Origin: a virus
IMG/VR virus record: IMGVR_UViG_3300046028_004948
Coordinates: 1-28,157 of that record
Reading direction: 5' to 3' (one strand)
DNA: 28,157 nt
Position 1 is the stretch's first letter. Each line of letters starts with the position of its first letter. The notes below the pieces were generated by a model. The model had not been told where the DNA came from. It did not search any database and saw only the letters and a program-made list of their open reading frames with translations. Positions 1 through 28,157 of this stretch are shown one piece after another. Position numbers and translations under genes: made by a program.

Positions 1-300
1 GTCATCGCTGACCTCCCATTTCCCAATTGCTCTTAAAAAAGCCTTGGCGCGTTGCGTTGCTGTTGCAAAGGTGTTAGATTCACATTCAGATGCAGGCAAG
101 TTGAAAATGCAATTAACGTATGACCTTCGTTGTTCTGCTGTCAATACTTTCTCTGCTTCATGCATTGCGTTCAGGTCGTTGAGGTAGTCTGGAGGTGATC
201 CAGAAACACCATCTGCAAAGTCGATACCCCATAGCCCAAATTGATTGCAATGCCAACCACACGCTTCCGCGATGGCGATGTTGATTTGTTCGTCAGTCAT
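1..300 (-). CDS. Small phage protein of unknown function (3' end outside window)
   Basis: The frame stays open for 100 codons from an ATG at 300 to the window edge, so the C-terminus is missing. The protein begins MTDEQINIAIAEACGW, a pattern I associate with small uncharacterised phage proteins; no catalytic motif is visible. The start is well supported: AGGAGG lies five bases upstream, and the ATG overlaps the stop of the preceding gene as ATGA, which indicates translational coupling. It is the last gene of the left-hand accessory operon seen here. Function unknown. Confidence 0.75.
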   Translation of the reverse strand, partial: MTDEQINIAIAEACGWHCNQFGLWGIDFADGVSGSPPDYLNDLNAMHEAEKVLTAEQRRSYVNCIFNLPASECESNTFATATQRAKAFLRAIGKWEVSDD

Positions 301-497
301 TTCGCCTCCTTCCATTGCCAAGTTGTTTCTCCATCTGAGTCAACCACGTATTCAGCGTGTCCGCGCTCTATGGCTTGTTTTTGGATGTCGCCACTATCAG
401 CACCGACAAACATTAAATATGTCGCATTGCAAACAAAAGCAATAACAGCAATACAATAAGTGCCAAATATGTAATCCATATAATCAGTAGTCTTCAT
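297..497 (-). CDS. Small single-pass membrane protein
   Basis: This 66-residue protein has one hydrophobic segment at about residues 9-32 (IFGTYCIAVIAFVC and on) followed by a soluble tail with AIERGHAEYVV and a final TWQWKEAK. Tails with this Gly-His-Ala-Glu and Trp-x-Trp-Lys pattern occur in many small phage proteins of unknown role. The start lies inside the end of the upstream gene (14-base overlap) and the stop overlaps the next start as ATGA. The role is unknown; a membrane-anchored accessory protein is an inference. Confidence 0.6.
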   Translation of the reverse strand: MKTTDYMDYIFGTYCIAVIAFVCNATYLMFVGADSGDIQKQAIERGHAEYVVDSDGETTWQWKEAK

Positions 498-1134
498 TTT
501 CTATTTCAATTTTCCCGCTAGTTGTTTGTAATTCTGCCATGGCTCGTTTCAAATAAACAGCCATGTCTAAACATTCCTCATAGGCATGTTGCAACCATTG
601 CGTATGTGACAGCATGTTTTCCGCAACGGTAGTGCCATACTTGGCAATGCCTGCTTGCTGACGCTTGGCGATGTCATCGCATACTAGGGCTTCGATGCCC
701 CTTGCTTGGTCGCCGCCTCCTTTCCACGCGAGCGCATCTTGCCAGCCGTGGCGGTAGGTCTGAGCGTAGGTTTGCAATCCGCAACGCCCAACGTGCTTGC
801 GATACGCGTCAGCAATCGCATCTTGCATGTCTATCATTTTGCTGACATCAGCAATATGATCGGGATGCCGCGCTGAAACGTCCGCTAGTGGTTCGCCTTG
901 TGGCTCAACCCACTCCAGCAAGCTGTCTTGCCAGTCGTCAGCGTATGGCGGGTGGTTTAACCGCTTAGGAGGTCCTCCATTTCCCCAAATGTGAGTCCAC
1001 CCTTGTCTCGTTGGACTCTCATCGTGGTGGATCACCTTGCCGTTTGCATTCTGCGCGATATACCCTGGCTTCTCAATCCCCGCCGATTTGCAGGCAGCGA
1101 GCAGGGATTCCGATAGTTCTTTTGTCATGTTCAT
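484..1134 (-). CDS. Phage protein with MazG-like C-terminal region
   Basis: A 216-residue protein. Residues about 147-202 resemble MazG-type all-alpha nucleotide pyrophosphohydrolases: a KYG at 165-167, then WLQHAYEECLDMAVYLKRAM, where Glu186, Glu187 and Asp190 could bind metal. Enzymes of that class hydrolyse NTPs or dNTPs to monophosphates, so a role in phage nucleotide metabolism is possible. The N-terminal 140 residues are rich in Trp, His and Gly and I do not recognise them. A full EExxE motif followed by ExxD is not obvious, so activity is uncertain. The start overlaps the preceding stop as ATGA. Confidence 0.6.
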   Translation of the reverse strand: MNMTKELSESLLAACKSAGIEKPGYIAQNANGKVIHHDESPTRQGWTHIWGNGGPPKRLNHPPYADDWQDSLLEWVEPQGEPLADVSARHPDHIADVSKMIDMQDAIADAYRKHVGRCGLQTYAQTYRHGWQDALAWKGGGDQARGIEALVCDDIAKRQQAGIAKYGTTVAENMLSHTQWLQHAYEECLDMAVYLKRAMAELQTTSGKIEIENEDY

Positions 1135-1334
1135 AGTCTCGAAATTTGATATTTGATAAAATCCATTTGTAAATACAGACCGCAGATCTCGGCTTGCTTG
1201 CGCTGAATGTTGCTGCGCTCGTCCACCGGAAAGTTCGAATACTCTGGTCGCTCGATTAGAGCCTCCAGCTTGTCACATTGTGCCAGCAGCTCAGCCTCCA
1301 GCGCGATGGCTAGTTCTAGTGCGCGTTCACTCAT
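1131..1334 (-). CDS. Small alpha-helical phage protein
   Basis: A 67-residue, highly charged protein predicted to be almost all helix (LELAIALEAELLAQCDKLEALIE), probably a coiled coil. There is no recognised domain. A GGAGG lies about 12 bases before the ATG, and the start overlaps the preceding stop as ATGA. It belongs to the tightly overlapped accessory operon and its function is unknown. Confidence 0.55.
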   Translation of the reverse strand: MSERALELAIALEAELLAQCDKLEALIERPEYSNFPVDERSNIQRKQAEICGLYLQMDFIKYQISRL

Positions 1335-1576
1335 AACCCCAGCACCTCCTTTGCTTTTTTCTGCAATGCCAAAAAATTTTCACGCGCTGCGTTGATTTCG
1401 TGCATTTCGCAAAAGATGGATGCCCGCCATTCGTTTTCAGCTTGCATATACTCGCGAAACGTTTCTCGCATGTCGGTAAGCTCGCGTTCGAGCTTCTGTG
1501 ATTCCTCGATCTCCACCATGTGCTCGCATGAAAAAGCCATGCGCGTTGCTGCGGCTGTGCGCGGGGTATCACTCAT
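1331..1576 (-). CDS. Small coiled-coil protein of the 'SDTPRT' phage type
   Basis: I chose the internal ATG at 1576, giving 81 residues starting MSDTPRT, because GGAGG sits five bases before it and the overlap with the upstream gene is only eight bases. The frame is open further upstream but without an equally good site. The start motif followed by a charged helix (KLERELTDMRETFREYMQAE) is a style common in phage accessory genes. It resembles the longer protein at 2378-2746, which has HTPRT and QLEREL; the two may be paralogues. The function is unknown. Confidence 0.6.
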   Translation of the reverse strand: MSDTPRTAAATRMAFSCEHMVEIEESQKLERELTDMRETFREYMQAENEWRASIFCEMHEINAARENFLALQKKAKEVLGL

Positions 1577-1772
1577 GGGAGCCTCCTTTCTTGGCAAATG
1601 CGCTGCCTTGCGCGTCCGATCCGTCGAGGTCGGTCGCTGGCAGATCGAAGCCGGTGTCCTCGCGGTAGAGTTGGATGAGAACTCTCAGCCAGAGAGCTGC
1701 GTTGATGACTGCAATCAGGATCGCGATGATTCCGACCGTAAGTACGATGGTGTCTGTGATGTCTAGTTTCAT
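1569..1772 (-). CDS. Small single-pass membrane protein
   Basis: A 67-residue protein with one strong hydrophobic helix at about residues 8-35 (TIVLTVGIIAILIAVINAAL) followed by a polar acidic tail. It lies between two small soluble genes, overlapping the upstream one as ATGA and the downstream one by eight bases. It could be an accessory membrane factor such as an exclusion or lysis-modulating peptide, but nothing specific supports this. Confidence 0.55.
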   Translation of the reverse strand: MKLDITDTIVLTVGIIAILIAVINAALWLRVLIQLYREDTGFDLPATDLDGSDAQGSAFAKKGGSHE

Positions 1773-1942
1773 GGTTGTGCGTTTTCTTTGGCGAGTGATT
1801 CGATTTTGCCAGTGAGCCAGCCCAGATACTCTGCATCGTTATCTGGTCGCGGCGAATAAATAGCGTTGCGCAAGTCTGTCATTGCATATTCGAGCAGGAG
1901 CTTTGCCTGCGCTTCGGTCAGGTTCTGGATTTGGTCTTGCAT
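1769..1942 (-). CDS. 57-residue phage protein
   Basis: This short ORF begins MQDQIQNLTEAQAKLLLEYA and ends AKENAQP. It is helical and charged with no recognised domain. Support comes from context: its stop overlaps the next start as ATGA, exactly like its neighbours, and it fills what would otherwise be a hole of about 220 bases in a compact operon. The leader before the ATG has no Shine-Dalgarno site but carries CAACCAACTACCAAC, like several other starts in the window. Confidence 0.5.
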   Translation of the reverse strand: MQDQIQNLTEAQAKLLLEYAMTDLRNAIYSPRPDNDAEYLGWLTGKIESLAKENAQP

Positions 1943-1995
1943 ATCGTTGGTAGTTGGTTGAGTTAGCGCGTTGGTCAGCCGCGCCCCTGATTGAA

Positions 1996-2247
1996 TTACG
2001 CTTTGATTTCGTCAAGCAATTTCATATTTGATGCGCTGATAGATGCCCATCCCGCACAGCGTTTGTAAATATAGGTTTTATTCCACTGTTTGCGGATGTA
2101 TGCGCCAGTCGGATTTGGTTTTTGCATTTCCGACGCGCCCGCATCGCGAATGGCGATTACAAGCTTACTACCGTTTGGAGCATTTCTGATTTCGACTTCA
2201 ACTTTGCGGTGGTCGACGTGGATGATTGTAGTTTTTGTAGCTGTCAT
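1996..2247 (-). CDS. Small basic phage protein
   Basis: An 83-residue protein from the ATG at 2247 (MTATKTTIIHVDHRKVEVEI). The upstream GTG at 2286 is in frame but lies inside the -10 hexamer of the predicted promoter at 2285-2314, so a transcript from that promoter could not use it; this decides the start. The sequence mixes beta-like and basic stretches (KQWNKTYIYKRCAGW) with no recognised fold. It is the first gene after the promoter and so probably heads its own small transcription unit. Confidence 0.6.
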   Translation of the reverse strand: MTATKTTIIHVDHRKVEVEIRNAPNGSKLVIAIRDAGASEMQKPNPTGAYIRKQWNKTYIYKRCAGWASISASNMKLLDEIKA

Positions 2248-2284
2248 AATTTTGCGTATTCGGTTGTTGCCTCGCGGCGCGGTC

Positions 2285-2314
2285 ACTATACTCTGATTCC
2301 TTGCAAATTGTAAA
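2285..2314 (-). promoter_or_regulatory. Sigma70-like promoter
   Basis: On the minus strand TTTACA (2309-2314) and TATAGT (2285-2290) are 18 bases apart. The block from GCTTTACAATTTGCAAGG through the following AATC is shared with the promoter before the HNH gene at 9355-9384, including the spacer sequence. Conservation beyond the two hexamers suggests a common regulator binding over the -35 and spacer. It would drive the small genes from 2247 leftward. Confidence 0.6.
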
Positions 2315-2377
2315 GCGTATTCCGCAATAAAAATGAAAATAGTTCTCTAGCCTTTATGTATCAATGGATTTTTCGTG

Positions 2378-2746
2378 CTATTTTTTTTCGTTGGTTAGTC
2401 TATTTGCTGCCGCAATCGCTCTTGTGAGCCGTGGATGCATCATGCTCGCGCCTTCGTGCTTGCCAATCTCGTCGGTCAAGTTCCGCAGTGCTGCCATTGC
2501 ATTGTTTAGCTCGCGCTCTAGTTGCTTGCTTTTAGCTTCATGTTCCATCGACTCAAAATGTCGTGCATTGGATGAACTTATCGCCGCCGTTAAACTCGCA
2601 TTTAGATTATTGCGCTCTGATGTCACCTCGTTTAGCTCTCGCTCTAGTTGGCGTGCGAGATTCGCCATTCGTAACGCTTTTGTGTCCCAGTTGCCGTCAT
2701 GACTAAGCGCATTATCCGTCCTTGGTGTGTGTGATTCTGTTTTCAT
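2378..2746 (-). CDS. Coiled-coil phage protein with HTPRT N-terminus
   Basis: I place the start at the ATG at 2746 (MKTESHTPRTDNA, 122 residues) because it overlaps the preceding stop as ATGA; the longer frame upstream is only the shadow of that gene. The protein is largely coiled coil with two similar segments, ARQLERELNEV and SKQLERELNNA, spaced about 40 residues apart. It shares its opening motif and helix style with the gene at 1331-1576. Proteins of this kind are common in phage accessory operons and have no known function. Confidence 0.6.
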   Translation of the reverse strand: MKTESHTPRTDNALSHDGNWDTKALRMANLARQLERELNEVTSERNNLNASLTAAISSSNARHFESMEHEAKSKQLERELNNAMAALRNLTDEIGKHEGASMMHPRLTRAIAAANRLTNEKK

Positions 2747-2985
2747 TGTTCGGTTGGTTTGTAGTTGGCGTGGTCGAAAAGCTTTTGCCAGTCGTCGCGG
2801 TTGTATTGTGCTTCGTTGTATGCCTCGCTTAGTATTTGCGATTGCGTCCACAAATTGATCCTATGCCAGTTTGCAATTAAGCAACGGACAATTGCGAACG
2901 CGCCGCCCGTGTTTCTGTTGTGGCAGTATCTCGCTGCAAATGTCATTGCAGTGTTTTCCGCTAGTGTGTATGGTTCTTGGTTCAT
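2743..2985 (-). CDS. Hypothetical phage protein
   Basis: An 80-residue soluble protein (MNQEPYTLAENTAMTFAARY), rich in aromatic and Asn residues, with no motif I recognise. Its stop overlaps the next start as ATGA. The leader lacks a Shine-Dalgarno site and reads AACCAAGAAACCAACGAAAG before the start, one of the G-poor CCAAC-type leaders discussed in the findings. It lies 33 bases after the zinc-finger gene. Confidence 0.5.
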   Translation of the reverse strand: MNQEPYTLAENTAMTFAARYCHNRNTGGAFAIVRCLIANWHRINLWTQSQILSEAYNEAQYNRDDWQKLFDHANYKPTEQ

Positions 2986-3018
2986 TGTTCTTTCGTTGGT
3001 TTCTTGGTTCGGTAGCTC

Positions 3019-3549
3019 TTAAAACGATTGCTCATCTGTCGTGTCGGTCTTGGTCGGATCGAAGCCGAGGTATGAGCGGAAGTCCAGACCATCGCCCAGG
3101 TGTCCAAGTTTCGCTCTGGTTTGCTCCCTGATCTGCGCATGAAGCGCATCGACTTCCTGCCGCCCCGCGTAGTATGCCGCCTGCCGCGCCTCCGCGTGCT
3201 TTTTCTCACGTTGTGCATTGCTCTCGCTGAGATTGTATGCTCTGACGACAAGCTGGCTTATTTCGGCAGTCGTGAAGCTTAGGACGAAGCCTTTCATCTG
3301 GTCACCAAGGATCATGAGCTTGCGTGCTTTTTTCGCATTGCCGTCTTTCCAGATGTCCTGCGGTGTGAATAACTGATTGCGGCGAAGGTCAGCGATGAAT
3401 TCCTCACGCGTTTTCGGATCGGGGTGGTAGTTGTCGATGCGTTCCGCGATGAACCAGACGGCATCGCATGACCGGCAGAACATGCCGCGTGATGTGGGTC
3501 GCGTGCAGTTGATGCAGGGGCGAGTGTGTAATTTCGTTTCTGTTTTCAT
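3019..3549 (-). CDS. Zinc-finger phage protein next to the replication initiator
   Basis: A 176-residue protein with an N-terminal four-cysteine knuckle, C12-x2-C15 and C25-x2-C28 (CINCTRPTSRGMFCRSC), likely zinc-binding. A helical middle part is followed by a basic coiled segment (NAQREKKHAEARQAAYYAGRQE). The start is two bases after the stop of the replication initiator gene, so the two are probably co-translated. Position suggests an accessory replication role, such as helping helicase loading, but no family assignment is possible from sequence alone. Confidence 0.6.
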   Translation of the reverse strand: MKTETKLHTRPCINCTRPTSRGMFCRSCDAVWFIAERIDNYHPDPKTREEFIADLRRNQLFTPQDIWKDGNAKKARKLMILGDQMKGFVLSFTTAEISQLVVRAYNLSESNAQREKKHAEARQAAYYAGRQEVDALHAQIREQTRAKLGHLGDGLDFRSYLGFDPTKTDTTDEQSF

Positions 3550-3551
3550 TT

Positions 3552-4409
3552 TTAGTAGTAGAGTCTATCGGTTGAGTTCGGGTTTTTGTAGCCTGTGGCT
3601 TTCTTCCATTTGTCAGCGTTGGCGAGCGTGCTGGCTATGTTTTCGACAAGCTTGGATCTCTGCTCGAACTTGAACCATGCTTTGTCGTCGGGGTGATCGT
3701 AGAACGCTTTCAGCAGTTGCCAGTCGTCATCCGTGAGAGATTGGATCTGTGAGGCTGAGCCGTTGCGCAGAGATTCCATCTCGTTCCGATTCCAGCGTGG
3801 CACCCGCTTCCATGCCGGTCGCAGTTCGTTGATCTTGTCCATGAGCTGCTGCATGGTGATACCGGCTTCTGGTGGAGATTCCGAGAATGGAGATTCAATC
3901 ACACACGCACCCTGTATTGTAGGTGTGTTGTGTTTTGTTTTTGCTTCTGCTTCTGTATATGCTTCTGCTATGTCGGTCTTAACCGTTACTTGACCGTTAC
4001 TGAGCGTTACGCAAGCGTTATTTTCCGTTACGTTGGCGTTACGGTTCTTTTTGTCCCGATGCCGCTTTTGTCGATCTGCGTTTGATTTCTTGGAATCCTC
4101 TGCTGATGCCATGAGCCTGTATTTTCCATGATTAAGCAAAGCCCACCCGCCTTCGATCTTTTCAATCCTGCGTCCTTCGTCATCAGGTGTGCGTGAGTAT
4201 GGATCGGGAGCTAGAAACTTGTTGATCGCGTTTTCTGCCGCTTCGAGCGATACGCCAGAAACTCTCGCAAGTCCAGGTATCGAAGCCTGCACTTCTCCGT
4301 GCTGATCTGCAATCGCTAACATGGTGATCCATACGATACGCGTTTTGTCATCCTCAGTCCATATCGTGCTGGTGATGATCGAGTTGAAAAGTTTGGTATA
4401 ATTTGCCAT
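3552..4409 (-). CDS. Phage replication initiator (lambda O-like layout)
   Basis: A 285-residue protein with three parts. Residues 1 to about 100 look like the winged-helix N-terminal domain of phage replication proteins (MANYTKLFNSIITSTIW, then VWITMLAIADQHGEVQASIP and a GLARVSGVS helix). A low-complexity polar linker covers residues about 105-190, and a C-terminal helical domain about 190-285 (DDDWQLLKAFYDHPDDKAWF) may contact the helicase or its loader. The linker DNA carries six CGTTAC iterons, as in lambda O, where the origin lies inside the initiator gene. No helicase or primase is seen nearby, so host DnaB recruitment is likely. The start codon directly follows the T tract of a large hairpin, which suggests regulated expression. 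Confidence 0.75.
   Translation of the reverse strand: MANYTKLFNSIITSTIWTEDDKTRIVWITMLAIADQHGEVQASIPGLARVSGVSLEAAENAINKFLAPDPYSRTPDDEGRRIEKIEGGWALLNHGKYRLMASAEDSKKSNADRQKRHRDKKNRNANVTENNACVTLSNGQVTVKTDIAEAYTEAEAKTKHNTPTIQGACVIESPFSESPPEAGITMQQLMDKINELRPAWKRVPRWNRNEMESLRNGSASQIQSLTDDDWQLLKAFYDHPDDKAWFKFEQRSKLVENIASTLANADKWKKATGYKNPNSTDRLYY
3900..4042. other. Candidate phage replication origin: six phased iterons plus purine/pyrimidine-skewed segment
   Basis: On the plus strand CGTTAC starts at 3984, 3995, 4005, (CGTTAT) 4016, 4026 and 4037. The intervals are 11, 10, 11, 10 and 11 bp, matching the helical repeat, so an initiator would bind along one face. The copies fall in alternating reading frames (Val-Thr in one, x-Asn in the other), so selection acts on DNA rather than on peptide. 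Bases 3900-3980 beside them are A-rich on the coding strand with AGAAGC repeats, a plausible unwinding element. The layout copies lambda ori within gene O. This is inferred, not proven. Confidence 0.7.
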
Positions 4410-4410
4410 A

Positions 4411-4484
4411 AAATAAAAATCCCGCCATGTTGTCAGCCCTCACCTAGTTTGCCGAAGCTCCCTAGAACTGACCCCATGGCGGGG
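4411..4484 (-). terminator. Large multi-tier hairpin with T tract before the replication gene: attenuator or terminator
   Basis: In the minus-strand transcript 9 bp pair perfectly (CCCGCCATG at 4483-4475 with CATGGCGGG at 4429-4421). Inside this are GTCAG/CTGAC (4472-4468 with 4436-4432), CTAG/CTAG (4465-4462 with 4447-4444) and a GC-UUCG-GC cap at 4451-4458. The RNA continues ATTTTTATTT and then reaches the ATG at 4409. As an intrinsic terminator it would end the upstream operon; since no space remains for another promoter, the replication gene would depend on read-through. GGCGGG in the 3' arm could also be a hidden ribosome site. Confidence 0.6.
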
Positions 4485-4524
4485 AAAACGTTTGATGTTG
4501 TAATCACGGTGAGGATGTGATTTT

Positions 4525-4538
4525 GTCACTTTCGTGAC
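4525..4538. promoter_or_regulatory. Short perfect dyad in the replication gene leader
   Basis: GTCACTTTCGTGAC is a 5-bp inverted repeat with a four-base loop; in the minus-strand RNA the loop is GAAA, a stable tetraloop. It lies nine bases past the stop of the upstream gene and is followed by a weaker TCAC/GTGA dyad at 4504-4520. It may be an operator or an RNA element acting together with the large hairpin downstream. Confidence 0.35.
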
Positions 4539-4546
4539 GCGGAAAT

Positions 4547-4936
4547 TTACCCTATGTCTGCCGGTTGTAAAGCATTTTTTCTTTGTTTGTCGATCAGCCG
4601 TTGCAGGTTGCCCTCGATCTCCAGTGCCTCAGCGCGTCCTCGATCCGTCAGAATGTAGTTGTAAACCGTCTGCGGCGAATTGCCTGCGCGTTGCTGGCAG
4701 TCTTGAATGATGAATTCCGCGGCGTCCTCCCAGCGCTGTGTGAATCGGTAGTTCACGATCATCTGAGATTGCGGGTCGATTTCTGAGGTTTTCACCGGTC
4801 GGTCGAACTTCAGCAGCTCCAGCAGCAGGATCGCTCGCGAGATTTTGTGGTTGAGAATGAAGGGTGGAAGCTCCTTCCGTGCTTGGTCCTCGCAATTCAT
4901 CTTGCGGAGAATGTGTAGTAGTTTCAGTGGTTTCAT
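4547..4936 (-). CDS. Possible winged-helix DNA-binding protein
   Basis: A 129-residue helical protein. The tail YNYILTDRGRAEALEIEGNLQ resembles the wing and last helix of MarR- or PadR-like proteins, in which 'LTdrGr' closes the DNA-binding domain. The first half (KLLHILRKMNCEDQARKELP) is unrecognised. It overlaps the methyltransferase stop as ATGA and is the last gene before the hairpin-bearing leader of the replication initiator, so it could regulate early functions. The assignment is tentative. Confidence 0.5.
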   Translation of the reverse strand: MKPLKLLHILRKMNCEDQARKELPPFILNHKISRAILLLELLKFDRPVKTSEIDPQSQMIVNYRFTQRWEDAAEFIIQDCQQRAGNSPQTVYNYILTDRGRAEALEIEGNLQRLIDKQRKNALQPADIG

Positions 4937-5625
4937 AGTAACTTCATTGTTTCGGTTTGTTCTGGCTTCGGTGAGTCTGCGAACATATCCATTTGCGCGG
5001 TTTCCGCTTTTACGCGAGCAATGCCAGCCGCAAAGTAGTCGGGGTCTAGCTCACAGCCCGTGAGATGCACTCTGCCGTAATGCGCGGCGATGGCGTGGCT
5101 CATGCTGCCGAGGTGAGTGTCGAGGATCTTCATGCCGTTACTAGCAAATTCGGCAATTATCCAGTTGTAAAGCTCGATTGGTTTTTGCGTAGGATGTATT
5201 CGCGGTTCTGAAAGCAAGAACCCTCCATTTGCGCAATGAGTAAACATTTGCGCCCTACCATTGTATGAAGTCCATGCATATTCCCATTCACTTACGTTTT
5301 TTTGATTTGGACGCAACTTATTCCAGCACAGTGGCTTTTTGCTAGGAGGAAGGTGAAAATAATTCCCTCCCCAGATGATTTGATTTTTTGATACGCGAAA
5401 AAGTTCTTCGAAGTATTCTTGGTTTGGTGCTACATCCCACTTATCTGCGCCGCTCTCAATCATTCTATGCCATCCGCCGCCACCGCCTCCCTTTACTAGT
5501 GCTTCCCCAATCCCATACGGCGGGTCAACAATCGCCAAGTCGAAATGCTTGTCTGGGTATTCTTTCATCAGCTCCATGCAGTCCATCAGGCGCAGGTCGA
5601 GTGTGTCTGTTTTGTAGTGTGTCAT
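4933..5625 (-). CDS. Phage DNA adenine N6 methyltransferase
   Basis: A 230-residue S-adenosylmethionine-dependent DNA methyltransferase. The catalytic motif DPPY is at 34-37, within FDLAIVDPPYGIG. HPTQKP lies at 144-149 and the SAM-binding segment DTHLGS at 169-174, followed by GCELDPDYF. The order (catalytic motif first, SAM motif late) fits beta-class enzymes. A run of six glycines at 46-51 is probably a loop. No restriction enzyme is nearby, so this is likely an orphan enzyme protecting phage DNA from host restriction or marking it. The target sequence cannot be read from the protein. It is coupled by ATGA overlaps on both sides. Confidence 0.88.
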   Translation of the reverse strand: MTHYKTDTLDLRLMDCMELMKEYPDKHFDLAIVDPPYGIGEALVKGGGGGGWHRMIESGADKWDVAPNQEYFEELFRVSKNQIIWGGNYFHLPPSKKPLCWNKLRPNQKNVSEWEYAWTSYNGRAQMFTHCANGGFLLSEPRIHPTQKPIELYNWIIAEFASNGMKILDTHLGSMSHAIAAHYGRVHLTGCELDPDYFAAGIARVKAETAQMDMFADSPKPEQTETMKLL

Positions 5626-6149
5626 AGTAGTTTTCGTCTGTAAAATTCCGCGATTAGTGCCGCGTCGATAAATCCCATGTTTGCCTTCTTGCTGCGCGGT
5701 GTGGCGAGCCAGTCCTCATCGGGCCATATTTCGCGCGCTTTTGCCCGTGCATGCGCTTTTGTTTCGCCTTTCGGCACGACACCCAGCATGACGCTCTGCC
5801 ATGTCCTAGGGGCGATCCTGATGTGCTTTATGCCGCATGATTCGAGTATGCCTCTGATGGCTCCGTAGCAGTCCCACATTGAGCATAGAGCGAGTGTGCC
5901 TGGTGAGTGCTTGCTGGGCGTTTCGAGCGCAACGGCGATGTCATCGGTGCGAGTAAATCGCTCGATCCATTCGCAGACTGCCACAGCGTCACACTCTCGG
6001 CTCCTGTCACTCGGTCGCGTTGGCATAAGGATTTTGTCGATCACTTTGCCATGGTAGGCTGAGATTGCCACCATTGCCCCGCTGATGCCGTTATCAACCC
6101 CTATCAGAACATCTGGTTTATCGTAGTTCATAGACCGTATATTTTCCAT
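5622..6149 (-). CDS. RuvC-like Holliday junction resolvase
   Basis: A 175-residue RNase H-fold nuclease. Motif 1 is IGVDNGISGAMVAI with Asp19, motif 2 is VALETPSK with Glu76, then TWQSVMLG and KAHARAKA as in phage RuvC-like proteins, and motif 3 is FIDAALIAEF with Asp162. Such enzymes resolve four-way junctions made by recombination-dependent replication, so DNA branches are removed before packaging. It follows RecT and exonuclease genes in the same operon, which fits. An alternative start is the ATG at 6131 (MNYDKPDV), which would shorten the overlap with the upstream gene to 14 bases. Confidence 0.85.
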   Translation of the reverse strand: MENIRSMNYDKPDVLIGVDNGISGAMVAISAYHGKVIDKILMPTRPSDRSRECDAVAVCEWIERFTRTDDIAVALETPSKHSPGTLALCSMWDCYGAIRGILESCGIKHIRIAPRTWQSVMLGVVPKGETKAHARAKAREIWPDEDWLATPRSKKANMGFIDAALIAEFYRRKLL

Positions 6150-6318
6150 TGTTAATCGTTTTCGATCCCACCATGCGGTGCTTCTCCAGCCGATCCATGA
6201 TTTTTTGGATCGTGCTTGCCGTTTGACCGAAGCGCAATGCGATTGCGTCCACAGTCGATTGCCCCGCGCTCAGATCGCGTAAGATTCTTTTTTCTTCGTA
6301 TGTAAGCCTTTGGTTCAT
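6118..6318 (-). CDS. Small winged-helix protein
   Basis: A 66-residue protein from the ATG at 6318, which overlaps the upstream stop as ATGA. The sequence LTYEEKRILRDLSAGQSTVDAIA, then a GQTASTIQKIMDRL helix and an NNGKYTVYEL wing, fits a minimal winged-helix domain. It is probably a DNA-binding regulator or a replication accessory factor. The longer upstream extension in this frame covers the neighbouring zinc-ribbon gene and is rejected. Confidence 0.6.
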   Translation of the reverse strand: MNQRLTYEEKRILRDLSAGQSTVDAIALRFGQTASTIQKIMDRLEKHRMVGSKTINNGKYTVYELR

Positions 6319-6521
6319 TTTGTTTGTTTGTCCGTGGATCCAACTGTGGCACCGCAGTCGATGCAGACGAGCCGACCGTTGCGCTCCATCGGTGTCCCGA
6401 ATTTGCACACAGGGCAGTCAGGAAGGTCTGCGTAGTTCGGTGGAGCAAAGAATAATTGCCCAGCCGGTGAGTGAGCGTCCTTGATCGTTTGCCCGCTTTG
6501 TATTCCGTGTTGATGTTTCAT
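6315..6521 (-). CDS. Zinc-ribbon mini-protein
   Basis: A 68-residue protein with two Cys-x2-Cys knuckles, C36/C39 (CPVC) and C53/C56 (CIDC), separated by a short basic hairpin: a zinc ribbon. The N-terminal 30 residues are probably disordered. Zinc ribbons in phages usually bind nucleic acid or RNA polymerase, but no specific partner can be named. It is tied to both neighbours by 4-base overlaps. Confidence 0.6.
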   Translation of the reverse strand: MKHQHGIQSGQTIKDAHSPAGQLFFAPPNYADLPDCPVCKFGTPMERNGRLVCIDCGATVGSTDKQTK

Positions 6522-6703
6522 TTGCTGTAGTCCTTTTTCACGAACCTCCTCCAGTGTGCCTCGATGCGCCGCTGCACGATGTCCCTGACTTCCTCGTCAT
6601 TGACTTTCACAGCCGCTGCGGTGATTCTGATGGCAAGCCGCTCGTCTTTCGGAGCAGCCTGCCACCATTGGCGGAGTTTCTCAAGTGTCTCCGTCTCACC
6701 CAT
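6518..6703 (-). CDS. Small helical protein, unknown function
   Basis: A 61-residue charged protein (ETLEKLRQWWQAAPKDERLA, then EVRDIVQRRIEAHWRRF) predicted to form two or three helices. The start shares its A with the stop of the exonuclease gene (TAATG) and its stop overlaps the zinc-ribbon start. No family is recognised. Its position after the exonuclease suggests a recombination accessory, but that is context only. Confidence 0.55.
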   Translation of the reverse strand: MGETETLEKLRQWWQAAPKDERLAIRITAAAVKVNDEEVRDIVQRRIEAHWRRFVKKDYSK

Positions 6704-7332
6704 TACCGTCTGATTGCTTCGAGGATCTTCGGCATTTCCTGCTCATATTCCGATGCGAATGCGAGTGCGGCGAGCTTGATTTTGTCGGTGTAGTCATCCC
6801 AATACACTGGCAGAATGAGCGGTCGAAGCCCGGGGAAGTAGGACATGAAAAACCACGTCTGAATGCCGGTGATTGCCATGCTGAAATGAACCTGCGGTCG
6901 ATACTTGGCGGGAAGTTCACCATCGAGCAAGTAGTCAACGTGCGTATCAACGCTCGGACACTTGATCTCCAGCCCATGTATCACTTCGTCGATCATCATC
7001 AGCCCGTCTGGTGAGCAAGCCAAGCATGGATGAAGCATTGATTGCAGAAGCCCCACTGTGTCCACAGCGTGACCTGTGATCTCGGTGAACTCATCGCGAG
7101 CGATTGGCTCATGGTCATGTCCCCACTGCGTCGCTGCGTTACCGGCGAAGGCGTGAGGATCGTCCAGGAGGCATTCGCGCGCCAGTTTGCGCATGAGTCC
7201 CTTCGATGCCGCTGCGAGCTTGCCTGTCGGTGTTATGATGCCAGCCGCTTGTGATGCGGTGAGCTTGCCCTTCCGAGCGTTGAGCCATTCCTCGGTTCCT
7301 TGCTCAAGGTTGACGATGTGGTAATGGTTCAC
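6703..7332 (-). CDS. YqaJ/lambda-exonuclease-family nuclease
   Basis: A 209-residue PD-(D/E)XK exonuclease. GTEEWLNARKGKLTAS at 12-27 is the family signature; Glu75 lies in GHDHEPIARDEF, Asp109 in SPDGL, Glu122 and Lys124 in LEIKCP, and Gln147 in PQVHF. These enzymes resect double-stranded ends 5' to 3' so the partner annealing protein can load, and RecT lies immediately upstream. The start is GTG at 7332, overlapping the RecT stop (GTGA), with GGAGG eight bases upstream. The pair forms a Red-like recombination system. Confidence 0.88.
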   Translation of the reverse strand: MNHYHIVNLEQGTEEWLNARKGKLTASQAAGIITPTGKLAAASKGLMRKLARECLLDDPHAFAGNAATQWGHDHEPIARDEFTEITGHAVDTVGLLQSMLHPCLACSPDGLMMIDEVIHGLEIKCPSVDTHVDYLLDGELPAKYRPQVHFSMAITGIQTWFFMSYFPGLRPLILPVYWDDYTDKIKLAALAFASEYEQEMPKILEAIRR

Positions 7333-8105
7333 GCTTCGCCTCCTTCCTGTGCAGGCTCCATCTCGATCGCTGGCACCATGGCTGCGAACGGATTGATTGC
7401 CTCGGCGCGAACTGTCGGTGTAACATTGCGAGCCTGTGCGAACTCACGATCTTCGTCAGTGCGTATAGCATCTTGAATCTCAGGTGATAGTGGTAGCCAT
7501 TTCGATGCGCGGCGAAATACTGTCTTTTTCGCCATCTCATCGAAGTCGCTGATCCACGGTCCAGACTGACCGGCACGCGAGCGCTTGCGAATGCCTTCGA
7601 CCTCGTCACGCGTCATGACCTCGCACTTCTCGCTGCCGTCCTTGAATGTGACGATGACATAGAAAGCGTATGCGTTGCCGCGCGGCGCTTTGTAGTCAAC
7701 GACATGCTGTTCGATCTTGCCGCGGTTGACCACGAACTGATCTTGTTCACAGACCTTGTCGGCGTGGATGCTCGTCACGGTGCCGCTGCGCATTACCAGC
7801 TCAGCGATGCCCTTGTAGTCGAGAATGAGCGTGCATTCTTTTCCGTAGGGGATCAAGTGAGCGCGGCGACCGTCTGGCTCGATGCCGAGCGCACTGAGGT
7901 CGAGCAAGCAACGCATGAAGCTTTCCGGTGTGCAGTCCTGTAGCTTCGGTGTGCGTGTCAGTGCTGTGATGGCGACCCGTGCGAAGCGATCGACGCTCAG
8001 GTGCTTTGGTAGAGCCAGAGCGAACTGGTTCTTGACGTTCTCCTCGGAGAGCAGACCTTTGAGAGTCCGTGGTTTATTGGCGATTTGTGTGTTTTCTGTT
8101 GTCAT
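7329..8105 (-). CDS. recT: RecT single-strand annealing protein
   Basis: A 258-residue RecT-family recombinase. The diagnostic part is LPKHLSVDRFARVAITALTR at 32-51, followed by TPESFMRCLLDLSALGIEPD and RAHLIPYGKECTLILDYKGI. RecT binds single-stranded DNA exposed by the exonuclease and anneals it to a homologous strand. The Pro/Glu-rich tail ends in GGEA. Neighbours fit exactly: SSB upstream, exonuclease downstream with a GTGA overlap. The leader has no Shine-Dalgarno site; it is a G-free run AACCAACCAAACCAAACTAC before the ATG. Confidence 0.93.
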   Translation of the reverse strand: MTTENTQIANKPRTLKGLLSEENVKNQFALALPKHLSVDRFARVAITALTRTPKLQDCTPESFMRCLLDLSALGIEPDGRRAHLIPYGKECTLILDYKGIAELVMRSGTVTSIHADKVCEQDQFVVNRGKIEQHVVDYKAPRGNAYAFYVIVTFKDGSEKCEVMTRDEVEGIRKRSRAGQSGPWISDFDEMAKKTVFRRASKWLPLSPEIQDAIRTDEDREFAQARNVTPTVRAEAINPFAAMVPAIEMEPAQEGGEA

Positions 8106-8126
8106 ATGGTAGTTTGGTTTGGTTGG

Positions 8127-8228
8127 TTAAAATGCGAATGTGAAAAAAAGTGCTGCGATTCCGAAGCCTGTTGCGACTCCGAATGCGTAAATGGCGATGA
8201 TGCCTAGTATTGGTGGGTTGTCGTTCAT
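8127..8228 (-). CDS. 33-residue membrane peptide
   Basis: A short ORF between the SSB and RecT genes starting MNDNPPILGIIAIYAFGV and ending FFTFAF. After a five- or six-residue polar head the rest is one continuous hydrophobic helix. The ATG follows the SSB stop after three bases, which suggests reinitiation, and the gap is otherwise empty, so it is probably real. A role in membrane association or host interference is possible but not shown. Confidence 0.5.
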   Translation of the reverse strand: MNDNPPILGIIAIYAFGVATGFGIAALFFTFAF

Positions 8229-8231
8229 GGC

Positions 8232-8582
8232 TTAAAAGGGGATAAAATCATCGTCATCATCCTGAGCTTGCGCCGCTTGCCGTGGTGCTGCGCTAGGTGC
8301 CGAGCTGCTGCCGAACTCCAGAGTCTTACCATTGCCGATGTAGATTTTCTGAACCTTAGCCTGTCGTTCTTCCTTCGTTTGTTGCAGCGCGATGTTGTGA
8401 GTGTTTTTGTAATCGTCGATCTCTCTGCGCTCGGTGAGGTCGCAGTTCAGGTATGCTCCCTTTTCTCCGATAAAGACCGCAGGGTGAGGGATGGCAACAT
8501 GCAAGCTTCCGTCCTTCGCTGTGAATTTGCGTGCGCCTGGTATCTTTAGCAGATCAATTTTTAGTGGGTGTATTATGCTCAT
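8232..8582 (-). CDS. ssb: Single-stranded DNA-binding protein, SSB-tail type
   Basis: A 116-residue protein with a compact beta-rich N-terminal part (about 1-90: GARKFTAKDGSLHVAIPHP, AYLNCDL), a Pro/Ala/Gln linker and the tail DDDDDFIPF. The acidic run ending in Ile-Pro-Phe is the hallmark of bacterial and phage SSBs, which use it to recruit repair and replication proteins. The OB fold is inferred, since the sequence is not close to E. coli SSB. It precedes RecT and overlaps the preceding gene as ATGA. Confidence 0.75.
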   Translation of the reverse strand: MSIIHPLKIDLLKIPGARKFTAKDGSLHVAIPHPAVFIGEKGAYLNCDLTERREIDDYKNTHNIALQQTKEERQAKVQKIYIGNGKTLEFGSSSAPSAAPRQAAQAQDDDDDFIPF

Positions 8583-8770
8583 TTTGTTAGTCTTGGTTTT
8601 GTTTCTATTTTGAGTTCGCCGGTCAGAACGCGGTCAATGCCTGAGAAGATCAGAGCCTTGGCAACGCTTGCCGGTTTTGTGTTTGCACGCTTGGCAGCAG
8701 CGCGTAGCTGTGCAAGCCCATCTTTGCCCAGCGCGATTGTGACCGCGCCTCGTTTGTTTGTTGGTATCAT
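8579..8770 (-). CDS. Small ribbon-helix-helix-like protein
   Basis: A 63-residue protein. A short strand AVTIAL is followed by two helices (DGLAQLRAAAKRANTKPASV and AKALIFSGIDRVL), matching the size and order of CopG/Arc-type ribbon-helix-helix repressors. It would act as a dimer on DNA, possibly autoregulating the early operon. It lies first after the HNH gene; the leader is G-poor (CAACCAATTTCTCAAC). Its stop overlaps the SSB start. Confidence 0.55.
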   Translation of the reverse strand: MIPTNKRGAVTIALGKDGLAQLRAAAKRANTKPASVAKALIFSGIDRVLTGELKIETKPRLTK

Positions 8771-8803
8771 GTTGAGAAATTGGTTGTGCGCGTTACAGCC
8801 GCG

Positions 8804-9322
8804 TTAATTGTTTCGCAACTTTTGCAGCGTGTTCATTATTCTTGTTTGTGTTTCATTATTGCAAAACACCTCAAATAGCTTGGCTTGTTTGCTGCTATTG
8901 CATGTTCTGCAACTTGGGAGAATGTTGTCAAAGGTATTCATTCCTCCTTTGGCTAATGGTGTAATGTGATCAACTGTGATCTCGCCATTTTTTTGGCAAT
9001 ATGCACATTTACCGTCAAATGCATTCAGAATCAAACTCCATTCATAATGTTTAATTTTAGATTGGCCAGTAATTGATCTTCGTTTGTATTTTTGATTTTT
9101 AGCTGAAATCCTTCCTTTTAATGATGCTCTGTATTTTGCATCATTGATTTTCTTGTTTTTAGTCACTTTCCCTTTTTGGGACAATCTGCCTTTTAGTAAT
9201 GCTTCTTTTGATCTTTTGTAGGATTGATCGCACTTCTTGCAAACTGACTTGACCCCAGATTTCAACCTTGAATCCTTAAAGAATCCATTTTCCGTAGAAT
9301 CGCATTTAGTGCAGGCTTTCAT
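8804..9322 (-). CDS. HNH endonuclease
   Basis: A 172-residue protein from the ATG at 9322. An N-terminal zinc knuckle (C4/C7 and C28/C31) is followed by a Lys-rich linker and an HNH domain: CAYC at 106-109, VDHITPLAKGG with Asp118-His119, Asn133 in FDNILPSC, then CRTCNSSK. HNH enzymes cut DNA with one metal ion; free-standing phage copies are often mobile homing-type enzymes, while others assist packaging. It lies at the head of the early operon, far from the terminase, and is markedly AT-rich (about 30-33% GC in three 60-base lines counted, against about 53% in a line of recT), suggesting transfer. Confidence 0.88.
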   Translation of the reverse strand: MKACTKCDSTENGFFKDSRLKSGVKSVCKKCDQSYKRSKEALLKGRLSQKGKVTKNKKINDAKYRASLKGRISAKNQKYKRRSITGQSKIKHYEWSLILNAFDGKCAYCQKNGEITVDHITPLAKGGMNTFDNILPSCRTCNSSKQAKLFEVFCNNETQTRIMNTLQKLRNN

Positions 9323-9354
9323 TGTAATTGGTGTTGGTGTCGGGTGACGCGCAA

Positions 9355-9384
9355 AGAATAGTCGATTCCCTTGTAAATTGTAAA
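9355..9384 (-). promoter_or_regulatory. Early leftward promoter before the HNH gene
   Basis: On the minus strand TTTACA (9379-9384) and TATTCT (9355-9360) are separated by 18 bases. The block GCTTTACAATTTACAAGG, followed by AATC, is almost the same as at 2285-2314. Transcription would start near 9348, giving a leader of about 25 bases, and would read the HNH, RHH, SSB, RecT and exonuclease genes. Confidence 0.6.
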
Positions 9385-9451
9385 GCACAAATTGCAATTA
9401 TTTTCACTTTGTCGATTTTCCTTTATTCTACAAGGGTTGCAGCGCGGGAAA

Positions 9452-9484
9452 CCATACGTTTGCCATACGTCTGCCATACGTCTG
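9452..9484. repeat. Three tandem 11-bp repeats (CCATACGTCTG)
   Basis: CCATACGTTTG (9452-9462), CCATACGTCTG (9463-9473) and CCATACGTCTG (9474-9484) follow each other without gaps; only one base differs. The 11-bp period places each copy on the same DNA face. The array sits between divergent promoters, where an operator or a second initiator-binding site would be expected. Confidence 0.75.
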
Positions 9485-9513
9485 GTGATACCGGTCCCGC
9501 TCAATATTTGATC

Positions 9514-9541
9514 TTGAATTCGACAGATTCTCTGGTATTAT
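9514..9541 (+). promoter_or_regulatory. Rightward extended -10 promoter
   Basis: TTGAAT (9514-9519) and TATTAT (9536-9541) are spaced by 16 bases, and TGG directly before TATTAT makes an extended -10. Start of transcription would be near 9548. It is the only convincing promoter pointing to the plus-strand gene at 9739 and could also make a short RNA ending at the hairpin at 9660-9704. Confidence 0.5.
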
Positions 9542-9659
9542 TCTCACGAACTTGCGAAACGCAGCATTGCGCGTAGTAGGTGGGATTCCTGCCCCGATTG
9601 AAAGTTAACTCCATGTTATCGCGAAAGCTAGGTCGGGTGCGGGTATCCAATCACAGCAG

Positions 9660-9704
9660 ATCTCCCATGCCTCTCAACGATGCACACTTGGGGGATATTT
9701 TTTT
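9660..9704 (+). terminator. Terminator-like hairpin with T7 tract
   Basis: ATCTCCC (9660-9666) pairs with GGGGGAT (9690-9696), 7 bp with one U-G wobble. The 23-base loop contains a small TGC/GCA stem, and AT plus seven T residues (9698-9704) follow. Together with the promoter at 9514 it delimits a possible RNA of about 155 nt, or it acts as an attenuator of the gene starting at 9739. Confidence 0.4.
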
Positions 9705-9738
9705 ATCGCGAGCTGGACAAATTGAGAAAGGAAACGAG

Positions 9739-9978
9739 ATGAAAATCAAACAACTAATAAAACACTTGTTTCGCTGCCGTCATGGCTCGGTATCGCTAGG
9801 GTTAAGTTTCTGGTCGGTAACGGCTTGCAATGGCTACGTGATCGAAACAGAGCAAAAGTGCCTCAAGTGCGGCGTGTATCGCCATCGAGTGTTGAAGTTT
9901 GGATGTCGTGAAAGTGCTGAATGGCAAGATGGAAAGCATCCAGAATCTACAAACAAAAACCCCGCCAGCGGGAGCTGA
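9739..9978 (+). CDS. Small zinc-binding-type phage protein (only plus-strand gene)
   Basis: A 79-residue protein from the ATG at 9739, preceded by GAAAGGAAACGAG, an acceptable Shine-Dalgarno site. The arrangement LIKHLFRCRHGS, then EQKCLKCGVYRHR (C41/C44), matches short phage proteins with a Cys-x-His and a Cys-x2-Cys pair, probably zinc-binding. The stop codon lies inside the minus-strand terminator hairpin, so this gene converges with the late operon. The open frame continues upstream to 9580, but without support. Function unknown. Confidence 0.6.
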   Translation: MKIKQLIKHLFRCRHGSVSLGLSFWSVTACNGYVIETEQKCLKCGVYRHRVLKFGCRESAEWQDGKHPESTNKNPASGS

Positions 9979-9984
9979 CGGGGT
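9951..9984 (-). terminator. Intrinsic terminator of the late operon
   Basis: In the minus-strand RNA CCCCG-T-CAGC (9983-9975) pairs with GCTG-G-CGGGG around a four-base loop, with one mismatch, and is followed by TTTTTGTTT (9959-9951). It lies about 75 bases after the HTH gene at 10057, consistent with the end of leftward late transcription before the control region. In the plus direction no T tract follows, so it is one-sided. Confidence 0.75.
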
Positions 9985-10002
9985 CTGCAAGCAAGTTAGT
10001 TA

Positions 10003-10018
10003 GCGTCGTTTAAGACGC
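10003..10018. other. Small inverted repeat upstream of the late terminator
   Basis: GCGTC and GACGC flank a six-base spacer (5-bp stem). In the minus RNA it precedes the terminator hairpin by about 20 bases and has no T tract of its own. It could be a processing site or a protein site; the evidence is weak. Confidence 0.3.
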
Positions 10019-10056
10019 GCAAATGTAACACAATCGGGTGCGGAGTCAAGGCATAA

Positions 10057-10293
10057 TCACGCTTTACTGGCAGCGTCCGAGTAAGCGTTTGCCGATTTGC
10101 CGTTGTGGCTGATTTTGCGCACCTTGAGCATACCTTTTTTCACCTGCTTTGATAGGAAATCCTGTGCCGTTCTTGGATTCATTTTGTATTTCGCGCAAAA
10201 CTGCTCGGCTGTAAATTCATCGGCTCTGATCTTCGTCGTCATAAGCTCGCCCATTTGCGCCATGAGCTTTTCAGCGTTTCCTATCTTCTTCAT
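10057..10293 (-). CDS. Small winged-helix DNA-binding protein
   Basis: A 78-residue basic protein from the ATG at 10293 (MKKIGNAEKLMAQMGEL), which follows the stop of the phosphoesterase gene after one base. EFTAEQFCAKYKMNPRTAQD is a typical helix-turn-helix, followed by KKGMLKVRKISHNGKS as the wing. It is the last gene of the late operon before the terminator, so it might regulate the switch or the neighbouring control region. The longer upstream reading is a shadow of the phosphoesterase gene. Confidence 0.6.
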   Translation of the reverse strand: MKKIGNAEKLMAQMGELMTTKIRADEFTAEQFCAKYKMNPRTAQDFLSKQVKKGMLKVRKISHNGKSANAYSDAASKA

Positions 10294-10294
10294 A

Positions 10295-11089
10295 TCAATC
10301 TGCGGTGTAAACTCTTGAGTGGACGATCGGCAGCTCAGTTCTGTCTTGGTTCCGAGCATCGAAAATGATTGCACTTGGCTGCGGGATCGCGTCTGGCACG
10401 ACCTTGAAGCCGTAGCGTGTCAGCCCCTGCCATGCGCCCGTGATCGCGCTGATTTGGTTCCCATCCTGCCAAATCCCGTGCCGATGGCGATGAGCGCGGA
10501 TCATAACGTCTGGAACGCGCTTCTTGGCTCGCGCCCGTGCGTGGGTCAAGTTGCCCAGCATGATCGAATGCGCCGATGCTTCCAAGTATGTGCGAGCCGT
10601 TGCTGAGATATGGTGCGCGAAGTTGTAGAGTTTGCCGTTCATCTCAATATCAAGAACGTCCCATGCGTGTTGCCCGTTTGCTTTGTTCTTGCTCGCCCCT
10701 AGTGCGCGTCCTACCGCAATCTCTTGGTTGAGCGTGTGCGATTCTGTCCCTTTGATGATGTGGATCGAAGATGACCGTTCCATCAGCTCGCTGAGAATCT
10801 GCTTCACCGCCGTCACTTGGTCGCCGAGATCGGGTGTCATGACCTGCAATGTTTTGTGGTGGATCCCGTCCACGATGTCGCCATTGATTACAATATCGTA
10901 GGGCTGCCCATCGGTGACTTTTGCCACCCATTCGTTCATATCCAACCAGCACTTCCACAACCATTTCTGGAAATGGTTCTGTCCGATGGGGTTGCCTTCG
11001 TTGGAGATAAAATCCGCAGGCCACAAGCCCACGGTTGACCCCACATGGAGATCGCTGAGAACCAAAATGAGCCTGTTGGTAGTTTTCAT
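10295..11089 (-). CDS. Calcineurin-like metallophosphoesterase
   Basis: A 264-residue protein from the ATG at 11089, two bases after the endolysin stop. It has the two-metal phosphoesterase motifs: SDLHVGS (DLH at 13-15), NGDIVDG (70-75), KGTESHT at 113-119 in place of the usual GNHD/E, FAHH at 158-160 and RAHRHRHG at 198-205. Substrates of such phage enzymes are mostly unknown; 2',3'-cyclic nucleotides, nucleic acid ends or host signal nucleotides are possible. The 82 extra codons readable upstream overlap the endolysin in another frame and are rejected. Confidence 0.82.
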   Translation of the reverse strand: MKTTNRLILVLSDLHVGSTVGLWPADFISNEGNPIGQNHFQKWLWKCWLDMNEWVAKVTDGQPYDIVINGDIVDGIHHKTLQVMTPDLGDQVTAVKQILSELMERSSSIHIIKGTESHTLNQEIAVGRALGASKNKANGQHAWDVLDIEMNGKLYNFAHHISATARTYLEASAHSIMLGNLTHARARAKKRVPDVMIRAHRHRHGIWQDGNQISAITGAWQGLTRYGFKVVPDAIPQPSAIIFDARNQDRTELPIVHSRVYTAD

Positions 11090-11091
11090 AG

Positions 11092-11589
11092 TTATACAGT
11101 AAAAGTGATCCAATCGCGAACGTCCTTGATGTTCCGAGTTCTTATCATGACACAGCCGCCATCTCGCGAGCCTTTGGCGTTTGTGTTGCCTTCGATTGTC
11201 TGAAAATTGCCAGTCTTTGTCGGTGCTGAAATAGCGATGCCGCAATGGCTCGTGGAGTGTAGTGAGAAGATGCCGATTGCTTCGCCTGTGTGGCTCCTGC
11301 GCGTCTTTGTGCTGCGATCCTGAGCAAGTGACCACTCATCGAAGCCGTAAGCTGCTGCTGTCGTCGGGCGAGCAAATGTGAGCTTGCTTCCATGCTCCTT
11401 TTCCCAGCGTGCCATTGCCTCGCGAATGACGAAGCAAATAAACGCTGCGCACCATGGCCAGCCCGTGCCATCGAGTGATGTTGCCGCTTGGTATTGTTGC
11501 ACTCGCTTTCCAGTGTTGCTGTAACCGATTTCCTTCGTGCCGATTTCCTCGGTTGCCACCTCCCTGATTTGTTCGCTGAGCGTTTTCAT
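11092..11589 (-). CDS. CHAP/NlpC-type endolysin
   Basis: A 165-residue cysteine peptidase or amidase. Cys47 lies in GTGWPWCAAFICFV, His115 in STSHCGIAI, and IEGNTN at 132-137 supplies the third polar residue, the usual CHAP order. Such enzymes cut the peptide part of peptidoglycan at the end of infection. No signal peptide or cell-wall-binding domain is visible, so release through the holin is expected, which is typical of phages of Gram-negative hosts. It overlaps the preceding gene as ATGA. Confidence 0.85.
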   Translation of the reverse strand: MKTLSEQIREVATEEIGTKEIGYSNTGKRVQQYQAATSLDGTGWPWCAAFICFVIREAMARWEKEHGSKLTFARPTTAAAYGFDEWSLAQDRSTKTRRSHTGEAIGIFSLHSTSHCGIAISAPTKTGNFQTIEGNTNAKGSRDGGCVMIRTRNIKDVRDWITFTV

Positions 11590-12044
11590 AGTGCTTTGCT
11601 GTGGACTGTATTGTCCTTCTTCCAGAAGTCCTCGCCGAAACTCATAACCGCCTGATAGTATGGCTCCGAGAGCGGAAAGCGATCCTTTCGCATGAGTGAT
11701 CTGAAAACGGTGTTGACTTGGCAGAAGGTAAAGCGGAAATGCTTCGTCGCTGAAAACTGGAAAAGAACGTCATGGACTAGCGATGCGTGGACGTTGCTTG
11801 CCGTGTCAGGAGTCCCGATCCACACTCCCAGAACTTTGCGCTTCGGGCTGCACCCGTTCCAAGCGTAGCCCTGCGAGATGTAGAGAATGCCCTCCTCGAT
11901 GGTTGCCCAGACTCTGCCTGATCCATCGCAGAATGCGGCGTTACGGTGAAAAAACGGGAGCGGAGTCGCGATGATCCGCTTGGTCACAAAGCGATAGACT
12001 TTGCTCCCTTTCGTTTTTTCGTAGTCTGTCCCTAAGTGTATCAT
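11586..12044 (-). CDS. DUF1353-like phage protein
   Basis: A 152-residue protein with the pattern QGYAWNGCSPKRKV at 58-71, GTPDT at 77-81 and HASLVHDVLFQF at 86-97. This matches the DUF1353 style, where a Trp/Asp-Ser-Pro loop is followed by a conserved His-Asp. Members often lie beside phage lysis or tail genes, and a peptidase-like fold has been suggested for the group. Here it sits between holin and endolysin with ATGA overlaps on both sides, so a lysis-related role is likely though unproven. Confidence 0.65.
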   Translation of the reverse strand: MIHLGTDYEKTKGSKVYRFVTKRIIATPLPFFHRNAAFCDGSGRVWATIEEGILYISQGYAWNGCSPKRKVLGVWIGTPDTASNVHASLVHDVLFQFSATKHFRFTFCQVNTVFRSLMRKDRFPLSEPYYQAVMSFGEDFWKKDNTVHSKAL

Positions 12045-12349
12045 TTTTTGTTCACCGCCTCGGTGAGTTTGTCGAGAGCGGTGCTGAGTTTCTCACGCGA
12101 TTGAGCCGACATTGCTGCTGCTTCGACCTCACGGTCGTGCATCGCATCTAGTCGCTTCTGACGCTCGTCACGCTCTGCCCTGAGTGCGCGGACTGCCAAG
12201 ACCAGAAAGACTAAGCACAAGCCCGTGCCGCCTCGTTCTAGCCAAACGTCAAGACCGTCTGGCATGACCTGAGCAAGCGAGATGCCGCCAAATTGCGAGA
12301 TGATGGCAGCGAGGGAAAAGCCCATAATTTTTGCTTCGAGTTCGATCAT
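12041..12349 (-). CDS. Putative holin
   Basis: A 102-residue protein with two hydrophobic segments (about 8-29, MGFSLAAIISQFGGISLAQV; about 41-54, GTGLCLVFLVLAVRAL) and a charged coiled-coil C-terminus (RAERDERQKRLDAMHDREVE). Size, topology and position directly before the lysis enzymes fit a holin that opens the inner membrane at a set time. No family signature is certain, so a spanin-like or membrane-anchored helper remains possible. Confidence 0.65.
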   Translation of the reverse strand: MIELEAKIMGFSLAAIISQFGGISLAQVMPDGLDVWLERGGTGLCLVFLVLAVRALRAERDERQKRLDAMHDREVEAAAMSAQSREKLSTALDKLTEAVNKK

Positions 12350-12352
12350 AAA

Positions 12353-12400
12353 TTATACTGTAACTTCTGTAATGGCGATTTCTGCGGCGTGATTAGTCAT
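12353..12400 (-). CDS. Possible 15-residue micro-ORF
   Basis: MTNHAAEIAITEVTV is encoded between two genes; its ATG overlaps the preceding stop as ATGA, as real genes here do, and its stop is three bases before the holin ATG. It may only serve to carry ribosomes to the holin start. Too short to be sure. Confidence 0.25.
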   Translation of the reverse strand: MTNHAAEIAITEVTV

Positions 12401-12648
12401 TGGAAAAGGTCATCTAGTTGTTCGGGTGTTAGGGAAAATTTAGGCGCAAGAGTAGCGAGCAATTCAGAGTTTCTGCGCACTGTGGTTTCGTATTCCCACG
12501 AGTTTTGTGCCAAGGCTCGCTGCGTCTCGTTAGTGATTTTTGCAATCTCATCGTCAACCAAGTTTGGCGTGATTCCCCGCAAAATCAAGCGGTGGCGAAA
12601 CATCGCCATGCTTAGACTCATTGTATCTCTGTCTGTCTCGTTTTTCAT
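12397..12648 (-). CDS. Small phage protein after the tail fibre
   Basis: An 83-residue helical protein (MKNETDRDTMSLSMAMFRHR, ending SLTPEQLDDLF). No domain recognised. It overlaps the tail fibre stop as ATGA. Small proteins in this position may be tail-fibre chaperones or lysis regulators; nothing in the sequence decides. Confidence 0.5.
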   Translation of the reverse strand: MKNETDRDTMSLSMAMFRHRLILRGITPNLVDDEIAKITNETQRALAQNSWEYETTVRRNSELLATLAPKFSLTPEQLDDLFQ

Positions 12649-14258
12649 CCAAGTATAAGTTTACGGTTAAGTATTTTTGCGATGATTGATTGCCCTGCGA
12701 GCGGGGCAACTGTCGAGTGAGTTGCGGCAAGCCATAGGGGTGTCCCTTGGTTTGCAAATGCCCCACTTGTTGGCCCACCCGCAAGTGTCACCGTTGGGGT
12801 TAGACTCGGCACGGATGCCGCACTATTATTCCCAAACCACGTGTGTGCCGTAACGGTTCCTGCCGCATCCAGACGGACAATAACATTGAAAAACCCGTCA
12901 AGGTTTACTGCGCCTAGCCCAGTGTCGATTCCAGTCCCTTCAACATAAGTGGTGCCGTTGTGCGCCCAAAGGTTAAATTCCAGTTTGCTTGTCAAATTAT
13001 TCCAAGCAATTCGCCATCCGAAGCCCCTGCCTGTTGTCGCGTTCGCGTCTGCCGCAACTGCTGATGCGCCATTAGCCATTCCTATTCCACAGCGAAAACT
13101 TGCGCCATTTGCACCAGCTCCCCCGTGGATAATATTTCCTGCGCTCGCTAGCGATACTGGCATCACAACGTTAGCTGCACCAGAGTTGCCCGGATTGCGA
13201 TTCCAGTTGCGGAAACGATACACGTTTGGGCGCAGATTGGCGGTAGCGGTTGTGAGGTTCAAAGAGTCGCCGTCAGACCCCCCTACTGCTGTTCCCCCAT
13301 TAGCAACAAAGGTTCCGATGTCGCTTTCCATTACTGTAAGGAGTGTAAAAAGCTCCAGTGCTGCTTTGTGCGCCGTTGCTGCGCCCGTTCCATAAGTGTA
13401 AGCCGTGCCGTTAAACGTGGTTGTTCCCGATAGTGTGGCAGCATTAGCGTTTTGCGTTGCTAGCGTTCCAAGTTCTAATGCCGTTCTATGCGCTGCTGCC
13501 GCGCCAGTGCCGTAGGTGTAGCTTGTGGTGTTAAAGGTGGTCGCTGTTCCGCTTGGTATGGTTAAGTTGCGCCCTCCCGCACTCCAAGTGAGGCAAGGTT
13601 GCATACTGCCATCGACAAGCGATGCGCCGCCGCTTTCAACTGCTGCAAAGTTGGTGCTTTTTACTGCTGCGCTTGCGTGCGATGTCTGGATGTGAGCCGC
13701 TGAACCTGCGGTTGAAATTGTAGCGTTTGTGCCTGTAGTGTAGATCGTTGCATTTGCTCCTTGCGTGCCGATTGTCGCTCCTGCTCCTGCTGTTGAGATT
13801 GTAGCATTTGCTCCCTGCGTGGCAATTGTTGCCACCTCCCCTACTGTGAAAATTTCAGCCCCATATCCAAGCGTAAAAATATGCGCATCTGTCCCCTGCG
13901 TGTAAATTTGTGAATAATCACCGTCTGTGTAAATCTCGCCGCCTACTACTTCCAAGTCGGCAATCGATAAATTTGCCGTGCCATCGCTTGTCGTTGCGCT
14001 TGTTACGGAGTTCGGGCCAGCAGGGCCAGTGCTACCTGTCGCGCCGGTGTCGCCTCGCGGGATTGTAAAATTGAATACTGCCGCTGATGTCGTGCCGCTG
14101 TTTGTTACGCTTGCATTTGTCCCAGCTGCGCCCGTTGTTGTCGTGCCGACTGCTACTGTTGCTGATGTCCCTGCCGCGCCTCTTGCTCCAGTTGGTTCAA
14201 CTGTAATGACCCGAACGGGACACTCTCTCTCGATGTGGATGTGAATTGTGTCGCTCAT
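12645..14258 (-). CDS. Tail fibre with collagen-like and nonapeptide repeats
   Basis: A 537-residue protein from the ATG at 14258, which shares its A with the preceding stop (TAATG). An N-terminal region with GARGAAG is followed by a collagen-like stretch (GDTGATGSTGPAGP, about 69-82). Next come ten exact nine-residue repeats of the form I-x-T-x-G-x-x-A-x (109-198), probably a beta-solenoid shaft. A 40-residue duplication follows (TYGTGAAAAHRTALEL and TYGTGAATAHKAALEL). The C-terminal 200 residues are Gly/Asn-rich with aromatics, a likely receptor-binding head of lectin-like character. It is the last tail gene before lysis. Confidence 0.85.
   Translation of the reverse strand: MSDTIHIHIERECPVRVITVEPTGARGAAGTSATVAVGTTTTGAAGTNASVTNSGTTSAAVFNFTIPRGDTGATGSTGPAGPNSVTSATTSDGTANLSIADLEVVGGEIYTDGDYSQIYTQGTDAHIFTLGYGAEIFTVGEVATIATQGANATISTAGAGATIGTQGANATIYTTGTNATISTAGSAAHIQTSHASAAVKSTNFAAVESGGASLVDGSMQPCLTWSAGGRNLTIPSGTATTFNTTSYTYGTGAAAAHRTALELGTLATQNANAATLSGTTTFNGTAYTYGTGAATAHKAALELFTLLTVMESDIGTFVANGGTAVGGSDGDSLNLTTATANLRPNVYRFRNWNRNPGNSGAANVVMPVSLASAGNIIHGGAGANGASFRCGIGMANGASAVAADANATTGRGFGWRIAWNNLTSKLEFNLWAHNGTTYVEGTGIDTGLGAVNLDGFFNVIVRLDAAGTVTAHTWFGNNSAASVPSLTPTVTLAGGPTSGAFANQGTPLWLAATHSTVAPLAGQSIIAKILNRKLILG
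13665..13934 (-). repeat. Ten tandem nonapeptide repeats in the tail fibre
   Basis: Residues 109-198 divide without gaps into ten units such as IYTQGTDAH, IFTLGYGAE, IATQGANAT, ISTAGAGAT and IQTSHASAA (27 bp each). Ile (position 1) and Thr (3) occur in all ten; Gly (5) is in nine and Ala (8) in most. The first four units have aromatic residues at position 2, later ones small residues. Confidence 0.85.
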
Positions 14259-14596
14259 TATGCTTCTCTGGTTACTGTTGTTGCCACTGTGACATTGCCA
14301 CCGATCCATCTCAAAACTTGCCCGTCTCCGTCTTCCATGCGCAGATCCCATAAGTATGATCCAGCCGCGATTGCAAGCGTTTCCGCAGCTGATAGCGTTA
14401 GCGAAATTTCACCGATTGAAGCATTTGTTTCGATGATGACAAATTCACCAACGGCAGTTCCCGCGCTGTTCTTGATTTGCGCTCGCAATGCGTAATCGCT
14501 CAAATCAATCGGCACTTGCTTTTGGCAATCGCTATACATGACGATCCTCTGCGCAAAATCCGTATCATTTTCAATGTATAAATCGAGTAAAGTCAT
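14258..14596 (-). CDS. Tail/baseplate protein, BppU-like
   Basis: A 112-residue beta-rich protein (DFAQRIVMYSDCQKQVPIDL, then YALRAQIKNSAGTAV and SYLWDLRMEDGDGQVLRWIG). This arrangement, a material property followed by 'GEISLTLSAAET', matches the N-terminal domain of baseplate upper proteins and similar adaptors joining the fibre to the tail. It overlaps the glycosyltransferase and fibre genes, so it is probably the fibre adaptor. Confidence 0.6.
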   Translation of the reverse strand: MTLLDLYIENDTDFAQRIVMYSDCQKQVPIDLSDYALRAQIKNSAGTAVGEFVIIETNASIGEISLTLSAAETLAIAAGSYLWDLRMEDGDGQVLRWIGGNVTVATTVTREA

Positions 14597-15951
14597 GAGT
14601 TGATCAAGTTGGTTACGCTTGCGCGGTTCTGATTCAGCATTTTCAAGATGCGATTATATCTTGCCATGTGTCCCGTGTCAATCTTATATAGTGCATCATC
14701 GTTTAATCCGTAGTCAAGCGGGACGCTGAAAACTGGCGCAACGCTTTTTTTAATGGTTACGCATTGACTGGTCAAAAACCACCCAATGATTGCATCATCA
14801 GCGATGGCAGAATCTTGATCTTGAGTTATGCAATAAGCAAAAAACTTCAAAAGCTTTGATTTATTAATATCTCCGCGCTTAACCATAATTCCGCGCCAAG
14901 CTTCTGGAATGGCTTGAGATTGAGCCTCTACAGTTGCATTTGCTAATGCCGTCGATGATTTGAATACGCTGTATTCTCTCACCATTCGCTCAATCATTTG
15001 GCATGAATAGTGATTGTCATCATCAATAATCAAAAGCAAATCGTTTTCATCCGTGACAAAATCCAATGCCCCTAGCCATTTTGTGATAGATCCACAATCA
15101 TCACAGCGATGGACATGCACAATATCAGACATGGCAGCAAGCTCTGACACTAAAGATTCCTCGTATATTTCGCCCGTTCGATGTAATTTGTAAGGGATAG
15201 ATAAAACGATACCGGCAGGTTTGATTCTGTTATCCAAAATCGACTGTATTGCTTGTTTTGCATTTGCCAGCCTGCTCGGTGTGATAGACATGCACGCCCA
15301 TACTTTGCGATCAGTCTTATGTATTGGAGAACCTTTTTTCAAGTGCATCATTTCAGCGTAAGCAAGTTCGCGCTTTTCTGGATCTCTACCATGAATTCCA
15401 CAGTGGATGACCATGGCGCAATTTCCTTCGTAAGTATCAGCTCTCCTCACAAGCGAGTTATAGAACAAATGCACGCCGTTCGGGTATAGCGTTCGAATTG
15501 CGTCACAAATTAAAACGTCCTCATCCCCTTTTCTTCCGCACAAGCTTTTTTGCAATTCGATCTCTAGCATTACCTCTCGCCGAATTGCGTATGATATGCC
15601 AAGAAAACGATTTGGTCTTTCTCGCCACTGTATGCCAGTTGCTTTGACGTTTTGATCTGCAAACGGGTCAAACATGCCTCCCATCAAGTGCCATGCGTCC
15701 ACGTCCAATTTTGCAACAATATCGGCATTTGTTTTGAGCATTGCGTTTATCATCCCACTGCCGCCATTATAGTCCCAGTCCGTAATAACAATTGGCAAAC
15801 CGTAAGACTCATCAACTGGATATTTCCTATCGTTGCCAAGCCACAATTCAACGTCTGGATAGATTTTGCGCCATTGGTCAATAAATAAAGGAAGCATTTT
15901 TTCATCACGCTTCCCACAAATCACAATTGCTGCTGTCGTTTCTTTTTTCAT
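14593..15951 (-). CDS. Two-domain GT-A glycosyltransferase in the tail module
   Basis: A 452-residue protein from the ATG at 15951 (MKKETTAAIVICGKRD); the longer frame overlaps the preceding gene. The N-terminal domain (about 1-205) has AAIVICGKRDEKMLPLFIDQ, a NADIVAKLDVDAW segment with a DxD at 83-85, and GDED at 142-145. The C-terminal domain (about 215-445) has ACMSITPSRLANAKQAIQSI, SITKWLGALDF, a metal-binding LLLIIDDDNHY at 306-315 and IADDAIIGWFL. Both look like GT2-type, nucleotide-sugar-dependent GT-A folds. It would add two sugars or make a disaccharide. Placement among baseplate and fibre genes suggests a virion or cell-surface target. Confidence 0.8.
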   Translation of the reverse strand: MKKETTAAIVICGKRDEKMLPLFIDQWRKIYPDVELWLGNDRKYPVDESYGLPIVITDWDYNGGSGMINAMLKTNADIVAKLDVDAWHLMGGMFDPFADQNVKATGIQWRERPNRFLGISYAIRREVMLEIELQKSLCGRKGDEDVLICDAIRTLYPNGVHLFYNSLVRRADTYEGNCAMVIHCGIHGRDPEKRELAYAEMMHLKKGSPIHKTDRKVWACMSITPSRLANAKQAIQSILDNRIKPAGIVLSIPYKLHRTGEIYEESLVSELAAMSDIVHVHRCDDCGSITKWLGALDFVTDENDLLLIIDDDNHYSCQMIERMVREYSVFKSSTALANATVEAQSQAIPEAWRGIMVKRGDINKSKLLKFFAYCITQDQDSAIADDAIIGWFLTSQCVTIKKSVAPVFSVPLDYGLNDDALYKIDTGHMARYNRILKMLNQNRASVTNLINS

Positions 15952-15956
15952 ATAAG

Positions 15957-16943
15957 TTATACCATCCCACCGCCTCTTCCACTTCTTCCAGAACATCCCG
16001 CGGTAAACGAAATTGAATCAGATGTAATCAATCCATCTTTCCAAGTAAGAACAATGTTTGAATTCCCATCGCAATCAACGTGGGTAAGTTCGCCATCGTT
16101 GTCATTGCCGCGAATTGTAATTGCTGCATCTCCATCTTCTGCGATAACTTGCACTTGTGGCAAGGTATCTCGCTGCTTTATGAGGCGAAATTGTATTGAT
16201 TCGATTGAGTCTTTGGTTTCACCGTCTGGCAAAGGCATGATAATTGGCTCGCCTGCTCCAGCTAATTGAACAATCGTTTTCAGCCAATAAACGTCTTCAG
16301 CATCATCATAATTATGACCAACTGGTCTTAATTCCCCGTCAACGTCTGGTTCCTTGTTTTTGAAATTTACGCGCTCTGAATAGTGGTCGATGTTTTCTCC
16401 GGTGTGAAAGTTTTTGATTTTCGGATTGCCCTCTGGCAATTCAAAAACCGCGAGCTTGTAATAATAGCTCCCGTCTGCACCTCCAAATTGAAATCCTTCT
16501 GGTTTCCAATGCTCATGTGCCTTTTCGTCATCATCAACTAGCAAGTCTGGGACTCCTTGTATCACCCCTTTTTTGTCGCATTCAAAAAATACGTAAATCG
16601 CCTGACCAGCCTCAATTGGAAGCCAAGTTACTTCGCCGCCGTCATACGTTATTTTGTCAACTTCGTGATATTTTAGCGAAGGGTCTTCCATGACTTGCCG
16701 CTCCACGACATAGCCTTCGCCAACTGATACTTTGTATGTTGGATCTCCTTCGCCGCCCGATGGCTCTATTTTCAGCGATACTTCAAACGCTTGTTTTTTC
16801 TGGGAAAATGCAGAAAACCGATCAGGGTATTCCCGTTTCGATAAACGCTTCACCGCTTGGTTCAATTTTGCAATGTCACTTGCTAAAATCTTTTCACCTC
16901 TACGCGGGTCTTGATTGTTTCCAACTGGGGTGTTTGATCTCAT
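15957..16943 (-). CDS. Tail/baseplate structural protein
   Basis: A 328-residue acidic, beta-rich protein. The N-terminus (SNTPVGNNQDPRRGEKILAS, then DIAKLNQAVKRLSK) is helical and typical of phage baseplate or fibre-adaptor starts. The middle is full of Gly/Asp turns (GDPTYKVSVGEGYVV, YDGGEVTWLPIEAGQ), and the tail ends in a Gly/Ser/Arg-rich GCSGRSGRGGGMV. No enzyme motif is present. Both overlap and order place it in the distal tail. Confidence 0.55.
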   Translation of the reverse strand: MRSNTPVGNNQDPRRGEKILASDIAKLNQAVKRLSKREYPDRFSAFSQKKQAFEVSLKIEPSGGEGDPTYKVSVGEGYVVERQVMEDPSLKYHEVDKITYDGGEVTWLPIEAGQAIYVFFECDKKGVIQGVPDLLVDDDEKAHEHWKPEGFQFGGADGSYYYKLAVFELPEGNPKIKNFHTGENIDHYSERVNFKNKEPDVDGELRPVGHNYDDAEDVYWLKTIVQLAGAGEPIIMPLPDGETKDSIESIQFRLIKQRDTLPQVQVIAEDGDAAITIRGNDNDGELTHVDCDGNSNIVLTWKDGLITSDSISFTAGCSGRSGRGGGMV

Positions 16944-17740
16944 GGCTCGTAAAGCAAATTGTTGTCTGGGGTGTCGTCAATCGTCATCCAGGTGCGCGTC
17001 CATGTCACTGGGTTGTCGCTGCTTTTTGTTTCGCTCGCGCCTGACATCATCCAGATTTTATCTGGAGGCGATGGCGGATTATTTGGTGGAGTATCAATTT
17101 TGCCCATGTCAGCCACTTTTTCATCCGACAATCCACCTTGATCCGTTCTTGTCTCAGTGTATTCGCTTACCGGCTCATTGTAAGTCCTGACACCTCGGCG
17201 AATGATCAAGTCAAACCATTGCAATGATTCACCGTCTGTGATCGTTCCAATTTCAAAACCACTGTAAACATCGGTAATTGTAACCGTGCCGCTTTCATCA
17301 TTCCATCGAGCCGTGCCATTATAAAGTTTGACAATAAAATCTTTATCGGCCGGGACTCCAATGTTGACAAATTTCGGATGCTCAATCGTTGGTCTTTCCG
17401 ATAGAGTTGTATTCAAATCGTAAATTGTTTCGCGCTCGGTTTGTCCTTCGTCACCTTCAAACCATCCGACAAGCTGCAATGTTACAATGTCGATCCCATT
17501 GCCGCCGCCATTTTCTTCAAATTCATGGCTTTCGATAAGCAATACGCCAAAAGGATCGGGCGCGTCTGGGTTCACAGTTGCCAGCGTGTTGCCTTTCAAA
17601 AACAAAGCGCGTTCTGAGTCGTATGCGCCATGTCGAAGGCTGAAAGATTGGCTTCCTTTGACCCTGCCTGTCGCGTCAATTGTAACGCGAAAATCATTTC
17701 TTGCCGTTACCTCTGCTAGTCCAAATCCGTTTATGCTCAT
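16940..17740 (-). CDS. Tail protein (distal tail / baseplate)
   Basis: A 266-residue protein that follows the tape measure. It begins MSINGFGLAEVTARNDFRVT and is beta-rich (FEIGTITDGESLQWFDLIIR), with a Pro/Asn-rich hinge NPPSPPDK near 226-237 and a C-terminal WTRTWMTIDDTP. Position directly after the tape measure suggests distal tail, but the sequence does not clearly match gpM/gpL-type proteins. It overlaps both neighbours by four bases. Confidence 0.55.
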   Translation of the reverse strand: MSINGFGLAEVTARNDFRVTIDATGRVKGSQSFSLRHGAYDSERALFLKGNTLATVNPDAPDPFGVLLIESHEFEENGGGNGIDIVTLQLVGWFEGDEGQTERETIYDLNTTLSERPTIEHPKFVNIGVPADKDFIVKLYNGTARWNDESGTVTITDVYSGFEIGTITDGESLQWFDLIIRRGVRTYNEPVSEYTETRTDQGGLSDEKVADMGKIDTPPNNPPSPPDKIWMMSGASETKSSDNPVTWTRTWMTIDDTPDNNLLYEP

Positions 17741-18777
17741 GAATAAAGTGCGCCTCCATCGCGTGCGATTCTTGTCAAAATTTCGTTTGTTTTCATGATC
17801 TCTTTTGTTGGGTCAATTGTTGCCACTTTGCCTCCATTTCCCATTCCGTTACTTGATAAAAAGCTTGGCAATCCAATTGATTTTTTGATTCCTGCTCCAA
17901 TTGATTCTCCGATACCTTCAAACCATTTATTGATTGATTGCATGATGCCAGAATCGCTAAAAACTTCTAATGCTTTGGCAAATTCTGATTTTAATAAATA
18001 TCCAAGTTTTGAAAAATCTGATGATTGAATTGCTGCGTCAATGCCATCAAAAAGCCGTTTTATATAATTGCTTTCATTGCCACCGCCCATTGCGCTAAAC
18101 AATGCCAAATTTAATCCGCGCCATAGTTGCGGGATGCGAGCAAATTGATCTTGCACTTCTCCGAGCTTTGCCGCGCTTTTGTCAATGTTGTCGGCAAATG
18201 CTCCAGTCTCCTCGTTGACCTGATCGAAAACTTGCGTGTTCTTGAAAAGTCGGATCAATTGACGACCCATTTTCGCCCCGAAAATATCGCTCATGACATT
18301 TTCCAATCCGTCAAAGTCGGCACCGAGCGCGGAAACTGCTTTGCCAATCAATTCGAATTGTTGCATCGTCGAAAGACCTTTTAAGTCTTGCATTTTCACC
18401 CCGATGCGAGCAAATGATTTTTGCAGTTCTTCGCCACCATGCGATGCGTCATAGATGTTATCTTTCATTGTTGACAACATGTTTGATGCGCTGACATTGG
18501 CACCGGCAATTTCCAAAGCGCGATTGAGCTTGATGATCTCGGCAGTTGTCGATCCTACTTGCAATGCTGCGTCCTCGGCTTCACCAGCAAAATCCGCAAG
18601 CGAGTTAATGCCAGTTGCCGCCTTGATGATGATCCCTTCAAGCGTTTGCGATGCCGCCAAACCTGCACCCATGGACATGCCTTTGCCAATGTTGCGGAAC
18701 ATGCCACCAATTGCGCCAAAGCCTTTTTTGACTTCGTTCCCGTCGAATCCGACCTTTACTGTTGTGCCAATAGCCAT
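17737..18777 (-). CDS. Short tape measure protein
   Basis: A 346-residue protein starting MAIGTTVKVGFDGNEVKKGF, the usual 'bead-on-string' opening of tape measure proteins. A Gly/Ala-rich helix (MSMGAGLAASQTLEGIIIKA), long amphipathic helices and a Gly-rich C-terminus (LPSFLSSNGMGNGGK) follow. It lies directly after the tail-chaperone pair, the canonical position. At about 0.15 nm per residue the predicted tail is close to 50 nm, short for a siphovirus. The start overlaps the preceding gene by 22 bases. Confidence 0.75.
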   Translation of the reverse strand: MAIGTTVKVGFDGNEVKKGFGAIGGMFRNIGKGMSMGAGLAASQTLEGIIIKAATGINSLADFAGEAEDAALQVGSTTAEIIKLNRALEIAGANVSASNMLSTMKDNIYDASHGGEELQKSFARIGVKMQDLKGLSTMQQFELIGKAVSALGADFDGLENVMSDIFGAKMGRQLIRLFKNTQVFDQVNEETGAFADNIDKSAAKLGEVQDQFARIPQLWRGLNLALFSAMGGGNESNYIKRLFDGIDAAIQSSDFSKLGYLLKSEFAKALEVFSDSGIMQSINKWFEGIGESIGAGIKKSIGLPSFLSSNGMGNGGKVATIDPTKEIMKTNEILTRIARDGGALYS

Positions 18778-18968
18778 GCGTCAAATTGTGATTCTAGTTG
18801 TTCAAATTTCTTGTTGGTTTCATCTGATTCCACCGCCTCTTTATACCTCATCATAGCGCCATTTCTGACGGATTCAGCATAAATGATTTGGATCGTCCTT
18901 GCAAGCTCTGTGTCCCAAATTAGCAAGCTTGGATTTATGCCGTGCCTCAATCCGAAAAATTCGATCAT
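18756..18968 (-). CDS. Tail assembly chaperone, C-terminal (T-like) part
   Basis: A 70-residue ORF (MIEFFGLRHGINPSLLIWDT) whose own ATG lies just after the stop of the upstream chaperone gene. It is in the -1 frame relative to that gene, and the slippery heptamer at 18992-18998 would join the two, adding GDQPCILA as a bridge. In lambda and many siphophages the equivalent G-T fusion helps load tail tube protein on the tape measure. Independent translation from the ATG is also possible. Confidence 0.7.
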   Translation of the reverse strand: MIEFFGLRHGINPSLLIWDTELARTIQIIYAESVRNGAMMRYKEAVESDETNKKFEQLESQFDAWLLAQQ

Positions 18969-18970
18969 AG

Positions 18971-19360
18971 CTAGGATGCACGGCTGATCTCCTTTCCCGA
19001 ATTGTTGATGGCTTCCATCGTCGCTGCGCCAAGTCTTTGCGTGATTTGACCTAGTATGCTAACCACTACCTCATCAATACTGTCGGAAAATTCCGCTGCA
19101 AAATCGGCTAAAATCTCGTTCCGCTGTTGCTTCGTTTTTTTGATGTATTCGCGGATTTCATTGCTTTGCAAATACATAACATAAACGATTTCGATCGAAT
19201 CAATGATCATGTCTCCATCGTCTGTAGATTCGCAGAAATGCCCGTTGCCGAGCGTTTTCAACGTGATATACCTACCAGCCCCCAATGGCTTCAACTCTCG
19301 ATCTCCGAGCTTCTCTGAGCCAAGCCATGCGCCAAGTAATACTTTGTCTCTTTCGTTCAT
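18971..19360 (-). CDS. Tail assembly chaperone (G-like)
   Basis: A 129-residue helical protein (MNERDKVLLGAWLGSEKLGD, later YIKKTKQQRNEILADFAAEF) located between a tail gene and the tape measure, the fixed position of tail assembly chaperones. Near its end the codons TCG GGA AAG contain G GGA AAG in the correct phase for -1 slippage. Normal termination gives this protein; slippage gives a 201-residue fusion. Sequence similarity alone would not identify it, so the call rests on position and on the frameshift signal. Confidence 0.65.
   Translation of the reverse strand: MNERDKVLLGAWLGSEKLGDRELKPLGAGRYITLKTLGNGHFCESTDDGDMIIDSIEIVYVMYLQSNEIREYIKKTKQQRNEILADFAAEFSDSIDEVVVSILGQITQRLGAATMEAINNSGKEISRAS
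18992..18998 (-). other. Programmed -1 frameshift site, G GGA AAG
   Basis: On the minus strand the heptamer GGGAAAG is phased as X-XXY-YYZ in the chaperone frame, 19 bases before its stop. The same heptamer drives the lambda G/G-T frameshift. The -1 frame stays open through to the ATG at 18968 and the following ORF, giving 123 + 8 + 70 residues. Confidence 0.75.
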
Positions 19361-19890
19361 CCGTTTAGTCTATTTCGTAGTTCTTTTTGTTGGTGCTTTG
19401 GAAGCGTTAAATCAATCAACGTCCTTGCATCACCGTTTGTCATGAAAATTTCCCGCCGCGCTTTGTTGTGCAACTTAAAAAGCTGATCCCGATTGCAAAT
19501 GTAAGCCAATGCGTAGCTTTCTGGGTTGTCTGGAAATGCCGCAACGTGATCCGCTGCAATCTGCAAATTGGTTACATGCCCAATGCTAAAAATTGATTGT
19601 GCCAAATCAATCCAGTCGGCAATTGACATTTTAGCTGCCCCTCTGCGGATGAATTGTGATACTTGATTAAGACCGTGGTCCGATGGCAGCAAAGTGTTAT
19701 TTGACCAAGCTTTTGACATGACGTTTGCATCAAGCTTTCCGTCATTGCTTACTGTCTGAAAATGATACCTGCTGTAAACGTTTCCGTTTTCGTGCGATAT
19801 TAGCGAACATGGCTTTTGCTCATCCATCGAAAATCCAATGGTGAGCAATGCCGATGCAAAATGTATGTCTCCTGTGTTAAACGTATGCAT
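19357..19890 (-). CDS. Tail-region protein of unknown function
   Basis: A 177-residue protein (MHTFNTGDIHFASALLTIGF) lying between the tail tube and the chaperones. It has a mixed N-terminal part with DGKLDANVMSKAW and a helical C-terminus (DQLFKLHNKARREIFMTNGD, ending DLTLPKHQQKELRNRL). I recognise no domain. Location suggests a tail assembly factor. Its stop overlaps the chaperone start as ATGA. Confidence 0.5.
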   Translation of the reverse strand: MHTFNTGDIHFASALLTIGFSMDEQKPCSLISHENGNVYSRYHFQTVSNDGKLDANVMSKAWSNNTLLPSDHGLNQVSQFIRRGAAKMSIADWIDLAQSIFSIGHVTNLQIAADHVAAFPDNPESYALAYICNRDQLFKLHNKARREIFMTNGDARTLIDLTLPKHQQKELRNRLNG

Positions 19891-19894
19891 AAAA

Positions 19895-20320
19895 TTACGA
19901 TGCCGTATATACTACGGTTGTGTCGATACCTGGCTTATAAACGCCAGTCAAATCGCCAGTCTCAAAGCCATTGTTTGTGCGTCCCATTGTTGCTCCAGTG
20001 ATGACTACTCCAGCGTTTGTAACTGGTGTCACTTTGAGAATGTCAGTATAAACTGTGCTGCTGTCTGCTGTGGCGTTCGCTAAAACAATTACGTCAGCAA
20101 TGCCCACGACCATACCAGCACCTTTTGTGGTAATAACACCATTAAGGGTCACGTCAATTGCTTCGTTGGAAATTGCCATTCCGACATCTTGACCAACATG
20201 GTTTGGTGCGAATGCGGTTTCAGATGTGCCAGCAAAACTAATGCTAGCGATGAAAAGACCTGCGGAAGTTGCTTCGCTGGCAGCTCCAAATTTTGCGGTA
20301 GAATATACGGTTGCGCTCAT
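19895..20320 (-). CDS. Probable tail tube protein
   Basis: A 141-residue protein from the ATG at 20320 (MSATVYSTAKFGAASEATSA). The frame extends to 20392, but the extension overlaps the previous gene, and the G-free leader AACAACACAAAATTC after that gene's stop fits other starts here. The protein is beta-rich and Thr/Val/Gly-rich (DVTLNGVITTKGAGMVVGIA), the composition of tube and decoration proteins. Order (completion proteins, then this, then chaperones and tape measure) favours the tube. A capsid-decoration role is the alternative. Confidence 0.6.
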   Translation of the reverse strand: MSATVYSTAKFGAASEATSAGLFIASISFAGTSETAFAPNHVGQDVGMAISNEAIDVTLNGVITTKGAGMVVGIADVIVLANATADSSTVYTDILKVTPVTNAGVVITGATMGRTNNGFETGDLTGVYKPGIDTTVVYTAS

Positions 20321-20333
20321 GAATTTTGTGTTG

Positions 20334-20729
20334 TTAAAGTTTGCACCCAGTGCATAAAAAAGTGATGTTGCTGACTCGGTTGTCTGAGTCACCTTCTGTA
20401 TTCATATCAAAATCTCTTACTTGAAAAATTCTGCAATTTTCGATGTTTGCATCGCACCAAGAAACTAGTTCTTCGTTGTCTCCGAGGACATTGTAAAGCG
20501 TTTCTTCTAATTCTGTCACGACCACATCTTGAGGCACGCTGATGATTCTTGCACTAATTCCAAGCTCTAAAACACCTCGCAAAATTTCATGCTCTCTAGT
20601 CCCTGAGCATGTCAACTCGATGTATGTTGGATCAAGTTGTTCTGCGTCCCCATCAATACTGATTTCAACATCGTCGATTGTCTCGGCAATGTATTCTCTA
20701 AGTGCTGTCAGTATTAAGGTTGAGGTCAT
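20334..20729 (-). CDS. Tail completion/terminator protein
   Basis: A 131-residue protein with the size and mixed alpha/beta pattern of tail terminator proteins (MTSTLILTALREYIAETIDD, a central ELGISARIISVPQD strand, then DNRVSNITFLCTG). Such proteins (lambda gpU-like) cap the tail tube before joining the head. It precedes the tube gene, the usual order. The match is by layout and size, not by a specific motif. Confidence 0.55.
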   Translation of the reverse strand: MTSTLILTALREYIAETIDDVEISIDGDAEQLDPTYIELTCSGTREHEILRGVLELGISARIISVPQDVVVTELEETLYNVLGDNEELVSWCDANIENCRIFQVRDFDMNTEGDSDNRVSNITFLCTGCKL

Positions 20730-21406
20730 TTCAGTTTTTTGGTTGCTGCTTTCTCATACCATTTCACAGTTTTCTTCAAACCAAACTTAACCGCTTTTTG
20801 CTTTTGAGAATCGCTCAAAACGGTTTTGTCAGCAGAATGCTGTGAGTTATTTTCCAAAATTGTCTCAGATGAAAAAAGTGATCTTTTCTTCTTTGTGTCT
20901 CCTAGTCTTGCGAATTTCTGCGCATATCCAAGAAAGTTTTTGCCGATTGTGATTTTACCTTCGCCTTTTTGCTGCGATGACAAATTCAATCCTGCCCCGA
21001 TCCATGCACCTTTGGCTCTGCCGATTTGCTCTGCCTTTATTTCTACCGCTTGCTTGAAAGTGTTATAATGCGTGGTTGGCTTTTTGTTCTCTGGGAGTGT
21101 TATTGTTCGCCGCCGCTGTCTTGTTCTTTTCGTCTCCACAAAAGCAATAAGCGATTGCGGATCTGGAAAGTTAACTTTGGCACTTGGCTGAGCAATCTTG
21201 ACGACTTTTTGCATGTCCGAAATGATCGCACCAAGCTGAGTGTTGTAAGCTTTTTTCCCACGTCCAAAAGCCTGTGTTGCACCAGCAAGCTCGCGAGCAA
21301 TCGAGACACCCCACCTCAAAACTGATTGATCCGTTGAGTCTCCAAAATCTTGCGATGCTTTCTTGAGCGATGCGGCAAGTTTCTGTTGGTCAACTGTCAA
21401 TTTCAT
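20726..21406 (-). CDS. Minor tail / head-tail completion protein (gpZ/HK97 gp10-like position)
   Basis: A 226-residue very basic protein (MKLTVDQQKLAASLKKASQD, ETKRTRQRRRTITLPENKK, then GLKKTVKWYEKAATKKLK). The first half is helical and resembles the HK97-gp10/gpZ class that acts in tail completion; a basic C-terminus is common there. It overlaps the head-closure protein and the terminator gene by four bases each. No catalytic motif is visible. Confidence 0.5.
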   Translation of the reverse strand: MKLTVDQQKLAASLKKASQDFGDSTDQSVLRWGVSIARELAGATQAFGRGKKAYNTQLGAIISDMQKVVKIAQPSAKVNFPDPQSLIAFVETKRTRQRRRTITLPENKKPTTHYNTFKQAVEIKAEQIGRAKGAWIGAGLNLSSQQKGEGKITIGKNFLGYAQKFARLGDTKKKRSLFSSETILENNSQHSADKTVLSDSQKQKAVKFGLKKTVKWYEKAATKKLK

Positions 21407-21726
21407 GCCTTGGTGACTGTCTCCAATCTCAAAGTTGTTAGCGTTCCACCTTTTTCAATTTCAGTCAGTCGAAAAGTTTTACCTCTTGCAACTGCTCGCT
21501 TTCCAACTGCCATCGACGGATAAGCCGCTGCTAATTCAGAGTTATCGACGACAACGGAAAAAAGCGATGTCGGCATGAAGCCAGTGTTAGCGTAATCGGC
21601 TGATATTGCATCTTCTGACATCACACCATAGACATTCGCTGATCCGTCAATAACAAGCAACTCTTTGCCAATTGTGGCAGAGGCTGATGCATATCCAGAC
21701 TTCGCGAATGTCGTTAGTGCGCTCAT
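21403..21726 (-). CDS. Head closure protein (gpFII-like position)
   Basis: A 107-residue beta-rich protein (MSALTTFAKSGYASASATIG, VYGVMSEDAISADY, then KTFRLTEIEKGGTLTTLRLE). Size and final 'ltEIEKgGTLttLrLe' fit the small head-tail connectors that close the capsid and bind the tail. It lies just after the capsid gene. This is tentative because such proteins diverge strongly. Confidence 0.5.
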   Translation of the reverse strand: MSALTTFAKSGYASASATIGKELLVIDGSANVYGVMSEDAISADYANTGFMPTSLFSVVVDNSELAAAYPSMAVGKRAVARGKTFRLTEIEKGGTLTTLRLETVTKA

Positions 21727-21926
21727 TTACGTTTTGCCTTTTTTGTTGTTACAATTGGTTTTGTCTCAATTTGCTTTTTAGGGCATGCGACAAATTCCAC
21801 GGTTGTTGGCATCCGGTAAACTCTTGCTTTCTCCATGGTTTCATCGGCGATAGATTGCGCAACTTTTAGCGCGGAGGTGTAACCCTCCACGCTTTGGATG
21901 CCTTTGCTATGCACCAGGATGAACAT
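21723..21926 (-). CDS. Small basic protein after the capsid gene
   Basis: A 67-residue protein (MFILVHSKGIQSVEGYTSAL) with a Lys-rich C-terminus (TTKKAKRK). The start shares its A with the capsid stop (TAATG). It may be a minor capsid or connector protein; no family is recognised. Confidence 0.5.
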   Translation of the reverse strand: MFILVHSKGIQSVEGYTSALKVAQSIADETMEKARVYRMPTTVEFVACPKKQIETKPIVTTKKAKRK

Positions 21927-22789
21927 TAAGGAGTGAGAGTTAGAATCTTGAGTGCCGATCCGTCAGCTTTCGATGCACCAAACATGACATCGTAGGAAGC
22001 CCAAAGCGAACGGCTTTGACGGCTGACCCACATGTTCATTTGCACGGACAAACCAAGGTCAGGAATGACTACGGTTTCTTGACCTACCATGTCGGAAGCA
22101 ACTGCGGATTGAACTGGAACGCCAGATGCAACGGCGATTGCTTGCGGCGAGCAAGCGAAACCGCGAATGTTGGTGCCTGCACCACTCCAACGGTTGTTGT
22201 AGGTGAAAAGGTCAAAGCCATACATGCCAACGTTCATTCCCCCGGCTGCGACTTGGAAAGCTTCCAAGTTGGCGGGAAGGAATTGAGCGTAGATGCTGCC
22301 GTCAAAAATTACGTTGCGAACATCGCCATCTTTCAGGGCTGCCCAGAGTGTTTTCAGGTCAGCAACTCCAACGTCTGCGGCGGTGTCTTTATCGACAACT
22401 GCGGAGCCGAAGTTGGTGGTTGTGACTGGAGTCAAAGCAACGTCGATAATTTTGTTTGCCAATTGATGCAAGTTGATTTTGGCAATGTTTTCAAGGCGGA
22501 AACCTTGGTTAAGCTCATCGTTACTCAAAGCGAACGAGTTGCTGTATTGGTTGACAGTAACTGCTACGTTGTCGAGAGTGCTATTGCCGCTCTCAAAGTC
22601 GGTTGCGTTAGTCTGAGTGGTTCCACCAGCGGTAGCAATCGGGACTTGGATTGTAGCGCGAGGTTTTACGGGTTCAGCCGAAAAATCTTTTGAGAAAGAA
22701 TTAAGCGGAGCGAGGCGGGATTGCAGAACGGTGATCGCGGCATCGCGAAGAACGTCTGTTACCAATGCGGAGTCAAATGTATTAGCCAT
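21926..22789 (-). CDS. Major capsid protein
   Basis: A 287-residue protein with a capsid-typical profile: helical start (MANTFDSALVTDVLRDAAIT), then strands with PRATIQVPIATAGGTTQTNA, a stretch QYSNSFALSNDELNQGFRLE, DVRNVIFDGSIYAQFLPANL (a spine-helix and loop segment), and beta strands to the end (TVVIPDLGLSVQMNMWVSRQ). Together with the protease and scaffold upstream this fits an HK97-fold shell protein. The leader AACTAAAACACA has no Shine-Dalgarno site, striking for a highly expressed gene. Confidence 0.85.
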   Translation of the reverse strand: MANTFDSALVTDVLRDAAITVLQSRLAPLNSFSKDFSAEPVKPRATIQVPIATAGGTTQTNATDFESGNSTLDNVAVTVNQYSNSFALSNDELNQGFRLENIAKINLHQLANKIIDVALTPVTTTNFGSAVVDKDTAADVGVADLKTLWAALKDGDVRNVIFDGSIYAQFLPANLEAFQVAAGGMNVGMYGFDLFTYNNRWSGAGTNIRGFACSPQAIAVASGVPVQSAVASDMVGQETVVIPDLGLSVQMNMWVSRQSRSLWASYDVMFGASKADGSALKILTLTP

Positions 22790-22800
22790 TGTGTTTTAGT

Positions 22801-23268
22801 TTATTTGTTGAGTTTGTCCCAATTTTTGAGCGTTGCCTCTAGGCGAGCTTTCGCATCGGGAATAGCTGCGATTTTTTCGCGCAGTTGTGATGCGCTTAAA
22901 TTGTTTTCTTTGGAAACTTCCAAGTTGATTGGAGGATGACCAGCCTCGGCAAGCAAAGCAGTTGCTTTGTTGGTTGCGCTTTGCTCGGCTTCTGCAATTG
23001 CTTTTTGAGCTGCTTCAAGCTCTGCGGCTGATTGCTCAGATTGCGCAGTGATTGCTTCTTCACGCTCTGCAACGGTTGCTGTGGCGTTGTCACGCTCTGC
23101 TGTGACCGCTGCAAGTGAGGCTTGCAAGTCTGCAATGGTCTGAGAGTTTTGAGCGTTGAGGTCTTGAGCCTCGGCGAGTGATGCTTGCAATTCCGTTGTT
23201 TCAGACTCCAAAAGCCCGATTTTTGAAAGTGCTGCTTCGTGGTCTTTTTTGGTTACGAAAAACGACAT
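22801..23268 (-). CDS. Scaffold-like coiled-coil head assembly protein
   Basis: A 155-residue protein from the ATG at 23268 (MSFFVTKKDHEAALSKIGLL), which follows the repeated element at 23273-23305; the GC-poor upstream extension is not needed. Most of it is a long coiled coil (TTELQASLAEAQDLNAQNSQ, then TIADLQASLAAVTAERD), with a short C-terminal domain (ASQLREKIAAIPDAKARLEA). Size, helicity and placement between protease and capsid fit a scaffolding protein that shapes the procapsid and is removed by the protease. Confidence 0.7.
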   Translation of the reverse strand: MSFFVTKKDHEAALSKIGLLESETTELQASLAEAQDLNAQNSQTIADLQASLAAVTAERDNATATVAEREEAITAQSEQSAAELEAAQKAIAEAEQSATNKATALLAEAGHPPINLEVSKENNLSASQLREKIAAIPDAKARLEATLKNWDKLNK

Positions 23269-23272
23269 GCGA

Positions 23273-23305
23273 TTACAATTGCATAAAAGTTGCATTAAGT
23301 CAAGC
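23273..23305 (-). repeat. Intergenic element copy C (TGCA-N7-TGCA with TGCAATTGTAA)
   Basis: A 33-base element covering the last Ala codon and TGA of the protease gene (GCTTGACTTA), then TGCA-N7-TGCA and TGCAATTGTAA, ending four bases before the scaffold ATG. It matches 26 of 33 positions of the element at 25812-25844. The TTGACT could be a -35, but no good -10 follows at the right distance. Confidence 0.65.
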
Positions 23306-24061
23306 GGGAATTTTTAACCCGATGATTTCATCGACCAAGCCAAGTTGCAAAGCTCTATCTCCAGAATACCAGCCGGCGCGAAAAACTTCGTCGTCAACGT
23401 CTCGTTGCTCTGAAACGAACGATTTAAACGTTTCGCCAAATTGGTTTGCGGATTCTTGCAAAAATGCTAGTTGCTCTGCGTTTGGCTCCAGATGGAAAGT
23501 TGATTTCAGCGTTGCGCCTTCGTTGGTGATTGCTTTTTCTTGCAATCCATTCATGCGGTGATTTTCTGAGTAATCCGTCCACGTCATAATTGTGCCGATA
23601 TTGCCGATTTGTGCTGTCTCGGTTGCTGCGATGTAATCGGTTGCGCTAGCTAGCATATAAGCCGCTGAGCAAGCGCAAGACGTGACAAATGCCACTGTCG
23701 GCACGGATAGCGAAGCAATGTAGCGAGAAAGCTCAATAGCACCATTTACGCTGCCGCCGCCGCTGTTGATTCGTAGTTCGATTGCACCAGCTCCAGCCAT
23801 GATGGCGCCTTCAATCTCAGCGCGGATTGTGTTGTATGTGGTAACGATTCCAACTTTTTCATAAATCGCTGGAACATCATTTGTGAGCAATCCTTGAACT
23901 GAAATGATGCCAACTCCATCAATGATTTGAGCCGCTGGGCGCAGTTGGTAAAAGTCGTCAATCTCAATATCGTCGATTGATGCTGTAATTGCTTTTCGGT
24001 AATGCAATGCATCGCAAGCAAAAATCTGTTGCGGTGCTAGTAAATTATTGAGCTGGTTCAT
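23300..24061 (-). CDS. Prohead protease, S49 (SppA-like) family
   Basis: A 253-residue serine peptidase of the S49 type. GIISVQGLLTND is followed by the family signature ELRINSGGGSVNGAIEL at 95-111, and the nucleophile is probably Ser132 in SCACSAAYMLAS. Lys186 in GATLKSTFH may act as general base, as in SppA. The tail RAGWYSGDRALQLGLVDEII at 228-247 is also family-typical. It would cleave scaffold and capsid proteins during maturation, like lambda gpC. It overlaps the portal gene by 17 bases. Confidence 0.88.
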   Translation of the reverse strand: MNQLNNLLAPQQIFACDALHYRKAITASIDDIEIDDFYQLRPAAQIIDGVGIISVQGLLTNDVPAIYEKVGIVTTYNTIRAEIEGAIMAGAGAIELRINSGGGSVNGAIELSRYIASLSVPTVAFVTSCACSAAYMLASATDYIAATETAQIGNIGTIMTWTDYSENHRMNGLQEKAITNEGATLKSTFHLEPNAEQLAFLQESANQFGETFKSFVSEQRDVDDEVFRAGWYSGDRALQLGLVDEIIGLKIPA

Positions 24062-25514
24062 CTGGTTGGTTGATTGGTGTTGCTGTTTCGTTTGGCGTTA
24101 GCATGACCATTTCGCGGTCGTCGATTATTACGTTGTCTCGATCTGCAATCTCTTGCGCAATCCGTTTGCGCAATGATACTTCTTCCGCACGCTCTCTGTA
24201 AAACTCATCAATTGGTTTTCCATTCGATGCTTGGATCTCGGTCATGTTGATGGTTCCGAGCTTGTAACCCTCGCGCATTGCTTGCTGCTCCCGTCCGTCA
24301 TCAACGGTCAAGATTGGAGGTGTCGAAAAGATCCAAGAAAACGGCGCATCAACCTGGTTGATACGATTGGTCTTGCGAAAAACTGAATAAGCATAAGTCA
24401 GCATTCTGCGTGCTGCGTATTTTAGTGTTTTTTGCCGGCTGACAATTGCACGGCGAGCACGTAAAACGTCTGCGCGTTCCGCTGTGCCTTGTCCCGCTGC
24501 TTTCCACACCATCGAGTAAGACCACTTGATTCCAACAAGTGCGCTTCGGATCATGCGGTCATGAAAAGATTCCCAAACTTCACCGGGGTTTTCGTGTTTC
24601 AATTGAGTCAATCCGCTGCCAGAATTGGCTTTAAAATAACGGATTTGACCTTGCTCATAAGTCTCGGTTAAAACACCCGATTGATTGTTGCAAAACGCAT
24701 CGTCGTTGGCTGGGTCATCAAGATCAGCACCGCCAATTTCATTGTTTTCAATGAGTCCAATGCTGGAAATAATCATTTGTCGAACTCGCTCGTATTCCGT
24801 TGATTGCAAGCAATGGCGCAAATCCTCCAATGCATGCGTAAATGCTGGGAATCCGCGCCCTTGCTCTTGATAAACTTCGTCCATGAGGTGAATCACAGAA
24901 TAGGCTGGAACGTCATTGAATTGATCAACATCGTCACCAGTAGAGATTCGGTAAGCAATTGCACGTTGTCTGCCATCATAAATAACGCCATCGCGAATGA
25001 TTGATCCAGCGTATGCTCCAGAATCAAGCGGTTGATTGTCTGGCACTCCTTTGTTGTTAACTGCGTAGCCGGGTATTTGCTGGATCAATGGAAATTCTCC
25101 GCTTTCATCAGTCGTCAAAAGCAAAAAGCTGTCTCCGTCTCGATCCATGCCAACGCTAGCATTATTCAAAATGCTTTGCCAATCCCGCAGACCGCCTCTC
25201 ACATCGCAGTTCGGAAACCATACGTTGCGGAAAAAATCTGCTGCCGCTTCCCCGTCTGCTTTATCAACTTTTCCAACGTAAGACGGCAAAAATGCCTCGC
25301 CTACCGAAAAGTCTGCTTTTTGCAAGATCGCGGCGCGTGGAACGCCCATGTTTGTAAATAAACGTCGAGACAATGCCGCCAGCGTGTTGCGGTCATGCAT
25401 TGGAATCAGCTTGTTTACGTCAATGTTTGGTGTCCGTAAGACTGGTCCACGGCGCGGCGATTGCGTTGCTGCGTGAGCAAATTTAAGTGAGTTTCCGTAT
25501 TGATCAACTAGCAT
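24045..25514 (-). CDS. Portal protein, lambda family
   Basis: A 489-residue portal of the lambda type. Characteristic parts are PMHDRNTLAALSRRLFTNMG, SILNNASVGMDRDGDSFLLL, VIHLMDEVYQEQGRGFPAFT and RRAIVSRQKTLKYAARRMLT. Twelve copies form the ring through which DNA enters the capsid and onto which the tail attaches. The C-terminus contacts the protease gene. Length is near the family norm of 480-530. Confidence 0.88.
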   Translation of the reverse strand: MLVDQYGNSLKFAHAATQSPRRGPVLRTPNIDVNKLIPMHDRNTLAALSRRLFTNMGVPRAAILQKADFSVGEAFLPSYVGKVDKADGEAAADFFRNVWFPNCDVRGGLRDWQSILNNASVGMDRDGDSFLLLTTDESGEFPLIQQIPGYAVNNKGVPDNQPLDSGAYAGSIIRDGVIYDGRQRAIAYRISTGDDVDQFNDVPAYSVIHLMDEVYQEQGRGFPAFTHALEDLRHCLQSTEYERVRQMIISSIGLIENNEIGGADLDDPANDDAFCNNQSGVLTETYEQGQIRYFKANSGSGLTQLKHENPGEVWESFHDRMIRSALVGIKWSYSMVWKAAGQGTAERADVLRARRAIVSRQKTLKYAARRMLTYAYSVFRKTNRINQVDAPFSWIFSTPPILTVDDGREQQAMREGYKLGTINMTEIQASNGKPIDEFYRERAEEVSLRKRIAQEIADRDNVIIDDREMVMLTPNETATPINQPDEPAQ

Positions 25515-25517
25515 AAA

Positions 25518-25808
25518 TCAGGACTGGTAACCTCCAGAGTAAAAGGTTCTGTTTGGGTTTGAAAAACGATTGTGATCAACGTGCCACAAAGCGCGTTCGA
25601 TCATTTTCAGCTTGTCGCCTTTTGTCATCGTGACGGTTTTGCCAAAACTTTGACCGTTAACCGTTGCGCTTGTGATCTCGCTTGCTCCGTCCGATCCTGT
25701 GGCGATTTCTAGCGCAAGTCTGCCGTATTCCGCGCGGATCTGCGCTTGCATCGCTTGATTATACCGCATGGCTTTTGCCACCGATAACGCCGTTTCGGAA
25801 ATGCTCAT
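25518..25808 (-). CDS. gpW-like head-tail joining protein
   Basis: A 96-residue protein between large terminase and portal, where lambda encodes gpW. It is helical at first (MSISETALSVAKAMRYNQAM) with a hairpin TSATVNGQSFGKTVTMT and a helix KLKMIERALWHVDHNRF. Proteins of this type fill the portal to keep DNA in and bind the tail. The ATG follows the repeated element at 25812-25844 after three bases. Confidence 0.7.
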   Translation of the reverse strand: MSISETALSVAKAMRYNQAMQAQIRAEYGRLALEIATGSDGASEITSATVNGQSFGKTVTMTKGDKLKMIERALWHVDHNRFSNPNRTFYSGGYQS

Positions 25809-25811
25809 GAG

Positions 25812-25844
25812 TTACAATTGCAAATTTTATGCAATAAGTCAAGC
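25812..25844 (-). repeat. Intergenic element copy B (TGCA-N7-TGCA with TGCAATTGTAA)
   Basis: A 33-base element from the last Ala codon and TGA of the large terminase (GCTTGACTTA) across TGCA-N7-TGCA to TGCAATTGTAA, ending three bases before the joining-protein ATG. It shares 26 of 33 bases with copy C at 23273-23305 and its central part with copy A at 28111-28136. Confidence 0.65.
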
Positions 25845-27536
25845 CGAAATTCCGAAAACCCCTTTGAGGTCTGCAACTGCTACTCCGTAATACTGGCAAT
25901 CGAGCAAATGGTTTGCTTTTTTGATTTGTTTCCAATACGTCGAAATTTCGCCCGTTTTTGCGTTTACTGCCTCAACTCTGATTTCCGATTCCATGTGCGC
26001 TCTGTATGCCGCTGTGACATCGTCTGGAGTGATAATGCGCCCAATACCGCGCAGTCGTTGCATCATGTCTTTGTAAACCTTTGTGGACACAAAGAAATAA
26101 CGTGCCGTCTTGCCATTGCGACATGTTTTGTAATTATAGCGCGAATAGGTTTTTTGAATGATTTTGCCAGATTGCGTCTTGTGTGGAAATGATTCTCGCT
26201 GATCGCCCCTAATCCCGATCCAGCCGTTGCGCTCGCAAATGTCCAATGACTCGTCAAAGTTCCACGAGCTGTCCACATAAACGCAATTGTCAGCAATGCC
26301 AAGCTTGGTTTGCACGGCGCGAATGTCGCTTTCTTCGTGCAAATATCCTTCGCTCAAAACGTGGATTTTGCCATCATGCGTTCCAACTTGTGCAACGTGC
26401 CAGAAATGGTCTTTGCCTCGGTCGCAGGTAATAAATCGGCATGCCTCGCCATCCAGCTTGTCAGCGTTGATTTCCTCCTTGGTATATCCTCCGCTAGTGA
26501 TCTCAGCGCGTTCCTCGATCCGTTCTTCGTCCCAAAATTCTGCGCGGTCTTTTTGCACAAATTGTTTGTAAGGTTCGATGACTCCAGCTTTCAATGCTGC
26601 CATTGCTCTTGTTTTCCGCTCCCACATTTCACCCCATGACACCCACCAAACCGCTAGGCGATTGAATGTTGCGTAAACCGTGCCTTGCTCAGTTCCTTTT
26701 CGAGTCATGACGTATTGCGCAGAATCGCATAAATCGCGCCTGTTTCGCGTTGTGTCCTCGATCTGATGCTCGCATGCCGCGCACTTCATCCGCGCCGTTT
26801 GCTTGGTCGCTAAGTAATCCAATTCCCCGTCAACGGTTATTTCATCAACTTCGATTTGAGAATCACAATACGGCTGGAGCGTGTCGCAGTTTGGGCATGC
26901 AAAATGGAAATGATACTCATCGCCTTTTTGCGTTTCTGCGTAAAACTCAGATTGTTTTTTGCCACCTTGCGAAATGAGATAGCCTTTGCGGTTCCAGCGG
27001 TCGTGATGCCGTGCGAAAAACTCTTTGATCAAACCGTGATCCCATCGCCATGCTTCATCGCCAAAAAGGTAACGGCAAGAAGCCTCTTGGAAGTTTGACA
27101 TGTTGGCACCTCCAAAGCTCATCGCCATATGCGGAAAGATTATATCAAGCTTTCTGCTTGCGTGCCGATCCTCGGGCCATAGTCCATCGAGTGCTTTGCA
27201 TGCCATCAATGACGGTTTAAGTCGTGTCTCAACAAAGATTTTTGCCTTGTCGTTTGATTGGCAAGCGTAAAGTGACCGACCAGGGTTTTCTGCTGCAATG
27301 TAATTGTGCAATGCTTCCACCGCTGTGGATTTGCCAGATCCAGTCGGAGCAACTACAATTACTTTTTTCACCTTGCTATCTCCCATCGCGTCCAACGGCA
27401 TTCGCCACCAAGGGTATTGATTGACATCATAAAATGGTGCGCGTTCCGATCCGATAACCTTTACGTTTTTCATACACCAATCCGAAACGCTCAGATTCGT
27501 TGGCGGTCTAATCGCGCGTCGAAATTCATCACTCAT
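25839..27536 (-). CDS. terL: Large terminase subunit, GpA family
   Basis: A 565-residue packaging motor of the lambda gpA type. Walker A is VVAPTGSGKST (about 61-71), and Walker B is YLFGDEAWRWDHG with Asp160-Glu161. A zinc-binding insertion (CPNCDTLQPYC and later CAACEHQ) follows, typical of gpA. The C-terminal part (ITCDRGKDHFWHVAQVGTHD, then NCVYVDSSWNF) is the nuclease that cuts concatemers. Its start overlaps the small terminase stop by four bases. Confidence 0.93.
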   Translation of the reverse strand: MSDEFRRAIRPPTNLSVSDWCMKNVKVIGSERAPFYDVNQYPWWRMPLDAMGDSKVKKVIVVAPTGSGKSTAVEALHNYIAAENPGRSLYACQSNDKAKIFVETRLKPSLMACKALDGLWPEDRHASRKLDIIFPHMAMSFGGANMSNFQEASCRYLFGDEAWRWDHGLIKEFFARHHDRWNRKGYLISQGGKKQSEFYAETQKGDEYHFHFACPNCDTLQPYCDSQIEVDEITVDGELDYLATKQTARMKCAACEHQIEDTTRNRRDLCDSAQYVMTRKGTEQGTVYATFNRLAVWWVSWGEMWERKTRAMAALKAGVIEPYKQFVQKDRAEFWDEERIEERAEITSGGYTKEEINADKLDGEACRFITCDRGKDHFWHVAQVGTHDGKIHVLSEGYLHEESDIRAVQTKLGIADNCVYVDSSWNFDESLDICERNGWIGIRGDQRESFPHKTQSGKIIQKTYSRYNYKTCRNGKTARYFFVSTKVYKDMMQRLRGIGRIITPDDVTAAYRAHMESEIRVEAVNAKTGEISTYWKQIKKANHLLDCQYYGVAVADLKGVFGISA

Positions 27537-28072
27537 AGCTCAGATTTCTCCAGTGCGTTTTGACGTTTTTGGATGTTGATCCAAAGTTCTGATTGCGAGT
27601 CCGAAAGTTCCTCCAAAATGCCGCGGCAGGTGTCCATCAAAATTGATTCCATCGTTGCTGGGTCTTGTCCTTCAAGTTGTCCCGGCATGTCATTGGGGAT
27701 ACGCATAATCGCAGTTCTGACCGCTACGCCAATCGCGCTATCACGTTCGCGGATCTCGCCAAGCGGTAAAGTTTCCATGCGCTCGTTCGCTAATTTGACC
27801 TCAACCATCTGCGCATCGAGGTATGCTTTCTTCGCTTTCGATTCTTCAAGCGGTGGGATGCCTTCGGCGAGCGAAACTTCTTTTCCGCTGATGCCTTGCA
27901 AGTATTTGATGTAATCCGTTGCCGTGTCTGGGAGATCGTATTGGTTTTGCGAGTTTTTTCGCAAAATTCCCATTTTCGTCAATTCAGCGATGCGTTTTTT
28001 TGTGATGTTTAACACGTCACAAAGCTGCATCGTTCCCACGCTAGCGAGCTTTTCTAATCTTGGTCTGCCCAT
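27533..28072 (-). CDS. terS: Small terminase subunit, Nu1-like
   Basis: A 179-residue protein. The N-terminal helix-turn-helix (about 14-50: TMQLCDVLNITKKRIAELTK) recognises the packaging site. A coiled region with EESKAKKAYLDAQMVEVKLA, then ERMETLPLGEIRERDSA, is diagnostic for Nu1-type small terminases; the C-terminus would bind the large subunit. The order small-large terminase-W-portal-protease is lambda-like, suggesting a cos-type packaging system. Confidence 0.85.
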   Translation of the reverse strand: MGRPRLEKLASVGTMQLCDVLNITKKRIAELTKMGILRKNSQNQYDLPDTATDYIKYLQGISGKEVSLAEGIPPLEESKAKKAYLDAQMVEVKLANERMETLPLGEIRERDSAIGVAVRTAIMRIPNDMPGQLEGQDPATMESILMDTCRGILEELSDSQSELWINIQKRQNALEKSEL

Positions 28073-28087
28073 AATTTCGTATGCGCA

Positions 28088-28116
28088 AAAATAGCACGTT
28101 CACTAGTAACGCGCAA
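28088..28116 (-). promoter_or_regulatory. Possible late promoter before the terminase genes
   Basis: On the minus strand TTGCGC (28111-28116) and TATTTT (28088-28093) are 17 bases apart, about 15 bases before the small terminase start. TATTTTTG would also resemble a Bacteroidota-type -7 element, but the rest of the window does not follow that pattern. The -35 is poor and overlaps element copy A, so an activator may be needed. Confidence 0.35.
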
Positions 28117-28136
28117 TTGCAAAATTGTTGCATTAA
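28111..28136 (-). repeat. Intergenic element copy A (TGCA-N7-TGCA)
   Basis: In gene direction this reads TTAATGCAACAATTTTGCAA then TTGCGC: two TGCA boxes with a 7-base gap, as in copies B and C. Here TGCAA and TTGCA form a perfect 5-bp inverted repeat. It sits directly upstream of the late promoter candidate. Confidence 0.55.
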
Positions 28137-28157
28137 AAGAGAACGCGTCTCTCCTCT

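Follow-up and report, generated by a model that had tools for sequence, protein, structure and literature searches.

Helically phased iterons inside the initiator gene of a phage form a putative replication origin

The window analysed here, a complete IMG/VR virus record of 28,157 bases, carries a phased array of short repeats within the open reading frame at 3552-4409 on the minus strand. We consider it highly probable that this array marks an origin of replication lying within the gene for its own initiator, where iterons would be bound, an adjoining tract opened and a helicase recruited. Comparison of the sequences brings out the array itself, its phasing, the constraint on its codons, its exchange together with a helix of the encoded protein, and its match to sites upstream of the gene in relatives. 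The product of the frame appears initiator-like, a view supported by the families that its relatives match and by the helicase- or loader-like genes next to them. The features of the locus are collected in Table 1.

Table 1. Features of the putative origin and of the initiator gene in which it lies (positions in the window).
Feature	Position	Strand	Remarks
Initiator gene, 285 aa	3552..4409	-	open frame; putative origin mid-gene
Helical C-terminal domain, residues 186-272	3594..3854	-	proposed helicase/loader contact; pLDDT about 80-94
Purine-rich triplet/hexamer tract	3933..3968	-	proposed unwinding element; tandem period 6
Spacer, 15 bp	3969..3983	-	between last iteron and tract; ends GACATA
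Iteron array	3984..4042	-	GTAACG/ATAACG six times on the coding strand, at spacings of 11-10-11-10-11 bp
Long basic helix, residues 94-125	4035..4130	-	proposed iteron reader; unbroken helix in the model
R113-Q-K-R-H-R118 in the basic helix	4056-4073	-	R113 and R118 nearly invariant in relatives
Winged-helix domain, residues 21-93	4131..4349	-	AlphaFold2 pLDDT mostly >90
Hairpin and T run	4421..4483	-	-36.1 kcal/mol, z -4.2 vs shuffles

A sequence-only reading of this DNA had placed six CGTTAC or CGTTAT copies on the plus strand at 3984, 3995, 4005, 4016 (the CGTTAT copy), 4026 and 4037, and a pattern search of the window returned all of these starts, as well as the alternating spacing, exactly as reported. 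No other chain of at least four such copies at 10/11-bp spacing occurs in the whole window; the longest exact 5-mer chain has six members, against three in 200 dinucleotide shuffles, and a run of six was reached in none of 5000 synonymous-codon permutations in which the protein was held fixed. The same reading had held that the alternation keeps the encoded peptide from repeating, which is wrong at the level of 21 bp: 11 and 10 bp together make seven codons, so that the peptide repeats every seven residues, here as the heptad VTxxN[AG]x (VTENNAC, VTLSNGQ, VTV). Only two frames are open to the repeat, since GTAACG read in the third would bring in the stop codon TAA, and the alternation is strict because two usable frames and a mean of ~10.5 bp, one helical turn, allow no other order.

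The linkers of 62 non-redundant relatives show autocorrelation maxima at 10/11, 21, 31/32 and 42 bp that are missing from the N- and C-domains. The spacing is thus conserved, as had been anticipated, with the ~10.5-bp phasing mostly kept though the repeat sequence itself varies: GTAACG is found in most relatives, and the other types include GTCCC, GTAGA, GTCAC, GTGAC, GTCGA and CGGAC. Tested gene by gene against synonymous permutation, the chain reaches P<=0.05 in 40 of the 62 and P<=0.01 in 25; L039, L044, L113 and L126 are among the relatives without a significant chain. The array is absent from a few homologues (L040-L042 and L112), which also lack the C-domain. These short proteins of 146-149 aa keep the winged helix and are perhaps regulators. 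The iteron zone of the relatives further shows a weaker self-similarity at 5/6, 16, 26/27 and 37 bp, that is, at half-turn offsets.

An A-rich, strand-skewed segment had been described beside the array, and the adjoining tract (GCA GAA GCA TAT ACA GAA GCA GAA GCA AAA ACA AAA) is indeed rich in purines, which make up about 70% of its coding strand and 74% in relatives, at an AT content of only about 55-60%. In 22 of 31 GTAACG-type relatives it starts 21 bp past the start of the last iteron. Both elements are marked by codon choice, which we counted in relatives over regions set by peptide and not by DNA, avoiding circularity. Within the iterons, valine is GTA in 78 of 79 cases (119 of 732 elsewhere) and threonine ACG in 80 of 81 (261 of 981 elsewhere), while in the tract threonine is ACA in 54 of 58 and alanine GCA in 209 of 214; the threonine codon thereby flips from ACG to ACA within 30 codons. 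The same tract DNA is read in another frame in L107 and L111, and also in L156, where it encodes KQKQ instead of EAEA. The proposal that selection acts on the DNA is therefore borne out by near-invariant codons, by phasing kept in relatives and by a repeat type that changes with the basic helix. We also considered whether the tract is a DnaA-trio and found no support for this identity, as its units are of the GCAGAA/ACAGAA type and not repeated 3'-[G/A]AT-5', and only the triplet spacing and the strand asymmetry are shared.

In an AlphaFold2 model of the initiator, built with 25 relatives, a winged-helix domain runs into a long basic helix, residues 131-179 are predicted to be disordered, and a helical domain follows. 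The array sits at the beginning of the disordered stretch, and array and tract together correspond to residues 123-159, which take in the last part of the helix and the greater share of the disorder; the location earlier assigned to the array, between the two terminal domains, agrees with this predicted structure. The winged helix is of the CRP type, reaching a best Z of about 8 across 64-69 residues; such a score, the tool warns, may reflect no more than a common arrangement. HTH_36 is hit by the window protein at E 0.02, under the Pfam cut-off, and by the best relative at E 8e-5. No solved structure related by sequence to the initiator was found, a Foldseek search of the PDB with the model returned no match at E<=0.001, and a search of INPHARED with the window protein returned none at 1e-5. 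The C-domains of relatives match PHROG families of replication initiation, primosomal and DnaD-like proteins, and the next frame in several of them is DnaB-type helicase-like or DnaC-type loader-like, judged by eye from the N-terminal sequence; Pfam and PHROG profile searches recognised no helicase or loader in the window's own next gene. The C-domain of the window protein is 80-81% identical in L012, which matches PHROG primosomal families, and in L018, both of which have N-domains other than its own. At the matching place, the linkers of L012 (1395-2240) and L018 (12-659) carry pyrimidine-rich TCTTCA/TCAACT triplet tracts of opposite strand asymmetry.

The reader of the repeats had been sought in the N-terminal domain; the sequence evidence points more to the basic helix, at about residues 94-125, than to the winged helix itself. 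A DNA-only scan for four GTAACG copies at 11-10-11 spacing found 59 stretches. Sense frames running through an array, taken from 150 aa upwards and screened with a three-copy pattern, number 47, and all 47 carry the motif R[QV]xx[HYFWLKQRM][RK] ahead of the array, ending 3-19 residues before it (75 residues upstream were searched), against 3.2% of control windows drawn at random from other long frames of the same loci; the 47 include close relatives, and so represent fewer independent events. The window protein, with RQKRHR at residues 113-118, has the same arrangement. GTAACG arrays occur in initiators of several N-domain clusters, unrelated families included, among them Phage_rep_org_N and Lin1244_N. 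There are 11 such clusters in all, of which the window family and the L153/L299 cluster each hold both the pairing of GTAACG with Gln or Val and that of GTCCC with Lys.

GTCCC arrays in initiators come after an RKxxxR/K helix, a link seen in a chosen subset, namely initiator-like frames with the helix nearby, taken from a noisier TGTCCC scan; many of its other matches fall in non-coding stretches or in genes that are not initiators, and were left uncounted. The pattern scan for GTAGA was too short to be used, its matches being mostly chance. Among loci outside the initiator family, L301, L307, L308, L314, L321, L330, L346, L349 and L355 have paired, opposite TGTCCC arrays about 60-70 bp apart, possibly another kind of origin or control region.

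The coupling between helix and repeat can be viewed in L003 and L004, which are identical over residues 1-102 and 83-100% identical in the DNA outside the helix and iteron segment, whereas within the 180 bp of that segment identity is just 38-52%. Ten GTAACG copies in one are swapped for GTCCC copies at the same spacing in the other, and the repeat peptide changes completely along with the iteron (NVPEMSQ in L004). As judged from the aligned sequences, this is a natural swap, in which basic helix and iterons were exchanged as one unit. A strict residue code was tried and rejected, given RQ with GTCAC in L103, RT with GTCAC in L122, RQ with GTGAC in L106, L111 and L114, and RK with GTCAC in TMW 1.1386 P1; these exceptions make the relation an association and not a complete code. 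With this reservation, we lean slightly towards a portable cassette of helix, one-per-turn 6-bp iterons and purine hexamer tract that moves between unrelated initiators, in which the residue after the first arginine (Gln/Val or Lys) would help to set GTAACG or GTCCC.

Copies of the repeat also stand in front of the gene in many relatives. At least two GTAAC/GTTAC stand no more than 90 bp from the start codon in 18 of 31 GTAACG-type genes, against a background of 0.07 per stretch searched; they are absent in the other 13, L003 lacks them, and there is none in the 90 bp upstream of the window gene. Other repeat types repeat their own core there: TGTCCC occurs three times in L049, L057 and L105, GTCAC likewise three times in L103, and GTAGA is present in L116, L117, L120, L123 and L125. 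The own core averages 1.91 copies against 0.11 for GTAAC types, and 1.71 against 0.34 in the upstream regions of other genes for the remaining types, both excesses being reached in none of 5000 permutations. From the sequences, this fits one protein reading both the in-gene array and the upstream copies in relatives, and suggests autoregulation by the initiator in many of them. Where many relatives carry the iteron-like upstream sites, the window has a hairpin with a T run that looks like a terminator or attenuator; it ends about 12 nt ahead of the ATG of the initiator, and the intervening bases hold no obvious ribosome-binding site.

Plasmid iterons generally lie outside coding sequence and are longer. 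Winged-helix initiators of iteron plasmids (RepE, pi, TrfA) bind direct iterons whose helical phase matters, and pi of R6K is an autorepressor (PMC10797057, PMC4980987); plasmid Rep proteins have two winged-helix domains (PMC4980987), unlike the window initiator. Among phages, the lambda origin lies in gene O (PMC7466680), and the term lambda-style, which the earlier reading had applied to the array, is apt as an analogy for the layout, in which the origin falls within the initiator gene, separating the parts that encode the N- and C-terminal domains, and the repeats are followed by a purine- or A-rich tract. It does not extend to the type of iteron: those of lambda are 18 bp long with inverted halves, spaced 20, 24 and 23 bp apart with no 10/11-bp periodicity by annotation and autocorrelation (PMC7466680), whereas those of the window are 6-bp, non-palindromic direct sites, one per turn. 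That the protein is not recognisably lambda O was rightly stated, as it matches neither Pfam O nor an O-like PHROG; an O-like PHROG match occurs somewhere in the protein in 2 of the 25 relatives (best E 2e-11), and the R[QV]xxxR helix was not found in lambda O. In SPP1, gp38 binds direct repeats of oriL within its own gene 38, next to an AT-rich unwinding element, a likeness taken from the published description (PMC6316719). By analogy, the window array is best read as a lambda/SPP1-style origin in an initiator gene, which would work like lambda ori and is not lambda O.

Further counterparts are the Phage_rep_org_N (PF09681) replisome organisers of Streptococcus phages Javan290 and Javan393, which share the linker cassette, with a basic helix RVALHR/RVAKHR, GTAAC iterons and then a purine-rich tract, but have an N-terminal domain other than that of the window protein; in Javan393 a DnaI-type loader is annotated as the next gene. 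The window protein does not match PF09681, and L130, L141 and L145, with the same cassette, do. In Mycobacterium phage Giles, gp63 (a RepA-like initiator in kin records) has the helix RQKRHRER followed directly by copies of AGTAACGC; it was reached through a weak match (E 3) and differs in its N-domain and in the irregular spacing of the copies. No mapping of an origin for Giles gp63 was found in the open-access literature, and no helix-iteron cassette in TP901-1 Rep.

The steps that we infer for an origin within the initiator gene are initiator binding, DNA opening, helicase recruitment or loading, and repression. Initiator monomers would line up in a row on one face of the DNA, each turn of the double helix offering one GTAACG site, and the basic helix after the winged-helix domain would probably enter the major groove. 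The aligned array would then open the purine-rich hexamer tract, two turns past the start of the last site, and the C-terminal domain would bring in the helicase machinery of host or phage. The initiator of many relatives probably binds the copies at its own start codon as well, limiting its own synthesis. A turn of GC skew expected near 4 kb did not appear; the record is linear and possibly a partial contig, and its skew follows gene direction.

The recurrence of the same sites directly ahead of the gene in many relatives means that the protein is probably also a regulator, and raises the question of whether the array is a mere operator, silencer or roadblock for autoregulation, with the origin elsewhere. 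We regard this as unlikely, because the upstream sites are variable, and absent from the window, from L003 and from many others, while the in-gene array is kept, because the codon-constrained purine tract stays 21 bp from that array, and because the window holds no other 10/11-bp chain. Centromeres and copy-control sites, too, can consist of short direct repeats, and the array could accordingly mark partition, incompatibility or packaging and not the start of replication. Its place inside an initiator-like gene, between the DNA-binding and C-terminal parts, the unwinding-like tract adjoining it and the helicase- or loader-like neighbours in relatives make such a role very improbable, and none of the genes of the window stood out as a partition gene.

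A further explanation turns the argument around and takes the heptad VTxxNAx and the EA/DT linker to be selected as protein, the DNA periodicity being a by-product. The seven-residue repeat of the peptide is real, but the codons that encode it are almost invariant and threonine changes its codon between iterons and tract; the tract DNA occurs in other frames (L156 and the frame-shifted L107 and L111), the peptide is wholly different when the iteron differs, as in L004, and the stretch is mostly predicted to be disordered. We give this explanation next to no credence.

Elsewhere in the window, an abiF RNA (Rfam RF03085) is found at 9661-9696 on the plus strand, scoring 39.7 bits where the gathering threshold is 37. 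Close by, at 9452-9484, lie three tandem copies of the 11-bp unit CCATACGTCTG with 95% matches and no clear gene, possibly an operator. A tandem repeat with a period of 27 bp occupies 13705-13829 within the frame at 12645-14351 (minus strand), where the protein repeats are Gly/Thr-rich and tail-fibre-like.

We found no published description of the helix-iteron cassette in the open-access literature, most subscription papers being outside the scope of the search. The locus offers a sequence-only route to replication origins and initiators in phages known only from metagenomes, accounts for the 11/10-bp alternation of repeats inside a gene, and is a clear example of double selection on a coding sequence, while the swap pairs L003/L004 and L153/L299 put the recognition between initiator and origin within direct test. 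If the cassette is indeed portable, the specificity of an origin could be read from the protein sequence and exchanged in one piece, the operator of that gene changing along with it.
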